Shown here: one piece after another, positions 1-64,000 of the stretch
How positions within the stretch are numbered: position 1 is the stretch's first letter
Layout of the letters: each line of letters starts with the position of its first letter
Virus record (IMG/VR): IMGVR_UViG_3300048033_000857
Span: 1-64,000 of that record
Strand: one strand, 5' to 3'
Length of the DNA: 64,000 nt
Source: a virus
Position numbers and translations under genes: made by a program
Notes under the pieces: generated by a model
What the model saw: only the letters and a program-made list of their open reading frames with translations
Databases searched by the model: none
Told to the model about the DNA's origin: nothing

Positions 1-1
1 T

Positions 2-850
2 ATGGCTAACTGGAATGAACATCCAGATCGTGACGACAAATGGAAAGAAGATGAAATTGGTCGTATTGGTGAAGAAAAATTCCGTCGTGAATACGGTTGT
101 GAATTCCTAGTATTCGACGAAACTCTTATTAACTCAATTAAATTAGCAGCTATGGAAGGTGGAAATCCTGTACTTAATATGGGGCAAACACGCTGGTATA
201 AGAAGCCTACAAGCCAGTTTACGTATGCAGTAGCACTTGACCCTAGCATGGGAACAGGCGGCGACAATGCAGCTATACAAGTGTTTGAGCTACCAAGCTA
301 TGAACAGGTAGCAGAATGGCAACACAATCAAACTGCTATACCAGGACAAATTAGAATCCTATCTGATATATGTAAATATCTTGCAGATGCATCGGGTGCT
401 AACAATGTGTACTGGAGTGTGGAAAACAATGGCATAGGAGAAGCGGCGCTGATCGTTATAAACGATTTTGGGGAAGAGAACATACCGGGTTTGTTCGTTA
501 GTGAACCGATGAGAAAAGGTCACGTTAGGAAGTTCCGCAAAGGCTTTAATACTACACACAGTACAAAGATTACAGCATGTAGTCGTTTAAAAACAATGGT
601 AGAAGGCGACAAAATGACTGTACATTCAAAACCTTTAATAGGCGAGTTAAAAGGTTTTGTAGCAACAGGTTCAAGTTTTAATGCTAAATCGGGTATGACT
701 GATGATTTAATTAGTGCAACTTTATTAGCTATTAGAATGATGGCTGTACTCAAAGACTGGGATCCGAGAGTATATAATACATTTAATCAAGCAGAACATG
801 ACGAAGATTACGAACCACCAATGCCAATCTTCATTAGCAGTAACATATGA
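2..850 (+). CDS. 17: Terminase large subunit gp17, C-terminal part
   Basis: The gene runs off the left edge; the visible 282 residues are the nuclease half of the T4-type packaging motor that cuts concatemeric DNA during headful packaging. The acidic residues expected for an RNase H/RuvC-like nuclease occur in the usual order: D80 in AVALDPSMGTGG, E141 in YWSVENNG and D234/D235 in MTDDLISA. The ATPase half with its Walker boxes must lie upstream of the window. The ATG at base 2 is probably internal, so the true start is unknown. The next gene begins 11 bases after the stop. Family assignment is firm; the residue roles are by analogy with T4 gp17. Confidence 0.9.
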   Translation: MANWNEHPDRDDKWKEDEIGRIGEEKFRREYGCEFLVFDETLINSIKLAAMEGGNPVLNMGQTRWYKKPTSQFTYAVALDPSMGTGGDNAAIQVFELPSYEQVAEWQHNQTAIPGQIRILSDICKYLADASGANNVYWSVENNGIGEAALIVINDFGEENIPGLFVSEPMRKGHVRKFRKGFNTTHSTKITACSRLKTMVEGDKMTVHSKPLIGELKGFVATGSSFNAKSGMTDDLISATLLAIRMMAVLKDWDPRVYNTFNQAEHDEDYEPPMPIFISSNI

Positions 851-860
851 TAAATACAAT

Positions 861-2987
861 ATGCAGAATTTAGACTTAACAGCAGAAGAACTATTCAATA
901 AAATACGAGGACGTTTTCCTAGTGTTACTATCGGCGATGCCGAAGGTAATGTAACAAACGAACCTAAGTTAGGTCGTTACTTCGACTTTAACTTTGTTAG
1001 TGAAGGACGTCCTGTAGGAAAAGTAAGCATAAGTTTAGATGAAAAAGGTGTAGCAGTTGTTTATGGTGAAGATTTAGTTGCCAACGAAGGTGACTCAACT
1101 AAGACTGGCTGGTACGACTTTTTAAAAGAATTGAGAATGTTTGCAAGAAAGCGAACACTAGCATTTGACACAAGAGATATTACTAAATCAAATTTAGATA
1201 GTAGAGATTACAAATTTTTAGCAAATAACCGTGGCGGGGACGAAAACATGAATGAATCAAAGATGTACGGCACATCAAGAGTAAGTTATCAAGACTTTGA
1301 TGGAGCACGTTTAATGATTAAACACACCGAAGGCATTAATCAAGAAATACCAGGTGGTAGAGCAAAGAAAGTTGGCTCATTATACATCGAAAGCGCAGAA
1401 GGCGAAAGATTTAAATATCCATACAAGCACTTAACTGGTGCAAGAGCAATGGCACGTCACGTAGCAGAAGGCGGAAACGCTTATGATGATTTTGGTAAGC
1501 ATATTGTTAGTATGTCAGAAGAAATGTCAAAATTGCGCAAGTTTAAAACTTACATGGGTCGTAGTGCTGTAATGGCAGAAAGCCTAAGCGAGTATATGGA
1601 CGTAGTTAAAACACGTATCGCCACAGTTAAAAAGACACTAGAATCTCTACAACGTCCTGCATATTACAAAGAAACATTTGAAGCATTTGCTCCAGCAGTA
1701 ATGGAAGATGTTCCAAGTGATGTTGCTGAAAATTGGATTGATCAATTAACTATCAAGCAGTTTAATGAAGAATTAGCAGATGTATTCCCGTACATTTATA
1801 AACTAGTAAGTGAAGCAACTAAGGCTGAAGAACTTACTGCTGAAGATTTAATGAGTGAAAAGAAAAGCTCACCAGCAGGCGGGCCAGCATGTTGGGACGG
1901 TAAAAAGATTGGCAACCCTAAAACTAAAATGAAGGGCGGCAAACGTGTCAACAATTGTGTACCAGAAGAAGCCGAACTAGAGCAAGGCTTTAACGAGATG
2001 ATGGGTCAATTTGCAGAAGGCGAAGAAGAAAAGACAAGTGAGATTGAAGCCTGGGTCAAAAAATACGAAACAAAAATTGGTAACAACGGCGACACTCTTC
2101 CAGAAGGCTACGTAAAGTTCTTAATGGATAGTGGAATCTTTAGTGATGCTTACGAACAAAATGAAACTGCAAAAGCAGAAAAAATGATTGGTAAGCCTTA
2201 CGCAGATTGGGATTACGACGATCAAGAAAAAGCACTAGAAGCTATGCCTATTACTAAAGCAATGTTTGACGATATAGAAAAAATTACCGGAACAGACGGC
2301 GAAGAAGCTGCCGAAATGGTTGCTAACGTAATGGACAACATGGATGAAGGCAATGCATACGCTAAAGCAGTACAAGATGCTAAAAGAGATGGCAAGAAAA
2401 AAGGCGACGAAATTGATGGTCCAGATGGCGAAAAGATTAAATTAGAAAAAGAAGACGAAAAAACACCGTTAGGCGAATTTATTCTTAGTTACTTCGATCG
2501 TGAAACAGGGCAGTTTCCAAAAGGCGAAACAGCAGTATTAACAATGGTAGAAAAAGACTACGGCGAGCAATACATTACTCCTGCTAAAAAGTTCATTGAA
2601 ATGATCAGTGACAAAGTTGCAGAAGTAATGGGCTACAAAGAAGCAGACATGGAAGAAGGTCTACCAGACGATGGCGGAGCAGGTGTACTTGAAAAGCTGT
2701 TACAAGGTATTACTAAAGATTTTGTTATGGGCGACGACAGTGCAGCACAAAAAATGGTTGATATGCTCAAGAAGTATAATGCACCGATGGATAAAGTTGC
2801 AGACATGCTTGAGCAGAAAGCAAAAGAATTTACTAAGAAAACATTTAGCATTTTTGACAATCCTTTAAAGAAAGATACAGCAGGCGAAGCTGCTGATAGA
2901 ATGTTAATCTTAGCAGACTACATTAGATCAAAAGCAGGACAGTCAGAAGAATTCGAAAGAATGAAAGAACTAGCAGGCTTAAGATAA
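861..2987 (+). CDS. Large acidic protein of unknown function (virion- or scaffold-like)
   Basis: A 708-residue protein, rich in Glu, Lys and Met, with long charged helical stretches. The reading frame is open from 798, but that part overlaps the terminase gene; ATG 861 (MQNLDLTAEELF) is the better start. Near base 1870 a compact Gly/Cys/Lys segment (SPAGGPACWDGKK, then KMKGGKRVNNCVPEE) resembles the short Cys/Lys motif of the basic protein at 52887. No enzyme motif is visible. Its place directly after the terminase suggests a head, scaffold or packaging role, but that is inference only. A GATAAATAC late-promoter-like site at 849-857 lies only three bases before the ATG, unusually close. Confidence 0.6.
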   Translation: MQNLDLTAEELFNKIRGRFPSVTIGDAEGNVTNEPKLGRYFDFNFVSEGRPVGKVSISLDEKGVAVVYGEDLVANEGDSTKTGWYDFLKELRMFARKRTLAFDTRDITKSNLDSRDYKFLANNRGGDENMNESKMYGTSRVSYQDFDGARLMIKHTEGINQEIPGGRAKKVGSLYIESAEGERFKYPYKHLTGARAMARHVAEGGNAYDDFGKHIVSMSEEMSKLRKFKTYMGRSAVMAESLSEYMDVVKTRIATVKKTLESLQRPAYYKETFEAFAPAVMEDVPSDVAENWIDQLTIKQFNEELADVFPYIYKLVSEATKAEELTAEDLMSEKKSSPAGGPACWDGKKIGNPKTKMKGGKRVNNCVPEEAELEQGFNEMMGQFAEGEEEKTSEIEAWVKKYETKIGNNGDTLPEGYVKFLMDSGIFSDAYEQNETAKAEKMIGKPYADWDYDDQEKALEAMPITKAMFDDIEKITGTDGEEAAEMVANVMDNMDEGNAYAKAVQDAKRDGKKKGDEIDGPDGEKIKLEKEDEKTPLGEFILSYFDRETGQFPKGETAVLTMVEKDYGEQYITPAKKFIEMISDKVAEVMGYKEADMEEGLPDDGGAGVLEKLLQGITKDFVMGDDSAAQKMVDMLKKYNAPMDKVADMLEQKAKEFTKKTFSIFDNPLKKDTAGEAADRMLILADYIRSKAGQSEEFERMKELAGLR

Positions 2988-3040
2988 ATAGAATTGGATG
3001 AGTAATCCATTAAGTTTTTAAGTTTTTCTTTAAAAAAGAC

Positions 3041-3069
3041 TTGACAACGTTTGTAGAATAGCATATAAT
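3041..3069 (+). promoter_or_regulatory. Consensus sigma70 promoter for gp32
   Basis: TTGACA (3041-3046), a 17-base spacer and TATAAT (3064-3069) match the bacterial housekeeping consensus perfectly. The gp32 start lies about 80 bases downstream behind an AGGAGG ribosome site. Strong early expression by host RNA polymerase is the natural reading. Confidence 0.9.
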
Positions 3070-3150
3070 AAGAACTGTGCTACAAACAAAACAGGCACTA
3101 GTAGCAATGTAGCTACTGCACATAGGCATAACATTTAGGAGGCATTAACT

Positions 3151-4122
3151 ATGGCATCATTAGCAGAAATCCGAGCAAAGCTCAAAGAGCAAGAATCAGG
3201 AAACAACAACCGCAATTCAGGCGGTGGTGACAACAGCATTTACCCATTTTGGAATATGAAAGAAGGCGAGAGTTCAACTCTGCGTTTCCTTCCTGATGGC
3301 AACGCTGATAACACATTCTTTTGGCAAGAGCGTTTGGTAATTAAACTACCATTTGCAGGCGTTAAAGGACAAACAGATTCGCGTCCAGTACAAGTACAAA
3401 TTCCGTGTATGGAAATGTATGGCGAAACATGTAACATTCTTAACGAAGTACGTGGTTGGTTTAAAGATCCAAGTCTAGAAGATATGGGTCGTAAGTATTG
3501 GAAAAAGCGTTCTTACATCTTCCAAGGCTTTGTAACGGATAACCCACTAAACGAGGACACTACTCCGGAGAATCCAATCCGTAGATTTATTATTGGTCCT
3601 CAAATCTTCAATATCATTAAGCAGGCGCTTATGGATCCAGATATGGAAGAATTGCCAACAGATTATACTGCTGGTGTAGACTTCCGTCTTAATAAAACTA
3701 CTAAAGGCGGATATGCAGACTATTCAACATCTAATTGGGCACGTAGAGATCGTCCACTAGGTGATAATGAAATGGCTGCTGTTAATGCACACGGATTGTT
3801 TAATCTAAGTGACTTCTTACCTAAAAAGCCAGGCGATGTTGAACTCAAAGTCATGCAAGAAATGTTCGAAGCATCAGTAGATGGTGAAGCATTTGACATG
3901 GATCGTTGGGGACAATATTTCCGTCCAGCGGGTATGGCACAACGTACAGGTGACCCTGTTGCTCCGGCAGCAAGTACTCCTGCACCAACTCCTGCGGCAG
4001 CACCTGCTCCAGTAGCAGAGGCAGCACCAGTAGCAACTCCAGCACCAGCGGCTGAAGCGGCTCCTGCAGAAGGTGGCAACGCCCAAGACATTCTAGCAAT
4101 GATTAGAAGCCGTCAAGGTTAA
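3151..4122 (+). CDS. 32: Single-stranded DNA-binding protein gp32
   Basis: A T4 gp32-type single-strand DNA-binding protein of 323 residues that coats replication and recombination intermediates. The N-terminus is a short basic region. The OB-fold core follows (IYPFWNMKEGESSTLRFLPDG, aromatic-rich), with Cys residues around 90-99 (CMEMYGETC) in the area where T4 gp32 has its zinc site. The C-terminal 60 residues are Pro/Ala low complexity ending in AQDILAMIRSRQG, in place of the acidic T4 tail that recruits partners. It has its own consensus promoter, an AGGAGG site 9 bases before the ATG and a terminator just downstream, so it is a single-gene unit. Confidence 0.93.
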   Translation: MASLAEIRAKLKEQESGNNNRNSGGGDNSIYPFWNMKEGESSTLRFLPDGNADNTFFWQERLVIKLPFAGVKGQTDSRPVQVQIPCMEMYGETCNILNEVRGWFKDPSLEDMGRKYWKKRSYIFQGFVTDNPLNEDTTPENPIRRFIIGPQIFNIIKQALMDPDMEELPTDYTAGVDFRLNKTTKGGYADYSTSNWARRDRPLGDNEMAAVNAHGLFNLSDFLPKKPGDVELKVMQEMFEASVDGEAFDMDRWGQYFRPAGMAQRTGDPVAPAASTPAPTPAAAPAPVAEAAPVATPAPAAEAAPAEGGNAQDILAMIRSRQG

Positions 4123-4134
4123 TAAGAGCAAGCT

Positions 4135-4168
4135 AAAAGGGTTGCTTTTACTGATTGCAACCCTTTTT
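4135..4168 (+). terminator. Rho-independent terminator after gp32
   Basis: A perfect 11-bp stem (AAAAGGGTTGC / GCAACCCTTTT) with an 11-base loop ends in a T run 13 bases after the gp32 stop. It separates gp32 from uvsX. Confidence 0.9.
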
Positions 4169-4199
4169 AGTTGCCCAACTTTTTAGATAGGAGATACAC

Positions 4200-5294
4200 A
4201 TGGCGAATAAATCATTCGACCCAACGAAGTTTAGAAACTCGTTAACTAAATCTATTTCAGGTATGAGTGCAGGTTTTAATGACCCTACTGATTGGATTAG
4301 TACAGGTAATTACGCACTCAACTATCTTATCTCAGGAGACTTTAACAAAGGTGTTCCAATGGGTAAGGTTACAGTTTTTGCAGGAGAGTCTGGTGCAGGT
4401 AAATCATATATCTGTGCAGGTAACATCGTAAAGGCAGCACAAGATCAAAATATCTTTGTAGTACTAATCGACTCAGAGAACGCACTTGACGAATCGTGGC
4501 TACATGCACTAGATGTAGACACATCGGAAGAAAAACTACTTAAACTTAATATGTCAATGATTGATGATGTAGCAAAAACTATCTCAACATTTATGACAGA
4601 CTACAAAGCAATGAACGAAGAAGACCGTCCTAAGGTATTGTTTGTTATTGATAGTTTGGGTATGTTGCTAACACCTACAGACGTTGATCAGTTTAACAAA
4701 GGTGATATGAAAGGTGATATGGGTCGTAAGCCTAAAGCACTAACATCACTTGTTCGTAACACAGTTAATATGATCGGCTCGCACAATGTAGGGCTTGTAT
4801 GTACTAACCACACATATGCATCGCAAGATATGTTTGATCCAGATGATAAGATTTCAGGTGGTCAAGGCTTTATCTATGCATCATCTATCGTAGTTGCAAT
4901 GAAAAAACTAAAACTAAAAGAAGATGAAGATGGTAACAAGATCAGTCAAGTTATGGGTATCCGTGCTGGCTGTAAGGTTATGAAGACACGTTATGCAAAA
5001 CCGTTTGAAGGTGTGCAGGTAAAGATTCCATATGAAACAGGTATGAATCCTTATAGTGGCTTGCTTGAATTGTTTGAATCTAAAGGCGTTATTGAAAAGC
5101 AAGGCAACCGTCTAAAGTATGTTACTAGCGATGGTGAAGAAATTCTTGAATATCGCAAAAAATGGATAGGCGAAAACCTCGATAAGGTTATGTCAGATTA
5201 TTTGGAAAAAGAAGCTTCTATGGTAAATACCTCTGAAGTTGACGAAGAAACAACTGATAATATCTTAATTGAGGACCCTATCACAAATGAATGA
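4200..5294 (+). CDS. uvsX: UvsX, RecA-like recombinase
   Basis: A strand-exchange ATPase of 364 residues that acts with gp32 and UvsY in recombination-dependent replication. Walker A is GESGAGKS (62-69) and Walker B is VLFVIDSLG (about 147-154). The segment GGQGFIYASS fits the DNA-binding loop region of RecA-type proteins. The ATG follows a TAGGAGATACAC ribosome site. The stop overlaps the start of the next small gene, implying translational coupling. Length and motif order match T4-like UvsX proteins. Confidence 0.95.
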   Translation: MANKSFDPTKFRNSLTKSISGMSAGFNDPTDWISTGNYALNYLISGDFNKGVPMGKVTVFAGESGAGKSYICAGNIVKAAQDQNIFVVLIDSENALDESWLHALDVDTSEEKLLKLNMSMIDDVAKTISTFMTDYKAMNEEDRPKVLFVIDSLGMLLTPTDVDQFNKGDMKGDMGRKPKALTSLVRNTVNMIGSHNVGLVCTNHTYASQDMFDPDDKISGGQGFIYASSIVVAMKKLKLKEDEDGNKISQVMGIRAGCKVMKTRYAKPFEGVQVKIPYETGMNPYSGLLELFESKGVIEKQGNRLKYVTSDGEEILEYRKKWIGENLDKVMSDYLEKEASMVNTSEVDEETTDNILIEDPITNE

Positions 5295-5520
5295 AGATCA
5301 AATAGCTGATGTTTGGATGATGTTTAAAGAATATCTTGACAAAAAACATGTTGAGATGGCTGCTGAACGTTTTGTAGATTTAATAGCTGATTATGGCACA
5401 TCGGACGAAGTCTTTACTGACTTACTAGGTACCGAAACTGCTTTAGATAATGCTATTAACTACTATTTAGATTTAGATGAAGAAGAAGTGTTTGACGACG
5501 AGGAAGAGGACGATTACTAA
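5287..5520 (+). CDS. Small acidic protein coupled to UvsX
   Basis: A 77-residue protein with a helical N-terminal half (MNEDQIADVWMMFKEYLDK) and a strongly acidic tail ending in EEEDDY. The frame is open from 5269, but the ATG at 5287, overlapping the uvsX stop, is the likely start. Its own stop overlaps the next ATG (TAATG), so uvsX, this gene and the UvsY candidate form one coupled unit. No known domain is recognisable. The acidic tail and position suggest a recombination accessory, which is inference. Confidence 0.7.
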   Translation: MNEDQIADVWMMFKEYLDKKHVEMAAERFVDLIADYGTSDEVFTDLLGTETALDNAINYYLDLDEEEVFDDEEEDDY

Positions 5521-5975
5521 TGGGTTGGTATAGCGAAGTATCTCGTGATGTTTCAAAGATTCCTAATGCAGTAGTGTACTTTGAAAAAGAACTAGGAGAC
5601 GCACGAGTTGAATGCAAACTTGCAGGCAATGTAGAAAAAGCGGCAGCAAGTATGCCGGGCATTGTTGAACATCGCTTTAACCAACTTCAAGAAATTGAAG
5701 CAATCCTTAACTACTTAAATATCGAGCTGCGTAGATTGCGTAGCTCGTACTTTAAGAAATATCTTGAAAACTATCAGCGAGCTCTGTCTAGCCGTGACGT
5801 TGAAAAATACGTTGACGGCGAGGCAGACGTTGTTGACTATGAAAAGATTATCAACGAATTTGCGCTAATGCGTAACAAATGGTTAGGTGTACTCAAAGCA
5901 CTTGATCAAAAACAATGGCAAATTACAAATGTAGTTAAGCTACGAGTTGCGGGCATGGAAGATGCATCCTTATAA
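5520..5975 (+). CDS. uvsY: Probable UvsY, recombination mediator
   Basis: A 151-residue, almost wholly helical protein. The C-terminal half (EKYVDGEADVVDYEKI, then RNKWLGVLKALDQKQWQITN) has the layout of UvsY-type mediators of marine T4-like phages, which load UvsX on gp32-coated DNA; T4 UvsY is about 137 residues. The assignment rests on this resemblance, its size and its coupling to uvsX, so it is less certain than UvsX itself. The next gene starts inside its last codons. Confidence 0.55.
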   Translation: MGWYSEVSRDVSKIPNAVVYFEKELGDARVECKLAGNVEKAAASMPGIVEHRFNQLQEIEAILNYLNIELRRLRSSYFKKYLENYQRALSSRDVEKYVDGEADVVDYEKIINEFALMRNKWLGVLKALDQKQWQITNVVKLRVAGMEDASL

Positions 5976-6606
5976 TATCCTAATAGGATGTGATCAAGCA
6001 TATTTTACTGATTGGGCAGTACCTTTACTAAGAAGTATCAATACACATAATCCTTGGATAAATTTACATTGTCATATTGTAAATCCAACAGTTGAAAATT
6101 CTTTAGATAATGTTAGTATTACTACTGAAACAAGAGAATTTGTAAACGATGAATCAAAAATATCTTATTTGCAAAGTGTAAGATTTTTAGCAGTTGCAGA
6201 TAAATTTAAAAACAATGAAAAAGTTATTACTCTCGATGCTGATAGTATCTGCACTCGACGCATAGGACAAGAAGCAGCAATACGTCGACTATTTTCAAAA
6301 CAACATGTATTAAAACACCATAAAGAAGACAGATGGCTTGCAGGGTTTGTAGTGTTTAATAATAATGGCTTTAGACAAGAATATGCAAAAGAATTAAGAT
6401 CAGTTCCGTATGATTTATGGAAATGGGGCAGAGATCAAAAAATATTAAATCAATTATCTAAAAAATACAAGTTTGTTGAATTAGATAAACTTTGGATGAG
6501 TATAGGTAAAAATAAAAACAATACTAGTGCGTTCTTAACATTAAAGGGCGAACAAAAGTTTACAGAAAAATATTTAAAAGCATATAAGAAGTATCTTACT
6601 GAATGA
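5962..6606 (+). CDS. GT-A glycosyltransferase (GT8-like)
   Basis: A 214-residue protein opening with YNILIGCDQAYFTDWAVPL, the first strand and loop of a nucleotide-sugar GT-A fold. A DxD metal site is at TLDADSI (D92/D94), followed by LAGFVVFNNNGF typical of GT8-like proteins. ATG 5962 (MHPYNILIG) is preferred over the upstream TTG at 5947. It overlaps uvsY by 14 bases and the next glycosyltransferase by 4, and opens a surface-glycan gene run placed inside the replication region. Sugar donor and acceptor are unknown. Confidence 0.7.
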   Translation: MHPYNILIGCDQAYFTDWAVPLLRSINTHNPWINLHCHIVNPTVENSLDNVSITTETREFVNDESKISYLQSVRFLAVADKFKNNEKVITLDADSICTRRIGQEAAIRRLFSKQHVLKHHKEDRWLAGFVVFNNNGFRQEYAKELRSVPYDLWKWGRDQKILNQLSKKYKFVELDKLWMSIGKNKNNTSAFLTLKGEQKFTEKYLKAYKKYLTE

Positions 6607-7541
6607 AAGTTATTGGAATTGAAGAAGTATTTAGGACACATCCTCTTCCAAATCTACCTAATTTTAAAATAGTAGATTGGAAAAATACAAAGGCACTAAA
6701 TTCGGCTGACATTTTTATACAAGCAAATATTGCAGAAAACAAACACAAAAAATTAAGACACAAATATGAATATATTAGACAATCAGGAAAACCTTGGATT
6801 GTAGCCGAAAGTGCTGTATTTAGACGTAATATGATACAACCACCAAATCCAATGTCATATCATAGATACAGTTGGTTTAGTTATTTTAGAAACGAAGGTC
6901 TTTATAATAATGTCAACTGTCCTAAAGACAGATGGGATCAAATACAAAAAGATCAAAATATAGAAATTAAATCTTGGCGTAAAGACGGTGATTATATTCT
7001 TGTTATATTACAACGTCCGGGTGATAGCAGTCTAAAAAATTTACTTGCAAAGTATAAAACTTATGATAATTTTTTAACTCAAGTTATTACAAATATAAGA
7101 CGCTATACTAATAGACCAATACGCATACGCATGCATCCTTTACGTCAAAATAAACAACAAGATATTATTAATAGATTATCTTTACCTAATGTAACAATAA
7201 GCGCAAACACACATGGTGCAGGATTATTAGAAGGCGGCGACGGATTATATAAAGATTTTGCAGATGCTTGGTGTGTTGTAGGTTTTAATAGTAATGCACT
7301 AACTGAAAGTATATGTGAAGGCATACCTACATTTAGTTTGTGTCCTAGCTCTATGGCTTGGGATTGCTCGAACACTAATTTAAAAGATATCGATAATCCT
7401 AAGTTTTTTGACCGGCAACAGTGGCTTAACAACTTAGGATATTGCCAATGGCGGGAAGATGAAATTGCACAAGGTGCGCCATATTTTCATTTAATGGAAA
7501 TATACGATCAAGCTAAAACTTATATTCAAAATGTTCGATAA
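6603..7541 (+). CDS. Capsule-type (Kdo transferase-like) glycosyltransferase, paralogue 1
   Basis: A 312-residue GT-B-like protein. Three motifs recall bacterial KpsS/KpsC-type capsule transferases: YILVILQRPGDSSL (131-144), RPIRIRMHPLR (171-181) and GFNSNALTESICEGIP (227-242). The C-terminal segment FDRQQWLNNLGYCQWREDEI recurs almost unchanged in the proteins at 11170 and 12982. Together with kdsA and kdsB in the same island, a Kdo-type donor is a reasonable hypothesis. It overlaps its upstream neighbour by 4 bases and converges on the sulfotransferase gene, with 29 bases of tail-to-tail overlap. Confidence 0.65.
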   Translation: MKVIGIEEVFRTHPLPNLPNFKIVDWKNTKALNSADIFIQANIAENKHKKLRHKYEYIRQSGKPWIVAESAVFRRNMIQPPNPMSYHRYSWFSYFRNEGLYNNVNCPKDRWDQIQKDQNIEIKSWRKDGDYILVILQRPGDSSLKNLLAKYKTYDNFLTQVITNIRRYTNRPIRIRMHPLRQNKQQDIINRLSLPNVTISANTHGAGLLEGGDGLYKDFADAWCVVGFNSNALTESICEGIPTFSLCPSSMAWDCSNTNLKDIDNPKFFDRQQWLNNLGYCQWREDEIAQGAPYFHLMEIYDQAKTYIQNVR

Positions 7542-8103
7542 CATTTAAAAAGTTTTGTCTAACAATATCAGCTGTTATAGGATTGTACAGTTCTTTATAA
7601 TCTTTATTTTTTCGAGTTTCGTTTTTTACAAAAGTAGTAAGTAATTCATTATTGTAAGGTATTTGTATTTTGTGTAATTTACTATGAAGTTTTTCATACG
7701 GTATTAGATCGTCAACAACTATAGTATTATTATTAGTGTACAATTTCCAATCATTTAAACTTGCAAACTTTGTATCTTTAAGAAAATAATAAAACCCGTT
7801 TTTAACTTTTCCTGGTTTTATTTTTTGATACCAATAGTAATAACTAACAACCTTATCCCATGGATTTCTTTCAACTGCAAATTTATAATAGTTTTGCCAT
7901 TCAAATGAAAAATTGTTTTTAATATATTTCCAACTAACGTGTCCGTCATCCGTTGGAGCATTTAGTCTAGGTGTGCCGTCTCTAGGAGATCCGGTGCAAA
8001 TGTCATCGGGTCCAAGATACCTATACAAATATTTTTCAATACTCGATCCTGCTGTCTTTCTAGTTTTTAAAAATATAAACTTATGTTTGTGTGAGATAAT
8101 CAT
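7513..8103 (-). CDS. Sulfotransferase family protein
   Basis: A 196-residue PAPS-dependent sulfotransferase-like protein. The 5'-phosphosulfate loop is FLKTRKTAGSSIEKYL (about 11-26) and the 3'-phosphate-binding motif is FAVERNPWDKVVSYYYW (about 75-91). This matches the Sulfotransfer_2-like group that acts on carbohydrates. A histidine-rich N-terminus precedes the loop. An APS kinase is encoded at 23247 and could provide donor. It is the second gene of a two-gene minus-strand unit, overlapping the upstream hydrolase by 23 bases. The likely acceptor is a host surface glycan, by inference from the neighbours. Confidence 0.8.
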   Translation of the reverse strand: MIISHKHKFIFLKTRKTAGSSIEKYLYRYLGPDDICTGSPRDGTPRLNAPTDDGHVSWKYIKNNFSFEWQNYYKFAVERNPWDKVVSYYYWYQKIKPGKVKNGFYYFLKDTKFASLNDWKLYTNNNTIVVDDLIPYEKLHSKLHKIQIPYNNELLTTFVKNETRKNKDYKELYNPITADIVRQNFLNVIEHFEYKF

Positions 8104-8716
8104 GTACTTTGTTTTCTTTAAAAAAATTGTTTATAATAGGATACAAGTTACCAGACTTTTTAAGTCGAAGCCCTATAGAATGATTTCCTTTAAGTAATAT
8201 TTTTGTTATATTATCTTTATTGGGTATCATAGAAAGATGTTTTTCGTCTCCGTCTTCTTCTCCATTTACAATTAAATATCTAGTATTTTCACTAAATTCT
8301 AAATTTTTATATTTCCATTTTTTAATATTCTTAACATATTTGTCCCAGCGATGTTCCCAAGGTACAATATTATGATTTACCGAATACTGTGTAGCAAATG
8401 CAAGAACAGCGTCTACAGGATATAGTGTACTAAACATACAAGCATTAAATGCACCCATACTGTTACCTAAACAGAATACTTTTTCTGTTTTTATTTTTCG
8501 AGTAATACTACGAACTTTAATGCCATTAAACCAAGATCTGTTTTTATCTATTACAAAAAGTACATTATATCCTTGCTTGTTAAGATTATAAAATTCTTGA
8601 TTAATTTTTCCGTTAGGATTATTACCAACACCCGAAAATGATATTACAGTTTTATCGCTTCCTATATATTTTTCTATTACTTCAGTCACAAGTATATTTA
8701 CCGAATAACTGCGCAC
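8081..8716 (-). CDS. Alpha/beta-hydrolase-like protein
   Basis: A 211-residue protein with a nucleophile elbow GNSMGAFNA (Ser86 in GxSxG), a later acidic segment VNGEEDGDEKH and a C-terminal LKGNHSIGLRLK that would supply the histidine of a Ser-Asp-His triad. Only GTG 8716 gives a full-length start; no ATG lies upstream of the elbow. It diverges from the gene at 8729 with only 12 bases between the starts. It may be an acyl- or glycan-ester hydrolase working with the sulfotransferase it is coupled to; the substrate is unknown. Confidence 0.6.
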   Translation of the reverse strand: MRSYSVNILVTEVIEKYIGSDKTVISFSGVGNNPNGKINQEFYNLNKQGYNVLFVIDKNRSWFNGIKVRSITRKIKTEKVFCLGNSMGAFNACMFSTLYPVDAVLAFATQYSVNHNIVPWEHRWDKYVKNIKKWKYKNLEFSENTRYLIVNGEEDGDEKHLSMIPNKDNITKILLKGNHSIGLRLKKSGNLYPIINNFFKENKVHDYLTQT

Positions 8717-8724
8717 ATAAATAT
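8717..8724 (+). promoter_or_regulatory. Late-promoter-like ATAAATAT
   Basis: An ATAAATAT octamer resembling the T4 late promoter core, immediately 5' of the gene at 8729 and overlapping the start region of the divergent gene. The transcription start would fall very near the ATG, so function is uncertain. Confidence 0.4.
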
Positions 8725-8728
8725 CTAC

Positions 8729-9505
8729 ATGAATAAAGTAGTATTAGTTACTGGAGGATTTGATCCCTTGCACAGTGGGCATATTGCCTACTTCAAAGCA
8801 GCACGAGAACTTGGAGATCATTTAGTTGTTGGAGTTAACAGCGACGAATGGCTAACTAGGAAGAAAGGTAGACCCTTTATGCCTTTTGAAGAACGCTGCG
8901 CAATCATTAAAGAACTTGCATGTGTTAACGAAGTTATTGGATTTAATGACGATGACAATAGCGCATGTAAGGCAATAGGACAAGTGCTTGCTACTAAAGG
9001 CAGTAGTTGGCGTGTTGTGTTTGCCAATGGCGGCGATAGAACAAATAAAACTACACCAGAATACGCTACATATGGTAACACTCCTGATGTAGAGTTTGCC
9101 TGGAAAGTTGGCGGATCAAATAAAGCTAACAGCAGTAGTTGGATACTCAACGAATGGAAGGCTCCTAAAACAGAAAGAACATGGGGATACTATAGAGTGA
9201 TACATGAATATAATAACCATACAAAAGTTAAGGAATTAGCAGTTCCTCCAGGACAGAAACTATCAATGCAACGGCACAAAGAACGTAGTGAGCATTGGTT
9301 TGTTGCAGAAGGTACAGCAACAGTATATACATTAGATAGTAGTTCTGATGTTGAGTTACACGGAGTGTTTGAACAACATAGGAGTTTGCATATACCTGTA
9401 GGACAATGGCATCAACTTGCTAACGAACATGATGTAGATTTAAAATTAGTTGAAATACAATACGGCACTAATTGCGTGGAGGAAGATATTGAACGAACCC
9501 CTTAA
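8729..9505 (+). CDS. Cytidylyltransferase-like / sugar-isomerase cupin fusion
   Basis: A 258-residue two-domain protein. Residues 1-150 are a nucleotidyltransferase of the HldE/TagD type with GGFDPLHSGH (9-18) as the HxGH active-site motif. Residues 160-258 are a cupin like the C-terminus of ManC or type II phosphomannose isomerase: QRHKERSEHW gives metal ligands, and IPVGQWHQLAN and EIQYGTNCVEEDI complete it. The combination would activate a sugar phosphate and isomerise or bind another, for a nucleotide-linked sugar. It directly precedes a glycosyltransferase whose ribosome site lies inside this gene's end. Exact substrates cannot be told from sequence. Confidence 0.75.
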   Translation: MNKVVLVTGGFDPLHSGHIAYFKAARELGDHLVVGVNSDEWLTRKKGRPFMPFEERCAIIKELACVNEVIGFNDDDNSACKAIGQVLATKGSSWRVVFANGGDRTNKTTPEYATYGNTPDVEFAWKVGGSNKANSSSWILNEWKAPKTERTWGYYRVIHEYNNHTKVKELAVPPGQKLSMQRHKERSEHWFVAEGTATVYTLDSSSDVELHGVFEQHRSLHIPVGQWHQLANEHDVDLKLVEIQYGTNCVEEDIERTP

Positions 9506-11183
9506 AATATTTATAGGATGGGATAGTCGAGAAGACATTGCATATCAAGTTGCAAAACAAAGTATTAAAGATACTGCTACTATTCCTGTAGAAATTATTC
9601 CTCTTAAACAAAAAAACTTGCGCAAAGACAAAGTATATTGGCGAGACGAAGATAAACTTGCAAGTACTGAGTTTACGTTTACAAGATTTCTTGTTCCGCA
9701 TCTTGCAGATTATAAAGGATGGGCACTGTTTATCGATTGTGACTTTGTTGCATTAGACGATGTTAAACGACTATACAAACAACGTGATGACAAGTATGCT
9801 ATTATGTGTGCTCAGCATGATTACACGCCTAAAGAAGGCACAAAAATGGATGGCAAAAAACAATTAAATTACCCACGTAAAAACTGGTCAAGTATGATGT
9901 TAATTAATTGTGGTCATCCAAGTAACGCACAGCTAACTAAAGAACTTGTTAATGATAAAAAGATTACTGGAAAATATTTGCATAGGTTTAGTTGGTTAGA
10001 CGACAGCGAAATTGGTAAGATAAGTCACGAATGGAATTGGTTAGTAGGATGGTATAAAGAGCCTCAAGACGGTAAACCTAAATTTTTACACTATACCGAA
10101 GGCGGTCCTTGGTTTGAAGAGTACTATAATTGTGAGTATGCTAGTGAATATTACAAAATAGAAAGAAAACATTTATCTACGACATTACATTCATATACAA
10201 AAAAGTTGACTGAAGAACGACTACTTCCAAAAACAGTAGAAAGTTTAACATTAAATCCTAAATTTAAAGATGCAATTAAAGCAGTAAATTATGCATTAAT
10301 AGATCCATCTGGACAATATTACGGATATACGGAGGAACAAGCATTGAAAATTATACAAAATAAATTTCAAGAAGGCAAAACAAATAAAGTTGCAGCAATA
10401 TTTAATGACGACATATCTTATGAAAAGAAATCGTATGATGAATATTTACAAGCCTTTACATATGGTTGTAATGGCAGACTTAGTACATTTTCGGAAGAAC
10501 TACCCGGTAAAGGTCCATTACTTATGCGAGGAGTAGGTAAAGCAACACGCGAAGCAGTTACACATTGCTGGGAAACAAAAAGAGATTTTTATTATATTGA
10601 TACAGGTTATTTTGGAAATGAAAAAAGTAAATCAAAAGGTTGGCATCGAATTACAAAAAATAATCTGCAAAATTTAGGACCTATTATAGAACGTCCAACA
10701 GATAGACTTCTACGTTGGAAATATAAAAAGTTTAGGCCAGGTAAAAAAATATTAATATGTCCCCCAAGTGAAAAGGTTATGATGTTATTTAATCAGCCAA
10801 CACCAAAAGAGTGGACAGAACAAGTTATTGCAGAATTAAAACAATATACTAATAGACCAATTGAAGTAAGATTAAAACCGAATAGAACTGAACGTATCTC
10901 AAATATGTCTATAGAAGCAGCACTAGATAATGATGTCCATTGCTTAATTACATACAATAGTATTGCTGCACTTGAAGCGTTAATGAATGGTAAGCCGGCT
11001 ATTGCCCTTGGACCTAATTGTGCATCATTGGTGTGTAATACTGATTTAGCAGATATTGAAAAATTACATATTCCTGATCAAGATGAAATGACTGCATTAA
11101 TGGCCCATTTAAGCTATGCACAATTTTCAAAAGAGGAAATGATGAACGGATATGCTTGGGATATAGTAAATGAAAGTAGTTAG
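9489..11183 (+). CDS. Two-domain glycosyltransferase (GT8-like plus capsule-type), paralogue 2
   Basis: A 564-residue protein. The start is TTG 9489, six bases after a GGAGG site inside the preceding gene; the frame is open further upstream without a ribosome site. The N-terminal half is a GT-A domain (LKIFIGWDSREDIAYQ, DxD in FIDCDFVAL at about 83-85, then WSSMMLINCGHP). The C-terminal 240 residues are a GT-B-like domain related to the proteins at 6603, 11170 and 12982 (KILICPPSEK, RPIEVRLKPNR, TYNSIAALEALMNGKP). The fusion implies two successive sugar additions by one polypeptide. The second domain has RLKPN where its relatives have R-x-HP. Confidence 0.7.
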   Translation: MNEPLKIFIGWDSREDIAYQVAKQSIKDTATIPVEIIPLKQKNLRKDKVYWRDEDKLASTEFTFTRFLVPHLADYKGWALFIDCDFVALDDVKRLYKQRDDKYAIMCAQHDYTPKEGTKMDGKKQLNYPRKNWSSMMLINCGHPSNAQLTKELVNDKKITGKYLHRFSWLDDSEIGKISHEWNWLVGWYKEPQDGKPKFLHYTEGGPWFEEYYNCEYASEYYKIERKHLSTTLHSYTKKLTEERLLPKTVESLTLNPKFKDAIKAVNYALIDPSGQYYGYTEEQALKIIQNKFQEGKTNKVAAIFNDDISYEKKSYDEYLQAFTYGCNGRLSTFSEELPGKGPLLMRGVGKATREAVTHCWETKRDFYYIDTGYFGNEKSKSKGWHRITKNNLQNLGPIIERPTDRLLRWKYKKFRPGKKILICPPSEKVMMLFNQPTPKEWTEQVIAELKQYTNRPIEVRLKPNRTERISNMSIEAALDNDVHCLITYNSIAALEALMNGKPAIALGPNCASLVCNTDLADIEKLHIPDQDEMTALMAHLSYAQFSKEEMMNGYAWDIVNESS

Positions 11184-12096
11184 TTACTATGATGTAGTAC
11201 CTTCTAAAAATAGAAGTCAAGAAAAATTTGATATACTTACTAAGTTTATTAAAGGAGTCAACGCCGCGGGCGATGTTGGCATACTGCAACGTGGTACTGA
11301 GTTAATTGAAGCTGATGTAGGAGTAATTCAAGGTTGGCAACATGAGCGCGGCAAAAATGCTCCTCATTTACGTTTACGTCAAAGTGTAATTGACTGTACT
11401 AAAAATACTCATGTTTGTTGTGCAGATGCAAACTTATTTTTATATTCAAACAAAACTAATAAACCACATCATTATTTACGATACAGTTTTGACGGAGTAT
11501 TTCCTAATACAGGACAGTATTTTGATAGCAATCCAGATCCAAAGCGTTGGCAACAAATTAGTCAAGATACTGGAATTTTTTTAGATAATAAAAAATATAA
11601 TAATGGACATATTTTAATTTGTGCGCAGCGCGAAGGTGGATGGAGTATGGGACAACAAAATCTTGACAAATGGCTTATTAATACCTGTAAAGAAATTAGA
11701 AAATATTCAGATCGTCCTATAAGGGTTAGACTTCATCCTAAAGATAATCAAACTAATAGACGGGCTACTGAAATAAGCAGACTACTTAGACAAATAAAAT
11801 TTGCTACATTACAAAGTAATCGGTATTCTTTTGAAGATGATCTTAAAGGGTGCTGGGCTGTAGTTAATCATAATAGTAGTTCGATTGTTGGGCCTATAAT
11901 ACAAGGATACAATGCATTTATAACAGACCCTAAAACAAGCCAATGTGCAGAAGTATCACATCACGGGTTTGAAAAATTAGAATCACCTCAAGAGTTTGAT
12001 AGACAAAAATGGTTAGAACGTATTAGTATGTTTCATTGGAAATTTAGTGAACTAGAAGATGGGACTGCGTGGCGTCATATGAGACAATACGTTTAG
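11170..12096 (+). CDS. Capsule-type glycosyltransferase, paralogue 3
   Basis: A 308-residue member of the same family as the gene at 6603. It shares GHILICAQREGG (in the QRPGDS position), RPIRVRLHPKDN, WAVVNHNSSSIVGPIIQG and the C-terminal FDRQKWLERISMFHWKFSE. The ATG overlaps the upstream stop by 14 bases, so the two are coupled. Most difference from paralogue 1 is in the N-terminal half, where GT-B enzymes bind acceptors. That fits a family diversified to add different residues. It converges on the minus-strand glycosyltransferase with a 3-base gap. Confidence 0.65.
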   Translation: MKVVSYYDVVPSKNRSQEKFDILTKFIKGVNAAGDVGILQRGTELIEADVGVIQGWQHERGKNAPHLRLRQSVIDCTKNTHVCCADANLFLYSNKTNKPHHYLRYSFDGVFPNTGQYFDSNPDPKRWQQISQDTGIFLDNKKYNNGHILICAQREGGWSMGQQNLDKWLINTCKEIRKYSDRPIRVRLHPKDNQTNRRATEISRLLRQIKFATLQSNRYSFEDDLKGCWAVVNHNSSSIVGPIIQGYNAFITDPKTSQCAEVSHHGFEKLESPQEFDRQKWLERISMFHWKFSELEDGTAWRHMRQYV

Positions 12097-12099
12097 CTG

Positions 12100-12939
12100 T
12101 TAAGATTTCCAATACTCTTCAGGTCTGTTTATCATTAAATCTTTATTTAAACTTTTGCCAGTATCTTTGCGGCCACCTTTCATATGATCCATAAATCTAC
12201 CTAGTGGTCCGTTAATAAGCGGATGTCCTCCTCCGCCTGTTTTAGCTTCTTTAAGATACATTTCTGCACTATAGTCATGTGATGGAAATTCTTTATATTT
12301 GTTTAGTATTTCTCCAAATACATAACTATCATGCCATTCGTCTAACTTAAACATTCCATTTTCTGCATCTTCGTACATTGCTTCAAAGTCTTTCATAAAC
12401 TCGTGACACACAGGATGGTTTTTATTCATACCGTAAAACCCGCACTCGGGCCACGTTTGCGATCCTTTGCCTCTGCCAACATATGTAATGTAAGAACTTT
12501 TTGGAAGTAATGAAATAAAATCCTCGTAACTCCACGGACTATGGATATAACTATCTGCGTCCATCCACACAATCCAATCTTTGCCTTTTTCAAATGCATC
12601 AAATACTGCATAAGTTTTATTAGCAAATCTAATACCATCCCATTTAAATGCTTTATGCCAATCTCTCGGACGTCTTGCTTTTATATCATCTGGAGGAATG
12701 CCATTTGCTCTAGGATCGTTCTTGTATTTTTCTTTAAATGCATTTAGTTTAGGCAATGCTTTTTCTGCACTTAATATTTCTATTCTTCTTGTATCTGGAT
12801 TAGTTGGTAATATTCCTTCGGCATATACTACTAATTTAATTCTCGGATCTACTTGCTTTGCAAAACTTTCTAAAAATCTTTGTCCGTATTTTGAATATCC
12901 ATCTGGATGAAAAGTTGTAACCACAGTTATTGCTGACAT
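12100..12939 (-). CDS. GT-A glycosyltransferase
   Basis: A 279-residue protein with a GT-A beginning (AITVVTTFHPDGYSKYGQRF) and a DxD motif in WIVWMDADSYIH (D127/D129). Then follow WPECGFYGMNKNHP and a Gly-rich KTGGGGHPLINGPLG loop near the end. The fold call is good but the family is not certain. It stands alone on the minus strand between two plus-strand capsule-type transferases, and a GTGTTCCTCG stretch precedes its ATG rather than a strong ribosome site. Confidence 0.6.
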   Translation of the reverse strand: MSAITVVTTFHPDGYSKYGQRFLESFAKQVDPRIKLVVYAEGILPTNPDTRRIEILSAEKALPKLNAFKEKYKNDPRANGIPPDDIKARRPRDWHKAFKWDGIRFANKTYAVFDAFEKGKDWIVWMDADSYIHSPWSYEDFISLLPKSSYITYVGRGKGSQTWPECGFYGMNKNHPVCHEFMKDFEAMYEDAENGMFKLDEWHDSYVFGEILNKYKEFPSHDYSAEMYLKEAKTGGGGHPLINGPLGRFMDHMKGGRKDTGKSLNKDLMINRPEEYWKS

Positions 12940-12950
12940 TGTGTTCCTCG

Positions 12951-12959
12951 TGTAAATAT
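12951..12959 (+). promoter_or_regulatory. Late-promoter-like GTAAATAT
   Basis: TGTAAATAT sits about 22 bases before the ATG at 12982, the spacing expected if transcription starts a few bases after the element. Confidence 0.4.
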
Positions 12960-12981
12960 GCTATATGAAAGTATTTAACAT

Positions 12982-13836
12982 ATGAGATTTAGTTTATGGA
13001 CAAAATATGGCGCACTTAATAGTAGAGAAGTTTTTGCTGCCTTTGCTGACAGTCTTGTGGCTGCTGGGCATGATGTTGTTTGGAATGATCCTATTTGTGA
13101 TGTTGATGTTATTTGGAGTGTGCTTTTCTCTGGTAGAATGGCTCAGAATAAAAACATCTGGGAAAGGAACGTGGCACAATCCAAACCGACCGTGGTCTTA
13201 GAAGTTGGTGGTATTAAACGTGGAACAACATGGAAGGTAGGATTAAATGGTATTAATCGCGACGGTTACTTTGGTACTAATGGCAATAATAGTGATCGTA
13301 GAATTTCCTTAGGATTACAAGCCAAGCCTTGGCGTACAGATGGCGAATATATTCTAATAGCAGGACAGCACGATAAAAGTCTACAGTGGAATAATATGCC
13401 TCGTATAAGCAATTGGTTCTTGCAAACTTACGACACAATAAGAGAACATACAGACAGGCCGATATTATTTCGACCCCACCCGCGTTGTAGATTGCCGCAT
13501 ATTGAACGTGGTCTTAAAAATGTAATTAGACAGGAGCCACAATATGTTAACGGCACTTATGATGATTTTGATATGCAGTTTAGTAATATATGGGCTACTG
13601 TTAGTTACTCGAGCAATCCTGGAATTCATTCTGTCCTTTCCGGCGTTCCTAGTTTTGTTAGTAATCACAGTCTTGCTTATCCTGTAGCCAACGACATAGA
13701 CTTTCTATACGACATAGAGAATCCTGTGATGCCAGATAGACAGCAATGGCTAAACGACTACGCACATACCGAATGGACCGTTGAAGAAATTTCTCAAGGA
13801 ATTCCACTTAAACGCTTGACATCTAAGTTATTTTAA
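12982..13836 (+). CDS. Capsule-type glycosyltransferase, paralogue 4
   Basis: A 284-residue relative of the genes at 6603 and 11170. Diagnostic segments are YILIAGQHDKSLQW, RPILFRPHPRCRLPH, WATVSYSSNPGIHSVLSGVP and PDRQQWLNDYAHTEWTVEEI. It is the shortest copy and has the clearest R-x-HP motif. The last part of the gene contains the perfect consensus promoter for the UvsW operon, so coding and regulatory information overlap here. Confidence 0.65.
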   Translation: MRFSLWTKYGALNSREVFAAFADSLVAAGHDVVWNDPICDVDVIWSVLFSGRMAQNKNIWERNVAQSKPTVVLEVGGIKRGTTWKVGLNGINRDGYFGTNGNNSDRRISLGLQAKPWRTDGEYILIAGQHDKSLQWNNMPRISNWFLQTYDTIREHTDRPILFRPHPRCRLPHIERGLKNVIRQEPQYVNGTYDDFDMQFSNIWATVSYSSNPGIHSVLSGVPSFVSNHSLAYPVANDIDFLYDIENPVMPDRQQWLNDYAHTEWTVEEISQGIPLKRLTSKLF

Positions 13837-13844
13837 GTTATAAT
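13816..13844 (+). promoter_or_regulatory. Consensus sigma70 promoter before the UvsW operon
   Basis: TTGACA (13816-13821), 17 bases, TATAAT (13839-13844), mostly inside the last codons of the upstream gene and 7 bases before the ATG at 13851. Transcription would start at or just upstream of that ATG, so the first gene may be read from a very short leader. Confidence 0.85.
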
Positions 13845-13850
13845 TAACTT

Positions 13851-15098
13851 ATGAATAATGTAGCTAACAGTATTGAAGATCTTCTAGAAACTCTTGCAGG
13901 ATTGCAAGGGCAAGCAACGATGCAAATTGAATCTAGCGATGCAACTATTATGCATAGTATTGCTAGACAAACATTTAGAGGCACAGCACTAACAGACAGG
14001 CAGCAAGCTCTTATAATAGAAAAGCTACAAACATATCGAGAGCAGTTTACGATATTAGACTACGACTTTGACACCGCAATTAATATACTACGCCAGCCCT
14101 TACGTGTTATTGATCGTAGTAAATATATTAAAATTGTAAACACAAATGAAGTATACAATAATGGTGGATACGAATCTTATAAAGAGAAGTGGAATTGGAT
14201 TAAAATAAGATTTCCTTTCAGCAAAAAATTAATTATAATTTTAGATTCGTTAAACAAGTCGACAGATTATTATCACGAAAAGGGCTCACACGAGCACTTC
14301 TTTCACCTTACAGAACAAAATTTATATAATGTAATTAATGCGTTTATTGATAAAAACTTTGAAATTGAAAGTACTTTACTAGAAAATTATTACATTATAA
14401 AAGATATGATTTCTAAAAAAGAAGATTATATTCCAGGAGTTTATAATTTTAAATTAAAAACAGTTACTGAAGCTTCGTACGACTATATAACTAATGTACT
14501 TGGTACTCCAAATATTCATAATCTTGCTGAATTTTATGACAAAAGAAAAACATTAGGTCTATCATATTTTGACAGTGTTGAATTAGAAAAAAGTTTAGCA
14601 TCCTATACTAATTTAACTCAAAAACTCATTATGCGTGAAAAAAATACGGTAATGGTCAATTCAAACAAATATACGTTTAATAATCTTGCAAATAGTTTAA
14701 TTGAAATGAAACGTTTTCCGTTGTTAGTAATTTTAACAGAATCGGAACCATTAGACAGTTTAATTCAAGTACACAGTGCGTTTAGTGGTTTTATTAATAA
14801 CAGCGAATGCACAGTAATGTTTAGATTAGATAATGAAAATAATTTTAATTTTAACAAATATATAAAAGATAACAATTTAAATTCTCCACTTGACAAAAAT
14901 ACAAAAGTAGTGTATATTAATACAAATAAAGTACCAAAGCCTTTAATTAAATCTAAATGGGTTGGAAGTACAGTACTAACACTACAAAGTTATTATATGA
15001 ATTCAAATATAGTAAATTACATACAAGAATATGACATGTGTGTGCAATACGATAATAATGTATCACAGTACATGCGATCGTCAATACAGGAAATTTAA
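13851..15098 (+). CDS. Unknown protein encoded before UvsW
   Basis: A 415-residue protein without recognisable motifs. The N-terminal 80 residues are helical (NSIEDLLETLAGLQGQ, then TALTDRQQALIIEKLQ). The rest is rich in Asn, Lys and Tyr, with alternating strands such as KLIIILDSLNK and PLLVILTES that suggest an alpha/beta fold. The first 80 residues recall replication or helicase-associated helical domains, but I cannot name one. Its stop overlaps the uvsW start (TAATG) and they share one strong promoter. A role linked to UvsW is inferred from that. Confidence 0.6.
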   Translation: MNNVANSIEDLLETLAGLQGQATMQIESSDATIMHSIARQTFRGTALTDRQQALIIEKLQTYREQFTILDYDFDTAINILRQPLRVIDRSKYIKIVNTNEVYNNGGYESYKEKWNWIKIRFPFSKKLIIILDSLNKSTDYYHEKGSHEHFFHLTEQNLYNVINAFIDKNFEIESTLLENYYIIKDMISKKEDYIPGVYNFKLKTVTEASYDYITNVLGTPNIHNLAEFYDKRKTLGLSYFDSVELEKSLASYTNLTQKLIMREKNTVMVNSNKYTFNNLANSLIEMKRFPLLVILTESEPLDSLIQVHSAFSGFINNSECTVMFRLDNENNFNFNKYIKDNNLNSPLDKNTKVVYINTNKVPKPLIKSKWVGSTVLTLQSYYMNSNIVNYIQEYDMCVQYDNNVSQYMRSSIQEI

Positions 15099-16564
15099 TG
15101 GCCAGTTGTAAACTAATAATTGAAGATGAAGTAAACATCAAGTTAGAAGGACTAGCAGTAGATGTACGAAGAAAAGTTGCAAATGCTCTTAAGTTTGAAG
15201 TGCCTTATGCAAAGTACATGCCACAGTATAAGCTAGGACGCTGGGATGGCAAAGTTGCATTCTTTGGCATTGGCGGCAGTGGATACGTTAATCACCTCGA
15301 TACTATTGTAGAAGTTCTCACAAAAAACAATGTACAAATTGTAGACATTGAAGACAACAGACATCCAATTAAATTAGACTTTACACCAGTAACAGAAAAC
15401 TATTGGAAAGATCAAGGTGTTGTATGGCCAGAGGGTCATCCAGCAGAGGGCGAAGACATTATTCTACGCGACTATCAAGTTGAAGCAATCAACAACTTTA
15501 TTTCTAATCCGCAGAGTCTACAGCAAATTGCTACAGGCGCAGGCAAAACAATTACAACAGCTACGTTATCACACATCAGTGAACCTTACGGGCGTAGCCT
15601 TGTTATTGTGCCTAATAAGTCCTTGGTTGAGCAGACAGAGGAAGACTATATTAACTGTGGATTAGACGTAGGGGTGTACTTCGGAGACAGAAAGCAACTA
15701 GGTAAGACTCACACTATCTGTACATGGCAGAGCTTAAACATTCTAGATAAGAAGTTTAAAGACGGCAGTGCAGTACTTGGACTCGCAGAGTTCTTGGAGG
15801 GTGTTAGCACTATTATTGTCGACGAAGTACACCAAGCCAAAGCAGAAGTTCTTAAGAACTTGCTTACACGCAACCTACGTAACGCTCCTATCCGTTGGGG
15901 ACTAACAGGTACAGTGCCTAAAGAGAAGTTTGAGTTTGAAAGTATTCACGCATCACTAGGTCCTGTTATCGGACAGATCAGTGCTAAGGAACTACAGGAC
16001 AAAGGTGTACTTGCACAATGTCATGTTAACGTAGTGCAATTAATTGATACAGTAGTGCATACAGATTATCAATCAGAATTAAAATATCTTGTGACAAACA
16101 AAGACAGAATAGAATACTTAGGCAAATTATTAAGCACAGTAAAAGAATCAGGCAACACACTTATACTAGTAGATAGAATTAGTGCAGGCGAAGCACTAGC
16201 AGAACTTATACCAGGCAGCACGTTTGTAAGCGGCGCTGTTAAGAACAAAGACAGAAAAGAAACATATGATACAATTCGCGAAGGCACTAATGAAGTTATT
16301 ATTGCAACCTACGGTGTTGCTGCCGTTGGTCTCAACATTCCTCGCATTTTTAACTTGGTACTTCTTGAACCTGGCAAGTCTTTTGTACGTGTAATTCAAT
16401 CTATTGGTAGAGGTGTAAGAAAGGCAAAGGACAAAGACTTCGTGCAAATATGGGATCTTACAAGTACGTGTAAGTTTGCGAAGCGGCACCTTACGCAGCG
16501 TAAAAAGTTTTACAAAGAGGCGCAGTATCCATTTACAATAGAAAAGGTAGATTGGAATGTTTAA
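15098..16564 (+). CDS. uvsW: UvsW helicase
   Basis: A superfamily 2 helicase of 488 residues, close to T4 UvsW (about 500). UvsW unwinds R-loops and branched DNA and switches origin-dependent to recombination-dependent replication. Motif I is ATGAGKT (145-151), motif II is VDEVHQAK (241-248), motif III-like WGLTGTVPKE follows, and motif VI is QSIGRGVRKAKD. The N-terminal 100 residues (YKLGRWDGKVAFFG) match the small DNA-binding domain of the T4 protein. It is followed by an unknown gene overlapping by 8 bases. Confidence 0.95.
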   Translation: MASCKLIIEDEVNIKLEGLAVDVRRKVANALKFEVPYAKYMPQYKLGRWDGKVAFFGIGGSGYVNHLDTIVEVLTKNNVQIVDIEDNRHPIKLDFTPVTENYWKDQGVVWPEGHPAEGEDIILRDYQVEAINNFISNPQSLQQIATGAGKTITTATLSHISEPYGRSLVIVPNKSLVEQTEEDYINCGLDVGVYFGDRKQLGKTHTICTWQSLNILDKKFKDGSAVLGLAEFLEGVSTIIVDEVHQAKAEVLKNLLTRNLRNAPIRWGLTGTVPKEKFEFESIHASLGPVIGQISAKELQDKGVLAQCHVNVVQLIDTVVHTDYQSELKYLVTNKDRIEYLGKLLSTVKESGNTLILVDRISAGEALAELIPGSTFVSGAVKNKDRKETYDTIREGTNEVIIATYGVAAVGLNIPRIFNLVLLEPGKSFVRVIQSIGRGVRKAKDKDFVQIWDLTSTCKFAKRHLTQRKKFYKEAQYPFTIEKVDWNV

Positions 16565-17273
16565 GAAAAAAGAAAAACTTAAACTTACTGCATACGCTCC
16601 TTCTACAGGACTTATTGATTTGTTTCCAGTTGTTAAATCTCAAATGCCTTCATGGTTTAAGACATTAGGGCGAAACAACTTAAAATCAAATAAGCCATTA
16701 AATGCAAAAGTGTGTACTGGACTATTAGATTTATATGCCGACTCGATAACTATTCCTGCCTGGCAAGATATATCAATTACAGTATTTCCAAACGGTGAAA
16801 CTTCAGTTGAAGTACAAAACGAAAAATGGGGAGCAGTTGTTTTTACTCATCAATTAGATGTACAAGCACCTGGCGTATGGCCTAACCATATTGCTGTTAA
16901 ATTTGTTTCTCCGTGGTTAATGGAATGCAATAAAGATATTAAATGGCATTCAGTACAACCTACTTGGGATCAAATATCGCCGTGTGATTTTGTAATTATT
17001 CCAGGAACATTTGAATTTAAGTATTACAACAGATCAAATATATTTGCTCTGTTTCCAATAAAAGAAAAACCAGTAACTTACAACATCAAAGCAGGAGAAC
17101 CATTAGCTATGCTTCTTCCTGGTACTGATGAAGATTATGATCTAAGTTGCGAATTTATTAGTCACGATGACGCTGAAAGAATATTAACTAAAATATGGGA
17201 GTTTAAACCGGGTCTAGCTTATCAAAGATTTAGATCTTATTTAAGGAAAAAAAATGCAAATACTAACACTTGA
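16557..17273 (+). CDS. Conserved phage protein of unknown function, paralogue A
   Basis: A 238-residue protein that resembles the product at 24843 in layout. Both have a P-x-W-F-K segment near residue 30 (here MPSWFKTLG), a Cys followed by a D-x-ITIPAW or GYIIPLW segment, then a beta-rich centre (HIAVKFVSPWLME against SVKFMNPWGI). Both end in an acidic or aromatic helix. No catalytic motif was recognised. It overlaps uvsW and the next gene, suggesting coupled translation. Confidence 0.55.
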   Translation: MFKKKEKLKLTAYAPSTGLIDLFPVVKSQMPSWFKTLGRNNLKSNKPLNAKVCTGLLDLYADSITIPAWQDISITVFPNGETSVEVQNEKWGAVVFTHQLDVQAPGVWPNHIAVKFVSPWLMECNKDIKWHSVQPTWDQISPCDFVIIPGTFEFKYYNRSNIFALFPIKEKPVTYNIKAGEPLAMLLPGTDEDYDLSCEFISHDDAERILTKIWEFKPGLAYQRFRSYLRKKNANTNT

Positions 17274-17760
17274 TAATAAATGTTTTAAATTAAACAGTTT
17301 ACCGGATACAATAACAGATGAAATACATTTTAGTATTTTAGATAACTCGGACCCAAAAGTTCCAGACTTCTTTTTTGTACCTTTAATTTTTGTAGAATCT
17401 TTTTCTGCACCTGCTATTGTAATGGAAATTAATGGTAAAGAGATAATGATGCCGGTAGACTGGTGTATGGCAGTTGGCGATAGTCAAACAGGTAATGATT
17501 TAGAAATTCTGCCATTGACATCAATTAATGATAGAGGCTTTGAGGCATTTTTATTTAACCCGTTAACTAGTTATAAAACTGAGTTTGGCGACATAAAAAT
17601 TACTAATTTTTACAACGATGTAAAATGGTACTTTCCTAAGATGCGTAATGGACAATTATTAAGTGTACCAATTACTGAAGGAGACAAACCTTTGTGCGCA
17701 TTTTTTGTAAAAGATATTAGTAGACAATGCGAAGTAATTGAGTATTCACAGTTATTATAA
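17254..17760 (+). CDS. Conserved phage protein of unknown function
   Basis: A 168-residue, mostly beta-stranded protein (FFFVPLIFVESF, IVMEINGKEIMMPVDWCMAVGD). It contains hydrophobic strands but no signal peptide or membrane segment pattern. Coupling is tight on both sides: the start lies 20 bases inside the previous gene and the stop overlaps the 2OG oxygenase start (TAATG). Function cannot be assigned. Confidence 0.5.
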   Translation: MQILTLDNKCFKLNSLPDTITDEIHFSILDNSDPKVPDFFFVPLIFVESFSAPAIVMEINGKEIMMPVDWCMAVGDSQTGNDLEILPLTSINDRGFEAFLFNPLTSYKTEFGDIKITNFYNDVKWYFPKMRNGQLLSVPITEGDKPLCAFFVKDISRQCEVIEYSQLL

Positions 17761-18344
17761 TGATAGAACATTTACAAACACATAACAATAATGACTTTAT
17801 AAAAGGATGGTATATTAAAGATACCAATATTTGTGATAAGTTAATTAACTATATTGAGACAAATAATAATGCTTATCAAGGTAGATCGTCTAATGGTGTA
17901 GATACTAATGTAAAAGACAGTTTAGACTGTCATCTTGACAATATTGAATTATTACAAGAATATGTAAATCAATTAATGCAAGTAGCATCGGCATACACTA
18001 ACGTATTTCCCTTTGCTAACTATTATGATCCTTGGGGTATTAATGATGTAGTTAACATACAGCGATATCTTCCGGGTCAAGGATATCATGAATGGCATAC
18101 AGAACGTACTGGGACACATCCAATACCAAGTACCCGTCATTTAGTATTCATGACATATTTAAATGATGTTAACGACGGCGGCGAAACAGAATTCTATCAT
18201 CAAAACATAAAAGTTAAACCCGAGAAAGGATTAACTTTAATTTGGCCGGCAGACTGGACTTACACACATAGAGGTGTACCATCAACTACAGAAACAAAAT
18301 ATATAGTTACTGGCTGGTTTAACTATTTTGGAGGAGAAAGGTAA
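17760..18344 (+). CDS. 2OG-Fe(II) oxygenase (prolyl-4-hydroxylase-like)
   Basis: A 194-residue double-stranded beta-helix dioxygenase. The metal site is visible as YHEWHTE (His plus acidic residue), followed by GGETEFYH and the distal histidine in TYTHRGVP. KYIVTGWFNYF has the late strand that normally binds 2-oxoglutarate. Marine T4-like phages often carry several such enzymes with unknown targets; six related Fe/2OG-type proteins occur in this window. It overlaps the next cupin gene by one base. Confidence 0.8.
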   Translation: MIEHLQTHNNNDFIKGWYIKDTNICDKLINYIETNNNAYQGRSSNGVDTNVKDSLDCHLDNIELLQEYVNQLMQVASAYTNVFPFANYYDPWGINDVVNIQRYLPGQGYHEWHTERTGTHPIPSTRHLVFMTYLNDVNDGGETEFYHQNIKVKPEKGLTLIWPADWTYTHRGVPSTTETKYIVTGWFNYFGGER

Positions 18345-18706
18345 TGACAATGAAAGCAGGAAAGATTTGGGGTCAAACAGAATTGATCCACGCAAACGGT
18401 GTACTAGAGTTTCACCGTATTGAATACAAAGCAGGATACAAATGCTCGGAGCATGAGCATCAATATAAATGGAACGGATTCTTTGTTGAATCGGGCAAGA
18501 TGCTTGTCCGTGTTTGGCAAGATGATCAGGGACTAGTAGATGAAACTATCCTTGAAGCTGGTGACTTTACACAAGTAAAGCCTGGCAAAATTCACCAGTT
18601 CGAAGGTTTAGAAGACGGTGTCGCTTTTGAACTATACTGGGCTGAATTTAATCACGATGACATTGTTCGTCGTACAAGCGGCACAGCAACAAAAGGAAAG
18701 AAGTAA
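18344..18706 (+). CDS. Small cupin protein
   Basis: A 120-residue single cupin barrel. The first cupin motif is GYKCSEHEHQYKWNGFFVESG (two His and Glu as probable metal ligands) and the second is PGKIHQFEGLEDG. Similar stand-alone cupins bind or isomerise sugar phosphates or act as sensors. A basic tail (TATKGKK) follows. The starts ATG 18344 and ATG 18350 are both possible; a GGAGAAAGG site favours the first. Confidence 0.65.
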   Translation: MTMKAGKIWGQTELIHANGVLEFHRIEYKAGYKCSEHEHQYKWNGFFVESGKMLVRVWQDDQGLVDETILEAGDFTQVKPGKIHQFEGLEDGVAFELYWAEFNHDDIVRRTSGTATKGKK

Positions 18707-18709
18707 GAA

Positions 18710-19318
18710 ATGTTTAAGAACATCGATAAAATGATGATGCTAAAACTTGCATTTTTGCACGTTGTAGTTATCACGGTAAGTAACGCACTAGTCAACATTC
18801 CAGTTGAGATTGCAGGCGTTAAACTAACGTGGGCGGCATTTACGTTCCCATTAGTTATTATTGCTACTGATTTGACAGTACGTTTGTTAGGCAAGAACAT
18901 TGCTAGAGCAACTATTGCAGCAGCATATCCAATTGCTATTATTACAAGTATTGCAGTAGTACTAGCAGAAGGTGCTCCAGAAAGTGTAGCATTACGTATT
19001 GGCTTTGCAAGTGCAACAGCATATGCAGTAGGTACATTTATTGACGTATACGTGTTCCAAGCAATTAGAGAACGTATGAGTGTATGGTGGTTAGCACCTG
19101 CATTGTCAACTGTAGTTGCAAACGTAATTGACAGTTATACATTCTTTGCAGTTGCATTCAACAACAGTGCAGACGAGTATATGGCTGCTAACTGGATGGA
19201 AATTGCAACAAGCCAAGCAGGCTTAAAGATTGCTGTAGGACTAATAATCTTCCTACCAGCATACGGTGTTCTACTACGTTACCTCAAAGGACGTATGAAT
19301 GACACAGACGCAGGATAA
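18710..19318 (+). CDS. VUT/YhhQ-family transporter, probable queuosine-precursor carrier
   Basis: A 202-residue membrane protein with about six hydrophobic segments. The signature FPLVIIATDLTVRLLGKNIAR (about 44-64) is the hallmark of the Vut_1/YhhQ family, whose E. coli member imports the 7-deazaguanine precursors preQ0 and preQ1. It could raise the precursor supply for queuosine in tRNA or for deazaguanine DNA modification. No other deazaguanine gene is seen in the window. Spacing to the cupin gene is 3 bases. Confidence 0.8.
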   Translation: MFKNIDKMMMLKLAFLHVVVITVSNALVNIPVEIAGVKLTWAAFTFPLVIIATDLTVRLLGKNIARATIAAAYPIAIITSIAVVLAEGAPESVALRIGFASATAYAVGTFIDVYVFQAIRERMSVWWLAPALSTVVANVIDSYTFFAVAFNNSADEYMAANWMEIATSQAGLKIAVGLIIFLPAYGVLLRYLKGRMNDTDAG

Positions 19319-19568
19319 ACTTATTCCTGGCGAAGCCCTGATATATGAGCGTAGCAACGGTGTTGTCTACGCTCATTATCGCGACAAACCTGAGATACCT
19401 CGTTGGATTATAGGAGGAGATCCGGGTGCTGTTGCAAGAGCACAAGGTGAAATATTAGACTACGGTGAGTGGAAAAACTTATGCGAAGTAGCTTCAAAAA
19501 ATCCAACACTTAAAAACTTAATGGACAAGTTAGTTACTACGTATTATATAGTAAAGGATTCAAAATGA
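19299..19568 (+). CDS. Small conserved phage protein, unknown function
   Basis: An 89-residue soluble protein (LIPGEALIYERSNGVVYAHY, then WIIGGDPGAVARAQG). The start overlaps the transporter's last codons and the stop overlaps the next ATG. No motif is recognised. Conservation of the opening in marine phages is my recollection, not tested here. Confidence 0.6.
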   Translation: MTQTQDKLIPGEALIYERSNGVVYAHYRDKPEIPRWIIGGDPGAVARAQGEILDYGEWKNLCEVASKNPTLKNLMDKLVTTYYIVKDSK

Positions 19569-20269
19569 AAGCTATTAATCATTTAATATTTCCAACAGTT
19601 ATTTCTCAAATACAGCATAACGTTTCTACTAGTGAAAAAGAAAAATGGTTTGAATTATATTTAAAAAATTCAAATACTGAAGGAGTGTCACAAGACTTTC
19701 TTGGATTTGAAGACATTCAAACAAATACTGTGTTTGAAGATCTCTTTATGAATAAATTAAGAGTCGGAATAAATGAATATTTTAAATCTCTTAGTATAGA
19801 CACAACTAAACTTGATGTACATTTAACTAAATGTTTTTTTAACGTCACTAATCAAAGTAGCATTGACATACACGATCATTCAGAGAATCATCTCTCGTTT
19901 ACATATTATCCTTATATTGCTAAATCTAAAGATAGAGATTTTATAATTTATAATGTTAACGAAGCACATAATAATGAACCGTATCCTCATTTTTTTAGCA
20001 ACTATGTTACTGAATGGACCGAAGTAAACAGTAATATTAATGCGTTTCCAATATATGAAGGTACTATGATAATATTTCCGTCAAGACTAAAACATTGTAT
20101 TGAATCACGAGAAGGCGACAGTTACGAGGACGGTAAGTCTTTTAAAGATAAGTCTTCATTGCTTCAAAGTCGATTTTGTGTAGCCGGAGATATGATATAT
20201 ACTCGAAAGTTAGAAATTAAAAATTACAATCGAGCGTTGTCAAATCCTAAAAATTGGAGAAGTTTATAA
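19565..20269 (+). CDS. 2OG-Fe(II) oxygenase-like protein
   Basis: A 234-residue protein of the putative 2OG oxygenase type. The beta-helix metal site is seen as DIHDHSENHLSFTYYP. A later EGTMIIFPSRLKHCIES holds the distal histidine and typical final strands, and RFCVAGDM follows with the arginine expected to contact 2-oxoglutarate. The opening NHLIFPTVISQIQH is the usual N-terminal strand of this group. Target unknown. The stop and the next start share one base. Confidence 0.7.
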   Translation: MKAINHLIFPTVISQIQHNVSTSEKEKWFELYLKNSNTEGVSQDFLGFEDIQTNTVFEDLFMNKLRVGINEYFKSLSIDTTKLDVHLTKCFFNVTNQSSIDIHDHSENHLSFTYYPYIAKSKDRDFIIYNVNEAHNNEPYPHFFSNYVTEWTEVNSNINAFPIYEGTMIIFPSRLKHCIESREGDSYEDGKSFKDKSSLLQSRFCVAGDMIYTRKLEIKNYNRALSNPKNWRSL

Positions 20270-20712
20270 TGAAACATTGGGTAGAACATCATCCAGATTT
20301 TTGGTTACCTAATTGGGAATTAGTAATTGGAAACTTAGACGCCTGTCCAGACGAAGCAATTTTTCATATGGATAACTTAGGTGTTGCAGTACATCAAGTA
20401 TATTTAGAAGAGTATAAACCTATATTACATCTTGCAGATCATATTTCTAAAGAATACAATAACGCTCCTGTAACTGCTCAAACAATGATTAGTTTTATGT
20501 CTCGAAGCGGAAATTACGGAAAGCATGTTGACGAAGTAGACGTCTATATATTACAAGCATTAGGTCTAGTTAACGTGAGTGTTTGGGAAAACGAAAATGA
20601 ATACAAATATCAATTAACTCCGGGACATATGATACATATACCCAAAGGGCTATATCATCAGATAACTCCCTTATCGCCTAGAGTTAGTATTAGTTATGGA
20701 GTAGAAGAATGA
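20269..20712 (+). CDS. Cupin/JmjC-like oxygenase
   Basis: A 147-residue protein with a JmjC- or Cupin_4-like core. YGKHVDEVDVYILQALGLV gives the HxD motif and a dimer-like strand, and IPKGLYHQITPLSPRVSISYG gives the distal His. Members of this family hydroxylate ribosomal proteins or other substrates, but this copy is shorter than bacterial enzymes. ATG 20269 is preferred over an upstream TTG at 20254. It is the last gene before kdsA, overlapping it by 4 bases. Confidence 0.65.
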   Translation: MKHWVEHHPDFWLPNWELVIGNLDACPDEAIFHMDNLGVAVHQVYLEEYKPILHLADHISKEYNNAPVTAQTMISFMSRSGNYGKHVDEVDVYILQALGLVNVSVWENENEYKYQLTPGHMIHIPKGLYHQITPLSPRVSISYGVEE

Positions 20713-21470
20713 GAATTATAGCAGGTCCGTGTCAGCACGAAACACTAGCACAGAGTGCAGAGATTGCAAAGGAATGCAAGCGTGTATGCGACAAGTATGG
20801 CATTGAATATTACTTCAAAGCAAGTTTTGACAAAGCAAATCGCACAAGTGCTAATGGCAAACGTGGCGTAGGTTTGCATCCATTTGTACACGATATACTA
20901 GCACTCAAAGACACACTTGATGTAAAAACACTAACAGACGTACACGAAGTTGATCAAATACAATACCTCAAAGACATTGTAGATGTGCTACAGATTCCTG
21001 CATTCTTGTGTAGACAAACCGATCTTATTCGTGCAGCGTGTGATACTAACTGTGTAGTAAATATCAAAAAAGGACAGTTTCTTGCACCTTGGGACGTTGC
21101 AGGAATACTAAGTAAGTGTGAAGATGCCCGTGAGGTATGGATTACAGAGAGAGGTACTAGTTTTGGATATAATACTTTGGTTGTCGATTTTACCGGCCTT
21201 AGCTTTATGCTTGATAATTACGATTGTCCTATTGTGCTTGATGCCACGCACTCAGTACAGAAGCCAGGCGGCAACGGAACTAGTAGCGGCGGCAATAGGG
21301 ATTATGTTCCTGGCCTGGCTCGTGCAGCAAGTGCTTTGGGCGTTAGGAATTTCTTTTTAGAAGTACATGCCGATCCAGACAATGCACCTAGCGACGGTCC
21401 TAACATGCTACGCTTAGATCAATTTGAGGAGGTTGTTCGTGACATCATCAGCTATTCTTATTCCGGCTAG
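20709..21470 (+). CDS. kdsA: KdsA, Kdo-8-phosphate synthase
   Basis: A 253-residue aldolase that condenses arabinose-5-phosphate with PEP to Kdo-8-phosphate, the entry to lipopolysaccharide inner-core and some capsule sugars. Family motifs are complete: IIAGPCQHET, KASFDKANRTS, IPAFLCRQTDLI, KKGQFLAPWDV, TERGTSFGYN and DATHSVQKPGG. Cys in GPC, where E. coli KdsA has Asn, indicates the metal-dependent class. It is about 30 residues shorter than the E. coli enzyme. It overlaps kdsB, whose ribosome site is embedded in its 3' end. Confidence 0.95.
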   Translation: MRIIAGPCQHETLAQSAEIAKECKRVCDKYGIEYYFKASFDKANRTSANGKRGVGLHPFVHDILALKDTLDVKTLTDVHEVDQIQYLKDIVDVLQIPAFLCRQTDLIRAACDTNCVVNIKKGQFLAPWDVAGILSKCEDAREVWITERGTSFGYNTLVVDFTGLSFMLDNYDCPIVLDATHSVQKPGGNGTSSGGNRDYVPGLARAASALGVRNFFLEVHADPDNAPSDGPNMLRLDQFEEVVRDIISYSYSG

Positions 21471-22128
21471 ATACGGTAGCACACGTTATCCTGGAAAGCC
21501 TTTGGCTATGTTAGATGGCGTTCCTATGATAAAGCGTGTGTATGACGCTTGTACAGCGTCTAAGATACCAACATACGTACTTACTGATGACATGCGTATA
21601 TACAATCTGTTTGGTCCTAACAAATGTTGGATTGATCAAACCGATTATGCTAACGGTACTGAACGATGTGCTGGTGCTATTAAGAATGACTTCTTTAGTG
21701 AGTACGATCAGTTTGTAAATGTACAAGGCGACATGCCAGATGTAACAGTTGAAATGATTGAGAAGTGTATTGAAAACTTATCGTACAATACTCTAGTAAG
21801 CACAGTATATACAGACATGCCGTTTGAGATGGAGATTGACCCTAACACAGTCAAAATGATAACAGCATATCCGAGCAAGGCATTATGGTTTGGTAGAGGA
21901 CTTAAAGGATACGGCGAATGGCACTTGGGTGTATATGGATACAAGCGCGGCGCACTACTAACCTATCCTAATTTAAAAGTTCCGCAAGAAGAAATTATCG
22001 AGCAACTAGAACAGCTACGCTGGTTAAAAAACGGTTGGCAAATAGTCTGTAGTAGTGTATACTTTAATGGAGTAGAGATTAATTCACCAGAGGATGTAGA
22101 AATATGGCAGCAGAAAAACTTAACTTAA
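21439..22128 (+). CDS. kdsB: KdsB, CMP-Kdo synthetase
   Basis: A cytidylyltransferase of 229 residues that activates Kdo with CTP. GTG 21439 is the start because GAGGAGG lies 6 bases upstream and translation then begins TSSAILIPARYGSTRYPGKP, the N-terminal nucleotide-binding motif. Later motifs are YANGTERCAG and NVQGDMPD; most KdsB have QGDEP, so Met replaces Glu. WHLGVYGYKRGALL follows. It forms a coupled pair with kdsA. The phosphatase (KdsC) and arabinose-phosphate isomerase (KdsD) are absent here and would come from the host. Confidence 0.92.
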   Translation: MTSSAILIPARYGSTRYPGKPLAMLDGVPMIKRVYDACTASKIPTYVLTDDMRIYNLFGPNKCWIDQTDYANGTERCAGAIKNDFFSEYDQFVNVQGDMPDVTVEMIEKCIENLSYNTLVSTVYTDMPFEMEIDPNTVKMITAYPSKALWFGRGLKGYGEWHLGVYGYKRGALLTYPNLKVPQEEIIEQLEQLRWLKNGWQIVCSSVYFNGVEINSPEDVEIWQQKNLT

Positions 22129-22571
22129 AGCAAATACTAGGCTGCGTAGATATGAACTACAAAGGCGCCTGGAAAGAATTTACCGACGACGAAAAGAAAT
22201 CAGTTGGTTTTTGGTTATTAAATAGATACGTAAGTAGTGTTAGCGGCAGTCGTGCAAAACAAGAACGAGCAGTCTTACGTACAAACAAATACTATAACAA
22301 AAATTTTAATGATATCGGTGTTGGAAAAGATAACGGGCATCAGGAATTAATGTGGCAGCTATTGTGTATGAGTGGTGCAACCGGAGACATACAGTTTCAT
22401 TCGTACATCGGTCATAAAAGAAAAGGTGAGTCAAACTCAAAGGCAGTTAAACTTATTGAACAGTTATATCCATATTTAAAAAATGACGAGGTTGAATTAC
22501 TTGCTAGAATATCTACAAAAAAAGAACTCCGAGAATTGGCTAAAGAGTATGACATTGACGTCAAACTCTGA
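22104..22571 (+). CDS. Unknown helical protein
   Basis: A 155-residue protein, helical and charged (FTDDEKKSVGFWLLNRYVSS; C-terminal KKELRELAKEYDIDVKL). Length, late-helix pattern and KRKGESNSKAVKLI faintly recall small clamp-loader subunits (gp62 of T4-like phages), but the match is too weak to name it. It overlaps kdsB by 25 bases and the next gene by 23, so it sits in the same translated run. Confidence 0.45.
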   Translation: MAAEKLNLKQILGCVDMNYKGAWKEFTDDEKKSVGFWLLNRYVSSVSGSRAKQERAVLRTNKYYNKNFNDIGVGKDNGHQELMWQLLCMSGATGDIQFHSYIGHKRKGESNSKAVKLIEQLYPYLKNDEVELLARISTKKELRELAKEYDIDVKL

Positions 22572-23250
22572 AAAGCCATATGTCTGTGAATACTGCGGCA
22601 GCGGTTATGTAAGAGAAAAAACTCTTGCAGCTCATATGTGTGAAAAGAAAAGACGCTGGATGCAAAAAGATGAAAAGCGTGTAAGGCACGGTCTGTATGC
22701 TTTTAATAGATTTTATAAACTTAGTGCAGGCGCCAAGAAAGAAAAAACATATGACGAATTTGTTAACAGTCAGTACTACAATGCATTTGTAAAGTTTGGC
22801 AGTTTTATTAGTAATGTTAAACCTTTATATCCCGAACGTTACATAGACTGGGTAGTTAAGAGTGGAGTAAAATTAGATCACTGGTGCAGAGATAGTCTAT
22901 ACGAAAAATATGTTCTTGAATTTATCCTTAAAGAAGATGTTACTACAGCATTAGAGCGTAGTGTAAAACACATGTTAGAATGGGCCGAAGAACACCAGCC
23001 CGCTCCATGGAATCATTATTTTCAACATGTAAGTTTAAATCGAGCAGTATGGCATATTAAAGACGGTAAGATTAGTCCTTGGCTCATTCTTAACTGCGAT
23101 AGCGGTCGAGAAATGTTAAGTAAGTTTAATGATGAGCAATTAGGTATGGTTTATCATGTTATTAACCCGGAACATTGGTCAATAAGATTTAAAAGATTGC
23201 CCAATGACGTACAATTAGTAAAAGATATTGCTAAGGAAAGTAAGTTATGA
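22549..23250 (+). CDS. Zinc-finger protein of unknown function
   Basis: A 233-residue protein starting at ATG 22549. A single compact zinc-binding module at its N-terminus reads YVCEYCGSGYVREKTLAAHM followed by Cys, i.e. C-x2-C, then H-x-C. The remaining 190 residues are helical and aromatic (HWCRDSLYEKYVLEFILKED, then MLEWAEEHQPAPWNHYFQHV) with no known fold. A nucleic-acid-binding role is inferred from the finger. It overlaps the APS kinase start by 4 bases. Confidence 0.55.
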   Translation: MTLTSNSEKPYVCEYCGSGYVREKTLAAHMCEKKRRWMQKDEKRVRHGLYAFNRFYKLSAGAKKEKTYDEFVNSQYYNAFVKFGSFISNVKPLYPERYIDWVVKSGVKLDHWCRDSLYEKYVLEFILKEDVTTALERSVKHMLEWAEEHQPAPWNHYFQHVSLNRAVWHIKDGKISPWLILNCDSGREMLSKFNDEQLGMVYHVINPEHWSIRFKRLPNDVQLVKDIAKESKL

Positions 23251-23675
23251 AAATTTTAATATGCGGCTTGCCTGGTAGTGGTAAAACCACACTAGCAGAA
23301 CCGTTTGCAAAACTAATTGGTGCTGTACACATTAACGCAGATGCAGTACGTAAAGAATATGACGATTGGGACTTTACACCCGAAGGACGTATTCGTCAAG
23401 CACAACGTATGCGCTATCTAGCAGACGGAGTTGTAAAGGCAGGCAAAGTTGCAGTAGCAGACTTTGTTGCACCAACGCCAAAAGCACGTGAAGAGTTTGG
23501 TGCAGACTATGTAGTGTGGATGGATACTATCAAAGAAGGTAGATTCGAAGATACAAACGCAATGTATGTACCTTTAGAAAAAGATCAATATGACTATCAT
23601 GTATCTGAGTGGTTTGAAGATACTCATTTACAGTTAATGCAAATAGTGTCAAAGTATTTAGAAGATGGAAAATAA
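23247..23675 (+). CDS. cysC: Adenylylsulfate kinase-like (CysC-type) kinase
   Basis: A 142-residue P-loop kinase: Walker A GLPGSGKTT (8-16), then HINADAVRKEYDDWDFTPEG, which parallels the DGDNVR-x-GL-x-x-DLGF region of APS kinase. AQRMRYLADGVVKAGKVAVAD is the family helix and strand. APS kinase makes PAPS, the sulfate donor of the two sulfotransferases here (7513 and 55514). It is shorter than cellular CysC (about 200 residues) and lacks the usual FISP segment, so a general small-molecule kinase is the alternative. Confidence 0.7.
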   Translation: MKILICGLPGSGKTTLAEPFAKLIGAVHINADAVRKEYDDWDFTPEGRIRQAQRMRYLADGVVKAGKVAVADFVAPTPKAREEFGADYVVWMDTIKEGRFEDTNAMYVPLEKDQYDYHVSEWFEDTHLQLMQIVSKYLEDGK

Positions 23676-23880
23676 AGTATCCCCTAAGCGTCACTTAGCA
23701 AAGGCAATAACGTGGCGTGTTATAGCAAGTATTACTACAGTACTTATTGCATGGTATTTTGGATTGCCTCCAAAAGCAATAGGAGCAGTATTCATAGCAG
23801 ACTTAGTTATCAAGTTTGCTTTGTATTATGCTCACGAACGTGTGTGGTATAAACATATACAGTATGGAGTTAAAGAATGA
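23665..23880 (+). CDS. DUF2061 small membrane protein
   Basis: A 71-residue inner-membrane protein with two hydrophobic helices. It shows the DUF2061 signature KAITWRVIASITTVLIAW and the C-terminal KFALYYAHERVWYKH. Function is unknown. It overlaps the kinase by 11 bases and the following nucleotidyltransferase by 4, making a three-gene coupled cassette. If the flanking genes make PAPS, this protein could be a membrane partner, which is inference. Confidence 0.8.
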   Translation: MENKVSPKRHLAKAITWRVIASITTVLIAWYFGLPPKAIGAVFIADLVIKFALYYAHERVWYKHIQYGVKE

Positions 23881-24290
23881 GTTTTGATTGGCAAAAACCT
23901 ACAGCACAAATGTTAGGCAGATGGCAACCGTGGCACGATGGTCACACAGCACTATTTAAAAAAGCACTTATGGAGACTGGCCAAGTAGCCATTATGATAC
24001 GCGATGTCGGCGGCATCGTAGGGCAAGATGCAGGTGCTGGACGTACTGTAGCACAAGACGATAACCCATTTGACTTTGAAGTAGTTTATAACAATATTGA
24101 AATGGGACTAGCCGAAGCAGGATTTACATATGGCATAGAATATATTATAATGAAAGTTCCAAACATTGTAGATATTAGTTATGGCCGTGGTGTTGGTTAC
24201 ACATTTACACAACACGACTTAGGTGAAGAGATACACAATATTAGTGCTACACAGATTAGAGCTAAACTAAGAGAAGAAGGTAAACTATAA
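23877..24290 (+). CDS. HxGH nucleotidyltransferase
   Basis: A 137-residue alpha/beta nucleotidyltransferase. LGRWQPWHDGHTALF carries the HxGH-type active site and NISATQIRAKLREEG the C-terminal ISxTxxR motif. Both occur in NMN adenylyltransferases and in ATP sulfurylases. Adjacent to an APS kinase, a compact APS-forming enzyme is an attractive reading. However, it is far shorter than known ATP sulfurylases and an NAD or nucleotide-sugar role is equally possible. Confidence 0.65.
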   Translation: MSFDWQKPTAQMLGRWQPWHDGHTALFKKALMETGQVAIMIRDVGGIVGQDAGAGRTVAQDDNPFDFEVVYNNIEMGLAEAGFTYGIEYIIMKVPNIVDISYGRGVGYTFTQHDLGEEIHNISATQIRAKLREEGKL

Positions 24291-24859
24291 TGCCTGATAT
24301 TGATATTGACTTTGCTGACAGAAATATTATACTATCTAAACTAAAGCATCGTGTAGCTAAACTCGACAGCGGCAAGAAGCATAACACCGGCGTATATGTA
24401 ACTGAGATACCACATAACCCGTTTAACGAAATTGCAACAATCGAACACAAGGCAGCAGAAGACCGCGGCTACTTTAAATTAGACTTTCTAAATGTAAGCA
24501 TTTATAAAGATGTAAAAGATGATAAACACTTAACAGCACTTATGGAGCGTGAACCTTTATGGGAACTTTTACAACACGAAGAATTTGTGGATCAACTATT
24601 TCATTTACACGGGCATACGGAAATACTCAAGAAGACTTGCCCTACTTCCGTGGAACAATTAGCTGCCGTCCTTGCTATGATAAGACCAGCGAAGAGACAT
24701 TTGATTGGGAAGACATGGAACGAGATAATGAACGAAGTTTGGACTAAGCCGGAAGACGATGCTTACTACTTTAAAAAAGCACACGCAATGAGTTATGCGT
24801 TTGCTGTAATAGTACATATGAATTTATTATGTGAGGAATTTAATGACAGTAAAGGTTAA
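24290..24859 (+). CDS. Miniature DnaE-like (C-family polymerase core) protein
   Basis: A 189-residue protein whose segments follow bacterial DnaE in order. MPDIDIDFADR matches the PDxDxDF motif with the first catalytic Asp pair. KKHNTGVYVTEI aligns with GKHAGGVVIAP. YFKLDFLNV aligns with VKFDFLGL, holding the third catalytic Asp. VDQLFHLHGH and LAAVLAMIRPAKR align with the FQLESRGM and ALVALFRPG region, and YFKKAHAMSYAFAV with FNKSHSAAYALVS. All PHP, OB, HhH and most finger sequence is gone. Whether it polymerises, binds the host polymerase or has another role is unknown. It overlaps the next gene by 17 bases. Confidence 0.7.
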   Translation: MPDIDIDFADRNIILSKLKHRVAKLDSGKKHNTGVYVTEIPHNPFNEIATIEHKAAEDRGYFKLDFLNVSIYKDVKDDKHLTALMEREPLWELLQHEEFVDQLFHLHGHTEILKKTCPTSVEQLAAVLAMIRPAKRHLIGKTWNEIMNEVWTKPEDDAYYFKKAHAMSYAFAVIVHMNLLCEEFNDSKG

Positions 24860-25556
24860 ATTTTATTCTAAATTTAAAGAGTTAGAAATGTCTCTGCCGC
24901 CGGTTCCTGCTAGTAAATTTTGGCCTGAATGGTTTAAAAACCAAAGACCAATTATAGACGGTAACGATCAACAATATGCAAGTACTGTACGTAAATGTCC
25001 GGCAATACTGGATATTCTTAGTACTGGTTATATTATTCCTTTATGGAGTGATTTTAAATTAAAACGTACAAATAAAAATGAAATGGGTTACTTAATGCCT
25101 CCAGCAGCTTCAGAATTATTTGGAGGCATTACTACACATGCTAAACCTCAAATTGATAATTATCCTTTTGACAATGATACATTTCCGGGCAGTGTAAAAT
25201 TTATGAATCCTTGGGGAATAGTAACTCCACCAGGTTATAGTTGTATGGTTGTTAGTCCGTATTATCATTCTCATCCTCATATACGAGCAATGAACGGAAT
25301 TATTGAAACAGACAGATATCACGAAGCACATATTAATACATTTTTTAATGCAAAAATAAATGAAGAAATTGAGCTTAAAAGAGGAATGCCGCTAGTCCAA
25401 GTAATTCCGTTTAAAAGAGAAGAATACGAAATGGAAACAATTACCGGAGACGGTCGTAGTTGGATTAGCAGAATTCGTGATTTTGTTTCTGATACTCAGT
25501 TTCTTGGTGACGTAAAAAGATATAGAGACGAGTTATATACTAAACGTTATAAGTAA
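24843..25556 (+). CDS. Conserved phage protein of unknown function, paralogue B
   Basis: A 237-residue protein starting at ATG 24843 behind GAGGAAT. It shares its layout with the product at 16557: ASKFWPEWFKNQR, KCPAILDILSTGYIIPLW, a central SVKFMNPWGI, and a later hydrophobic ELKRGMPLVQVIPF comparable to NIKAGEPLAMLLP. It has an added His-rich loop (YYHSHPHIR). The two genes probably derive from one ancestor. Function unknown. Confidence 0.55.
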   Translation: MTVKVKFYSKFKELEMSLPPVPASKFWPEWFKNQRPIIDGNDQQYASTVRKCPAILDILSTGYIIPLWSDFKLKRTNKNEMGYLMPPAASELFGGITTHAKPQIDNYPFDNDTFPGSVKFMNPWGIVTPPGYSCMVVSPYYHSHPHIRAMNGIIETDRYHEAHINTFFNAKINEEIELKRGMPLVQVIPFKREEYEMETITGDGRSWISRIRDFVSDTQFLGDVKRYRDELYTKRYK

Positions 25557-25558
25557 TT

Positions 25559-25930
25559 TTAATTTTTAGGATTCTTTATAAGTTGGACATTTTTACGTTT
25601 CACTCGTTTGACTGCTAAGTTATTTAGATTAACACATGGTCCTAATGTAACCTTTACATCTTTAGAATTCATAGTCATGAGTGCATAACGAAATAATTCC
25701 ATTTCTCGTCTTAAAAAGATATTAATAGGAATCATTCGATTTGACTCCCACCACCAAGCTTCGCCTGCTTCTAAAAATAATTCTTTATCCTGCACAGACC
25801 TTAACGAAGTAAAGACATACATAGTGGTAACATGCTGATCTTGATTAGCAATAAGACCAACGTATTCGTTCCCCCCGTAAGTTACTACGCTTATAAATGG
25901 ATAATTTTCTTGTATGTCTTTTGTTAACAT
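25559..25930 (-). CDS. Conserved small phage protein, unknown function
   Basis: A 123-residue protein from ATG 25930; an upstream in-frame TTG at 25957 has no better ribosome site. It starts LTKDIQENYPFISVVTYGGN, has a Trp run (GEAWWWESNR) and a basic C-terminus (VKRVKRKNVQLIK). The motifs are unfamiliar. It diverges from the structural gene at 25952, and the 21 bases between them contain an ATAAATAT element. Confidence 0.55.
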   Translation of the reverse strand: MLTKDIQENYPFISVVTYGGNEYVGLIANQDQHVTTMYVFTSLRSVQDKELFLEAGEAWWWESNRMIPINIFLRREMELFRYALMTMNSKDVKVTLGPCVNLNNLAVKRVKRKNVQLIKNPKN

Positions 25931-25938
25931 GTTATTCC

Positions 25939-25947
25939 GATAAATAT
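25939..25947 (+). promoter_or_regulatory. Late-promoter-like GATAAATAT
   Basis: GATAAATAT lies 5 bases before the ATG at 25952. It resembles the T4 late core TATAAATA; the proximity implies an almost leaderless transcript if used. Confidence 0.4.
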
Positions 25948-25951
25948 AATT

Positions 25952-26719
25952 ATGCAATTAATACCTAGATATTTAGTCTCAAACAAAACTACAATTGTAG
26001 CTAATGAAGCAGGATTCGTCACGGAGTACAAACCAGTGTATCAAAAACATATAAACATATATAAAGGCATTGATAATGTCTTAGAATTTAAAATTTTAAA
26101 TGTAGATCAAAAATCAATTGATTTAACAAATTATATTACAAAGTTTCAGGCTTACGATGAAACTAACAGACTTGTTATTGAGCACGATGGTATTAATGTA
26201 AATGCTACAAAAGGACTAGTTAAAGTTACAGTTACACAAAATGATTTACTTAATTTTGATCAACAATACTTTAGCTATAATATTCACTTAGTTAATCAAA
26301 ATTCTGAGTCTGTAATAACTTATACAGATTCGCATTTTGGTATGAATGGTACTATATATGTTAGTGACGAAGCAATGCCAGGACCAGCAGATACAGCAGA
26401 AGTTTCTGCAATATCAGTTCTTGGTAACGACGAATGGGAAATTGGTCCAGTGACTGCCGAACCGGGAATTAATGGTAACGAAGCTCTCCATACAGCAGCA
26501 ATATATACATCTGGATATATTGGAGATGTAATTGTACAAGCAACATTAGATAGTCAAGTAACTAATCAAACTAACTGGGCAGATGTAACTACAGTTACAT
26601 TTACAGGTTCTGAAAATCAACCCAAGGCTATAAACTTCAACGGAGTATTTAATCATTTAAGATTCTATACGCAATCAGATCCAACAGATAAAATAACTAA
26701 AATCTTAGTCAGAAACTGA
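25952..26719 (+). CDS. Probable virion structural (baseplate or fibre-like) protein
   Basis: A 255-residue beta-rich protein. Residues 30-110 (HINIYKGIDNVLEFKILN, LTNYITKFQAYDETN) look like the N-terminal domains of phage baseplate-upper or fibre proteins. The second half (GYIGDVIVQATLDSQ, FNHLRFYTQSDPTDKI) is a jelly-roll-like domain typical of virion proteins. It has a late-type promoter element and sits outside the surrounding early operon. The precise structural role is unassigned. Confidence 0.55.
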   Translation: MQLIPRYLVSNKTTIVANEAGFVTEYKPVYQKHINIYKGIDNVLEFKILNVDQKSIDLTNYITKFQAYDETNRLVIEHDGINVNATKGLVKVTVTQNDLLNFDQQYFSYNIHLVNQNSESVITYTDSHFGMNGTIYVSDEAMPGPADTAEVSAISVLGNDEWEIGPVTAEPGINGNEALHTAAIYTSGYIGDVIVQATLDSQVTNQTNWADVTTVTFTGSENQPKAINFNGVFNHLRFYTQSDPTDKITKILVRN

Positions 26720-26748
26720 TTGACAACTCGCACACTCTGCGCTATAAT
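26720..26748 (+). promoter_or_regulatory. Consensus sigma70 promoter for the primase
   Basis: TTGACA (26720-26725), 17 bases, TATAAT (26743-26748). The first T overlaps the end of the preceding gene; the ATG at 26755 lies 6 bases after the -10 box, so the leader is minimal or absent. Confidence 0.88.
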
Positions 26749-26754
26749 AAGAGT

Positions 26755-27738
26755 ATGAGTGTAGTTAATGAAACAGTTCTGACATACTTGCCTGCTAAGA
26801 GGAAACAAACTCCTAGTGGCTGGCTAAGTTTCAATGCGCCCTGTTGTCATAACAATGGCAACAGTGCAGATACTCGTGGCAGGGGTGGTTTAATTAGCAA
26901 CCCCGATGGAGGCGTAAGTTATCATTGCTTTAACTGCGGCTTCAAAGCATCCTGGCAACCGGGCAGGAATTTCTCACACAAGTTACGAAAACTCCTACAG
27001 TGGATGGGAGCGCCTGACGATATAATCAATAAGGTGGCGTTGGAAGTGATGAGAGAGAATGAAGGTGTAGAGGCTAAAACACGCATTGCCGAACTGCCCT
27101 CATTCAACACTGTCCCGTTGCCAGAAGATGCTATAAAGATTACAGACATTACAGACTTTAATAAGTTTAGTATGGCAGTGCTTGAGTATATGGCTGCACG
27201 TAATCTAAATGTAGATGATACAGACTATTACTGGTCACCTAGCTTAGGCTATCGTGATAGATTGATTATACCATTCTACTTTGAAGGACGTATAGTAGGA
27301 TGGACGGCAAGAACTATCACAGCAGACAAAAAGCCCAAGTACCTTACAGAAGTACAGCCGGGCTTTGTATACGGACTAGACGAACAGGGCTACAACAAAG
27401 TATTTGCTATTGTGTGCGAAGGTCAACTAGATGCTATTCATATAGAAGGCTGCGCAATAGGCGGGTCAGAAATTTCTGACCAGCAAGCAATGTTGTTAAA
27501 TAGACTACAGAAGCAAATTATTGTTGTGCCTGATAGAGACAGTGCAGGTAAGAAACTTGTCGAACGTGCTATTGAATTAGGTTTTAGTGTTAGTATGCCT
27601 GAGTGGACTGATGACATAAACGACATAGGCGATTGCGTACAACGTAACGGTAGACTATATACACTACATAGTATTGCAACTAGTGCATTAGATAGCGCAC
27701 TTAAAATTAGACTAAGGGCAAAGAAATGGTTTATATAA
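26755..27738 (+). CDS. 61: DNA primase gp61
   Basis: A DnaG-type primase of 327 residues that makes RNA primers for lagging-strand synthesis with gp41. An N-terminal zinc module uses Cys/His at 30-32 and HCFNCG (57-62). The TOPRIM core shows VCEGQLDAI (acidic Glu) and VVPDRDSAGKK (DxD). GYRDRLIIPFYFEGRIVGW is the RNA-polymerase-like segment of DnaG proteins. The length matches T4 gp61. The 3' end overlaps a 40-residue gene. Confidence 0.93.
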   Translation: MSVVNETVLTYLPAKRKQTPSGWLSFNAPCCHNNGNSADTRGRGGLISNPDGGVSYHCFNCGFKASWQPGRNFSHKLRKLLQWMGAPDDIINKVALEVMRENEGVEAKTRIAELPSFNTVPLPEDAIKITDITDFNKFSMAVLEYMAARNLNVDDTDYYWSPSLGYRDRLIIPFYFEGRIVGWTARTITADKKPKYLTEVQPGFVYGLDEQGYNKVFAIVCEGQLDAIHIEGCAIGGSEISDQQAMLLNRLQKQIIVVPDRDSAGKKLVERAIELGFSVSMPEWTDDINDIGDCVQRNGRLYTLHSIATSALDSALKIRLRAKKWFI

Positions 27739-27848
27739 AAAAGTTTTGGGGGTGGATTGCAACTCCGTATCGACGTTATAAAGAACGCCGAGCAATTAAA
27801 AAACGTTTAGAAGAACTTAAAAAATCAGATCCGTTTATTTACAAATGA
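27726..27848 (+). CDS. Tiny basic protein between primase and carbamoyltransferase
   Basis: A 40-residue protein opening MVYIKKFWGWIATPYRRYKE and ending KKSDPFIYK. The N-terminus is amphipathic with Trp/Tyr and may lie on a membrane; the rest is a basic helix. ATG 27726 is inside the primase gene and the TGA overlaps the next start (ATGA), so it is coupled on both sides. I recall similar tiny proteins in marine T4-like phages; function unknown. Confidence 0.7.
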   Translation: MVYIKKFWGWIATPYRRYKERRAIKKRLEELKKSDPFIYK

Positions 27849-29311
27849 TCACATGGGGCATATCAGCAAATAGTCACGATGCTGCACTAGCAGTGTTTAC
27901 TGACGAAGGACTAGAGTTTGCTAGTCACGCCGAACGCTTTAGTGGAGTTAAGAACGATGCACATCTTAATAAAGAGATAATTAACTATGCACGTCGATGG
28001 GGAGAGCCTGATGAAATTATTTGGTACGAAAGACCCTTTAGAAAAACTCTTAGACAGCTTCGAGCAGGACAAGGATTCAACTTTAGGGAAAACAATATCA
28101 ATCGTTATCTTCGATCTTATGATATATCTGCTCCTATTAAGTATACTAGTCATCACCATTCCCATGCTGCTGCCGGTTTTTATACTAGTCCTTTTGCAGA
28201 AGCCACTGTTGTTTGTATTGACAGTATTGGAGAATTCGAAACGCTGACTATATGGGAAGGCAAGGACAACGGACTAAAGCAAGTTTATAGTCAAGGGTAT
28301 CCGCACAGCATAGGACTATGGTACAGTGCAATGACGCAACGTGTGGGCCTTAAGCCTAACGAAGACGAATACATCCTAATGGGTATGGCAGCATATGGGG
28401 ACCCCCATAGACTGTTTATGGACATACTCAACGACTTTATTGACAAGACTGGTATAGGGTACGATCCTAAGATTAAAATAAAGCATAACCTACATCGAGG
28501 GTGCAAGTGGTGGCGTCCTGATCTTACTACCGAACAAGACATGTATGACATTGCAGCAGCTACCCAAAAGGTATATGAATATATACTATGTAACACTCTG
28601 CTATGGGCCAGTAGAAACTTTGCTAGCAAGAACCTTGTACTCATGGGAGGGTGTGCGCTTAACTGTAGTGCTAACAGTATTGCTTATCGCTTTTACGACA
28701 ACGTATGGATTATGCCCAACCCAGGAGACGCAGGCAGTGCTATAGGTGCTGTGCTTGCACACAAAAAAGAAACATTGCCTATGACACATGCGTACTTGGG
28801 CTACAACATCGAAGGAGAGTATCCAGTTGAAGAAACAATCAGCGAACTCAAGAAAACGGGAATCGTGGGTGTTGCGAATGGTAGGGCGGAGTTTGGCCCT
28901 CGTGCTTTTGGCAATCGCAGCCTACTTGCTGATCCCCGTGGTAACGACATCAAGCACAGAGTCAATGACATCAAGCAGCGACAGCAGTTCCGACCCTTTG
29001 CCCCAGTGGTGCTCGAAGAGTATGCAAGTGACAATTTTGAAGGGTACTACAACAACTATATGCAGTTTACCTCCACCTGCACCAATCCAGACTTGTATCC
29101 TGCCATCGTACACGCAGACGGCACCAGTAGAGTCCAAGTGGTACCAAGAGATGGTAGCGGAATACGAGCTTTGTTAGAGCGTTGGTATGAAGAAACAGGA
29201 TGTCCTATGTTACTAAACACAAGCCTAAATATCAAAGGAAAACCGATGGTAAATGATAAACAAGATGCACAGGAATTTACAAAAAAGTATGGAGTTAAAG
29301 TATGCAGTTAG
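27845..29311 (+). CDS. NodU/CmcH-type carbamoyltransferase
   Basis: A 488-residue enzyme that transfers a carbamoyl group from carbamoyl phosphate to a hydroxyl. Its N-terminal Kae1-like domain begins ITWGISANSHDAALAVF, with HHHSHAAAGFYTSPF and DSIGEFETLTIWEG. The C-terminal YrdC-like part holds GRAEFGPRAFGNRSLLADPR and QFRPFAPVVLEE, all family hallmarks. NodU-type enzymes modify sugars, which fits the glycan island. It overlaps the following oxygenase by 10 bases. The acceptor cannot be read from sequence. Confidence 0.92.
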   Translation: MITWGISANSHDAALAVFTDEGLEFASHAERFSGVKNDAHLNKEIINYARRWGEPDEIIWYERPFRKTLRQLRAGQGFNFRENNINRYLRSYDISAPIKYTSHHHSHAAAGFYTSPFAEATVVCIDSIGEFETLTIWEGKDNGLKQVYSQGYPHSIGLWYSAMTQRVGLKPNEDEYILMGMAAYGDPHRLFMDILNDFIDKTGIGYDPKIKIKHNLHRGCKWWRPDLTTEQDMYDIAAATQKVYEYILCNTLLWASRNFASKNLVLMGGCALNCSANSIAYRFYDNVWIMPNPGDAGSAIGAVLAHKKETLPMTHAYLGYNIEGEYPVEETISELKKTGIVGVANGRAEFGPRAFGNRSLLADPRGNDIKHRVNDIKQRQQFRPFAPVVLEEYASDNFEGYYNNYMQFTSTCTNPDLYPAIVHADGTSRVQVVPRDGSGIRALLERWYEETGCPMLLNTSLNIKGKPMVNDKQDAQEFTKKYGVKVCS

Positions 29312-29814
29312 AAGATGGTATACATTATAAAGTGGTAGATGATTTTTTGCCACAAGATCATTTTGACGAAATTCAAAATTATGTTATTTTAAATAAAAAT
29401 AATATGTTAGGCTGGACATTTGTATCTAATATTAATACTAAACATACTGACAATGATAATAACTGTTACTTCGAACATCTTATATATCATCAAGGGCCGC
29501 AAAGTGCATTATATGAATTATTTGATCCACTGTGGAATATGTTACAAATTAAATCATTAATTAGAATAAAAGCAAATTGTTATCCTGCAAAAGATACTTT
29601 AGTTACACATGCAGCACACAAGGATGCTGAATTTGATCATAACGGTGCTATCTTATCGTTAAATGACTGTGACGGTTATACACAATTACTCGACGGGACT
29701 AAAATAGAAAGTAAAGCAAATAGATTATTAATTTTTAATGCAGGGTTAGACCATAGCAGTACTAATTGTACTGATCAAAAAGCAAGGTTTAATATTAATA
29801 TAAATTATTTCTAA
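29302..29814 (+). CDS. 2OG-Fe(II) oxygenase-like protein
   Basis: A 170-residue beta-helix oxygenase. THAAHKDAEFDHNGAILSLN holds the HxD metal pair, LLIFNAGLDHSSTNC the distal His, and KARFNININYF the terminal strand with the 2-oxoglutarate arginine. The opening HYKVVDDFLPQDHFDEIQNY is the usual start of the family. It is coupled to the carbamoyltransferase and ends against the promoter of gp41. Confidence 0.75.
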   Translation: MQLEDGIHYKVVDDFLPQDHFDEIQNYVILNKNNMLGWTFVSNINTKHTDNDNNCYFEHLIYHQGPQSALYELFDPLWNMLQIKSLIRIKANCYPAKDTLVTHAAHKDAEFDHNGAILSLNDCDGYTQLLDGTKIESKANRLLIFNAGLDHSSTNCTDQKARFNININYF

Positions 29815-29843
29815 TTGACATATGTTGTAAAAGGTTATATAAT
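29815..29843 (+). promoter_or_regulatory. Consensus sigma70 promoter for the gp41 helicase
   Basis: TTGACA (29815-29820), 17 bases, TATAAT (29838-29843), beginning right after the upstream stop. The ATG lies 6 bases after the -10 box, the same geometry as the primase promoter. Confidence 0.88.
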
Positions 29844-29849
29844 ATACAC

Positions 29850-31271
29850 ATGACTAGACAAAATACAGATTACGGATACGATATACAAAAGGTATATCTT
29901 GAAATGTTTATGACAGACGCTGAGAGCTTTGTACGCTGTCAGGGTGTGTTTGAACCTAATACATTTGACAGACGCTTAGTAGAACCAGCTAAGTTTATTA
30001 AGACATATGTAGAAGAGCATAATGCACTGCCTACATTTGATATTGTTAATGCAGCAACTGATAGTAACTTAAAACATCCAGGAGATCTTGCAGAGAATCA
30101 CTATGATTGGTTGTTGCAAGACTTTGAGACATTTAGTAAACACAAAGCACTAGAAGCTGCTATTCTTAAAAGTGCAGACTTGTTAGAGAACGGTGAGTAT
30201 GGCGCATGCGAAGACCTAGTCAAGCAAGCAGTACAGATTGGTCTGCAAAAAGATCTAGGTACGGATTATTTTGCAGATCCAAGAAGCAGACTTGAAGCAA
30301 TCAAAGACAAGAACGGACAAGTAAGCACAGGCTGGCCTGCACTTGACAAGAAACTGTTTGGCGGATTCAACAGAGGCGAGCTGAATATCTTTGCAGGCGG
30401 ATCAGGTTCGGGTAAAAGTTTGTTTATGGCGAACATGGGTGTTAACTGGTGTTTAGCAGGTATGAATGTTATGTACTTAACATTCGAGCTTAGTGAAGCA
30501 CTGGTTAGTATGCGTCTTGATGCAATGACTACAGAAATTCCAAGTCGTGATGTATTTAAGAGCATCGACGATGTTGAAATGAAAGTTAAGATGATTGGCA
30601 AGAAGTCAGGAGCCTTCCAGGTCAAGTATATGCCTACAGGCAAGAACGCAAATGACATTAGAGCATACTTAAAAGAATATGAGATCAAAACAGGACGTAA
30701 AGTAGACGTACTACTAATTGACTACTTGGATCTTATGCATCCAATTGGACAAAAGATTAGTGCAGAGAACTTGTTTGTTAAGGACAAGTATGTATCGGAA
30801 GAGCTACGCAACTTGGCAATGGAACTAAACTGTATCTTTGTTACAGCATCGCAGTTAAACAGATCGAGTGTTGAAGAGATTGAGTTTGATCACTCACACA
30901 TCTCGGGTGGTATATCTAAGATCAATACAGCAGATAACTTGATTGGTATCTTTACAAGTAGAGCAATGCGCGAACGTGGACGCTATCAAATCCAGCTTAT
31001 GAAAACACGTAGTAGTTCGGGTGTTGGCATGAAAGTTGATCTAGGCTTTGATGTAGACACATTACGTATCTTTGATATTGGCGACGAAGATGATGATAAT
31101 TATTCAAACGCAAATAGTACATCGGGATCTAGTTCTATTGTTGATGCGCTAAAACGTACTAATACTCCCGAATCAATTAATGAGTCTCCAGACGAAGGAG
31201 CGCCTGTAAAGAAAATAAAAGCAGAAGCAGATTCAGGTAAGTTAAGAGACTTTTTAAATAGACTAGGTTAA
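29850..31271 (+). CDS. 41: Replicative helicase gp41 (DnaB-like)
   Basis: A 473-residue hexameric 5'-3' helicase of the DnaB/T4 gp41 family that moves on the lagging strand and recruits gp61. The N-terminal 150 residues are helical. The RecA-like motor holds Walker A AGGSGSGKSLF (182-192), MYLTFELSE, Walker B VDVLLIDYLDLM, and the later HISGGISKINTADN segment. A flexible acidic and serine-rich stretch precedes the C-terminal SGKLRDFLNRLG. It ends tail-to-tail, with a 4-base overlap, with the minus-strand gene at 31268. Confidence 0.95.
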   Translation: MTRQNTDYGYDIQKVYLEMFMTDAESFVRCQGVFEPNTFDRRLVEPAKFIKTYVEEHNALPTFDIVNAATDSNLKHPGDLAENHYDWLLQDFETFSKHKALEAAILKSADLLENGEYGACEDLVKQAVQIGLQKDLGTDYFADPRSRLEAIKDKNGQVSTGWPALDKKLFGGFNRGELNIFAGGSGSGKSLFMANMGVNWCLAGMNVMYLTFELSEALVSMRLDAMTTEIPSRDVFKSIDDVEMKVKMIGKKSGAFQVKYMPTGKNANDIRAYLKEYEIKTGRKVDVLLIDYLDLMHPIGQKISAENLFVKDKYVSEELRNLAMELNCIFVTASQLNRSSVEEIEFDHSHISGGISKINTADNLIGIFTSRAMRERGRYQIQLMKTRSSSGVGMKVDLGFDVDTLRIFDIGDEDDDNYSNANSTSGSSSIVDALKRTNTPESINESPDEGAPVKKIKAEADSGKLRDFLNRLG

Positions 31272-31525
31272 TCTATTGCTACAAGTAGTTGCTTATCTTT
31301 TTCGTGTTGAAAATGTATCATAGGCTGCCAATCAGTAGTACCTAACGTTTTATTTTCATTTAAACTATTAGCAAATTCTCTACTACGAATTTTAGCTTGC
31401 TCGAGACTAGCAAGTTTTTTCATTCTTTCAGTTTCTGTTGCTAGAACTAATTGACGTATTTTTTTTGTTGCTGGGCTATATGCTTCTACAATATAATACG
31501 GTTTAAATTTTTTTGGATCTGACAT
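31268..31525 (-). CDS. Small conserved protein, paralogue of the gene at 34849
   Basis: An 85-residue protein from ATG 31525 behind AAGGAGACACT. It shares with the product at 34849 a YxIxAYSxxxxxTKRI-like opening (here YYIVEAYSPATKKIRQLVLA), a central helix with FANSLNENK, and a TDW motif. The two flank the tail-fibre and protease genes. Function is unknown; small accessory or assembly proteins near fibres are one possibility. Confidence 0.6.
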   Translation of the reverse strand: MSDPKKFKPYYIVEAYSPATKKIRQLVLATETERMKKLASLEQAKIRSREFANSLNENKTLGTTDWQPMIHFQHEKDKQLLVAID

Positions 31526-31546
31526 AGTGTCTCCTTTCTTATATTT

Positions 31547-31555
31547 AATAAATAT
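31547..31555 (+). promoter_or_regulatory. Late-promoter-like AATAAATAT
   Basis: AATAAATAT about 20 bases before the ATG of the fibre-like gene at 31576, at the spacing of a T4-type late promoter. Confidence 0.55.
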
Positions 31556-31575
31556 AAGCAAAGGAATAACATTTT

Positions 31576-33228
31576 ATGACAGTACCAGTACGTAGCCTAC
31601 GATTACAAAAAAGATCAGCAAGAAGTCTTGATACCCTAAGCGGAGCATCTGGTGAAATCTTTTTTGATGCAGACCAAAACACATTAAGAATTTATACTGC
31701 TAACCAAGCAGATAGTATTGTGTTAGCTGACCGAGAATGGGTTGATGAAAACACTTTTAGCGGCAACTATGCAGAGTTAACTAATACTCCTTTCATACCA
31801 ACAGATGTTAGCGAACTGTCTGATAGCGGTAATACTTTGTTTAGTGGCAATTACTTAGATTTAGTTGGTGCTCCTGACTTAGACAGCCTTAGTGTAGATA
31901 TTAGCACAATTGATAGTATAGGTGATGTTGATACATCTACTAATCCTTTAGTAGCAGGACAGCTATTAGAATGGGACGGCAGTAATTGGGTTAACACTAC
32001 TGTAACAGGATTTACAGATACTAACACTACGTATTCTTTTGGGATTGCTACTAACGTTGACGGCGGCGTTGATTTAAATTTAACCGATAGTGATGCTAAT
32101 GTCGAACCAGTAAATGTAGTTGGGTTAAACGGTATTGACGTTGTATTAAATTTAAGTGGAAACTTAGAAATACAAAATAATACAGTATACACTATCGATG
32201 AGCTTTCTAATGTTAATATTTCAAATCCAAGTACCGGCCAAGCAGTAATATGGGACGGCACACAATGGGCAAATGGTAGCGCCGCAGCGCAAGGAGGTGT
32301 TGCACTTTCAGATTTAAGCGTAGGTCCAGCAGCTAGTGCTTCTAGCGATGGCGCTATATCATACGATAACACTACCGGAGTCTTTACATATACACCCCCA
32401 GATCTCACAGCGTATGCAGCATTAACTGCGTTTAGTGTATCAGTTGGTACAGCTCAAAGTGCAGGTAATTTAAGCTATAATAGCGATACAGGAGTATTTA
32501 CGTTTAATCCAGCTAACTTGTCAGGATACGCACAACTTGACGATTTAAGTGTTACACAAAATGCTGCAAGCGGCTCAGGTTCGTTAAGTTATTCTAATAG
32601 TACCGGAGTATTTGAATATACTCCTCCTGATTTATCTGGCGCAGGTGGAGGAGAAGTTATAGATGATACTACTCCGCAACTTGGCGGTAATTTAGATCTA
32701 AATACATTTGATATTATCGGCCCAGGCGATATTAACGTTTCAGGCTCCGGTACGTTTACTGGACCAATTAGCGCATCTAGTTTCTCAAGTAGTGCAACAG
32801 GTGCTCCATCAATTACAAGTGCAAGCACAATTACACTAACAGCACCAGATGGCATTATTGCAGACGGATTTATAGTAAAAAATACTATCTCTTATAATGT
32901 AAACGCTGCTACATTTGATTTTGATTGTGGTAATGGTGATAGTATCTTTACAGTTGCTAATAATAGCACTTCTGCAAATTACACAGCAAACTTTACTAAC
33001 TTTCCTATTAGTGACGGTAGCAATAAGCATACAAGAGTTGTAATATACGATATATTTGGTACAGGTCCAACTGCTATACAAATAGGAGGATCAGCTGAAA
33101 GTGTAGCTTGGAGTGGAGGCATTACTCCTACGTATTCAGGGGCATCAAGAATTACATTTGATATCTTTAGTAGTGGAGGAAGCAATCTTACAGTATTTGG
33201 ATTTGTTGATACAGGCTGGAGCACTTAG
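31576..33228 (+). CDS. Tail-fibre-like virion protein
   Basis: A 550-residue protein dominated by short repeats. The motif SxxSYNSDTGVFxYTPPDL recurs about four times (GVFTYTPPDL, GVFTFNPANL, GVFEYTPPDL), interspersed with LSDLSVGPAASASSDG-like links. The N-terminus (RSLRLQKRSARSLDTLSGAS, GEIFFDADQNTLRIY) matches the start of many T4-like marine fibre proteins. The C-terminus is a jelly-roll-like domain ending VFGFVDTGWST. Its stop overlaps the GTG start of a secreted-type protease. Confidence 0.75.
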   Translation: MTVPVRSLRLQKRSARSLDTLSGASGEIFFDADQNTLRIYTANQADSIVLADREWVDENTFSGNYAELTNTPFIPTDVSELSDSGNTLFSGNYLDLVGAPDLDSLSVDISTIDSIGDVDTSTNPLVAGQLLEWDGSNWVNTTVTGFTDTNTTYSFGIATNVDGGVDLNLTDSDANVEPVNVVGLNGIDVVLNLSGNLEIQNNTVYTIDELSNVNISNPSTGQAVIWDGTQWANGSAAAQGGVALSDLSVGPAASASSDGAISYDNTTGVFTYTPPDLTAYAALTAFSVSVGTAQSAGNLSYNSDTGVFTFNPANLSGYAQLDDLSVTQNAASGSGSLSYSNSTGVFEYTPPDLSGAGGGEVIDDTTPQLGGNLDLNTFDIIGPGDINVSGSGTFTGPISASSFSSSATGAPSITSASTITLTAPDGIIADGFIVKNTISYNVNAATFDFDCGNGDSIFTVANNSTSANYTANFTNFPISDGSNKHTRVVIYDIFGTGPTAIQIGGSAESVAWSGGITPTYSGASRITFDIFSSGGSNLTVFGFVDTGWST

Positions 33229-34838
33229 TGGAACGAGAATACACAGTAGTAGCAAACACTAGAGAAGACTTGCCCGCACTTGAAGCAGAGATTACTGCGA
33301 GCAGTGGAGCAGGCCCTATACCTAGTCGCTCAGTAGACGTTGCTAACCCACGCCCTGGATCAAAGATACAAACACACTTTATGCTTACTGATGAAGAAGC
33401 AGAAGCTCTACGTAGCGATCCTAGAGTACGTGCTGTAGAGATACCTCCGGACCAACGTGACGATATTAGCATTGGACTAAACGCATCACAATCAGGTACA
33501 TTTTTTAGAGGTAGTGGTTTAGACAACAATTATGTAAACTGGGGCCTAAGACGTTGCATGGCTGAAGCTAACAATTTTGTTAGTGGTGGTAGTAGATCAG
33601 ATACTATAGAAGGTGGCTACGAATACGCAATGGACGGAACAGGAGTTGATGTAGTAATACAAGACAGTGGCATAGATCCTGATCATCCGGACTGGAATGA
33701 TTATAACGGCACATCGAGACTACAACAAATTGATTGGTATACTGAGTCGGGTGTTGTAGGAACACAGAGTCAAGACCATTACAGAGACCTAGATGGACAC
33801 GGATCACATTGTGCAAGTATTGCCGCTGGACTGTTGTATGGATGGGCTAAAGGTGCGCAAATATACTCACAGAAACTAGGAGGCCTAGAAACGCTACAAG
33901 GCAGTGACGGAACTGGAATTCCAATTGCTGATGCATTTGATTGTATACGTCTTTGGCACACTGCAAAAACAAACGGCCGTCCGACAGTTGTAAACATGTC
34001 GTGGGGATATGGTGCTAACGTAACTGGTGATCCAACCAGCGGCACATACAGAGGAACAGCTTGGACATATGGTGTTGACTATACTAACAGAGCACAACTA
34101 ATGGCTGCTACAGGTGTAAGTCAAAACTTCTTTGGTGGCGGAACAAGTCATCGTATTCCTGTTAGAGTAGCAAGTGTTGATGCAGAAGTTGACGACATGA
34201 TTCTCGATGGCATACACGTTTGTATTGCAGCTGGCAACAATCTACACAAAGCAGACTTGCCTGCAGGTGCTGACTACGATAACACATCAACATTTGGCGG
34301 TACATCTAGAACCTATCACAGAGGTAGCTCGCCTTATAGTTTAGATGCGTTTATGGTAGGCAACATAGACAGTGGAGCACAAACAAGCGGTGGTGCAACA
34401 GATAACTCAATACTATTAGATCAAACTAGTTCAAGCACAACACGTGGTCCAGGAGTTAACATATTTGCACCAGGAACAGACATAATGGCAGCTACTAGTA
34501 CAGGTTACGACACAGGTAGTTATTCGGTTACTGGTTATCCGGGTACTCCAGGATTTCCTATTATGAGCATTAGCGGAACATCAATGGCAAGCCCACAAGT
34601 ATGCGGAGTAGTAGCACAACACCTTCAGGTATTTCCAAACCTAACACCTGCACAAATGCAAACAAGAATATTTAATGATTCAAAGTCAGTACTGTTTACC
34701 ACAAACTCAGACACAGACTACGAACGTATATACGACAGTCTAATGGGAGCACCTAATCGTATGCTCTACAGTAGATACGGCAAGCAAGCAATAACAGTGA
34801 ATACTGTAGATTTATTAGAAGCAATATCTGTTACATAA
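33228..34838 (+). CDS. Subtilisin-like serine protease
   Basis: A 536-residue S8-family protease. The triad is visible as D146 in VVIQDSGID, H191 in DLDGHGSHCASIAAG and S452 in GTSMASPQVCG, with the oxyanion Asn in CIAAGNNLH (N337). Residues 5-75 look like an inhibitor-type prodomain (REYTVVANTREDLPALEAEI). No signal peptide is seen. The start is GTG, overlapping the fibre stop by one base, so it is coupled to the fibre. It may be a virion-borne enzyme processing fibre or host surface proteins. All key residues are present. Confidence 0.85.
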   Translation: MEREYTVVANTREDLPALEAEITASSGAGPIPSRSVDVANPRPGSKIQTHFMLTDEEAEALRSDPRVRAVEIPPDQRDDISIGLNASQSGTFFRGSGLDNNYVNWGLRRCMAEANNFVSGGSRSDTIEGGYEYAMDGTGVDVVIQDSGIDPDHPDWNDYNGTSRLQQIDWYTESGVVGTQSQDHYRDLDGHGSHCASIAAGLLYGWAKGAQIYSQKLGGLETLQGSDGTGIPIADAFDCIRLWHTAKTNGRPTVVNMSWGYGANVTGDPTSGTYRGTAWTYGVDYTNRAQLMAATGVSQNFFGGGTSHRIPVRVASVDAEVDDMILDGIHVCIAAGNNLHKADLPAGADYDNTSTFGGTSRTYHRGSSPYSLDAFMVGNIDSGAQTSGGATDNSILLDQTSSSTTRGPGVNIFAPGTDIMAATSTGYDTGSYSVTGYPGTPGFPIMSISGTSMASPQVCGVVAQHLQVFPNLTPAQMQTRIFNDSKSVLFTTNSDTDYERIYDSLMGAPNRMLYSRYGKQAITVNTVDLLEAISVT

Positions 34839-34848
34839 GGAAATTATA

Positions 34849-35127
34849 ATGGCTAAAAAAGATCCATCCCACATATATGCAATACTAGCATACAGCAAAC
34901 AAGAAAACACAACCAAAAGAATTTTTGACGAGGACAGTTTACTTGCTCCGTATCAACACACCACACAGCTCAAGCTAGCAGAACAAAAGGCAATTGCATT
35001 TGCAGCACAACTAAATCAGCAGCGACACAAAGGAGCAACTGACTGGGTTGCTAGAACCGAACGTCAAGAATACAAACCTTCAGGACTAGTACGCGGTGCT
35101 CAAATCCGTAGACCAAAAATAGGCTAG
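34849..35127 (+). CDS. Small conserved protein, paralogue of the gene at 31268
   Basis: A 92-residue protein (IYAILAYSKQENTTKRIF, then AAQLNQQRHKGATDWV) related to the minus-strand product at 31268. It has a basic tail (GAQIRRPKIG). It starts 10 bases after the protease, behind AAGGAAATTATA, so it is likely co-transcribed with the fibre and protease. No function known. Confidence 0.65.
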   Translation: MAKKDPSHIYAILAYSKQENTTKRIFDEDSLLAPYQHTTQLKLAEQKAIAFAAQLNQQRHKGATDWVARTERQEYKPSGLVRGAQIRRPKIG

Positions 35128-35143
35128 TAGTGTAAGTATACAC

Positions 35144-35830
35144 ATGCCCAAGAAACAAACAGCGTTCTATCAATACAGTTGCGAGCTGCAAATTGCTATC
35201 CCCCATCTTGCTTTTAGACAAGCAACAGAAATACACATGGAAAAAATGCTGCGTAGAAAAATCTCGCACACAAAAACTGTAGATTGTTTGCCCATGTGGT
35301 ATTACTTTTACTGTGTGGACATAGAAGATCCTCTTACTATAATGCAGCATCCCAATGATGATGTAGAGCTACATCCAGGACAGAATAGATTTATCGGACG
35401 CAGCATACGCGGCGATAAGCCTTGGGTTCCAGCTAGAATAATCTCAATTGGTCAAGAGTGGAAATATCATTTGAATGGCATTAGAGAAGTGCGCATGATG
35501 GACAACAGGACGTTTGAATACGAAACCAAAGAAGACTTTTATTCACAAGTAGATCTCTACACATGGAGTCACGGCAGTTATGCACCCACTCGCGGTGACT
35601 GGCTCACATATCCTGAGCGTTGGGCACAACAGCATCTAGGTGAATGGGGCGGAAAAATATATCTGCCCAACCGCAAGGTACATATTATAAATCGTCATGC
35701 TAAAAAATGGCTAGTAGAAGATGTGCGAACCCACCCAGGTCTTATGAGTGCTGTGCAAGAATTGTTTCGCAAACTCAAACAAAAGCAAGACAAATACCTA
35801 CGTAAAAGCCTCAAAGCTGCTAGAGATTAA
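35144..35830 (+). CDS. Unknown protein ending the fibre-protease operon
   Basis: A 228-residue protein rich in Trp, Tyr and Arg. It has a conserved-looking centre (DDVELHPGQNRFIGRSIRG, then PWVPARIISIGQ) and a basic helical C-terminus (LFRKLKQKQDKYLRKSLK). HPGQNR followed by a positively charged stretch suggests nucleotide or nucleic-acid binding, but no family was recognised. No clear ribosome site precedes the ATG. It is the last plus-strand gene before the convergent junction. Confidence 0.55.
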   Translation: MPKKQTAFYQYSCELQIAIPHLAFRQATEIHMEKMLRRKISHTKTVDCLPMWYYFYCVDIEDPLTIMQHPNDDVELHPGQNRFIGRSIRGDKPWVPARIISIGQEWKYHLNGIREVRMMDNRTFEYETKEDFYSQVDLYTWSHGSYAPTRGDWLTYPERWAQQHLGEWGGKIYLPNRKVHIINRHAKKWLVEDVRTHPGLMSAVQELFRKLKQKQDKYLRKSLKAARD

Positions 35831-36088
35831 CTTTGCCCACTACAACGATACACAACACACATATAAAAAAAGAAATCCACTAACCATAACGACAGATACA
35901 TTGCATAGCCCTGCAACACCCCGTAAATAACGATTTACAAAAAGATGGTAGTTTATACTCAACCCACTAGTGTAAAACAGCACTAGCCCACACAAGCCGC
36001 AGAGCGGTCCGCGCAAATTCTAGACAGCCGCGAAGCGGTAAACGCTTTTTGCAAAATTTTTAGCGTTTACCTAAAACAAGCTCAATCA

Positions 36089-36313
36089 ATGCACACGGGT
36101 GTAAAGCTAGTGCTGTCCGATAGTATCAACAAGCCTATGATTCTATCTCTATCCGATTCAAACACAATACGCGATGCGCTTGATTGTGATGTATGGATGC
36201 CTCTTAAGAATAGTTCTACTGTAGCACAGTATGTGATTGACTCTTTTAGTATAGTAGATGTTGGTTCTGGATTGTATACTAGTTTGACTTCATACATATA
36301 TAAGACTCTTTAA
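36089..36313 (+). CDS. Doubtful small ORF in the junction
   Basis: A 74-residue frame (MHTGVKLVLSDSINKPM at its start) with no ribosome site. An overlapping antisense frame of 71 codons covers nearly the same bases. Composition is not clearly protein-like. Listed because nothing else explains this stretch; I lean against it being a gene. Confidence 0.2.
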   Translation: MHTGVKLVLSDSINKPMILSLSDSNTIRDALDCDVWMPLKNSSTVAQYVIDSFSIVDVGSGLYTSLTSYIYKTL

Positions 36314-36316
36314 TAA

Positions 36317-36418
36317 AGTGTATGCACAGTGCGGTCAGCTAGTCTGCTGAGTGTATATAGCGTATAACGCATATCTGTTGACATGTGTTCAAACTGTGAT
36401 GCGCACTGTGCATACACT
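36317..36418. repeat. 17-bp perfect inverted repeat with palindromic interior
   Basis: AGTGTATGCACAGTGCG (36317-36333) and CGCACTGTGCATACACT (36402-36418) are exact reverse complements 68 bases apart. The interior contains smaller palindromes around ATATAGCGTATAACGCATAT and TTGACATGTGTTCAA. A single-stranded form could make a long branched hairpin. It resembles a protein-binding or origin structure more than a terminator, since no T run follows. Confidence 0.75.
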
Positions 36419-36740
36419 ATTACTTATATTAGAGCTAGCGTGGTTCCACAGTTAAGAGGTTCTGTTTTACATACACTAGAGCTAAAGCTCTAACACGCTA
36501 CGCTAGTTCGCTTGCGTGTGTTTGCTTCGCTTTACTGTGTAGCGTAAGTTAGGTCCGAAATGGGTCCTGCAGGGTAAAAATTTTGCTGCGCAGTTTTTTT
36601 AGGTGAAGTACTTACAGAAGTGGGGTGGTGATTTTGCCTCTGTACGTTTTTAAATCATTAAGCGCAGCTAAGTTGTTGTTTTTAAAAGTCTTTTATACCC
36701 CACCGTACCCCCGACGCCTCGAGAAAAATTTTTTTTTTTG

Positions 36741-36773
36741 AAAAAGAAAAAAGACAAGTGTTGCCACTTGCCT
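36741..36773 (-). terminator. Terminator of the minus-strand early block
   Basis: On the minus strand an AGGCAAGTG / CACTTGTCT stem with a GCAA loop is followed by TTTTTTC and further T-rich sequence. It lies about 50 bases beyond the last minus-strand gene. Confidence 0.8.
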
Positions 36774-36821
36774 TTCTCTTACATGCAGATCTGAGCCTGC
36801 CGTCTACACTCTTATTGTTCT

Positions 36822-37166
36822 CTAGTCTAGTCTGCTACCTGCGTAGGCTTTGTCAAAGCCATACTTCTTAAGCACATCAGCTGCTGCTCTAGCACCTGCT
36901 TCTAGTGTGTCCACGTTCTGTGTAGGATACTTACTAGGGTTCCATATCTGGTAAGCGCCGTTGTAGGCTTTGTTAATACCTGCTTGTTTCATAGCACGAC
37001 CCAACTTGGTGTTGCCTTTAATGCCGAAGATGTCTACCCAAGCAAAGCCACAAGCACCCCAGCCACCATTGGGGAAGTGTGTGTTCTCAAAAGCATCAGC
37101 TGCTTCATATGCTGCTTCAGTTGCTTCACGTAGTGCTTGCTTGATTGTGTTTACTGTAATGTCCAT
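36822..37166 (-). CDS. Early protein of unknown function, last gene of the minus block
   Basis: A 114-residue protein. Its helical start (VNTIKQALREATEAAYEAAD) leads to a Gly/Trp/Phe-rich centre (PNGGWGACGFAWVDIFGIKG) and a conserved-looking end (YQIWNPSKYPTQNVDTLEAG). Such proteins occur in diverse phages by my recollection, with no known role. The start has GAGGGCT 8 bases upstream and a promoter at 37205-37232. Confidence 0.6.
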   Translation of the reverse strand: MDITVNTIKQALREATEAAYEAADAFENTHFPNGGWGACGFAWVDIFGIKGNTKLGRAMKQAGINKAYNGAYQIWNPSKYPTQNVDTLEAGARAAADVLKKYGFDKAYAGSRLD

Positions 37167-37204
37167 AGTGTTTAGCCCTCTTGCTATGTTTAACTTACTC
37201 TATT

Positions 37205-37232
37205 AGTATAGCATCTATATGCTATGTGTCAA
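37205..37232 (-). promoter_or_regulatory. Early promoter (16-base spacer)
   Basis: Read on the minus strand: TTGACA (37232-37227), 16 bases, TATACT (37210-37205), for the gene starting at 37166. The -35 box overlaps the region just inside the end of the 59-residue gene. Confidence 0.75.
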
Positions 37233-37401
37233 CCCCTAATGGCTCTGCTTCAACACTTGCTTCTGCCATTTCAAACATTGCATACAGCATGTCAATGCAC
37301 TTGGCTTCGTTCTTCATGCTCAATGGCAGCTCACGGATCAGTTCTTCTACTGTGTCTAGTGTTGTGTCCAATTGCTCAAGTGTGTGTGCTACAGTCTTCA
37401 T
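37222..37401 (-). CDS. 59-residue acidic early protein
   Basis: A small helical protein beginning MKTVAHTLEQLDTTLDTVEE, with Cys in KNEAKCIDMLY and the ending EPLGVDT. The stop (TAG) and last codons lie within the next gene's promoter, so VDT is encoded by the -35 box. A GGAG site precedes the ATG by 6 bases, and the gene begins 10 bases after the 91-residue gene stops, so both share the promoter at 37721. No function known. Confidence 0.7.
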   Translation of the reverse strand: MKTVAHTLEQLDTTLDTVEELIRELPLSMKNEAKCIDMLYAMFEMAEASVEAEPLGVDT

Positions 37402-37411
37402 AGTGTTCTCC

Positions 37412-37687
37412 TTAGTACAGTTCGTATACAGTTGGTGCGTTTAGATTGTTTGCGTTACAGTATGCTTCAAGCTCACGGCATACTGTAGCTAGGAAGCGAT
37501 ACTTGCGCTGTGCTTCTGCGTTAGATATCTCTCCATCACAGTGCAAGTTCTCTGGCGATAGTTTGCTGTCCAGTGTACGTGCCAAGTCATTCACTTGAGT
37601 CTGGCTCAGTGGAAATGTCATTGGAGCTGTGTTGAAGAATGCGATCCAACGGTTGTTGTCATCGATGAAGTTCTTTAGGTTTTGCAT
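37412..37687 (-). CDS. 91-residue early protein, unknown
   Basis: Begins MQNLKNFIDDNNRWIAFFNT, is mainly helical, and has an AEAQRKYRFLATVCRELEAY amphipathic helix. GAGGGCA lies 7 bases before the ATG. It heads a two-gene unit with the 59-residue gene. Small size and promoter class point to a host-takeover protein, but no homology is recognised. Confidence 0.65.
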   Translation of the reverse strand: MQNLKNFIDDNNRWIAFFNTAPMTFPLSQTQVNDLARTLDSKLSPENLHCDGEISNAEAQRKYRFLATVCRELEAYCNANNLNAPTVYELY

Positions 37688-37720
37688 GTGTTTGCCCTCT
37701 ATTGCTTAACTGTTATATAC

Positions 37721-37749
37721 AGTATATGATCAATTAGAGGATATGTCAA
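37721..37749 (-). promoter_or_regulatory. Early promoter
   Basis: Minus strand TTAGGGGTTGACA (-35 box 37749-37744), 17 bases, TATACT (37726-37721), leader with GAGGGCA. It serves the genes starting at 37687 and 37401. Confidence 0.88.
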
Positions 37750-37770
37750 CCCCTAATTGCAAAAAAGATC

Positions 37771-37961
37771 AAAAAAAAGCCCTAGCATTGGACGAGGGCA
37801 CATCCTGCTAGGGCTTAGTCTAGGAAGCAGAGCGTGAGGGCATACGCTGTTCCACTACCTTAGTTACCTTGCAGCTCTAATGGGCTGCTTCGGTGTACAC
37901 ACACTCGGACGAGGGCTGTCCTCCTGTGTGTTCGAACTAGCACGAGGGCACATGCTAGTTC
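37771..37961 (-). ncRNA. Candidate small RNA with four hairpins whose loops match early Shine-Dalgarno sites
   Basis: On the minus strand, four hairpins follow each other. (1) 37961-37934: 9-bp stem GAACTAGCA/TGCTAGTTC, loop TGTGCCCTCG. (2) about 37930-37900: CACAC/GTGTG plus GGAC/GTCC stems, loop AGCCCTC. (3) 37848-37831: AGCGT/ACGCT, loop ATGCCCTC. (4) 37816-37777: 11-bp stem, inner loop with TGCCCTCG, ending in a T run that makes it a terminator. An extra GCAGC/GCTGC hairpin lies between 2 and 3. No ORF occupies the segment. UGCCCUC/AGCCCUC is the exact complement of the GAGGGCA/GAGGGCU ribosome sites of this block. It could be processed from, or read through from, the AAA ATPase transcript. 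On the opposite strand the loops would instead mimic ribosome sites. Confidence 0.65.
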
Positions 37962-37977
37962 TACAGTATGCGGAGCT

Positions 37978-38979
37978 CTATGCTCGACGCATCACTGTAT
38001 TCTCTGCCATTGCTTCCCACTTGGTAGGGAACGCTTCGGCTAAGTCTGCTACCTTGAGCACTGTACGCAAGCTCAGTTCGCGCAGACGATTTTTATTAAT
38101 ATCTACAAAGTCCATGATGTCCTCTTTGACTTCATCATCAATCTTGCGATCGTCTAACATACCATCCGACACCACTTGCTTGATGCGCAGTACTTTGTCC
38201 TTGTCCGTATCGATAGTCAAGTCCATGTAGTGGCAACGGCTCTCTAGCGCACTCAAGTGCTCACGCAGTTTGCCTTTGACTTTGTCGAACTTCAAGTTGG
38301 TAATGAAGATCGCACTTGCTTCGAACTTAAACTTGTCCGGCACACCTTCGTTGCGCAATTTGAAGCTGTCGGTGTTCCAATGGATCCAACGATTCTTCTT
38401 TGAGTCTAGTGCTGCTTTCAAAATATTAAGGCTTAGATCATCTTGGAAGATGCTGTCACAGTCATCGAACACAACAACCTTGCCTTTGTCTGCCATGTTA
38501 AACAGTTTGCAGTAGAGTCCAATTGGGCTCATCGCACCTTTGATCACTTCGTGTGTCTTGCCTGCACCCAGTGTCTCCATCATAGCATAGCGTTCTAGTA
38601 CTTCTTCTACACCGTGGCTCTTGCCTACACCCGGAGGGCCGCTAACGATCATTGCTCGAACGCTGCCTTTCTTGACGGCTTTGGTCATATCTTTGAGCAT
38701 GTCAAACCGTTCGCGGATGCGCTCTACAATCTCAGCGTCTGACTCTTCGCGTTCGGTTGTCTCGACATTTGCTCCAACCTGCTCGTAACCCTCCGGGCCA
38801 GCAACCTTGATCTTGATGTTGCGATCCGGAAACCCATTTACTGCCGCGCCGTCGACAGTTACGTAACCTCCTCGAGCTCCTACTTTGAAACCTTCTACTA
38901 GTGGAAAGACCATGCCTGTCATGTCTACATCTTTACCACGAATCTTATATGTGCCTTCTGTAATTCTAACGTTTGTCAT
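37978..38979 (-). CDS. AAA+ ATPase
   Basis: A 333-residue ATPase, the largest protein of the early block. Walker A is VSGPPGVGKSHG (about 112-123) and Walker B VVVFDDCDSIF (about 168-178). FEASAIFITNLKFDKV holds a sensor-1-type Asn, and LESRCHYMDLTID the box VII-type Arg region. The N-terminal 90 residues (TYKIRGKDVDMTG, a beta domain) are not recognised. Related phage ATPases of MoxR or clamp-type shape exist; the substrate is unknown. GAGGGCG precedes the ATG. The candidate hairpin RNA lies directly downstream. Confidence 0.75.
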   Translation of the reverse strand: MTNVRITEGTYKIRGKDVDMTGMVFPLVEGFKVGARGGYVTVDGAAVNGFPDRNIKIKVAGPEGYEQVGANVETTEREESDAEIVERIRERFDMLKDMTKAVKKGSVRAMIVSGPPGVGKSHGVEEVLERYAMMETLGAGKTHEVIKGAMSPIGLYCKLFNMADKGKVVVFDDCDSIFQDDLSLNILKAALDSKKNRWIHWNTDSFKLRNEGVPDKFKFEASAIFITNLKFDKVKGKLREHLSALESRCHYMDLTIDTDKDKVLRIKQVVSDGMLDDRKIDDEVKEDIMDFVDINKNRLRELSLRTVLKVADLAEAFPTKWEAMAENTVMRRA

Positions 38980-39009
38980 ATCGCCCTCTTTGTTTCTAAC
39001 TATACGTAT

Positions 39010-39038
39010 ACTATACTATCAGTTTCGAATCCTGTCAA
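39010..39038 (-). promoter_or_regulatory. Early promoter for the AAA ATPase
   Basis: Minus strand TTGACA (39038-39033), 17 bases, TATAGT (39015-39010). The -35 box lies inside the last codons of the 54-residue gene. Confidence 0.85.
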
Positions 39039-39183
39039 CCAAAGATTCGTCTGTTTGTTCAACAATTAATTTAGCACCAGAGTTGATTTGGCTGCGAGCA
39101 AAGTCACTCAGCTGCTGAGTCTGCTCAGGGAATGTGGTCATTGCAGCCACACCAATCACGATACCAATTGCTAGTTTGATCAT
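39019..39183 (-). CDS. 54-residue membrane or exported early protein
   Basis: Starts MIKLAIGIVIGVAAMTTF, one hydrophobic helix or signal-like segment, then a soluble tail (QQLSDFARSQINSGAKLI) ending DRIRN. ATG 39183 has a strong GGAGGAG site; a longer open frame upstream overlaps the previous gene. It follows the 113-residue gene by one base, so translation is coupled. Its last codons contain the ATPase promoter. The hydrophobic start suggests an inner-membrane target. Confidence 0.65.
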   Translation of the reverse strand: MIKLAIGIVIGVAAMTTFPEQTQQLSDFARSQINSGAKLIVEQTDESLVDRIRN

Positions 39184-39184
39184 C

Positions 39185-39526
39185 TTAAAACTCCTCCGGA
39201 TAACCACGTGTAACTGAGTTACCACGCTTGGGCGACACTACCATCACCTGCTCTTTGAGGAAGTCACGATAGTCTGCATCGTCTGGCAGCTTGCTGATCC
39301 ACTCAGCTTCTGACTGCCACTCTACTGGAAACTCCTTAGCACCAATGCCATTCTCCATTGCAATTGCTGCAACGAACGCAACAGCATCCTGGATGCGATC
39401 CAAGTCCTGGACTAGGTAGTCACTGCCACCCTTCATCTTCCAGTATGCATTGCCTGAGGAGAACTTACCGTCCTCGCAGTGTGCGCCGTAGTTTTCAAGG
39501 AACTGTGTTGTGATTACGAAATTCAT
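39185..39526 (-). CDS. 113-residue early protein, unknown
   Basis: Starts at ATG 39526 (MNFVITTQFLENYGAHCEDG) seven bases after GAGGG; an upstream TTG also opens the frame. Contains KGGSDYLVQDLDRIQDA and WISKLPDDADYRDFLKEQ. Such MNFVITTQFxENYGAH openings occur in other phages by my recollection, with no role established. First gene of a unit with the 54-residue membrane protein. Confidence 0.65.
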   Translation of the reverse strand: MNFVITTQFLENYGAHCEDGKFSSGNAYWKMKGGSDYLVQDLDRIQDAVAFVAAIAMENGIGAKEFPVEWQSEAEWISKLPDDADYRDFLKEQVMVVSPKRGNSVTRGYPEEF

Positions 39527-39564
39527 TTGCAAACCCTCTTGCTGTTGCCCTAACTGTTATATAC

Positions 39565-39593
39565 AGTATATGATCACTTGCGCTCGATGTCAA
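39565..39593 (-). promoter_or_regulatory. Early promoter
   Basis: Minus strand TTGACA (39593-39588), 17 bases, TATACT (39570-39565), for the gene starting at 39526. It lies entirely within the 3' end of the upstream gene, which reads VDIERK through it. Confidence 0.88.
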
Positions 39594-39849
39594 CCTTTTT
39601 CTGCATGAATTTGGAAATTAATTCCATGTCAGCTTCGGAGAAGTCGTTGCGGCCTGTGCCAAATGGAGCACCATAATGAGTGAGTGCATTGCCTACATGG
39701 CTTAGATCGTTGAGTGTACGCAAGCCGTTATCCGTTACACCTTTGAGTCCGTGGATCTTACCGTACTCTTCGGAGAAGTCCATCATCTCGCGTCCAATGG
39801 AGATCAGTTTGCGTTCTTGTGCTGTTGCTTCGTAGAATGATTGTGCCAT
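39574..39849 (-). CDS. 91-residue early protein, unknown
   Basis: ATG 39849 (MAQSFYEATAQERKLISIGR) with CGAGGGCA 5 bases upstream; the frame extends upstream but without a ribosome site. Helical, with LRTLNDLSHVGNALTHYGAP and FMQKKVDIERK at the end. The 8-base CGAGGGCA is an exact complement of two loops in the hairpin RNA. Function unknown. Confidence 0.62.
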   Translation of the reverse strand: MAQSFYEATAQERKLISIGREMMDFSEEYGKIHGLKGVTDNGLRTLNDLSHVGNALTHYGAPFGTGRNDFSEADMELISKFMQKKVDIERK

Positions 39850-39880
39850 GTTTGCCCTCGTTTGTTTAATTGTTATATAC

Positions 39881-39909
39881 AGTATACGCTCACTTAGAAC
39901 GTTTGTCAA
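39881..39909 (-). promoter_or_regulatory. Early promoter
   Basis: Minus strand TTAGGGGTTGACA (-35 39909-39904), 17 bases, TATACT (39886-39881), for the gene starting at 39849. Confidence 0.9.
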
Positions 39910-39956
39910 CCCCTAATTTGGGAGTCCGCTCCAATCATCACATGGATCATCATACA

Positions 39957-40244
39957 TTATGCTGGCTCCTCTTCACCAAAGGTTGCATCATCTAACTCGG
40001 CCAACTCTTCTACTTCACGACCTTCTGCGAACAACAACAACTCTACAGCCAACATCCGTGCTTGGTGCTTGGTCAACTCTATGTGATTGTGAAAGCCATC
40101 TGATGTAGTAGGTTTCTGGAAGCCTCGTGGTTTGCGTTGAGTTATCTGTATGCAAGTCAATCGATCCTTGCCACCCCAGAAGCGAGTCTGAGTCAATTCG
40201 TTCTGTGCTACACAGTCTGGGACGTTTCTTAATTCTGTTGACAT
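39957..40244 (-). CDS. 95-residue early protein, unknown
   Basis: Starts MSTELRNVPDCVAQNELTQT with GGAGGGCA 8 bases upstream. A basic middle (QITQRKPRGFQKPTTS) is followed by the helix ELTKHQARMLAVELLLFAEG and an acidic tail (DDATFGEEEPA). Charge pattern suggests a protein or nucleic-acid binder. No homologue recognised. Confidence 0.62.
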   Translation of the reverse strand: MSTELRNVPDCVAQNELTQTRFWGGKDRLTCIQITQRKPRGFQKPTTSDGFHNHIELTKHQARMLAVELLLFAEGREVEELAELDDATFGEEEPA

Positions 40245-40278
40245 TTGGATTGCCCTCCTAATTTCTAACTATACATAC

Positions 40279-40307
40279 AGTATATGATCTAAAGTTGAGT
40301 TTGTCAA
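40279..40307 (-). promoter_or_regulatory. Early promoter
   Basis: Minus strand TTAGGGGTTGACA (-35 40307-40302), 17 bases, TATACT (40284-40279), for the gene starting at 40244. Confidence 0.9.
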
Positions 40308-40315
40308 CCCCTAAT

Positions 40316-40513
40316 TTAATCTAAATCACATTCCCACACATCATTGCGGAACTGTGCTCGCAGCGCACCTAGCGGATAGTCTGCGTGTTCGAACAGCATG
40401 TAAGGTGCACCATCATAGTCCAACTTGATTGTGTGTACAGTGACTTCGTCCATTGGCAACCACTTTGGTGCTTCGATGCTTCCGTTGTATGCTGAGTTGA
40501 ATACTTTGATCAT
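40316..40513 (-). CDS. 65-residue early protein, unknown
   Basis: Reads MIKVFNSAYNGSIEAPKWLP and later YMLFEHADYPLGALRAQF, ending DVWECDLD. Mainly beta in pattern. GGAGGGCA precedes the ATG by 5 bases; GAGGGCAU pairs fully with loop 3 of the hairpin RNA. No known domain. Confidence 0.62.
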   Translation of the reverse strand: MIKVFNSAYNGSIEAPKWLPMDEVTVHTIKLDYDGAPYMLFEHADYPLGALRAQFRNDVWECDLD

Positions 40514-40546
40514 TGGATGCCCTCCATTGCTTCTAACTATACATAC

Positions 40547-40575
40547 ACTATAGCACAGGATTCTTTACCTGTCAA
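40547..40575 (-). promoter_or_regulatory. Early promoter
   Basis: Minus strand TTGACA (40575-40570), 17 bases, TATAGT (40552-40547), starting right after the T run of the structured RNA at 40579. Confidence 0.9.
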
Positions 40576-40578
40576 CCG

Positions 40579-40652
40579 AAAAAGTACGGGGAGGAGCAAT
40601 TAATTCTCCTACGATGAGGGCGGTCGCTTAGAGTATGCTACCACTCCCCGTA
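40579..40652 (-). ncRNA. Candidate structured RNA or terminator after the tRNAs
   Basis: Minus-strand RNA with a 9-bp outer stem TACGGGGAG / CTCCCCGTA (40652-40644 with 40593-40585) followed by TTTTT. Inside are a GGTAGC / GCGACC hairpin, a single-stranded GCCCTCAT and a GAG/CTC hairpin, a three-way junction shape. It lacks a T-loop TTCGA, so it is not a tRNA. It ends the tRNA transcript and exposes GCCCUC, as in the array at 37771. Confidence 0.55.
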
Positions 40653-40655
40653 TTC

Positions 40656-40739
40656 TGGTGCCGCCACCGAGACTCGAACTCGGACGCCATAAGCGAGGGA
40701 TTTTAAGTCCCTTGTGTCTACCTATTCCACCATGGCGGC
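40656..40739 (-). tRNA. tRNA-Leu (UAA)
   Basis: Minus strand, 84 bases with encoded CCA. Acceptor GCCGCCA / TGGCGGC, anticodon arm AGGGA-CTTAAAA-TCCCT (anticodon TAA), a long class II variable arm and T arm with GTTCGAG. All arms are complete. Confidence 0.95.
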
Positions 40740-40844
40740 TTATGTCCACGCCAACCCCGGGCAAATCTATTAATAGTCCCAGAGCCTGACAGTCGCTATG
40801 TGATCTCCTACCTCAGCGTAATCGGTAAGGAACGCTGTCGTTGT
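40740..40844 (-). other. tRNA spacer, possibly structured
   Basis: 105 bases between tRNA-Arg and tRNA-Leu. A GGTAAGG/CCTTACC-type pairing and an AGCGT/ACGCT hairpin at 40815-40835 are present. There is no T-loop or anticodon arm and no ORF. It may be simple processed spacer. Confidence 0.5.
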
Positions 40845-40921
40845 TGGCCTGCCCTGCAGGATTCGAACCTGCGACCCACAGCTTAGAAGGCTGTTGCTCT
40901 ATCCAGCTGAGCTAAGGGCAG
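40845..40921 (-). tRNA. tRNA-Arg (UCU)
   Basis: Minus strand, 77 bases with encoded CCA. Acceptor CTGCCCT / AGGGCAG, D arm TAGCTCAGCTGGATAGAGC, anticodon loop CTTCTAA (TCT), T arm GCAGG-TTCGAAT-CCTGC. It reads AGA/AGG, useful for an A+T-rich genome. Confidence 0.95.
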
Positions 40922-40926
40922 TTATT

Positions 40927-41003
40927 TGGTGGGCCCTCCGAGACTCGAACTCGGAACCTACGGATTATGAGTCCGGTGCTCTAACCAATTGAGCTAAGAG
41001 CCC
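40927..41003 (-). tRNA. tRNA with CAU anticodon (Met or Ile2)
   Basis: Minus strand, 77 bases with encoded CCA. Acceptor GGGCTCT / AGGGCCC, anticodon loop CTCATAA, T arm CCGAG-TTCGAGT-CTCGG. A CAU tRNA may be elongator Met or an Ile tRNA needing lysidine; the sequence alone does not decide. A normal 7-bp acceptor argues against initiator tRNA. Confidence 0.93.
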
Positions 41004-41011
41004 TTAGGATC

Positions 41012-41182
41012 TTACGATCCTGAAAAAGCAAACTCCTCTTGTATATCAGATTCAAACTGAGCAACCTTTTGCTCTGCTTCTTCGATCATGCCTAGCAAGA
41101 TAACATCTGCTAGGTCTGTGTTGTTGTGTATAATGCGGCGAACGCCTTCAAGTCTTTCGATCAGTTGTAGTTGGTCTACCAT
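41012..41182 (-). CDS. 56-residue early protein upstream of the tRNAs
   Basis: A short helical protein, MVDQLQLIERLEGVRRIIHN at its start and EEAEQKVAQFESDIQEEF near its end. GAGGGAAAC lies ahead of the ATG and a promoter precedes it. The tRNA-Met 5' end is only 8 bases beyond its stop, so the tRNAs are probably transcribed from the same promoter. Function unknown. Confidence 0.65.
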   Translation of the reverse strand: MVDQLQLIERLEGVRRIIHNNTDLADVILLGMIEEAEQKVAQFESDIQEEFAFSGS

Positions 41183-41213
41183 TCTGTTTCCCTCTTCGTT
41201 TCAACTTATATAC

Positions 41214-41242
41214 AGTATGCACTCGAAAGCGCATACTGTCAA
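41214..41242 (-). promoter_or_regulatory. Early promoter for the tRNA operon
   Basis: Minus strand TTGACA (41242-41237), 17 bases, CATACT (41219-41214). The -10 box is weaker than in neighbouring copies. Confidence 0.75.
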
Positions 41243-41251
41243 CCATTATTT

Positions 41252-41734
41252 TTAGATATCGTAGCCTTGTGCCTTCAAGCGAGCCACTTCAAGTGTTACC
41301 TGAGTCTCCAAGTCGTCGAAGATTGGAAAGCCGTTTGCATCGTTGCCTACGTTATAACGATCGTGTACAATCCAACCTGCTGCGGTGTGCAGGTAAAAGT
41401 ATTCGCATCCGCTGTCTGTGTAGTATTCAACCATCTCCTGCACAGTGTCAAACTCTTGTGCGTCTACACGAGTCTCGCCACGGTCACGTCCGTAAAATAC
41501 AGTAACGCCTTCTTCCGGAGTGTCAAAGCTGTGTCCGCTGCCTGGCATTGGAAAAATTTCTTCTGCCATGTAGCTCTGATCGCCTAGCTCTACCATCTGC
41601 GCAATCTTGCGAGCCTGTTGGTAGTGCTCTTGCAGCGTACGGCCTGCGCCTACTACATAGCCATCATAGTGTGAATATTTTGCACGGATCTTGCCTTCTG
41701 GTGTTTTGTAACCAATTGCAGCTCTAGTTCCCAT
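41252..41734 (-). CDS. 160-residue early protein, unknown
   Basis: Begins MGTRAAIGYKTPEGKIRAKY and continues SHYDGYVVGAGRTLQEHY. This resembles phage and bacterial proteins that open MGTRxxIG and carry a (C/S)H(W/Y)DGY motif; their role is unknown. The second half is alpha/beta (VTVFYGRDRGETRVDAQEF). It is the best-conserved-looking small protein of the block. GAGGGTAC precedes the ATG. Confidence 0.68.
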   Translation of the reverse strand: MGTRAAIGYKTPEGKIRAKYSHYDGYVVGAGRTLQEHYQQARKIAQMVELGDQSYMAEEIFPMPGSGHSFDTPEEGVTVFYGRDRGETRVDAQEFDTVQEMVEYYTDSGCEYFYLHTAAGWIVHDRYNVGNDANGFPIFDDLETQVTLEVARLKAQGYDI

Positions 41735-41765
41735 TGTAGTACCCTCTTTGCTAATTTATATATAC

Positions 41766-41794
41766 ACTATAACACAGCTCTTAGACTGTGTCAA
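41766..41794 (-). promoter_or_regulatory. Early promoter
   Basis: Minus strand TTGACA (41794-41789), 17 bases, TATAGT (41771-41766); the -35 box is coding sequence for VDTV at the end of the upstream gene. Confidence 0.9.
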
Positions 41795-41990
41795 CCTCTT
41801 TTTCATACATTTCTACAGTTTCTTCAAACTGCTCTGCAAGCGAACGCAAGCTCATCATCGCAAACTCTTCTGTGATGCTGCCCGCTTCTGCTTCGTCTAG
41901 TGTCCGGATGCGTTCTGCCATCATCTCTGCGATTGCTTTATAGCTGCCACATTCACGTGCTGTCTTCATGCTGTGATCAATAAATGTCAT
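41781..41990 (-). CDS. 69-residue early protein, unknown
   Basis: A helical protein (MTFIDHSMKTARECGSYKAI, then AEQFEETVEMYEKEVDTV). GAGGGCA lies 6 bases before the ATG. The last four residues, VDTV, and the stop are encoded within the next promoter. No family recognised. Confidence 0.62.
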   Translation of the reverse strand: MTFIDHSMKTARECGSYKAIAEMMAERIRTLDEAEAGSITEEFAMMSLRSLAEQFEETVEMYEKEVDTV

Positions 41991-42021
41991 TGTGTTGCCC
42001 TCTTTGCTAATTTATATATAC

Positions 42022-42050
42022 AGTATATGATCTAACTGCGGGGTTGTCAA
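42022..42050 (-). promoter_or_regulatory. Early promoter
   Basis: Minus strand TTAGGGGTTGACA (-35 42050-42045), 17 bases, TATACT (42027-42022), for the gene starting at 41990. Confidence 0.9.
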
Positions 42051-42053
42051 CCC

Positions 42054-42332
42054 CTAATTTGCATATTCACGATTCTTTTTGAGCTGCCACTTCTCTAGCA
42101 CAGGCAAGCCAAACTCGTCCTCGTCTACGCAGACATATGCCACAGTCTTCTTGACAATACCGTAACGGTAGCCTCGCATGCCGCACACGCCTTCGCCGCC
42201 TACCCAAACCTTGTGTGGGAAGTCTTCGCACATGCTGATCGGATCGTCGTTGACACTATACTCGAAATAGTTGCCGGTGTCCCGCTCTACGAAACAACCT
42301 ATTGGATCTTTGGTGTGTGTCCAGTATGCCAT
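42054..42332 (-). CDS. 92-residue early protein, unknown
   Basis: Begins MAYWTHTKDPIGCFVERDTG and has a Gly/Cys loop (GGEGVCGMRGYRYGIVKKT), ending KWQLKKNREYAN. Its ATG overlaps the stop of the 35-residue gene (TAATG), so they are translated together; AAGGGCA is the nearest ribosome site. Function unknown. Confidence 0.62.
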   Translation of the reverse strand: MAYWTHTKDPIGCFVERDTGNYFEYSVNDDPISMCEDFPHKVWVGGEGVCGMRGYRYGIVKKTVAYVCVDEDEFGLPVLEKWQLKKNREYAN

Positions 42333-42439
42333 TACTTGTGCCCTTTCAACAGTGCGTGAATCAGTTTGGCTTCTTTGCCTTTGATGCGAGGATCTTTTTT
42401 GATCGCTTCATCTACTGCTTTCTTGTTGTAAGTTGCCAT
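42332..42439 (-). CDS. 35-residue basic early protein
   Basis: A minute lysine-rich protein (MATYNKKAVDEAIKKDPRIK, then EAKLIHALLKGHK) with GGAGGGCT ahead of its ATG and a promoter 33 bases upstream. Short charged helix, possibly nucleic-acid or RNA-polymerase binding, by analogy with tiny phage early proteins only. Confidence 0.68.
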   Translation of the reverse strand: MATYNKKAVDEAIKKDPRIKGKEAKLIHALLKGHK

Positions 42440-42471
42440 TGGAGCCCTCCGTTTGCCTAACTGTTAATAAT

Positions 42472-42500
42472 ACTATAACACCGAAGGGCTCACTTGTCAA
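42472..42500 (-). promoter_or_regulatory. Early promoter
   Basis: Minus strand GGTTGACA (-35 42500-42495), 17 bases, TATAGT (42477-42472). The TGA stop of the upstream gene is part of TTGACA. Confidence 0.9.
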
Positions 42501-42670
42501 CCTTTTTCTGCGATTTTTCTTCCGATCATGCTGAGTAGTAGACTGCGAGCAAGATCAACACGACCACAATCGATCTGACGCAACACTGCTTCAAGACTCT
42601 CCTGACTGGTGTCATAGCCACCTGCGTTAGGTTCAACTGCCCACAGCATAGGGTTCTCTGGTTTACTCAT
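42497..42670 (-). CDS. 57-residue early protein, unknown
   Basis: ATG 42670 (MSKPENPMLWAVEPNAGGYD) overlaps the end of the upstream gene by 8 bases; a longer open frame upstream is rejected. The C-terminus DLARSLLLSMIGRKIAEKG is an amphipathic helix, and the TGA stop overlaps a -35 box. No function known. Confidence 0.6.
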   Translation of the reverse strand: MSKPENPMLWAVEPNAGGYDTSQESLEAVLRQIDCGRVDLARSLLLSMIGRKIAEKG

Positions 42671-43208
42671 CTGCCATTTCTTCTTCTTTCCACATCTCGA
42701 AGTTCTCAACCAGAGCATACTCTTCGTCTAGGCGATTAAACAAGTCCGAACGCTCGTCTTCTGGCAGCTCGCATTGCTCTGTGAGGTTGTCGCAGTATTC
42801 GTCGCCACCTTCGCTATGCCAAAAGCCTGCAAAGTCCATACCAGGCTCGTGATAACTTGCCTGGATGTCACAGTTATCCATATCGTCACAGAACTGCTCG
42901 TAAGCACCAATAGGCGGAGCCCATGCACTGTCAAACCAACCAGTGATCTCGGCTGTTCCGTCTTCGTTGTCGATATACTCCAATCCTTCGTCGGAGACAT
43001 CCCACTTGGTGCCCCAACTGTTGACTCGCCACGAATACCAATCTGGACCGTCTGGGTTAGGAGCAGTTGTGCCTTCTAGCTCTTTAGGCATAGGCGCCAT
43101 TGCATTGAGTAGACCAAAGTCCTCGCCTACGTGAGCATCGTCCCACAGTTGCTTGATGGTCTCAGTTGGACCGGAGATTGTGATTGAGTTGTTGCACCAA
43201 TTTGGCAT
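42663..43208 (-). CDS. Api92-like ferredoxin-fold protein
   Basis: A 181-residue acidic protein whose opening MPNWCNNSITISGPTETI is diagnostic of the Api92/DUF1281-like family found on phages and plasmids. WRVNSWGTKWDVSDEG and GWFDSAWAPPIGAYEQF are further conserved-looking segments. Function is unknown for the family. It lies 14 bases after the 60-residue gene and shares its promoter; its ribosome site is GAGGGAG. Confidence 0.75.
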   Translation of the reverse strand: MPNWCNNSITISGPTETIKQLWDDAHVGEDFGLLNAMAPMPKELEGTTAPNPDGPDWYSWRVNSWGTKWDVSDEGLEYIDNEDGTAEITGWFDSAWAPPIGAYEQFCDDMDNCDIQASYHEPGMDFAGFWHSEGGDEYCDNLTEQCELPEDERSDLFNRLDEEYALVENFEMWKEEEMADE

Positions 43209-43222
43209 AGTAGTTCTCCCTC

Positions 43223-43405
43223 TTAGTATTCGTCGATTAAAAATGCGTCTTCGTCTTCCTGGAAGCGTTCGGAAAGCTCGTTTGCGTCTAGCATGTCTTC
43301 AACTTCGTCTGTTGACATATACTTGAGTGCCATAGTCAGCATGTCTTCTGCTGATACTAGGCCTTCTTCTACCAATGCTAGTGCTGCGTCTCTTGAATCA
43401 AACAT
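43223..43405 (-). CDS. 60-residue acidic early protein
   Basis: MFDSRDAALALVEEGLVSAE then LSERFQEDEDAFLIDEY; strongly acidic, helical. GAGGGCA lies 8 bases before the ATG. First gene of a unit including the Api92-like protein. Acidic small proteins may mimic DNA, but this is speculation. Confidence 0.62.
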   Translation of the reverse strand: MFDSRDAALALVEEGLVSAEDMLTMALKYMSTDEVEDMLDANELSERFQEDEDAFLIDEY

Positions 43406-43438
43406 ATTGTTGCCCTCTTTTGTTTAACTTATACATAC

Positions 43439-43467
43439 ACTATAGCACGGGTGTATGCAGTTGTCAA
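43439..43467 (-). promoter_or_regulatory. Early promoter
   Basis: Minus strand TTAGGGGTTGACA (-35 43467-43462), 17 bases, TATAGT (43444-43439), for the gene starting at 43405. Confidence 0.9.
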
Positions 43468-43519
43468 CCCCTAAATTAAACTTTTTTAAAGTGTGTTACA
43501 GCGGGGCCTGCGGGTGTGC

Positions 43520-43548
43520 GCACTATAGCACAGTGTGCGCTATAGTGC
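43520..43548. repeat. Palindromic hairpin of promoter-like sequence
   Basis: GCACTATAGC / GCTATAGTGC, a 10-bp stem, followed on the plus side by a T7 run and preceded by CAGCGGGGCCT. Each arm contains the TATAGTGC of the early promoters. On the plus strand it has terminator form, although no plus-strand gene ends here; it may be a vestige or a regulator site. Confidence 0.6.
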
Positions 43549-43556
43549 AAGTTTTT

Positions 43557-43829
43557 TTAACTTTCGTATTTTACTCCTACTAAGCGCAAATAGCGTCCTC
43601 CAAATGTAGTATGCACTTTGTCACATCCTACTAGCAGCTTTAACCATTTGCAGTCACCTTCTGTAAAACGTTCTCCTACAATACCAAAGCACAAGTTGCG
43701 TTTAGCTGCATCCTTAGCATTGTCTTTCCAAACTACGTTAGTCCAACTGTTCCAAAAACTAGCATTCTTTTCTGCTAGTACAGTTGCAACCAATTTACGT
43801 GCTTGTTTAGTGTTTAGTTCATAGCGCAT
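43557..43829 (-). CDS. 90-residue early protein, unknown
   Basis: ATG 43829 (MRYELNTKQARKLVATVLAE) with GGAGGGCT upstream; the longer frame is unsupported. Contains FWNSWTNVVWKDNAKDAAKR and FGGRYLRLVGVKYES. Basic, mixed alpha/beta. No family known. Confidence 0.62.
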   Translation of the reverse strand: MRYELNTKQARKLVATVLAEKNASFWNSWTNVVWKDNAKDAAKRNLCFGIVGERFTEGDCKWLKLLVGCDKVHTTFGGRYLRLVGVKYES

Positions 43830-43864
43830 ATAAAGCCCTCCATATGCTGTTACGTTATACAAGC

Positions 43865-43893
43865 ACTATAGCATAAACTACAGTGCTTGTCAA
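43865..43893 (-). promoter_or_regulatory. Early promoter
   Basis: Minus strand TTGACA (43893-43888), 17 bases, TATAGT (43870-43865), for the gene starting at 43829. Confidence 0.9.
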
Positions 43894-43905
43894 GTGTTTT
43901 TTAAA

Positions 43906-44259
43906 TTATGTTTCTAAGCTAGCAACTCCGTCGTCTTGCATGCCTTGCTCCGTAAATGTTACGTCAAAGCCTAGCGCAACACTTATGCTCTCCTCAAAGC
44001 CATCGTCTGTGTATATGCGCCAATCGCCTGTGCCGTTTGCGTTGTGCTCCACATAAATCATTGTGCTAGTGTCGCCATCCTCATATGTCATCTCATGTAC
44101 TTCCACAGCACTAACACCTACACGCAAGTCACCTGCATATCCCCATATGCTGCTGCCGTTGCACTCCGCAAAGCCGTTTGCGTCCCAACGTGTTACAACA
44201 CAGCTATAGTCTTCGTCTGCGTGTGTTGTACGTGTTGTTTTGTTTTTTAATGTAAGCAT
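43906..44259 (-). CDS. 117-residue early protein, unknown
   Basis: ATG 44259 (MLTLKNKTTRTTHADEDYSC) with GAGGGCA 5 bases upstream. Beta-rich and acidic (AVEVHEMTYEDGDTSTMIYV), ending QDDGVASLET. The frame continues upstream but into the promoter. No function recognised. Confidence 0.62.
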   Translation of the reverse strand: MLTLKNKTTRTTHADEDYSCVVTRWDANGFAECNGSSIWGYAGDLRVGVSAVEVHEMTYEDGDTSTMIYVEHNANGTGDWRIYTDDGFEESISVALGFDVTFTEQGMQDDGVASLET

Positions 44260-44294
44260 AGTTTGCCCTCTTTGCTTTGTTAACTTATACATAC

Positions 44295-44323
44295 ACTATA
44301 GCACAAGTGTGCGCTGCTGTCAA
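44295..44323 (-). promoter_or_regulatory. Early promoter
   Basis: Minus strand TTGACA (44323-44318), 17 bases, TATAGT (44300-44295), for the gene starting at 44259. Confidence 0.9.
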
Positions 44324-44351
44324 CTAAAAAATGCTAACAGCAGCAACTTTT

Positions 44352-44702
44352 TTATGCAGCAAGCGCACTAGTATACTTTGCATAGTTGTTGCGTAGTTTA
44401 GCATACTGCGGATAAGCTGCGTCTGCTTGCTGCTGTAGCTTAAACAATAGCACACTGTTAGCACTAGTGCATGTGTAGTTGGGATAGCTTTTAGCTAAGT
44501 GTATAAACTGTTTAGCGGGCACACTTGTTAGCTGCACTGTGCTTGCATGCACACGGTAGTCGCTTGCTATGCTTGCGTTAGCAAACAAATACATAGTTAC
44601 GTTTAGCATGTTAGTGTTTTTGTTTACGCTTTTAACTAGTGCTAAACGCTGTGTGTTTTTATAGTTTACTAGTACTACGCTGTTACGTTTAATGTTTTGC
44701 AT
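44352..44702 (-). CDS. 116-residue basic early protein
   Basis: ATG 44702 (MQNIKRNSVVLVNYKNTQRL) behind GAGGGCT. The sequence resembles a small beta-barrel followed by a Tyr-rich helix (LQQQADAAYPQYAKLRNNYA). The first codons MQN and the leader are nearly identical to those at 45058 and 45353, showing duplication of the 5' region. Function unknown. Confidence 0.62.
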   Translation of the reverse strand: MQNIKRNSVVLVNYKNTQRLALVKSVNKNTNMLNVTMYLFANASIASDYRVHASTVQLTSVPAKQFIHLAKSYPNYTCTSANSVLLFKLQQQADAAYPQYAKLRNNYAKYTSALAA

Positions 44703-44737
44703 ATTATAGCCCTCTATGCTGTTAACGTTATATAAAC

Positions 44738-44766
44738 AATATAGCACAAGCAGCGCACTTTGTAAA
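44738..44766 (-). promoter_or_regulatory. Early promoter, weaker variant
   Basis: Minus strand TTTACA (44766-44761), 17 bases, TATATT (44743-44738), for the gene starting at 44702. Confidence 0.75.
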
Positions 44767-44794
44767 GTAAAAAATGCGCTGCTGTGTAAGTTTT

Positions 44795-45058
44795 TTATGC
44801 TAGTGCTTCAAATGCTTCATCTATTATATTATGCGCACTTGCGTCACTTGCAAAGCCCTCTTCTTCTGCAAAATCTATGCTGCTGCTACACATAATAACG
44901 TCTGTAAGCACATTAACGTTATGTGTTAAAAACACTTGCACAAGTGCGTCTGCTGTTTGTACGTCTGTTGCTACAACTGTGTTATTTACAGTTACAACAA
45001 TTGCAGCGTTGCAAGCGTTTAAAAATACGTTGTTTGTTTTTGTAGTTGTGTTTTGCAT
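44795..45058 (-). CDS. 87-residue early protein, unknown
   Basis: ATG 45058 (MQNTTTKTNNVFLNACNAAI) with GAGGGCT. Val/Thr/Asn-rich beta half (VVTVNNTVVATDVQTADALV), acidic helical end (IDEAFEALA). The leader and MQN start are shared with two neighbours. No known domain. Confidence 0.6.
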   Translation of the reverse strand: MQNTTTKTNNVFLNACNAAIVVTVNNTVVATDVQTADALVQVFLTHNVNVLTDVIMCSSSIDFAEEEGFASDASAHNIIDEAFEALA

Positions 45059-45093
45059 ATTATAGCCCTCTATGCTTGTTAACTTATACATAC

Positions 45094-45122
45094 ACTATAG
45101 CATTAAAAGTGTAGTTTGTAAA
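45094..45122 (-). promoter_or_regulatory. Early promoter, weaker variant
   Basis: Minus strand TTTACA (45122-45117), 17 bases, TATAGT (45099-45094), for the gene starting at 45058. Confidence 0.8.
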
Positions 45123-45138
45123 GAGAAAAGTTTTGTTT

Positions 45139-45180
45139 AAAAACAAGCACTTAGCATTTTTCTTGTAAGTGCTTGTTTTT
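45139..45180 (-). terminator. Strong terminator, probably bidirectional
   Basis: A 15-bp stem AAAAACAAGCACTTA / TAAGTGCTTGTTTTT with a 12-base loop, five bases after the stop of the 55-residue gene at 45186. The A and T runs on both sides allow termination in either direction. Confidence 0.88.
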
Positions 45181-45185
45181 GTTAG

Positions 45186-45353
45186 TTAAATTTCCTCTAA
45201 GCAGCGTTCTACTGTGTCTACTACAACGTAAGCGTCTGCTGCTGCGTTAAGCAGTACTAGTGCTTTTTGTGCTTCTTCAAATGTAGCAAAAGCACTAGCA
45301 ACGCCTGTTGTTAAGTTACAAATAAAGTACGGAAAGTTTACAACGTTTTGCAT
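45186..45353 (-). CDS. 55-residue early protein
   Basis: Reads MQNVVNFPYFICNLTTGVAS, then TFEEAQKALVLLNAAADAYV and CLEEI. It looks like a small strand-strand-helix fold. GAGGGTATAAT precedes the ATG. It has its own promoter and its own terminator, an isolated single-gene unit. Function unknown. Confidence 0.66.
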   Translation of the reverse strand: MQNVVNFPYFICNLTTGVASAFATFEEAQKALVLLNAAADAYVVVDTVERCLEEI

Positions 45354-45387
45354 ATTATACCCTCTATGCTGTTTAAGTTATACATAC

Positions 45388-45416
45388 ACTATAGCACAAA
45401 CGGACACAGCTGTCAA
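45388..45416 (-). promoter_or_regulatory. Early promoter
   Basis: Minus strand TTGACA (45416-45411), 17 bases, TATAGT (45393-45388), for the gene starting at 45353. Confidence 0.9.
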
Positions 45417-45498
45417 CTACTAAATGCATTTAAACGAACAAAAGAACCCTTTGTTTTCAATAGGTTAGCACCTAAAGATTCCTAACGATATCAAACGG

Positions 45499-45831
45499 TT
45501 ACATGCTCCAGTATGTCTCGCTGCTAGGTGACATGTAGTTGGGTGTGTTAACTGGCTCCATAAACTCTTTGCCACCAAACCCCTCTAGCACACGGCGCAG
45601 CACTTTCTTCTCTATAGTAGTGTGGAAATAGTCTGCCTCTGCTATACCATAACGGAACACAGCATGATTCGGATCAGTCTTCAACAACCCCTCTGCCTTT
45701 GCAATTCGAGTGACTGCTGCCTTCGCTGCTGCCATTGTCTTGTAGCTGCAACGGTGATCCGGACGAGCAATACCTGTGCGATCTGGCTTGCCAATAATGT
45801 AGGTTGAAGTCTTTTCATATACGTAGTACAT
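45499..45831 (-). CDS. 110-residue early protein, unknown
   Basis: Starts MYYVYEKTSTYIIGKPDRTG with a basic Cys/His stretch, then the helix MAAAKAAVTRIAKAEGLLKT and DYFHTTIEKKVLRRVLEGFG. GAGGGCA lies 7 bases upstream. The layout resembles small phage DNA- or RNA-binding proteins, without a named family. Confidence 0.63.
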   Translation of the reverse strand: MYYVYEKTSTYIIGKPDRTGIARPDHRCSYKTMAAAKAAVTRIAKAEGLLKTDPNHAVFRYGIAEADYFHTTIEKKVLRRVLEGFGGKEFMEPVNTPNYMSPSSETYWSM

Positions 45832-45865
45832 AGTAGTGCCCTCTTTGTTTCTAACTTATACATAC

Positions 45866-45894
45866 ACTATACAGTCATACTAGCACCTTGTCAA
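45866..45894 (-). promoter_or_regulatory. Early promoter
   Basis: Minus strand TTGACA (45894-45889), 17 bases, TATAGT (45871-45866), inside the final codons of the upstream gene, where TTGACA encodes Leu-Thr. Confidence 0.9.
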
Positions 45895-46047
45895 CCGATA
45901 TTTTCGTTTGAGTTCACTAAAATTCCCTCTCACATACTCATCGAACGTATACGGCTGAGTCTGACGCCATGCTTCCCATTCATCTCGGTTCTCCCAATAC
46001 TGAGTCCACAGATAGGCACGAAAAGGTTTCAATTTAAATTTATTCAT
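45880..46047 (-). CDS. 55-residue early protein, first gene of the minus block
   Basis: ATG 46047 (MNKFKLKPFRAYLWTQYWEN) behind GAGGAG; an upstream open frame runs into the promoter. Rich in Trp, Arg and Tyr (DEWEAWRQTQPYTFDEYV), ending KYRLTRC across the next promoter. Basic and aromatic, perhaps nucleic-acid binding. No homologue recognised. Confidence 0.62.
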   Translation of the reverse strand: MNKFKLKPFRAYLWTQYWENRDEWEAWRQTQPYTFDEYVRGNFSELKRKYRLTRC

Positions 46048-46076
46048 CAGTTTCTCCTCTACACTGTAGTATATAT

Positions 46077-46105
46077 AGTATACAACCAAACGACACCTTT
46101 GTCAA
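46077..46105 (-). promoter_or_regulatory. Early promoter, first of the minus block
   Basis: Minus strand TTGACA (46105-46100), 17 bases, TATACT (46082-46077), for the gene starting at 46047. Confidence 0.88.
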
Positions 46106-46804
46106 GACCACAAGCAGCGGGGCCTATAGTATGTTCGAACTGCTCTATAGTGTATAGTTCATCCTATACACGCACTCGACACTATAAGTCATTGATATCA
46201 TTACACTATACACTATAGTAGAGTCACAGTGCGTGTATAGTGTGTATAGTGTGTATAGTGTGTATATAGAGGCCTCTGGCCGAACGGTAGTAAGTGTTTG
46301 AATAATAAGGGAATTATATACACACTCAAAACCGGCCTACAGCAGCGGGGCCTAGTAGGATCTAGAGTGGATTTATGGTAGAGATGGTTCAGGTTTTGGA
46401 TGAATTGGTGTGAATAAACCATTGATTTTTATACACTTTGGTGTACAATAACGCTAGGTTTTTATACACCATCTCGCGGTGACGAGAGGCATAGTTTAAA
46501 TACTTTTCGACCCATTTCTGTACGTCTAATATCTGTATGTTTTTGTACACCCTGTTAGATTATTCACGCATAATGCACACACAACCTAGCAGCGGGGCCT
46601 CTACACTAGCATGAGAGTGTGCAGCCACGCTCGCACAAGTGTCTCACTCTACTATAGTGTATAGTGTGTATAGTGCGCTACTGCTACTACTACTACTACT
46701 ACTGTAGTCTATAGTGTATAGCGTATATGCGTTAACCGTAGTGTATAGTTCGAACTCATCTATATACGTGCGCATGTATAGTGTGTGATCTAGCAGCGGG
46801 GTCT
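46106..46804. repeat. Non-coding repeat zone with GCAGCGGGGCCT units
   Basis: About 700 bases without a credible gene. GCAGCGGGGCC/TCT occurs at 46114, 46342, 46589 and 46793, dividing the zone into units of 204-247 bases; a fifth core copy is at 43499. A 9-base tandem TGTATAGTG is repeated nearly four times (46234-46266). A CTA repeat is at 46678-46703, and many TATAGTGTATAG elements echo the early -10 region. A TCTCG/CGAGA hairpin lies near 46472. It could be an origin, a protein-binding array or debris of promoter duplications. Confidence 0.7.
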
Positions 46805-47026
46805 TTATCGATATTTGTCTGCTGGATTATCACACACTGTACTATCTGATTGTTCGCACAGTTTAAATGTAAGAGCTTTGCGTGGACCACGGGTTGTGTT
46901 TAGTGTGACTTCTCCACTCTTTTCATGAAACTCTATCTTAGTTATAGTTGCACGATCATTGTTAGGACCTACTAATATCTCTTGTCCTAGCTCTAGATTT
47001 AGATTGATAGTTCTCAGTGTTGCCAT
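46805..47026 (-). CDS. 73-residue protein of unknown function
   Basis: MATLRTINLNLELGQEILVG, then TITKIEFHEKSGEVTLNTTR and a Cys pair near the end (KLCEQSDSTVCDN). Beta-rich, perhaps a small barrel. AAGGAG lies 8 bases before the ATG, and an ATAAATAT late-type element precedes it, so it is regulated unlike the early block beside it. Confidence 0.6.
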   Translation of the reverse strand: MATLRTINLNLELGQEILVGPNNDRATITKIEFHEKSGEVTLNTTRGPRKALTFKLCEQSDSTVCDNPADKYR

Positions 47027-47050
47027 GGGAAGTCTCCTTGTTTACTACTA

Positions 47051-47058
47051 ATATTTAT
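47051..47058 (-). promoter_or_regulatory. Late-promoter-like ATAAATAT
   Basis: ATAAATAT on the minus strand, 25 bases before the ATG of the 73-residue gene. It partly faces the plus-strand promoter at 47072. Confidence 0.5.
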
Positions 47059-47071
47059 TGACACATTCAGC

Positions 47072-47099
47072 TTGACAATCTAAATCTAGACACTATAAT
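47072..47099 (+). promoter_or_regulatory. Sigma70-type promoter for the radical SAM operon
   Basis: TTGACA (47072-47077), 16 bases, TATAAT (47094-47099), followed by an AAAGGAG site before ATG 47123. The perfect boxes suggest early expression of the 47.1-50.5 kb operon. Confidence 0.85.
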
Positions 47100-47122
47100 A
47101 AGTAGTACAAAGGAGTGGATAT

Positions 47123-47404
47123 ATGTATGAATCGATCAATGATGTTGTAGAGGGCACAAGTGTTGCTTGTAAGTTTCGAGTGGAGACTATGTTGGATACC
47201 CTAGGTCGTCCGGCACCAAATCTTTCGGACACGCCCTTGGCAGGGGTTGGAGTCTATGAGAGCTTGGGCGTTATTATGCAGCGTGATCATGCTCAGGGTG
47301 TGGTCAAGCTAGAAGACACAGCAAGCAAACGTCAGTTTGTTGTGGAGTATGCCAACATATGGGACATCGATGACGTTGAGTGGCAGGACCCATTGGATGG
47401 CTAG
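47123..47404 (+). CDS. 93-residue protein, first gene of the radical SAM operon
   Basis: MYESINDVVEGTSVACKFRV, then LAGVGVYESLGVIMQRDHAQ and an acidic end (DIDDVEWQDPLDG). Beta-rich, possibly a small SH3-like barrel. AAAGGAG lies 9 bases upstream. Its stop lies inside the next gene, so the two are coupled. No function known. Confidence 0.62.
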   Translation: MYESINDVVEGTSVACKFRVETMLDTLGRPAPNLSDTPLAGVGVYESLGVIMQRDHAQGVVKLEDTASKRQFVVEYANIWDIDDVEWQDPLDG

Positions 47405-48272
47405 ACGTGTTGAAATACACACTGATAGCTCTTGCGTAGAGTTTGAGTTGGCTGATACCTCAGCTGCAAACGCTTGGTTTGACTATGCACGTGATGTGGT
47501 TAGATACACCACCAACAGTTTTTATTGTACGCATGTGTGGAGAGAAGCAGCCACAAGTGCAGAGCAGACCAATTGGCAGCAGATCAAACGTTTGACACAG
47601 GAGCTAGACCATCACATTCAAACACTAGTACGTCACACAGGTCAAGACTATGCCAGTGTGAAGGCTGCAATTCGCAGTCTAGAGTCACAGCCCACACAAG
47701 CAGCCTGCAACACCATACACAGATTGTTTACCAGTGTGTGTCAATCAGGGCAATTAGCAGAGCACAACTCAGCTGACCTAGAACAGAGTGTACACGCTAT
47801 CAATGGTTGTGTACACGAGATAGAAGTCAGCTTTGGTCAACCCTTGCGTGAGCAATGGGATGGCAGAGTATTTCAAGTGTTGTTCACCGACGCACTCACA
47901 CGTGAAGGCGTGGACTTTAGTGTGTGGAACACCAGCCTTAGACATCAACAGTTTGATCATCGCACTCAAAACACTGACTATGATGTGTGGCTCAATGACG
48001 ACATATTGGGCAAAGATCTACCCAGATGTTTTCTTGATCAAGATGACCCTTGCGAATCAGACATCACAGGCAATCAGTTTCTAACACCCAGCCTTTATTT
48101 CGATCTAGATCGACACTATCATCGTATAGTAACAAGCCCAGAGTTTAACACATGGCTGGACGATACCAAGTGTGGCAAAACACTAGACAGATGGCCCTTG
48201 GGCACCATTACTAACATAACACAACTGCCTGAGGAATACACTCAGGTCTTGGAGTATAAATTTTATGACTGA
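47397..48272 (+). CDS. Unknown protein preceding the twitch radical SAM pair
   Basis: A 291-residue protein from ATG 47397 (MARRVEIHTDSSCVEFELAD); the longer open frame upstream overlaps the previous gene. Rich in His, Thr, Gln and Cys. It contains many amphipathic helices (AWFDYARDVVRYTTNSFYC, ELDHHIQTLVRHTGQDYA) and strands such as WDGRVFQVLFTDAL. It overlaps the first radical SAM gene by 8 bases. It could be a substrate-recognition partner or a precursor protein; both are guesses. Confidence 0.55.
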   Translation: MARRVEIHTDSSCVEFELADTSAANAWFDYARDVVRYTTNSFYCTHVWREAATSAEQTNWQQIKRLTQELDHHIQTLVRHTGQDYASVKAAIRSLESQPTQAACNTIHRLFTSVCQSGQLAEHNSADLEQSVHAINGCVHEIEVSFGQPLREQWDGRVFQVLFTDALTREGVDFSVWNTSLRHQQFDHRTQNTDYDVWLNDDILGKDLPRCFLDQDDPCESDITGNQFLTPSLYFDLDRHYHRIVTSPEFNTWLDDTKCGKTLDRWPLGTITNITQLPEEYTQVLEYKFYD

Positions 48273-49458
48273 CAAACGATGCCTTGCGCCTTGGATACAC
48301 CTACACACTTGGCCCAATGGCAGCACCTATCCCTGTTGTCTAACAGACATGCGAGACATAGTAGGCAACACCAACAACAACACTCTCAAAGAAATATTCA
48401 ACGACAAACCCATGCGTGATCTACGTTTGGATTTTATAGCAGGCAAAGAACCCAAGACCTGTAGTCGTTGTTTCGAACAAGAGCGTATGGGTCAAAGCAG
48501 CCTGCGCAATCATATCGATCGCAATTTTGGACAACACAAAGATCTTATCGCAACTACACTACAAGATGGAACAGTAGAAGACATGCGTCTAGTATACTGG
48601 GACTTTCGATTCTCTAACATCTGTAACATGAAGTGTCGCAGTTGTGGACCGCAGTTGAGTTCGGGTTGGTACGAAGATGAAAAGAAACTCAACGGACGTT
48701 TGCCTCCGGATGTACCAGATCGAACAATAGAGAGTAACCTATGGGAAGATCTACTACCACATTTTGATTGGGTAGAAGAAATTTACTTTGCAGGCGGTGA
48801 GCCTCTTATAATGGAGGAACACTATCGTATTCTAAACAGACTGTTAGAACTAGAAAAAACTGATGTGCGCATACGATATAACACTAACTTTTCAACCATG
48901 CGTTACAAAAAGCTAGATGCTATTGATGCTTGGAGTAACTTTAAAAATGTAGAAATTGGTGCTAGCCTAGACGGCATGGGCAAACAAGCTGAGTACATTC
49001 GTTCTGGTACTAAATGGCAGCAGGTACTAGACAATAGAGAACGTATGAAACTCAAAGTGCCGCATGCAAACTTCTACATCAATTGTACTGTGAGTGTGCA
49101 GAATGCATATCACATTGTAGATTTTTATAAATGGGCTGTTGAATCAGACTTTATTCCTTATGTTGATAGTTTTAGAATTAATATAGTTCAAAACCCTCTC
49201 AAATTAAGGATGCAGATGCTTCCTACTCATCATAAACAGGCTCTTACCAAACTGTATAAAGAAACAGCAGAATGGGCCAAGACCAAAGGCAGTAACGGAT
49301 TGGTAGTAGATCAGTGGGAAAGTTTGATTAATTTCTTAAATGATCAAGATCAGCCTGAAAACTTAGAGCAGTTTAAAACATACATGGGTGCTATAGATAA
49401 CATAAGGAATGAAAGTTTTGCTGAAACGTTTCCTGAAATGAGAGACCTAATTGAATGA
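48265..49458 (+). CDS. Twitch-domain radical SAM protein 1
   Basis: A 397-residue enzyme with an N-terminal Cys-rich twitch (SPASM-like) module: CLAPWIHLHTWPNGSTYPCC and CSRCFEQERMG, which should hold an auxiliary Fe-S cluster. The radical SAM core follows with NICNMKCRSCG (CxxxCxxC for the SAM-binding 4Fe-4S cluster) and YFAGGEPLIM. This order matches the family of twitch-domain radical SAM proteins known from marine phages and bacteria, whose substrates are unknown. It overlaps the second copy by 4 bases. Confidence 0.85.
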   Translation: MTDKRCLAPWIHLHTWPNGSTYPCCLTDMRDIVGNTNNNTLKEIFNDKPMRDLRLDFIAGKEPKTCSRCFEQERMGQSSLRNHIDRNFGQHKDLIATTLQDGTVEDMRLVYWDFRFSNICNMKCRSCGPQLSSGWYEDEKKLNGRLPPDVPDRTIESNLWEDLLPHFDWVEEIYFAGGEPLIMEEHYRILNRLLELEKTDVRIRYNTNFSTMRYKKLDAIDAWSNFKNVEIGASLDGMGKQAEYIRSGTKWQQVLDNRERMKLKVPHANFYINCTVSVQNAYHIVDFYKWAVESDFIPYVDSFRINIVQNPLKLRMQMLPTHHKQALTKLYKETAEWAKTKGSNGLVVDQWESLINFLNDQDQPENLEQFKTYMGAIDNIRNESFAETFPEMRDLIE

Positions 49459-50546
49459 GTAAGCCGTGCTTATTACCATTTATACATTTAGAAACTGACA
49501 CAGTAGGCAATGTTCGTCCTTGTTGTATGTGGCGCGGCGAACCAATGGGCAATCTAAACAATCAAAGTATCGACGAAGTATGGAATGGAGAGCGTTATTC
49601 AGCTCTTCGAGAACAGTTTCGCACAAGCAAACAATTGCCTAGTGGTTGTGAATTTTGTTGGCGTGCCGAACAAGGAGGCATGCAGAGCAAAAGACAAAAT
49701 GATAATGCTAGATTTGACCATCATCAGCACGGAGTTACGCTCGATGCTCCTGTTTATTTAGATCTTAAACTAGGATCAATATGCAACATTAAATGTCGTA
49801 CTTGTTCGTCACAGCATTCACAAAAATGGGCTGCTGATGAGAAAATAATATACGGCGAACAACGTTTCCCTACAGTTCTTAATTGGCTAGATGACGACAG
49901 TCAGTTTTGGAAAGACTTAGAAAAAATTGCTCCTACTATTGAGTTTATTGATTTTACTGGAGGAGAACCTTTTCTAGTAAAAGGCCACTGGCAACTATTA
50001 GAGTATCTTGTCGAGCACGGATACGCTGCTAATATTAAAATACATTACAACACAAACGGAACAGTACTACCCAAGCCAGAGCAACGCGACTTATGGTTGC
50101 ACTTTGAATGGGTAGAAACTATGTTTTCTTTTGATGGCATAGGCAGCAAGTTTGAGTATTTACGTCATCCTGCACGTTGGGATAAAGTCCTGCATACCTT
50201 TAACACAATACTTGATGAAGCTGTTACTCATACAACATTATGTTACACAGTTAGTTTAATGAATGTATTAGACATGAGAGAGTTTGCAGAGTGGGCCCCT
50301 GTTGATGTGTATTGGAATATGTTACACGGACCAGAGTATTATAGTATACGTAATCTACCAGAAAATGTAAAAGACATTATTGCTGATAAAATAGATAGAC
50401 AAGATGTAATAGATTACATGTACGCCGGCGAGCATAGTAAAGGTCTATGGGAAGATTTTGTAAAAACTACAAAACAAATTGATATAATACGTAACGAAAA
50501 CTTTAGTACAGTATTTCCAGAACTTTCTCAACTAATAAATATCTAA
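49455..50546 (+). CDS. Twitch-domain radical SAM protein 2
   Basis: A 363-residue paralogue of the preceding enzyme. N-terminal PCLLPFIHLETDTVGNVRPC and GCEFCWRAEQGG bind the auxiliary cluster; the core has SICNIKCRTCS (CxxxCxxC) and DFTGGEPFLVK. The end (IIRNENFSTVFPELSQLI) mirrors NIRNESFAETFPEMRDLI of copy 1. Two adjacent copies suggest sequential or paired modification of a peptide, glycan or other target. It is the last gene before a late-type promoter. Confidence 0.85.
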   Translation: MSKPCLLPFIHLETDTVGNVRPCCMWRGEPMGNLNNQSIDEVWNGERYSALREQFRTSKQLPSGCEFCWRAEQGGMQSKRQNDNARFDHHQHGVTLDAPVYLDLKLGSICNIKCRTCSSQHSQKWAADEKIIYGEQRFPTVLNWLDDDSQFWKDLEKIAPTIEFIDFTGGEPFLVKGHWQLLEYLVEHGYAANIKIHYNTNGTVLPKPEQRDLWLHFEWVETMFSFDGIGSKFEYLRHPARWDKVLHTFNTILDEAVTHTTLCYTVSLMNVLDMREFAEWAPVDVYWNMLHGPEYYSIRNLPENVKDIIADKIDRQDVIDYMYAGEHSKGLWEDFVKTTKQIDIIRNENFSTVFPELSQLINI

Positions 50547-50571
50547 CGAGAGTAAATCTACACTAAATATA
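50535..50571 (+). promoter_or_regulatory. Two late-promoter-like elements
   Basis: ATAAATAT (50535-50542), overlapping the radical SAM stop, and ACTAAATATA (50562-50571). The gene at 50606 starts 34 bases after the second, behind CAGGAG. Best-placed late-promoter candidates in the window. Confidence 0.55.
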
Positions 50572-50605
50572 TACAACGCACGTACAAATTTAAACAGGAG
50601 AGAAA

Positions 50606-52870
50606 ATGCCTCTATCAGTATCAGTTTACGGGTTCCAGACACAGCCCGGATTTCAAACAGCAGGGCGATGGGCAACTGCAAATGTTGCACAAGAAGACGG
50701 AGCCGATATTCTTGTGTATACTTGCCCAGGTGAGCTTATAGCAGAATATATGATTGTTGCTGTTAGTATAACAAACAGAGATGTAGTTGCAGCTAATAAC
50801 GTAAGTTTTGCAGTATCGTCAACAGAAAAACCACAACCTTATGAGTTTGTTGAATACAACTCTGCACTAGTTCCTGGAGGTACACTAGAAAGAACACAGA
50901 TTATTCTTTCACCAGGTGACAAAATTGTTGTACGTTGGGGTGTACAATATCCAGGCAATTCGATTACAAGTGACGACGGCAAAGCAATGCTTGTAAGCTC
51001 AAGCACTCCAGGTGATAATAACGAAAATGATCTACTCCAACTAGAAAGTAGAGGCGTAGCACCTACACAATCATTTGTACAGGGTGTATTTGATAGATCT
51101 ACTTGGGCATATGGAACTAAGTCTGGATATCGTTTTGATGCTAGTACTATTTCTAGTCTCACAGTAGAAGATCAAGTTGCTACTGTAGAGTTCCTTGATA
51201 TTAATTATGGAACCTCAACACCTTTACAAATATCAGAGTCGGTTGAAATTGGTACTATTGTAGGTGATACTACCGATGGCACAACACTAGACACTTCACA
51301 GCCTTTCTATCCTGTTACTGTTTCTAGCTTTGATGCAGACGAAGGTATTCCTGGCAATTTTAATCTAGTATTAAATGCAGCAAGTGACGGTAGACTGTTT
51401 GATCAAGCAGGCGGGCAATGGCCAGTTGGTTCTTTTGTTTATGGTCAAAGATCAGCAGCTAACGGAGAAATTACAGGAATTTCTGGAAGTACTTTAATTT
51501 TACAAAATGTTACAGATATATTTGAAGAAAATGAAACATTGTTTACAGTTGAGCCCGGTTCAATTGCTGGCCTATCATTTGCGCAAGGTTCTCCTTTATG
51601 GGTTAATCCTGAGGCAGGACAAGGCCCAGGCGGCGGTGGCGGAGCAGGTGACGGTTCAGGCAGTGGCGGCAATCCACAGTCCGGCGGCGATGTAGGACAC
51701 ACAGGCTCAGATGGTGACTATTTAGATTTAACAGCTAAGACAAATACAGCAGTGTTTGACTTTGAAGAAGATAGTGGTAACAGTGTTAGAGTCAGCGAAG
51801 AGTATTGGTATGATACTACAGATGGTACTGAAATACCGTTTACACCTGGCACAACATACACAATTAAATTTTTCTGGAGCGGTGGATCAAACAGCTTAGA
51901 AATTAATCGTGTGTACGAACGCACAGGACAGATTCAACTTACATCAGCAACAGGATTCCGTGGCAATCTAAACGGTAATGCTTGGAACATTGGTTTAGAT
52001 GATACAGACGGTACAGATTGGTATAACACTATTCAAAGTGCAAACGGCGGACGTTGGTTTGAGTTTTATGAAACTGCACCGTTAGGTGGCGGCGGTGGCG
52101 GCGGTGGCGGCGGTGGCAACCCTGCAACCTATGCTGTTACTCCGGCTGCAACTTCAGTGAATGAAGGCGAAGCACTTACAGTTGATGTCGCAGTTACTGG
52201 TGTTCCAGGCGGCACTACACTATACTGGAGTGTAACAAGACAAGCTGACTTTACTGAGTCCACAGGATCGTTTACAGTACAAAGCGGAGTAGGACAGTTC
52301 ACAGTTACACCTTTAGCAGATGCAACAACAGAAGGTGCAGAAACATTTACAGTTAGCATTAGAACTGACAGCGTTTCAGGTACAATAGTTGCTACAAGTG
52401 ATCCTATTACAATCAACGATGTTAGTTTAGATTCTCCAGCACCAGTTATAGGTCCGGACGGATCAAGTCTAGTAGATACTACAACAGGTACAACAGATCC
52501 AATACTTGATCCAAAAGTTAACGGAACTGTCAACGGACAAGAAATTGACGGCGACACCTACACAATACCAGGTTGGGGAGTACTTACACCTAACGGAGCA
52601 CAAGAAAACTTCACAGTTGGTGATAGCTATGTTATAGAATTCTTCTACAACGATGGAGCAAATAGTGTACAGTTAACAAGAACATTTGAGTTTGTTGGTT
52701 TAGAAGAAGACGGTGTTACAAGACACGGTGTTGAAGAAGTTACAACTAATGGATTCCGTTGTAACAAGCGTGGCGATACTTGGACTATTGGTGATGGAAC
52801 AAATACAGGCTGGATAACCACGCTACAGAATTCTACCGGAACACGTTGGTTTGAGATTAATCCAGCTTAA
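50606..52870 (+). CDS. Large fibre-like virion protein with Calx-beta-like and duplicated domains
   Basis: A 754-residue protein. The N-terminal 330 residues form beta domains (LSVSVYGFQTQPGFQTAGRW). A Gly/Ser-rich linker leads to a module containing YTIKFFWSGGSNSLEINRV and GGRWFEFYETAP. A poly-Gly linker and a Calx-beta-like domain follow (NEGEALTVDVAVTG, EGAETFTVSIRTDS). A second copy of the first module (YVIEFFYNDGANSVQLTRTF, GTRWFEINPA) ends the chain. Repeats and linkers fit an adhesin or receptor-binding fibre. A late-type promoter precedes it and cell-wall-binding proteins follow. Confidence 0.72.
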   Translation: MPLSVSVYGFQTQPGFQTAGRWATANVAQEDGADILVYTCPGELIAEYMIVAVSITNRDVVAANNVSFAVSSTEKPQPYEFVEYNSALVPGGTLERTQIILSPGDKIVVRWGVQYPGNSITSDDGKAMLVSSSTPGDNNENDLLQLESRGVAPTQSFVQGVFDRSTWAYGTKSGYRFDASTISSLTVEDQVATVEFLDINYGTSTPLQISESVEIGTIVGDTTDGTTLDTSQPFYPVTVSSFDADEGIPGNFNLVLNAASDGRLFDQAGGQWPVGSFVYGQRSAANGEITGISGSTLILQNVTDIFEENETLFTVEPGSIAGLSFAQGSPLWVNPEAGQGPGGGGGAGDGSGSGGNPQSGGDVGHTGSDGDYLDLTAKTNTAVFDFEEDSGNSVRVSEEYWYDTTDGTEIPFTPGTTYTIKFFWSGGSNSLEINRVYERTGQIQLTSATGFRGNLNGNAWNIGLDDTDGTDWYNTIQSANGGRWFEFYETAPLGGGGGGGGGGGNPATYAVTPAATSVNEGEALTVDVAVTGVPGGTTLYWSVTRQADFTESTGSFTVQSGVGQFTVTPLADATTEGAETFTVSIRTDSVSGTIVATSDPITINDVSLDSPAPVIGPDGSSLVDTTTGTTDPILDPKVNGTVNGQEIDGDTYTIPGWGVLTPNGAQENFTVGDSYVIEFFYNDGANSVQLTRTFEFVGLEEDGVTRHGVEEVTTNGFRCNKRGDTWTIGDGTNTGWITTLQNSTGTRWFEINPA

Positions 52871-52874
52871 TTAA

Positions 52875-52884
52875 GGTAAATACT
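52875..52884 (+). promoter_or_regulatory. Late-promoter-like GGTAAATACT
   Basis: Lies between the fibre stop and ATG 52887 with only two bases to spare, so the transcript would be leaderless if it is used. Confidence 0.35.
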
Positions 52885-52886
52885 GT

Positions 52887-53141
52887 ATGCGCATAGACGA
52901 AGTACTAACAGACGAAGAAGATTTAATTGATTGGAGAGCAAGCAAAGAGCTGTGCTTAGGCGACAAGCCTGACAAAGCAATCGGTGCCAGTGCTTTATCC
53001 AGTTGCAAAAGCCAAGGCTATAGAAAACGCAAAGGCAAAAAGAGTCATAAAGTAGGAAAACGTAGAGTTACAGTAGGCGGTAAGAAAATACGCGGCAAGA
53101 AGTATGGAGGCCCATTACCTGACTGGGGGACACGTAAATGA
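52887..53141 (+). CDS. Small basic protein (DUF5872-like)
   Basis: An 84-residue protein: acidic start (MRIDEVLTDEEDLIDWRASK), a Cys pair around KSQGYRKRKG, and a very basic end with GGKKIRGKKYGGPLPDWG. The end resembles a short Lys/Gly motif known from large viruses and marine phages (DUF5872 by memory, not verified). It may bind nucleic acid or polyanions. Overlaps the next gene by 4 bases. Confidence 0.6.
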   Translation: MRIDEVLTDEEDLIDWRASKELCLGDKPDKAIGASALSSCKSQGYRKRKGKKSHKVGKRRVTVGGKKIRGKKYGGPLPDWGTRK

Positions 53142-53527
53142 AAATATTCGAAGTAACAAACGAACAAGAACAAACACCTCAGAATGTAGCTGACCTAGCT
53201 ACACAACGTGATCAGCCAATGTCAGGGGAGACTAGAGACTTACCTATTCCTGTAGAGATTGCAGAACCTGCATTACGTTTAGCACCAAGTCTGAGACAGT
53301 TTGTTATATATGATTCCACACACGGAGTTGTAGGCATAAAAACAGTTAATGGCAACACAATTAGACAATTACAGCAAAGTTTAAACAGAGCAGGATACGA
53401 TTTACAAGTTGATGGTGTTGCAGGTAATAGTACAAGAGCAGCAATAATAGATATTTTTTACACAATAGCAGACGCACAGAATAACTTTGGAGTTGACCCG
53501 ACAATGCCTGCACCAGGGACGAATTAA
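53138..53527 (+). CDS. Peptidoglycan-binding-domain protein
   Basis: A 129-residue protein whose C-terminal half (TIRQLQQSLNRAGYDLQVDG, then STRAAIIDIFYTIAD) is a PG_binding_1-type three-helix repeat. The N-terminus is polar and Pro-rich. No catalytic residues, so a wall-binding accessory. It is coupled to the lysozyme-like gene by a one-base overlap. Confidence 0.68.
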   Translation: MKIFEVTNEQEQTPQNVADLATQRDQPMSGETRDLPIPVEIAEPALRLAPSLRQFVIYDSTHGVVGIKTVNGNTIRQLQQSLNRAGYDLQVDGVAGNSTRAAIIDIFYTIADAQNNFGVDPTMPAPGTN

Positions 53528-54540
53528 TGAGATATACAGATTTTAAACTTGTAGAAACACATTTCAAAGAACAAGAGAATCCGTTTGGTGATATTGTAGA
53601 CGCAGCAAATGGCGGCAATTCAACAACTACACCAGCACCAGATGACGGCTCACGTGGTCAAAACAATCAAACATCACCAACTGATGACAGCAGCAGCGAT
53701 CAACAAGAAGAAACAGTTGGCTTAGAAGCAGGCCCCCCTTACCCACAAGAAGATAGAGATGCTGTTCGTACTATGCAAACTAAGTTAGAAGAGCTAGGTT
53801 ACTCAGTAGGTAGTACAGGCATTGATGGTAAGTATGGTCCTAGAACAAGTCGTGCAGTTAGAGCATTTAAACGAGATAATAACATTCCTACACCTAACGC
53901 AGGGCGTAGTATGAGTCAAGACGAGTTGACTACACTTTCGTCAGCAACCCCAGTTGACAACCCAACAGCTACAGGTAATGAAGGCGCAGACGGCGGCTCA
54001 GCTAGATACGATTTACCACCATTATTGCAGTCAGACGTGCAAGGTAGGGTAGGTAGTATATTAGACTTTATTTCACAATACGAAAGTCGAGGCCGTTATG
54101 ATATGCGCAACGGCGGAACAAGGGATCCTCGCATACTTGACATGACTATTGCAGAAATATTACAGTATCAACGATCTGCACCTTGGCCAAACGGCGAAAG
54201 TAGTGCTATTGGACGTTATCAATATATACCCACCACATTAAGAAATACTGCTAGACAAATGGGTCTAGATATTAATAATGTAAAATTTGACGAAGATACT
54301 CAAGATCAATTAGCAATTTATACTCTAAGACAAAGTTGTGGATTAGATCAATGGCTAAGAAGCGACGGCGGCGAGAGAGCAAACACACGTTTTATAAACG
54401 GAGTTGCACAAATATGGTCAGCTATTCCGCAGTCAAATAATCGCAGTGCGCATAGAGGAATTGGCAGCAATCGTAGAGGACTTGATTTCTCGCAAGCTCT
54501 TGCTATGGTAGGAGACATTCATCAAAGTGGAATGTCGTAA
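53527..54540 (+). CDS. Lysozyme/transglycosylase-like protein with peptidoglycan-binding domain
   Basis: A 337-residue protein. After a Gln/Ser/Asp linker a PG_binding_1 repeat is seen (AVRTMQTKLEELGYSVGSTG, YGPRTSRAVRAFKRDNNIP). The C-terminal 150 residues are muramidase-like: ISQYESRGRYDM with the catalytic Glu candidate and SSAIGRYQYIPTTLRNTARQ, which matches lambda-type lysozymes. It could be an endolysin or a virion-associated lysozyme; the place beside a fibre favours the latter. No holin is recognised nearby. Confidence 0.75.
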   Translation: MRYTDFKLVETHFKEQENPFGDIVDAANGGNSTTTPAPDDGSRGQNNQTSPTDDSSSDQQEETVGLEAGPPYPQEDRDAVRTMQTKLEELGYSVGSTGIDGKYGPRTSRAVRAFKRDNNIPTPNAGRSMSQDELTTLSSATPVDNPTATGNEGADGGSARYDLPPLLQSDVQGRVGSILDFISQYESRGRYDMRNGGTRDPRILDMTIAEILQYQRSAPWPNGESSAIGRYQYIPTTLRNTARQMGLDINNVKFDEDTQDQLAIYTLRQSCGLDQWLRSDGGERANTRFINGVAQIWSAIPQSNNRSAHRGIGSNRRGLDFSQALAMVGDIHQSGMS

Positions 54541-54548
54541 GGAGTAGC

Positions 54549-55094
54549 ATGCTAGGAAAACTTTTAATTGCACACCCTAATCTTCCTGCAACAAATCCTT
54601 TTTACAAAAGTGTAATTTACATATTTGACGACGGTCCCGACGGAACACAAGGACTTATATTAAACAAACCTAGCGATTTTAGAATAACAGATTTTTTTAG
54701 ATCAAAAGGGTTTGAATTGCCAATAATTAAAGAAACAATGCGTTTCGGCGGCCCTGTTAAAACAAATATGGTTGTTATGTTACATTCTGATGGTTGGTAT
54801 TCTAGTTCGACATCATATACACGAAATGGAATATCATTAAGTTGCGATGATTTAATGCTACAAAAGATATGTATTGGTGACTTTCCTACTTATTATAGAA
54901 TGTTTATGGGTGTAAGTACTTGGCGCCCAGGACAGCTTGATGCCGAATTGCAAGGAATTCGACCTTATAAATCAGAAAATAGTTGGTTAATTGCAGAAGC
55001 AGACCCTAATATTATATTTGATTATGATAGCCAACGACAATGGGATAAAGCAGTTTCTAGAAGTAGTCAAGAAATGATAAACAACTACTTCTAA
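54549..55094 (+). CDS. AlgH/YqgE-family (UPF0301) protein
   Basis: A 181-residue protein of the AlgH/YqgE family. Diagnostic segments are LGKLLIAHPNLPATNPFYKS, GTQGLILNKPSDF, MRFGGPVKTNMVVMLHSDG and WRPGQLDAELQG. The molecular role of the family is unsettled (a transcription or redox link was proposed in bacteria). Presence on a phage suggests host-gene capture. A GGAGTAGC site precedes the ATG. Confidence 0.8.
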   Translation: MLGKLLIAHPNLPATNPFYKSVIYIFDDGPDGTQGLILNKPSDFRITDFFRSKGFELPIIKETMRFGGPVKTNMVVMLHSDGWYSSSTSYTRNGISLSCDDLMLQKICIGDFPTYYRMFMGVSTWRPGQLDAELQGIRPYKSENSWLIAEADPNIIFDYDSQRQWDKAVSRSSQEMINNYF

Positions 55095-55119
55095 ATGTAT
55101 TATAAAAAGGAATGACTCT

Positions 55120-55464
55120 ATGAAATGGCTAGTAACAATTTCTATGTGTCTACTAGCTAGTATAGCAGTTGCACAAGAACAAACTCCAGAGATGTTAATG
55201 TTCCCCATGGGGATACCCTGCACACCGCCTGTTCCAGACCTATACGACAACTTTGAAAACAACATGGGCGAGCTGCCTATGTTGCGTGGCCGGGCTAAGG
55301 TAATGAGTGTTCGTGGAACAGAATACCCTGTAACAATGGAAATGTTTGTCAATCCCGACACAAGAGACTTTACTATTATTGTGCTGTTTGACGATGACGA
55401 AATGGCATGCATACTAACTGTTGGAAAAGAACTTATACCCTTTATACAAGGCGATCAGATATAA
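55120..55464 (+). CDS. Exported protein of unknown function
   Basis: A 114-residue protein with a signal peptide: MKWLVTISMCLLASIAVA then QEQTP, a typical AxA cleavage site. The mature 95 residues are acidic and beta-rich (YPVTMEMFVNPDTRDFTIIV) with two Cys. It would act in the periplasm or outer face of the host. No family recognised. AAAAAGGAATG precedes the ATG. Confidence 0.7.
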   Translation: MKWLVTISMCLLASIAVAQEQTPEMLMFPMGIPCTPPVPDLYDNFENNMGELPMLRGRAKVMSVRGTEYPVTMEMFVNPDTRDFTIIVLFDDDEMACILTVGKELIPFIQGDQI

Positions 55465-55485
55465 CATTGTAATGTAATCCTTTTT

Positions 55486-55494
55486 GTAAATATA
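55486..55494 (+). promoter_or_regulatory. Late-promoter-like GTAAATATA
   Basis: Twenty bases before the TTG start at 55514, spacing consistent with a late promoter. Confidence 0.45.
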
Positions 55495-55513
55495 TGAAAT
55501 AGAGGATAATCAT

Positions 55514-56269
55514 TTGCGTACATTTTATTTAGGTATCGGCGCACAAAAAGCCGGTACTAGTTGGTTGTTTAATCAATTAAAAACAAATCCAAATTTTGTA
55601 TTTTGTGCAAAAGAAATGCACACATTTGATGTTGCTTGGCTTGGTTCTCCAATACCTAAAGACGTTCGGATCAATCCCTATCGTGATCAAAACAAAATTA
55701 AAAAATCTTTAATGAAATCTCCAAAACAATATTTTGATTTTTATGACGAACTTATGGTTAATGAAAATTCAGAAAGCGGCGATTTTACACCGGAGTATTG
55801 TAATTTAAAAGCATCACATTTAGATTATATTAAAAACGAATTTAAAAAACGAGGAATAAAATTAAAGGTAGTCTTTTTAATGCGTGAGCCAGTATCGAGA
55901 ATTGCTAGTATGATGAAAATGAGAAAGCGTAACAGTGGGAAATTTCCTGCAATAGAATCCTTAATAAAACAAAGACATGGAGATGCAATTTATTCTAACT
56001 ATAAACAAACAGTTACTGAAATTGATTGTACAATGGAAAAACAAGATGTGTTCTATGCATTTTATGAATTAATGTTCTTTCAAGAAGATCGAATAGCTAA
56101 ATTTTTTAATTTAGATGTTGACAAAATTAATGTAAATAAAAAATGGAATGCTTCGACAATACATGAAAGATTTAAATTTACTAAAAAAGAACGTAAGTTT
56201 TTAAAAGAACACTATGCTCCCCAATACGAATTTATTAGTCAAAGATTTGGCAGTGTATGGAAGAAATAA
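55514..56269 (+). CDS. Sulfotransferase
   Basis: A 251-residue PAPS-dependent sulfotransferase. The 5' loop is FYLGIGAQKAGTSWLFNQLK and the 3'-phosphate motif is VVFLMREPVSRIAS. The layout matches carbohydrate sulfotransferases more closely than the copy at 7513, so the two probably have different acceptors. TTG 55514 follows AGAGGATAATCA; no ATG lies near. It is a single gene with late-type promoter. Confidence 0.85.
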   Translation: MRTFYLGIGAQKAGTSWLFNQLKTNPNFVFCAKEMHTFDVAWLGSPIPKDVRINPYRDQNKIKKSLMKSPKQYFDFYDELMVNENSESGDFTPEYCNLKASHLDYIKNEFKKRGIKLKVVFLMREPVSRIASMMKMRKRNSGKFPAIESLIKQRHGDAIYSNYKQTVTEIDCTMEKQDVFYAFYELMFFQEDRIAKFFNLDVDKINVNKKWNASTIHERFKFTKKERKFLKEHYAPQYEFISQRFGSVWKK

Positions 56270-56272
56270 ATA
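56264..56272 (+). promoter_or_regulatory. Late-promoter-like AATAAATAT
   Basis: Overlaps the sulfotransferase stop and lies 22 bases before the GTG at 56295. Confidence 0.5.
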
Positions 56273-56294
56273 TTATTATAGATAGGAAGATAAA

Positions 56295-56804
56295 GTGGCA
56301 GACACACTTGTATTAAATGCAGACGGACAACCTATTAGCCTACTACCGCCTTCTACGATACAGTGGAAAGAAGCAATTACATATCTATGGCTAGACAAAG
56401 TAAACGTACTCGAATGGTATGACGATTGGGTAGTGAGCAGTGCAAGTTGGGAAACAAGAGTACCAGCAGTAATCATGTTAAAAGAAATGTATCGGCGGCG
56501 ACGGCATCCAAGATTCTCTCGCTACAACCTACACCTCCGTGACATGTTTACCTGTCAATACTGTTCCATAAAACTCCCCCAATCACAACTAACACTAGAC
56601 CATGTACTACCTATCAGTCGTGGAGGTAAAACCAATTGGGAAAATATTGTAAGTGCATGTGGACCATGCAACAGCAGAAAGGGCAGCAAGTTAATTAAGC
56701 CTAAGCAATTACCTTACCGCCCTGATTATTATGATCTTGCTAACAAACGCAAGCAACTAGAGTTTACTATTAAACATCCTAGTTGGTCTAATTGGTTGTC
56801 TTAA
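56295..56804 (+). CDS. HNH endonuclease
   Basis: A 169-residue protein of the HNH family. RDMFTCQYCSIKLPQSQLTL gives the first zinc Cys pair, DHVLPISRGGKTNWENIVSA the catalytic His and Asn, and CGPCNSRKGSK the second Cys pair. It starts at GTG 56295 behind AGGAAG. It may be a homing-type or packaging-associated nuclease; no intron or split gene is seen nearby. It overlaps the convergent radical SAM gene by 17 bases. Confidence 0.85.
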   Translation: MADTLVLNADGQPISLLPPSTIQWKEAITYLWLDKVNVLEWYDDWVVSSASWETRVPAVIMLKEMYRRRRHPRFSRYNLHLRDMFTCQYCSIKLPQSQLTLDHVLPISRGGKTNWENIVSACGPCNSRKGSKLIKPKQLPYRPDYYDLANKRKQLEFTIKHPSWSNWLS

Positions 56805-57696
56805 TTGGTATGTTTGGATTTAACGTTTTTTCAGATTCAAATAATACATCTTTACTCACATTACCATAAAGAACACCTTTGATGTTACACTTGTTACAAG
56901 GATGACATCCACGTCCGTTAGAAAGTTTTTGTCTAAACTTCCATAGCTTTTGGCTTTTTAACCAAATATCTTGTACACTAGTCTTCATTACATTACCCAT
57001 AACTTGTTTCTTTTCCCAGTCATGTGAGCAAAGTAATACATCGCCGTCCCAGTGTAAACTCATTGCATAGAACGGAATGTTGCAACCTAGTGCAGGGAGT
57101 TTTTCATTAAACAAATATCCTGCTCTATTACTTAGATATAAGAATCCATAATTTTCCTCTGGTGGCTTATAATAATGTTGAAGTATAAAGTTATCTTCAG
57201 ATAATCCTACTCTAGCAAAGAGTTCTCTAAATTTATCTTCTTGCTCAGGGCCATCGTACATTGACACAAAGAATTTGTTTAGTCCAGCATCAATTAATTC
57301 AACAGTCTTGTCGTATGTAAGCCTATCACCATTAGTAACCATATGTATGTTTTCTTGCCAAGGCATATGTTTTTTAAATAATTTTATACTTTTGGTAAGA
57401 TCCTTGTACAACAAACTTTCTCCAAACCCACAATAGAGTAATCTATTTTGATAATGACTGTTAGCTAGATCACTTCCAACTTTATCTATTATCTTTAGAT
57501 CCATATGTAAGTTTAAGTTTGGATAACCGTGTGCTCTAGGACAGAATTCACAAGTTAAATTGCATAGTTCTGTAGCCATTACATCTATCAACATTAACGA
57601 GCTAAAAGGATCATCAGTAGTCATCCGATCTTCCATAGGATCGTACATTGATTCTCTGTCTTTAGCAATATAGTTTGTACTTTTCATCTCTGGCAT
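56788..57696 (-). CDS. Radical SAM protein with SPASM-type C-terminus
   Basis: A 302-residue enzyme with the core order of classical radical SAM/SPASM proteins: ATELCNLTCEFCPRAHG (CxxxCxxC), then YCGFGESLLYKD. A C-terminal Cys-rich part (LLCSHDWEKKQVMGNV, CHPCNKCNIKGV) should bind an auxiliary cluster. This is unlike the two twitch types at 48-50 kb, where the Cys module is N-terminal. It leads into the 2OG oxygenase gene cluster on the same strand. Substrate unknown. Confidence 0.8.
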   Translation of the reverse strand: MPEMKSTNYIAKDRESMYDPMEDRMTTDDPFSSLMLIDVMATELCNLTCEFCPRAHGYPNLNLHMDLKIIDKVGSDLANSHYQNRLLYCGFGESLLYKDLTKSIKLFKKHMPWQENIHMVTNGDRLTYDKTVELIDAGLNKFFVSMYDGPEQEDKFRELFARVGLSEDNFILQHYYKPPEENYGFLYLSNRAGYLFNEKLPALGCNIPFYAMSLHWDGDVLLCSHDWEKKQVMGNVMKTSVQDIWLKSQKLWKFRQKLSNGRGCHPCNKCNIKGVLYGNVSKDVLFESEKTLNPNIPIKTTN

Positions 57697-57699
57697 ATT

Positions 57700-58245
57700 T
57701 TATTTAACCTTAATATTAAATGCTATACTAATTCTATCTTTGTTAGATTTATTTGTACTTACACTGTGCAATGTGTTGCCTGGAAATAAAATTATAACAC
57801 CTTGTTCAGGCGTAAGTACATGTCCAGTAGGACAATGCGATGCATTTGGAAATATATCTATTATATTATTAATAGGAGCATTGTAATTGTGTATTATTAA
57901 ATCTCCACTTTGCTCTGGTACGCTAACATAAAACACTCCACTGAAATCGCAACCGCCATGATGATGTACAGTATTTGATGACAGTGGAGGATTAATATTC
58001 GCCCACTGATCAATTATTTCAAAGTCTACATTTTTATTACCTAAATCTTCAAAATAGTTTGTAACATGTTTTATAATAACATTGTCAATTAAATTTAATT
58101 CACAGCTCTCACTTTGCCATCCGCCATCGTTAGAAATACTTACACTTTCTTTTTGTTGTTTTATTGCATATATTTCTTTTGCAATTTTTTGTGTTTCTAA
58201 ATTGTCTTTGGCAATGTAAAGCGGAATTGAAAATAAATTATGCAC
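57700..58245 (-). CDS. 2OG-Fe(II) oxygenase-like protein
   Basis: A 181-residue protein of the putative 2OG-FeII_Oxy_5 group. SNTVHHHGGCDFSGVFYVSV holds the His metal pair, GVIILFPGNTLHSVST the distal His and DRISIAFNI the final strand with Arg. The opening LFSIPLYIAKDN fits the family. GTG 58245 directly follows the TGA of the DUF454 gene. Target unknown. Confidence 0.75.
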   Translation of the reverse strand: MHNLFSIPLYIAKDNLETQKIAKEIYAIKQQKESVSISNDGGWQSESCELNLIDNVIIKHVTNYFEDLGNKNVDFEIIDQWANINPPLSSNTVHHHGGCDFSGVFYVSVPEQSGDLIIHNYNAPINNIIDIFPNASHCPTGHVLTPEQGVIILFPGNTLHSVSTNKSNKDRISIAFNIKVK

Positions 58246-58665
58246 TCACTTGATCCAACCTATTTTTTTGCCATATGCTAAACGTCTATTATGTTCTTTA
58301 ACACTGCCGGGATAACGCCAAGCCCAAATAGCAACTAATGCCATAAAGCCTCCGCTCCATAGTGCAGCCTTAACATTACCTGTACTAAACCATAGGAATG
58401 CAAGCGACGATGCCATTACTAACACCATTGCATATTTTCCTTTGGTTGGAAATACACGTTTTTTTGTCCAATTAGTTAAAAATTCTCCAAACCATGGATG
58501 GTTATATAACCAGTTGTGTAATCTCGGTGAGCTCTTTGCAAAAGCCCATGCAGCAATTACAAGGAAAATACTAAAAGGTATTCCCGGTACTACAAATCCT
58601 ACGTAAGCCATGCCAACACAGAATAATCCTAGCGCAATGTATGCGTATTTTTTAATTGTATTCAT
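58246..58665 (-). CDS. DUF454 (YbaN-like) membrane protein
   Basis: A 139-residue inner-membrane protein with four hydrophobic segments and the DUF454 signature: [20 protein letters not shown], then [20 protein letters not shown]. Function unknown in bacteria. It overlaps the hemA end by 14 bases, so the pair is coupled. Confidence 0.82.
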
Positions 58666-59851
58666 TAAACACTCTTTCTAATGCGTCAACGAGGTCATTC
58701 ATCATACTGTCTGTATGATAAGGAGTAGGTGCTATTCGTAAACGCTCTGTACCCTCAGCGACTGTAGGGTAGTTAATAGGCTGAATGAATATACCATAAT
58801 CATTCAACAGGGTGTCGCTCATTGCCTTGCACCTAAAGGCATCTCCAACCATTACTGGAACAATGTGTGTGCAGGCACTATCATGTATTTCTAAACCTCT
58901 ATCACGAAGCATGTGTGATAGTGTTTCTGCACGTTCTTGATGTTGCATCCTAAGCTCAGGATGATCTCTAAGATACTTTACACTAGCTAGAGCACCTGCA
59001 CAGAGTACAGGGCTCATGCTTGTTGTAAAAATAAACCCAGATGCTACTGAGCGAACAGCATCTATGATGACTGCATCCGCTGCTATGTATCCGCCAGTAA
59101 CACCAAAGGCTTTGCCTAACGTTCCGTTGACTATGTCAACCCGATGCTCCCCAATGTGTTCGCAGTATCCTGCACCTGTTTCTCCATAAAGTCCAACAGC
59201 GTGTACTTCATCAATGTAGGTAATCGCATCGTAACGTTCGGCTAAGTCGCAAATCTCTCGAATAGGGCCGACATCACCATCCATACTATATACAGATTCA
59301 AATACGATGCACGGCGTACCGCCATCCTTGACTACTTCGGCTAATTTATTTTCGAGATCCTCTAGATCGTTGTGCCTCCATACCTTCTTAGGTGCACCAC
59401 TGTGTCTTATACCTTGGATAAGGGAGGCGTGATTCATAGAATCACTAAGATACACAATGTCGGGAACGATTGATTTAAGAGCGATAAGTGTCCACTCATT
59501 TGCGACATATGCTGACGAGTATAAAAGCGCACCACCCTTGCTATGCAAGGACGCTAGTTCTCCTTCCAGCGCAACATGATAGTGTGAAGTACCGCCTATA
59601 TTGCGTGTACCGCCAGAGCCTGCACCAGTTTGATTTAATGCAGTATGCATTGCATCAACTACTACTTTGTTCTGACCCATTCCGAGGTAATCATTTGAGC
59701 ACCAGTTTACAATCTCTTTGATTGCATACTTTCCGTACCAAATAGCTTTAGGAAACTTTCCGCGTTCACGAAGTATATCGTTGAATACACGGTACTTGCC
59801 TTCCTGTTTTAGCTCATCAAGTTTTTGTTGGAATGGTTTCTTATCTATCAT
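58652..59851 (-). CDS. hemA: 5-aminolevulinate synthase (HemA, C4 pathway)
   Basis: A PLP enzyme of 399 residues that makes 5-aminolevulinate from glycine and succinyl-CoA, the first step of heme synthesis in alphaproteobacteria and mitochondria. ATG 59851 ([20 protein letters not shown]) is chosen over a longer open frame. Key sites are [28 protein letters not shown]214 in YIDEVHAVG and K247 in [12 protein letters not shown] (the Schiff-base lysine). Length and motifs are complete, so it should be active. It heads a minus-strand cassette with DUF454, an oxygenase and a radical SAM gene. Confidence 0.95.
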
Positions 59852-59881
59852 AGTGTATTTAACAACGAGATAAGTATCATT

Positions 59882-60499
59882 ATGACAGTAATGAATAACA
59901 TTTTTCCGATATTGATATATCAAAAAAACTACACAGGTGACTTAAATAAGTTGCAAGATGACATAATTCCAAATATGGAACCTGTAGTAACTGCCTCAAC
60001 TGAGAACAATCAGTTAGCAATGCGTAATGGCGCAGTATGTTCTGCAGTATCAAATTTAGATTTGTATAATATGTTTGATCTTTCTGAGTTGGAATCTTTT
60101 GTAAGATCCTGTGCATTAGAATATTGTAACAAGTTAGGTTATCGAGAAGCTAATATTATCGTTGCAAGCACTTGGATTAACAAATATCCTAAAGGAGGTT
60201 ATATAGATAATCATCATCATGCACCAAGTATAATGGGTGCAACATTTTATTTAAATAAACCTAACGGCTCGGGTGATATTGTTTTTGAAAATCCTATAGC
60301 TGCGCTAAGGAGATACGAACCTTTTAAGGCATTAGATCATGCAAATGCATATGCTGAAGAAAGTACAATTTTAAATCATAAAATTGAAGTTAAAGAAGGT
60401 GATTTAGTGTTATTCCCAGGTTGGATATTACACAGAACAGAACCAAACATGTCAAATGAAGATAGAATAGTTATTGGATTTGACATAGTATTAGATTAA
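59882..60499 (+). CDS. 2OG-Fe(II) oxygenase-like protein
   Basis: A 205-residue protein with [20 protein letters not shown] for the metal site, [15 protein letters not shown] for the distal His and [11 protein letters not shown] with the Arg. It is related to the one at 57700. ATG 59882 is used; 59891 is an alternative. Divergent from hemA with a 30-base gap holding GATAAGTAT, a weak late-like element. A methyltransferase gene follows. Confidence 0.72.
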
Positions 60500-60517
60500 T
60501 ATTTTAAGGAAAAATAA

Positions 60518-61177
60518 ATGATACCAAGAATACCAGAAGAACACCCATTAATTGAAACTAGGCAGCAATGCAGAATATATTCAGCATCAATTAAAAAGTT
60601 TAATGACCATTTTGAATATGTTTCTTTGTTTAAACGATTTAATACTATGCAATTAACTGAAGGTCATGTTGCTGACTTAGGTTCAGGCGAATGTACATTT
60701 ACAATTGCATTAGCAAAGGCATTTCCAAATATGACATTTGATTGTTACGAATTGTCAGATGAAATGATTGCAATAGCAAACGAACAAATAACACAAAATT
60801 TACTAACTGACAGAATTAATGTAATTAAACAAGATGCAACAACCGCAACTGGAAACTACGATCTTGTTATTGCAAATAGATTTTATCATCATGTACTTGA
60901 TACTAAAGCATTTTGGAATACAGTACAATCGTTAAGTGAAAATGTTTTTATAACTGACGGTATTAGGCCAGAGAGTTATGAATTAGTAAACACTTTATTA
61001 GGAGCAATGGCTCCTTTATTCGAACAGCTTTATATAGAGGAAACAAAAAATTCTATCTATGCTTGGTTTTCAGAAGCCGAATTACTAAATGATATACCTG
61101 CAAAATATAATTTAGAAATATTTAATAATGATGATATTCCTTTAAGAGAAGCGGTGATAACTACGATAAATACGTAA
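60518..61177 (+). CDS. SAM-dependent methyltransferase
   Basis: A 219-residue class I methyltransferase. Motif I is HVADLGSGECTFTIALAKAF, then FDCYELSDEMIAIA (acidic end of strand 2), INVIKQDATTATGNYDLVIAN and VFITDGIRPES. The target is not readable; small-molecule or glycan methylation is plausible beside an oxygenase. A TTTTAAGGA site precedes the ATG. Confidence 0.8.
   Translation: MIPRIPEEHPLIETRQQCRIYSASIKKFNDHFEYVSLFKRFNTMQLTEGHVADLGSGECTFTIALAKAFPNMTFDCYELSDEMIAIANEQITQNLLTDRINVIKQDATTATGNYDLVIANRFYHHVLDTKAFWNTVQSLSENVFITDGIRPESYELVNTLLGAMAPLFEQLYIEETKNSIYAWFSEAELLNDIPAKYNLEIFNNDDIPLREAVITTINT
61165..61173 (+). promoter_or_regulatory. Late-promoter-like GATAAATAC
   Basis: Lies in the last codons of the methyltransferase, 22 bases before ATG 61196 of the virion-like group. 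Confidence 0.5.
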
Positions 61178-61195
61178 TAGAATACGGAGATATTA

Positions 61196-61465
61196 ATGCG
61201 AGCAACAGACATTATTAGACAAATATTAGATATTATAGACGATGTTGAAACTCAAACCTCTAATATCGAAGTAAAAGTAGATAACGACGACGATGGACAT
61301 TTTAAACAAATACTGTCTATGTTAACAAACAAACAATCGTCTTATACAACCCAACCAAACGAAGTAGTTGCTCCTATTGAAGCAGTAACAACAGATGCTG
61401 GAGGCGGATTAAATGGACCTAAGCATCCAGACGATATTAGAGTAAAAGATCCAAGAGGATACTAA
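61196..61465 (+). CDS. Small virion-like protein
   Basis: An 89-residue protein (MRATDIIRQILDIIDDVETQ) with a C-terminal GPKHPDDIRVKDPRGY. This resembles a (D)DIRxxDPRGY ending I associate with marine T4-like virion genes. Acidic and helical at the start. ATACGGAG precedes the ATG. It may be a small structural component. Confidence 0.5.
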   Translation: MRATDIIRQILDIIDDVETQTSNIEVKVDNDDDGHFKQILSMLTNKQSSYTTQPNEVVAPIEAVTTDAGGGLNGPKHPDDIRVKDPRGY

Positions 61466-61942
61466 ATGTTTAGTTTTGACGTAGAGAACATAACCAAAGG
61501 TATCGGTGTAGTAACAGCAACGTTTGCACTGATTGGTGGCGGCTATACGTTATGGGACAAAGTAGAATCAAAAGACATACTAACTTGGGCACCGGAACAC
61601 TTCACTATATCTGATGCACCTGTTAACGGAACATTTGATGCAATCGTTGCCCGTGAAAAGCACAGAGACGATTGCAGTGTAGAAGGGTTTACACTTGAGG
61701 TAAAGGACAGCAAATACATGGTACACAAAGCAGTCCCAGGTATAACAAAGTTCTCAGGACCTGCCAGCGATAAGATAGACAAATTTGGATTTACATTTAC
61801 TATCGATGAAGAACACAGGCATATGATTGATCCAGGACCAGCAACACTATTAGCACGTATTGATTATGCTTGTCCGGAAGGACCAGTTGTTGTAGCATAT
61901 CCAGATCATGAAAATTTAACATTTAAAATACTAGAGGAATAG
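61466..61942 (+). CDS. Protein with one N-terminal membrane helix
   Basis: A 158-residue protein. Residues 11-30 (KGIGVVTATFALIGGGYTLW) are one hydrophobic helix or uncleaved signal anchor; the remaining 128 residues form a beta-rich domain with a Cys near each end (DDCSVEGFTLEV, YACPEGPVVVAY). It starts right after the previous stop. It could be a spanin-like, superinfection or virion protein; undecided. Confidence 0.55.
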   Translation: MFSFDVENITKGIGVVTATFALIGGGYTLWDKVESKDILTWAPEHFTISDAPVNGTFDAIVAREKHRDDCSVEGFTLEVKDSKYMVHKAVPGITKFSGPASDKIDKFGFTFTIDEEHRHMIDPGPATLLARIDYACPEGPVVVAYPDHENLTFKILEE

Positions 61943-61945
61943 ACA

Positions 61946-62428
61946 ATGGCAAACATCACTCTCAACTATAGAGGACTCACAGGCAAGCGTGGCACAGTTA
62001 CAGTAGATGATACCGGTAATGTTTTAAGTATTATTACTGCCATCCGTGCTGATGAAGATCCTACACTAGGAATACTTACTGGCAACGACTATGACATAGC
62101 ACTCGAGCGTGACACAAGCATTACAGATGTTAATAACGGAACAGATGTTATTAGTGCCGCAGGTATAGTTGATGGTGATACTATTATTTGTATTGACGAT
62201 AAAAAGAACCTAACATCAACAAATACCAAAGAAGTAAGACAGAATCGCAAGTTAAGAATTGCAAGTGTGAAAAGATTAGCAGACAGTGTAGCAAACATTG
62301 GATCACCTAGCAATGACAGATACACCCTAAATACAGCACAGATTCCCAACCCATACGAAGGCAATGCAGTTAATCCAGACGATGATGAAAACACAGGCAG
62401 TCTTGTAGTTGGGAGACCCTGGACCTAA
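61946..62428 (+). CDS. Unknown protein, probably virion-associated
   Basis: A 160-residue protein. Residues 1-85 (ITLNYRGLTGKRGTVTVDDT, VDGDTIICIDDKK) have the strand-turn pattern of a ubiquitin-like or small structural domain. The rest is helical then Pro/Asn-rich. Ribosome site AGGAATAG. The stop overlaps the next start. Function unknown. Confidence 0.5.
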   Translation: MANITLNYRGLTGKRGTVTVDDTGNVLSIITAIRADEDPTLGILTGNDYDIALERDTSITDVNNGTDVISAAGIVDGDTIICIDDKKNLTSTNTKEVRQNRKLRIASVKRLADSVANIGSPSNDRYTLNTAQIPNPYEGNAVNPDDDENTGSLVVGRPWT

Positions 62429-63189
62429 TGGCAAGTAACGACAAACACATAGATTGGCACAGTGCTGTCGCATTAGGTAAAAGCGGAGGAAACAGTGTTC
62501 GCAATATTTTTGGATACAATGCGGCAATACCTAGTACCTTTGTGCCGGCCTGGGAGAACGCAACAGCCTACACCTATCCTACCACAGCTGAAACAATGAC
62601 CCTACGCTGGGACACAGCAGACGCAGGATACACAATCCTTATCAAAGGGTTAGATGCTAACTACGATGAGATACAAGAAACCATCACACTCACAGCAAGC
62701 CCAGTTACACAAACAACACAGAATCAATACTTGAGAATAAATGATTTGATTACTGTGGGCAACAACAATGGTGGTTTTAGCGATCCAGACAATGATGTTT
62801 CACTTACCAACGCAGGCAACACTGTGACCTATGCTAAGATAGCGGCAAACACAGGTAAGAACCAAGCAAGTATCTACACCGTGCCAAGAGGCTATCAGTT
62901 TGCTCTACTTCGTATCTCAGCGTTCTGTGCCTCAGCCGCACTCAACAACAGAACACTGGCTTTCCGCAATGTGGCAAGACTCAAGACTGGAGTGATTCTG
63001 CGTGTTGCTCAAACAGAGTTCTTAGAGCAGATGATTATTGATAGACAGATTCCGTTTGTGTATGATGAATGTACAGACATTGAGTTCCAACTAAAAGGAT
63101 CAGCAGGCACACAGTTTGTTGGTGTGTTCGGCGAAGGCATCCTACACGAAAAAGACTATCAGACCCAACTTAATAATCTAAGTCCATAA
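62428..63189 (+). CDS. Probable virion structural protein
   Basis: A 253-residue, beta-rich protein (AYTYPTTAETMTLRWDTADA, then YTILIKGLDANYDEIQETI) resembling structural proteins of marine phages in its layout: two beta sandwiches and a late hydrophobic core (FALLRISAFCASAALNNR). No enzyme motif. A weak hairpin follows the stop. Confidence 0.5.
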   Translation: MASNDKHIDWHSAVALGKSGGNSVRNIFGYNAAIPSTFVPAWENATAYTYPTTAETMTLRWDTADAGYTILIKGLDANYDEIQETITLTASPVTQTTQNQYLRINDLITVGNNNGGFSDPDNDVSLTNAGNTVTYAKIAANTGKNQASIYTVPRGYQFALLRISAFCASAALNNRTLAFRNVARLKTGVILRVAQTEFLEQMIIDRQIPFVYDECTDIEFQLKGSAGTQFVGVFGEGILHEKDYQTQLNNLSP

Positions 63190-63197
63190 ACGATTAA

Positions 63198-63223
63198 CCC
63201 CTAGCTAAATTAATAACTAGGGG
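63198..63223. terminator. Hairpin at the end of the virion-like operon
   Basis: CCCCTAG / CTAGGGG, a 7-bp stem with a 12-base A/T loop. Only a few T residues follow (CTGCTACTTTATT), so it is a weak rho-independent candidate. Confidence 0.55.
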
Positions 63224-63281
63224 CTGCTACTTTATTACTTGTTATTACAGGGCTATGCCCCAAATGTTCTTTTTTATAATT

Positions 63282-63599
63282 TTATTTAGTTGGCTTACCG
63301 TTTACAAAATTGTAAAACTTATCAGCAGCTTCTAGTACAGCATCAACACCTGGTACTTCTGGCATTGCTACAGTAGTTACTACTTCATCGCCTTCTTTAG
63401 CAACGGTAGTTTCGAACGCACCCATTTTAGCATGATAGTCTTGCCATGCTTGATTCTGAGCAAACTCTAGAACCTTTGTGCGGATCTCATAACCGTTTTT
63501 ATTTGTTGTTACTTTTGGCATTGCCTGTTTAAACATATCGGCAATTTCTTGTGTTTGCTTGAGGATAGTTTCCCCGTATGTTGTTTCCACTTTTGACAT
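63282..63599 (-). CDS. Phasin-like small protein
   Basis: A 105-residue, mainly helical protein (YGETILKQTQEIADMFKQAM, AWQDYHAKMGAFETTVAKEG) with the length and amphipathic pattern of phasins, which coat polyester granules. The family call is weak. ATG 63599 has AAAGGAGAAAACA upstream and its own promoter. Such proteins are reported in marine phages by my recollection; the function in infection is unknown. Confidence 0.4.
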   Translation of the reverse strand: MSKVETTYGETILKQTQEIADMFKQAMPKVTTNKNGYEIRTKVLEFAQNQAWQDYHAKMGAFETTVAKEGDEVVTTVAMPEVPGVDAVLEAADKFYNFVNGKPTK

Positions 63600-63644
63600 T
63601 GTTTTCTCCTTTGTGTCTGTATGTGTGTAGTTGGCTACATTAAT

Positions 63645-63673
63645 AATGTAACAGAGTATTTAGTGTTTGTCAA
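63645..63673 (-). promoter_or_regulatory. Early-type promoter for the phasin-like gene
   Basis: Minus strand GGTTGACA (-35 63673-63668), 17 bases, TACATT (63650-63645). The TGA stop of the upstream gene is part of TTGACA, as in the early block at 42.5 kb. Confidence 0.7.
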
Positions 63674-63849
63674 CCACTAACATAATCTTCTTTGGGTCTG
63701 TACCAATTCTTCTGATGATGTAGTTTAGCACGAAGTTCTTGTATCTCACGCTTGCCTTCATTATCAGCATTTGATTGTAGTAGAAATAGAGCTGACTCAA
63801 TCAGCTCTAAATCTTTTACGTCTAGGTTAAACTTAGTGTTTGGTTTCAT
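63670..63849 (-). CDS. 59-residue protein coupled to the alternative oxidase
   Basis: Reads [20 protein letters not shown], then [20 protein letters not shown] and ends EDYVSG. Its ATG overlaps the oxidase stop region by 17 bases. Helical and charged; a small protein of unknown function known to me from marine T4-like phages only by pattern. The stop TGA overlaps the next promoter. Confidence 0.6.
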
Positions 63850-64000
63850 TGATTGTATCTGCCATCTTATGATTTACATCCGCATGACCTTGTTCATCAT
63901 TGCGAACAGCAATTACAACATCTCTAAGAGTTGCGTCATAGTGTAAATCGTAATAGTCTTTTGCAATGTTTGGTGCAGGTATATTAGTTATTCTACCTGC
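63833..64000 (-). CDS. aox: Alternative oxidase, C-terminal fragment
   Basis: The gene enters from beyond the right edge; the last 55 residues are visible. [20 protein letters not shown] and [20 protein letters not shown] match the end of alternative (ubiquinol) oxidases. The final diiron ligand motif E-x-x-H is in [10 protein letters not shown]. These enzymes pass electrons from quinol to oxygen without pumping protons. Related plastoquinol oxidases are known in cyanophages. A 59-residue gene follows, overlapping by 17 bases. Confidence 0.85.

Follow-up and report, generated by a model that had tools for sequence, protein, structure and literature searches.

The switch from early to late gene expression in phages is mostly credited to proteins, such as RegA and RegB of T4, sigma factors, and polymerases. 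Blocking of Shine-Dalgarno (SD) sites by RNA loops (LhrC, csRNAs, P1 c4) and tandem small RNAs (sRNAs) derived from 3' UTRs (CcsR) are likewise already known. LhrC of Listeria monocytogenes, which is encoded by 5 gene copies, carries redundant C-rich (UCCC) sites in its loops and linker, including the terminator loop, and binds a G-rich site ahead of the start codon, blocking the SD (PMC4132741). The streptococcal csRNAs, a small family, present a conserved anti-SD (CCUCCU) in a loop and are predicted to block ribosome binding (PMC4438229), while Rhodobacter CcsR1-4 lie in tandem and are released by processing from the 3' UTR of a gene transcribed together with them (PMC8625941). In phages P1 and P7, the c4 RNA pairs around the ribosome-binding site of a phage mRNA, probably via loops (reviewed in PMC12197685), and the T4 endonuclease RegB cuts GGAG in early SDs, including that of its own gene (PMC3014915).

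We analyzed a stretch of 64,000 nucleotides (the window), part of an 83,337-base virus record, in which a multi-hairpin RNA follows a gene for a 333-aa protein. Like LhrC, this RNA has several C-rich loop sites, one of them in the terminator loop, which are complementary to the leaders or SDs of putative targets; unlike in the bacterial RNA, a fixed AGGGC/GCCCU pair is used regulon-wide and the number of hairpins per RNA is variable. The csRNAs complement the generic SD and the start codon, whereas the phage loop is complementary to a special tag and has only weak predicted pairing with ordinary SDs. CcsR1-4 share the tandem arrangement and the 3' UTR location, but they are encoded on a host chromosome and have other targets. 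While c4 has 1 target and belongs to temperate phages, approximately 12 to 20 separate early mRNAs are predicted as targets here; the region has no Rfam match to c4, and the early-gene cluster, which is that of a different kind of phage, is not an ant operon. The likeness to RegB would lie in a regulon-wide early shut-off via an early SD motif, its own gene included; however, RegB is a protein endonuclease acting on GGAG, whereas here an RNA would recognize AGGGC. Titration RNAs of the CsrB/RsmZ type expose GGA sites in loops, whereas the sense loops at this locus read GCCCUC, and the strand showing GAGGGC is the less structured one in 46 of 50 loci.

No Rfam 15 family reached its gathering threshold in the region, the best match being suhB/mmgR with 21.7 bits versus 41. 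Furthermore, a literature search, with most subscription papers outside its range, retrieved no description of such a phage RNA or of an RNA matched to a regulon-wide tag, and both the RNA family and the tag look new. We consider the odds somewhat in favor of an undescribed, protein-free phage RNA family that rules an entire early regulon by a code of tag and anti-tag, with ordinary ribosome sites being ignored. What sets the locus apart is that one RNA is apparently matched to a regulon-wide leader tag, whose non-ribosomal C needs another partner. It could serve as a test case for a virus making a private translational channel, orthogonal to ordinary SD sites, and as a naturally occurring case of an RNA regulator with multivalent binding.

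A hairpin RNA behind the 333-aa gene

On the minus strand of the window, from approximately 46.1 to 37.2 kb, small genes are arranged in a row, and most of them have a leader of approximately 30 nt behind a TTGAC-N-TATA(C/G)T promoter. We infer that this block, together with the gene hosting the RNA, is early. The host protein (PHROG_1250) shows weak clamp-loader-like similarity. Genes for tRNA-Leu(UAA), tRNA-Arg(UCU), and tRNA-Met are located within the block (40656-41003, minus strand). Elsewhere in the window, there are 2 neighboring radical SAM-like genes, both of PHROG 14086 (48265-50546, plus strand), and a Nol-like carbamoyltransferase (27845-29311); a search of the window's record for a terminase found none.

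Between the 333-aa gene (37978-38979) and the next promoter lies a region that folds at -83.1 kcal/mol (z = -5.0), with 0 of 200 shuffles folding as well. Its minus strand contains GCCCTC at 37949-37944, 37916-37911, 37841-37836, and 37799-37794, and these 4 GCCCUC copies are on average 83-97% unpaired according to fold prediction. This bears out the sequence-only reading, which had described a minus-strand RNA of 4 hairpins with the last being a terminator; 2 motif-less hairpins (37990-37970 and 37894-37868) are added to it.

39010..39038, minus strand: promoter of the host gene and the RNA, TTGACA-17-TATAGT, 11/12 consensus match (promoter scan)
37978..38979, minus strand: host gene upstream of the RNA, 333 aa, PHROG_1250, own SD GAGGGCG (sequence and profile similarity)
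37771..37990, minus strand: multi-hairpin 3' UTR RNA, from the stop-codon hairpin of the host gene to the U-tract (fold z -5; position kept in 50 deduplicated loci)
37970..37990, minus strand: stop-codon hairpin, GCG-UC-GAGC AUAGA GCUC-CGC, formed from the last codons and stop of the host gene; without the GCCCUC motif in the window (sequence, relatives)
37934..37961, minus strand: hairpin 1, GAACUAGCAUG-UGCCCU-CGUGCUAGUUC (fold)
37897..37931, minus strand: hairpin 2, AGCCCUC in the loop, pairing with GAGGGCU (fold)
37868..37894, minus strand: motif-less hairpin ACCGAAGCAGCCCAUUAGAGCUGCAAGGU, between hairpins 2 and 3 (fold; also recognizable in the relatives L006, L041, and L061)
37831..37848, minus strand: hairpin 3, AGCGU-AUGCCCUC-ACGCU (fold)
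37771..37816, minus strand: hairpin 4, AAGCCCUAGCAGGAUG-UGCCCU-CGUCCAAUGCUAGGGCUU and U-tract, an intrinsic terminator with a tag-complementary loop (sequence, fold)

The closing G-C pair of hairpins 1 and 4 includes the last C of GCCCUC, and the remaining hexaloop, UGCCCU, is the exact complement of AGGGCA. Together with AGCCCUC in hairpin 2, which matches GAGGGCU, both variants of the conserved leader tag are represented among the loops, as had been proposed. Hairpin 4 ends in a U8 tract; it was not listed by a consensus terminator scanner, probably because of its internal bulge. The only candidate for a promoter of the RNA's own is a promoter-like site within the gene that is weak, matching at 9 of 12 positions. 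The phage small RNA envisaged by the sequence-only reading is therefore upheld as a conserved structured RNA, but it is located in a 3' UTR, with the mRNA terminator at its end and without a strong promoter of its own, as is typical of 3' UTR-derived sRNAs.

Relatives of the host gene were collected by searching IMG/VR with the 333-aa protein, which yielded 64 loci. All readable loci with at least approximately 68% identity harbor 2 to 5 hairpins with GCCCU(C) loops just 3' of the stop codon, and, after deduplication, 50 loci had the RNA directly 3' of this gene. In 25 of these 50, the first GCCCTC lies within approximately 10 nt of the stop codon, tying the RNA to the upstream mRNA. The single displaced case is L007, where gene and RNA are separated by an insertion. 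This insertion (approximately 2189-2860), located at the extreme 3' end of the gene, repeats its last codons, with gene end, stop-codon hairpin, and RNA being restored downstream, and looks like a mobile element targeting the 3' end of the gene. A further 13 loci with 46-48% identity were classed as RNA-less; the downstream DNA was inspected in 3 of them, and the RNA was absent from all 3. Two independent hairpin-pattern scans of the viral collection revealed multi-hairpin copies exclusively beside this gene, the other matches being isolated and in unrelated DNA.

The phage collection contained no record with at least 60% identity to the 333-aa protein, and, within that collection, the RNA-bearing viral group seems to be uncultured. 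The carriers of the RNA are aquatic viruses of bacteria. The sole match in a cellular bin, a contig in a Porticoccaceae MAG, is a weak hint at a gammaproteobacterial host. Since the relatives include contigs of 236-357 kb, the group belongs to the large phages.

Across 119 hairpins, the stem score was 12.55, compared to 6.67 ± 0.26 with permuted 3' arms. The 30 distinct hairpins of the GUGCCCUC class were gathered by their motif, which is therefore invariant by construction, while their stems were not selected in this way; for these, pairing amounted to 81%, and the covariation score was 0.58 versus 0.03-0.18 for slid partners, a value reached by 0 of 500 shuffles. Arms that vary with compensation around a fixed loop core, GCCCU(C), are the pattern of stems under RNA selection. 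With respect to the strand, the mean fold z was -5.43 in gene sense and -3.14 in antisense, with the sense strand being better in 46 of 50 loci. No promoter-like sites were found on the opposite strand near the RNA. The strand assignment is based on these fold z-scores and uses neither of 2 counts of G-U versus A-C: the initial count (41:3) was discarded as biased, since G-U had been allowed during stem choice, and a symmetric recount (25:43) was discarded because it was dominated by loop-adjacent and non-stem positions. A point against this strand comes from the CCGCCCUCA loop class, in which a C-A adjoins the loop; read from the opposite strand, it would be a G-U.

The AGGGC tag in leaders

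GAGGGC occurs 26 times in the window (9.1 ± 3.0 expected). The pattern GAGGGC-N3-9-ATG was found 14 times in the block, each time on the strand of the RNA, with the next base being A in 8, T in 5, and G in 1 case. The previous claim of at least 14 genes with GAGGGCA or GAGGGCT thus holds for the GAGGGC core, but the A and T variants add up to 13. The putative target tags, identified from the sequence (the upstream tag at 39547..39551 from the leader sequence), are as follows:

37175..37180, minus strand: GAGGGCT
37694..37699, minus strand: GAGGGCA of the next gene (37412-37687; promoter 37749-37721)
38983..38988, minus strand: GAGGGCG of the RNA's own host gene
39547..39551, minus strand: upstream tag AGGGC(AA) in the leader of promoter 39593, which has the SD GAGGGU (39538)
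39854..39859, minus strand: GAGGGCA
40252..40257, minus strand: GAGGGCA
40519..40524, minus strand: GAGGGCA
41997..42002, minus strand: GAGGGCA
42444..42449, minus strand: GAGGGCT
43412..43417, minus strand: GAGGGCA
43835..43840, minus strand: GAGGGCT
44265..44270, minus strand: GAGGGCA
44709..44714, minus strand: GAGGGCT
45065..45070, minus strand: GAGGGCT
45838..45843, minus strand: GAGGGCA

The tag of the host gene makes autoregulation possible. GAGGGU predominates among genes with a deviating GAGGG and can still form wobble pairs with GCCCUC.

For the comparison across genomes, leaders were gathered by promoter rather than by SD in order to avoid circularity. AGGGC was present in 331 of 427 (78%) distinct promoter-led leaders on the RNA's strand of RNA-bearing loci, compared to 2 of 39 on the opposite strand. 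When leaders were aligned on [A/G]AGG, the core pairing with 16S rRNA, the following positions were G in 83%, C in 73%, and A in 68%, while the flanks of the tag and upstream leader positions showed little beyond base composition. Pairing with the canonical 16S tail is limited to GAGG and excludes the subsequent G and C of the tag. The predicted energies are -12.0 kcal/mol for tag and loop (7 bp), -6.3 for tag and 16S tail, and -3.0 for the loop with an AGGAGA site. The proposal that ribosome pairing leaves the GC of the tag unexplained is supported by these values, and the weak pairing of the loop with ordinary AGGAG sites implies that late genes should be spared. Furthermore, the spacing of the tag varies with respect to both the -10 element and the ATG, and it is therefore not a fixed-position promoter element.

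The tag coincides with the SD in 294 of the 331 tagged leaders. Farther upstream in the leaders, however, AGGGC occurs 52 times versus 1.6 times expected in shuffles (all genomes), and tags in this position are overrepresented in leaders whose SD differs from AGGGC (Fisher 5e-4 without L031 and L039, 8e-8 with them). In these 2 genomes, many leaders have an ordinary AGGAG SD, yet carry AGGGCAA(AC) approximately 8 nt past the -10, near the mRNA 5' end. Together with the window leader of promoter 39593, such displaced tags indicate that it is as an RNA sequence in a short leader that the tag is conserved. The partner named by the sequence-only reading, the ribosome site, is thus usually correct but too narrow: AGGGC(A) can be anywhere in the approximately 30-nt leader, sometimes at the 5' end before an AGGAG SD. 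The proposed loop-loop pairing does not fit, since the targets are short leaders and pairing would be that of a loop to a single strand. Several L031 leaders (7647, 11602, and 15878) contain a small hairpin, GCUAA-GGAG-UUAGC, with the AGGAG SD in its loop.

RNA and tag occur jointly. AGGGC was found in 0 of 36 leaders of RNA-less loci, and 0 of the 13 loci with 46-48% identity use the tag. Counts of GAGGGC-N3-9-ATG were 0, 0, and 1 in RNA-less genomes (including PA5oct), compared to 11-24 on the RNA strand in 6 RNA-bearing genomes. In a 275-kb relative, 18 AGGGC-SD starts, all on the RNA strand, are located in the 20-kb bin of the RNA versus 14 across the other 255 kb. Moreover, GAGGGC sites kept alongside changed loops, the constellation named in advance as speaking against the pairing, were absent from the 50 deduplicated loci. 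In the protein tree, a single branch (100/100) separates RNA-less from RNA-bearing sequences, and the co-occurrence therefore represents one evolutionary event. The lowest branch of the RNA-bearing clade is L034, with 2 hairpins and only 1 tagged leader. Its leaders at 3257-8532 share a different element, GUGAGCGAACAGCUC (a hairpin), followed by AGGAGA, which is possibly another leader code.

Proposed mechanism and its alternatives

The partnership of loop and tag as RNAs is well supported at the level of sequence, namely by the conserved RNA and its strand, its compensated stems and invariant loops, the 16S independence of the tag, and the linkage and joint occurrence of both; expression, action in trans, repression, and timing are what we infer beyond it. 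We consider it likely that a multivalent sRNA derived from the 3' UTR pairs with the tagged early leaders and represses their translation. In this model, the 3' UTR of an early mRNA, intact or processed, would act in trans, with each of its 2 to 5 hairpins presenting (U/A)GCCCU(C) in a loop of 6-9 nt. The loops would pair with the AGGGC(A/U) tag in the short leaders of most promoter-led early mRNAs, the tag usually being the SD (GAGGGCA, or AAGGGCA in some species) and sometimes lying near the 5' end. Nucleated by loops on a single strand, this pairing would block 30S binding. The host gene has both a promoter and a tag of its own; transcription of the RNA would accordingly coincide with that of the early mRNAs, and as the RNA accumulated, the products of the early regulon, including that of the host gene, would fall. 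Several loops per molecule would make the RNA multivalent against approximately 15 mRNAs, and late genes with ordinary AGGAG sites would be spared. The whole early set is thus probably turned down, or otherwise controlled, by one RNA. Since the code is common to all relatives, the RNA could also act against superinfecting relatives.

Tags close to the 5' end fit SD occlusion less directly. The same pairing could instead have a positive effect, with the RNA protecting early mRNAs from 5'-dependent decay or opening the leader, or with the mRNAs acting as a sponge for the RNA; FasX is a model for sRNA pairing that protects an mRNA 5' end or opens a leader. The 5' tags of L031 and L039, away from the ordinary SD, would suit this explanation, as would the fact that the tag carriers are the early mRNAs. 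However, the tag is the SD in 294 of 331 cases, and there the ribosome would face competition from a 7-bp duplex of -12 kcal/mol; we regard a positive effect as unlikely. It is very unlikely that the loops are sites of a phage or host RNA-binding protein (for processing, as a chaperone, or in anti-termination) and that their complementarity to the tag is incidental. Invariant loops on varying stems are also typical of protein-binding hairpins, but the most conserved element of the leaders, encoded in the same cluster and on the same strand, is matched exactly by this loop as its reverse complement, and RNA-less relatives lack both loop and tag.

Two explanations without pairing of the minus-strand loops to leaders are less probable still. 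AGGGC might be a DNA element (an operator or initial-transcribed sequence) copied with a mobile promoter-leader cassette, with the hairpins stemming from cassette terminators. Leaders are alike within a genome, and T4-type phages carry mobile promoter and stem-loop cassettes; nevertheless, the spacing from the -10 and the ATG varies, the tag is retained from genome to genome amid flanks close to background, and stem compensation needs RNA, rendering this highly improbable. The least probable explanation is the one that the sequence-only reading had offered as its alternative, a plus-strand RNA whose hairpins show GAGGGC and titrate a translational repressor of ribosome sites in a CsrB-like manner. 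On that strand, GAGGGC would be displayed in loops, and the CCGCCCUCA class would close better. The fold asymmetry disfavors it, as the gene-sense fold is better in 46 of 50 loci; so does the presence of the U-tract and the promoters on the minus strand, with none on the plus strand nearby, as well as the finding that, in half of the loci, the first motif lies close to where the gene on the sense strand stops.

Loop and tag beyond the invariant core

The sequence-only reading had asked whether loop and tag drift together between phages. Both cores are invariant, and covariation between them therefore cannot be seen; outside the core, no significant co-adaptation was detected, neither between the base after AGGGC and the base before GCCCTC per genome (rho 0.07, p 0.71) nor between complementarity to the own and to other genomes (p 0.24). 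L031 alone stands out (complementarity of 4.0 versus 1.1), with its loop context UGUUUGCCCU being complementary to AGGGCAAACA in its leaders, and it is the only genome with a clearly extended match. The combination of GCCCTT loops with AAGGGC SDs, seen in the species of L005, L006, and L012, was considered as clean covariation and rejected, since L032 and L033 have GCCCTT loops with GAGGGC SDs, and L021 and L035 have GCCCTC loops with AAGGGC or other AGGGC SDs. In these 3, AAGGGCA replaces GAGGGCA in most early SDs; it is complemented in full by the terminator loop, UAUGCCCUUA, in L005, L006, and L012, while the other loops keep GCCCUC.
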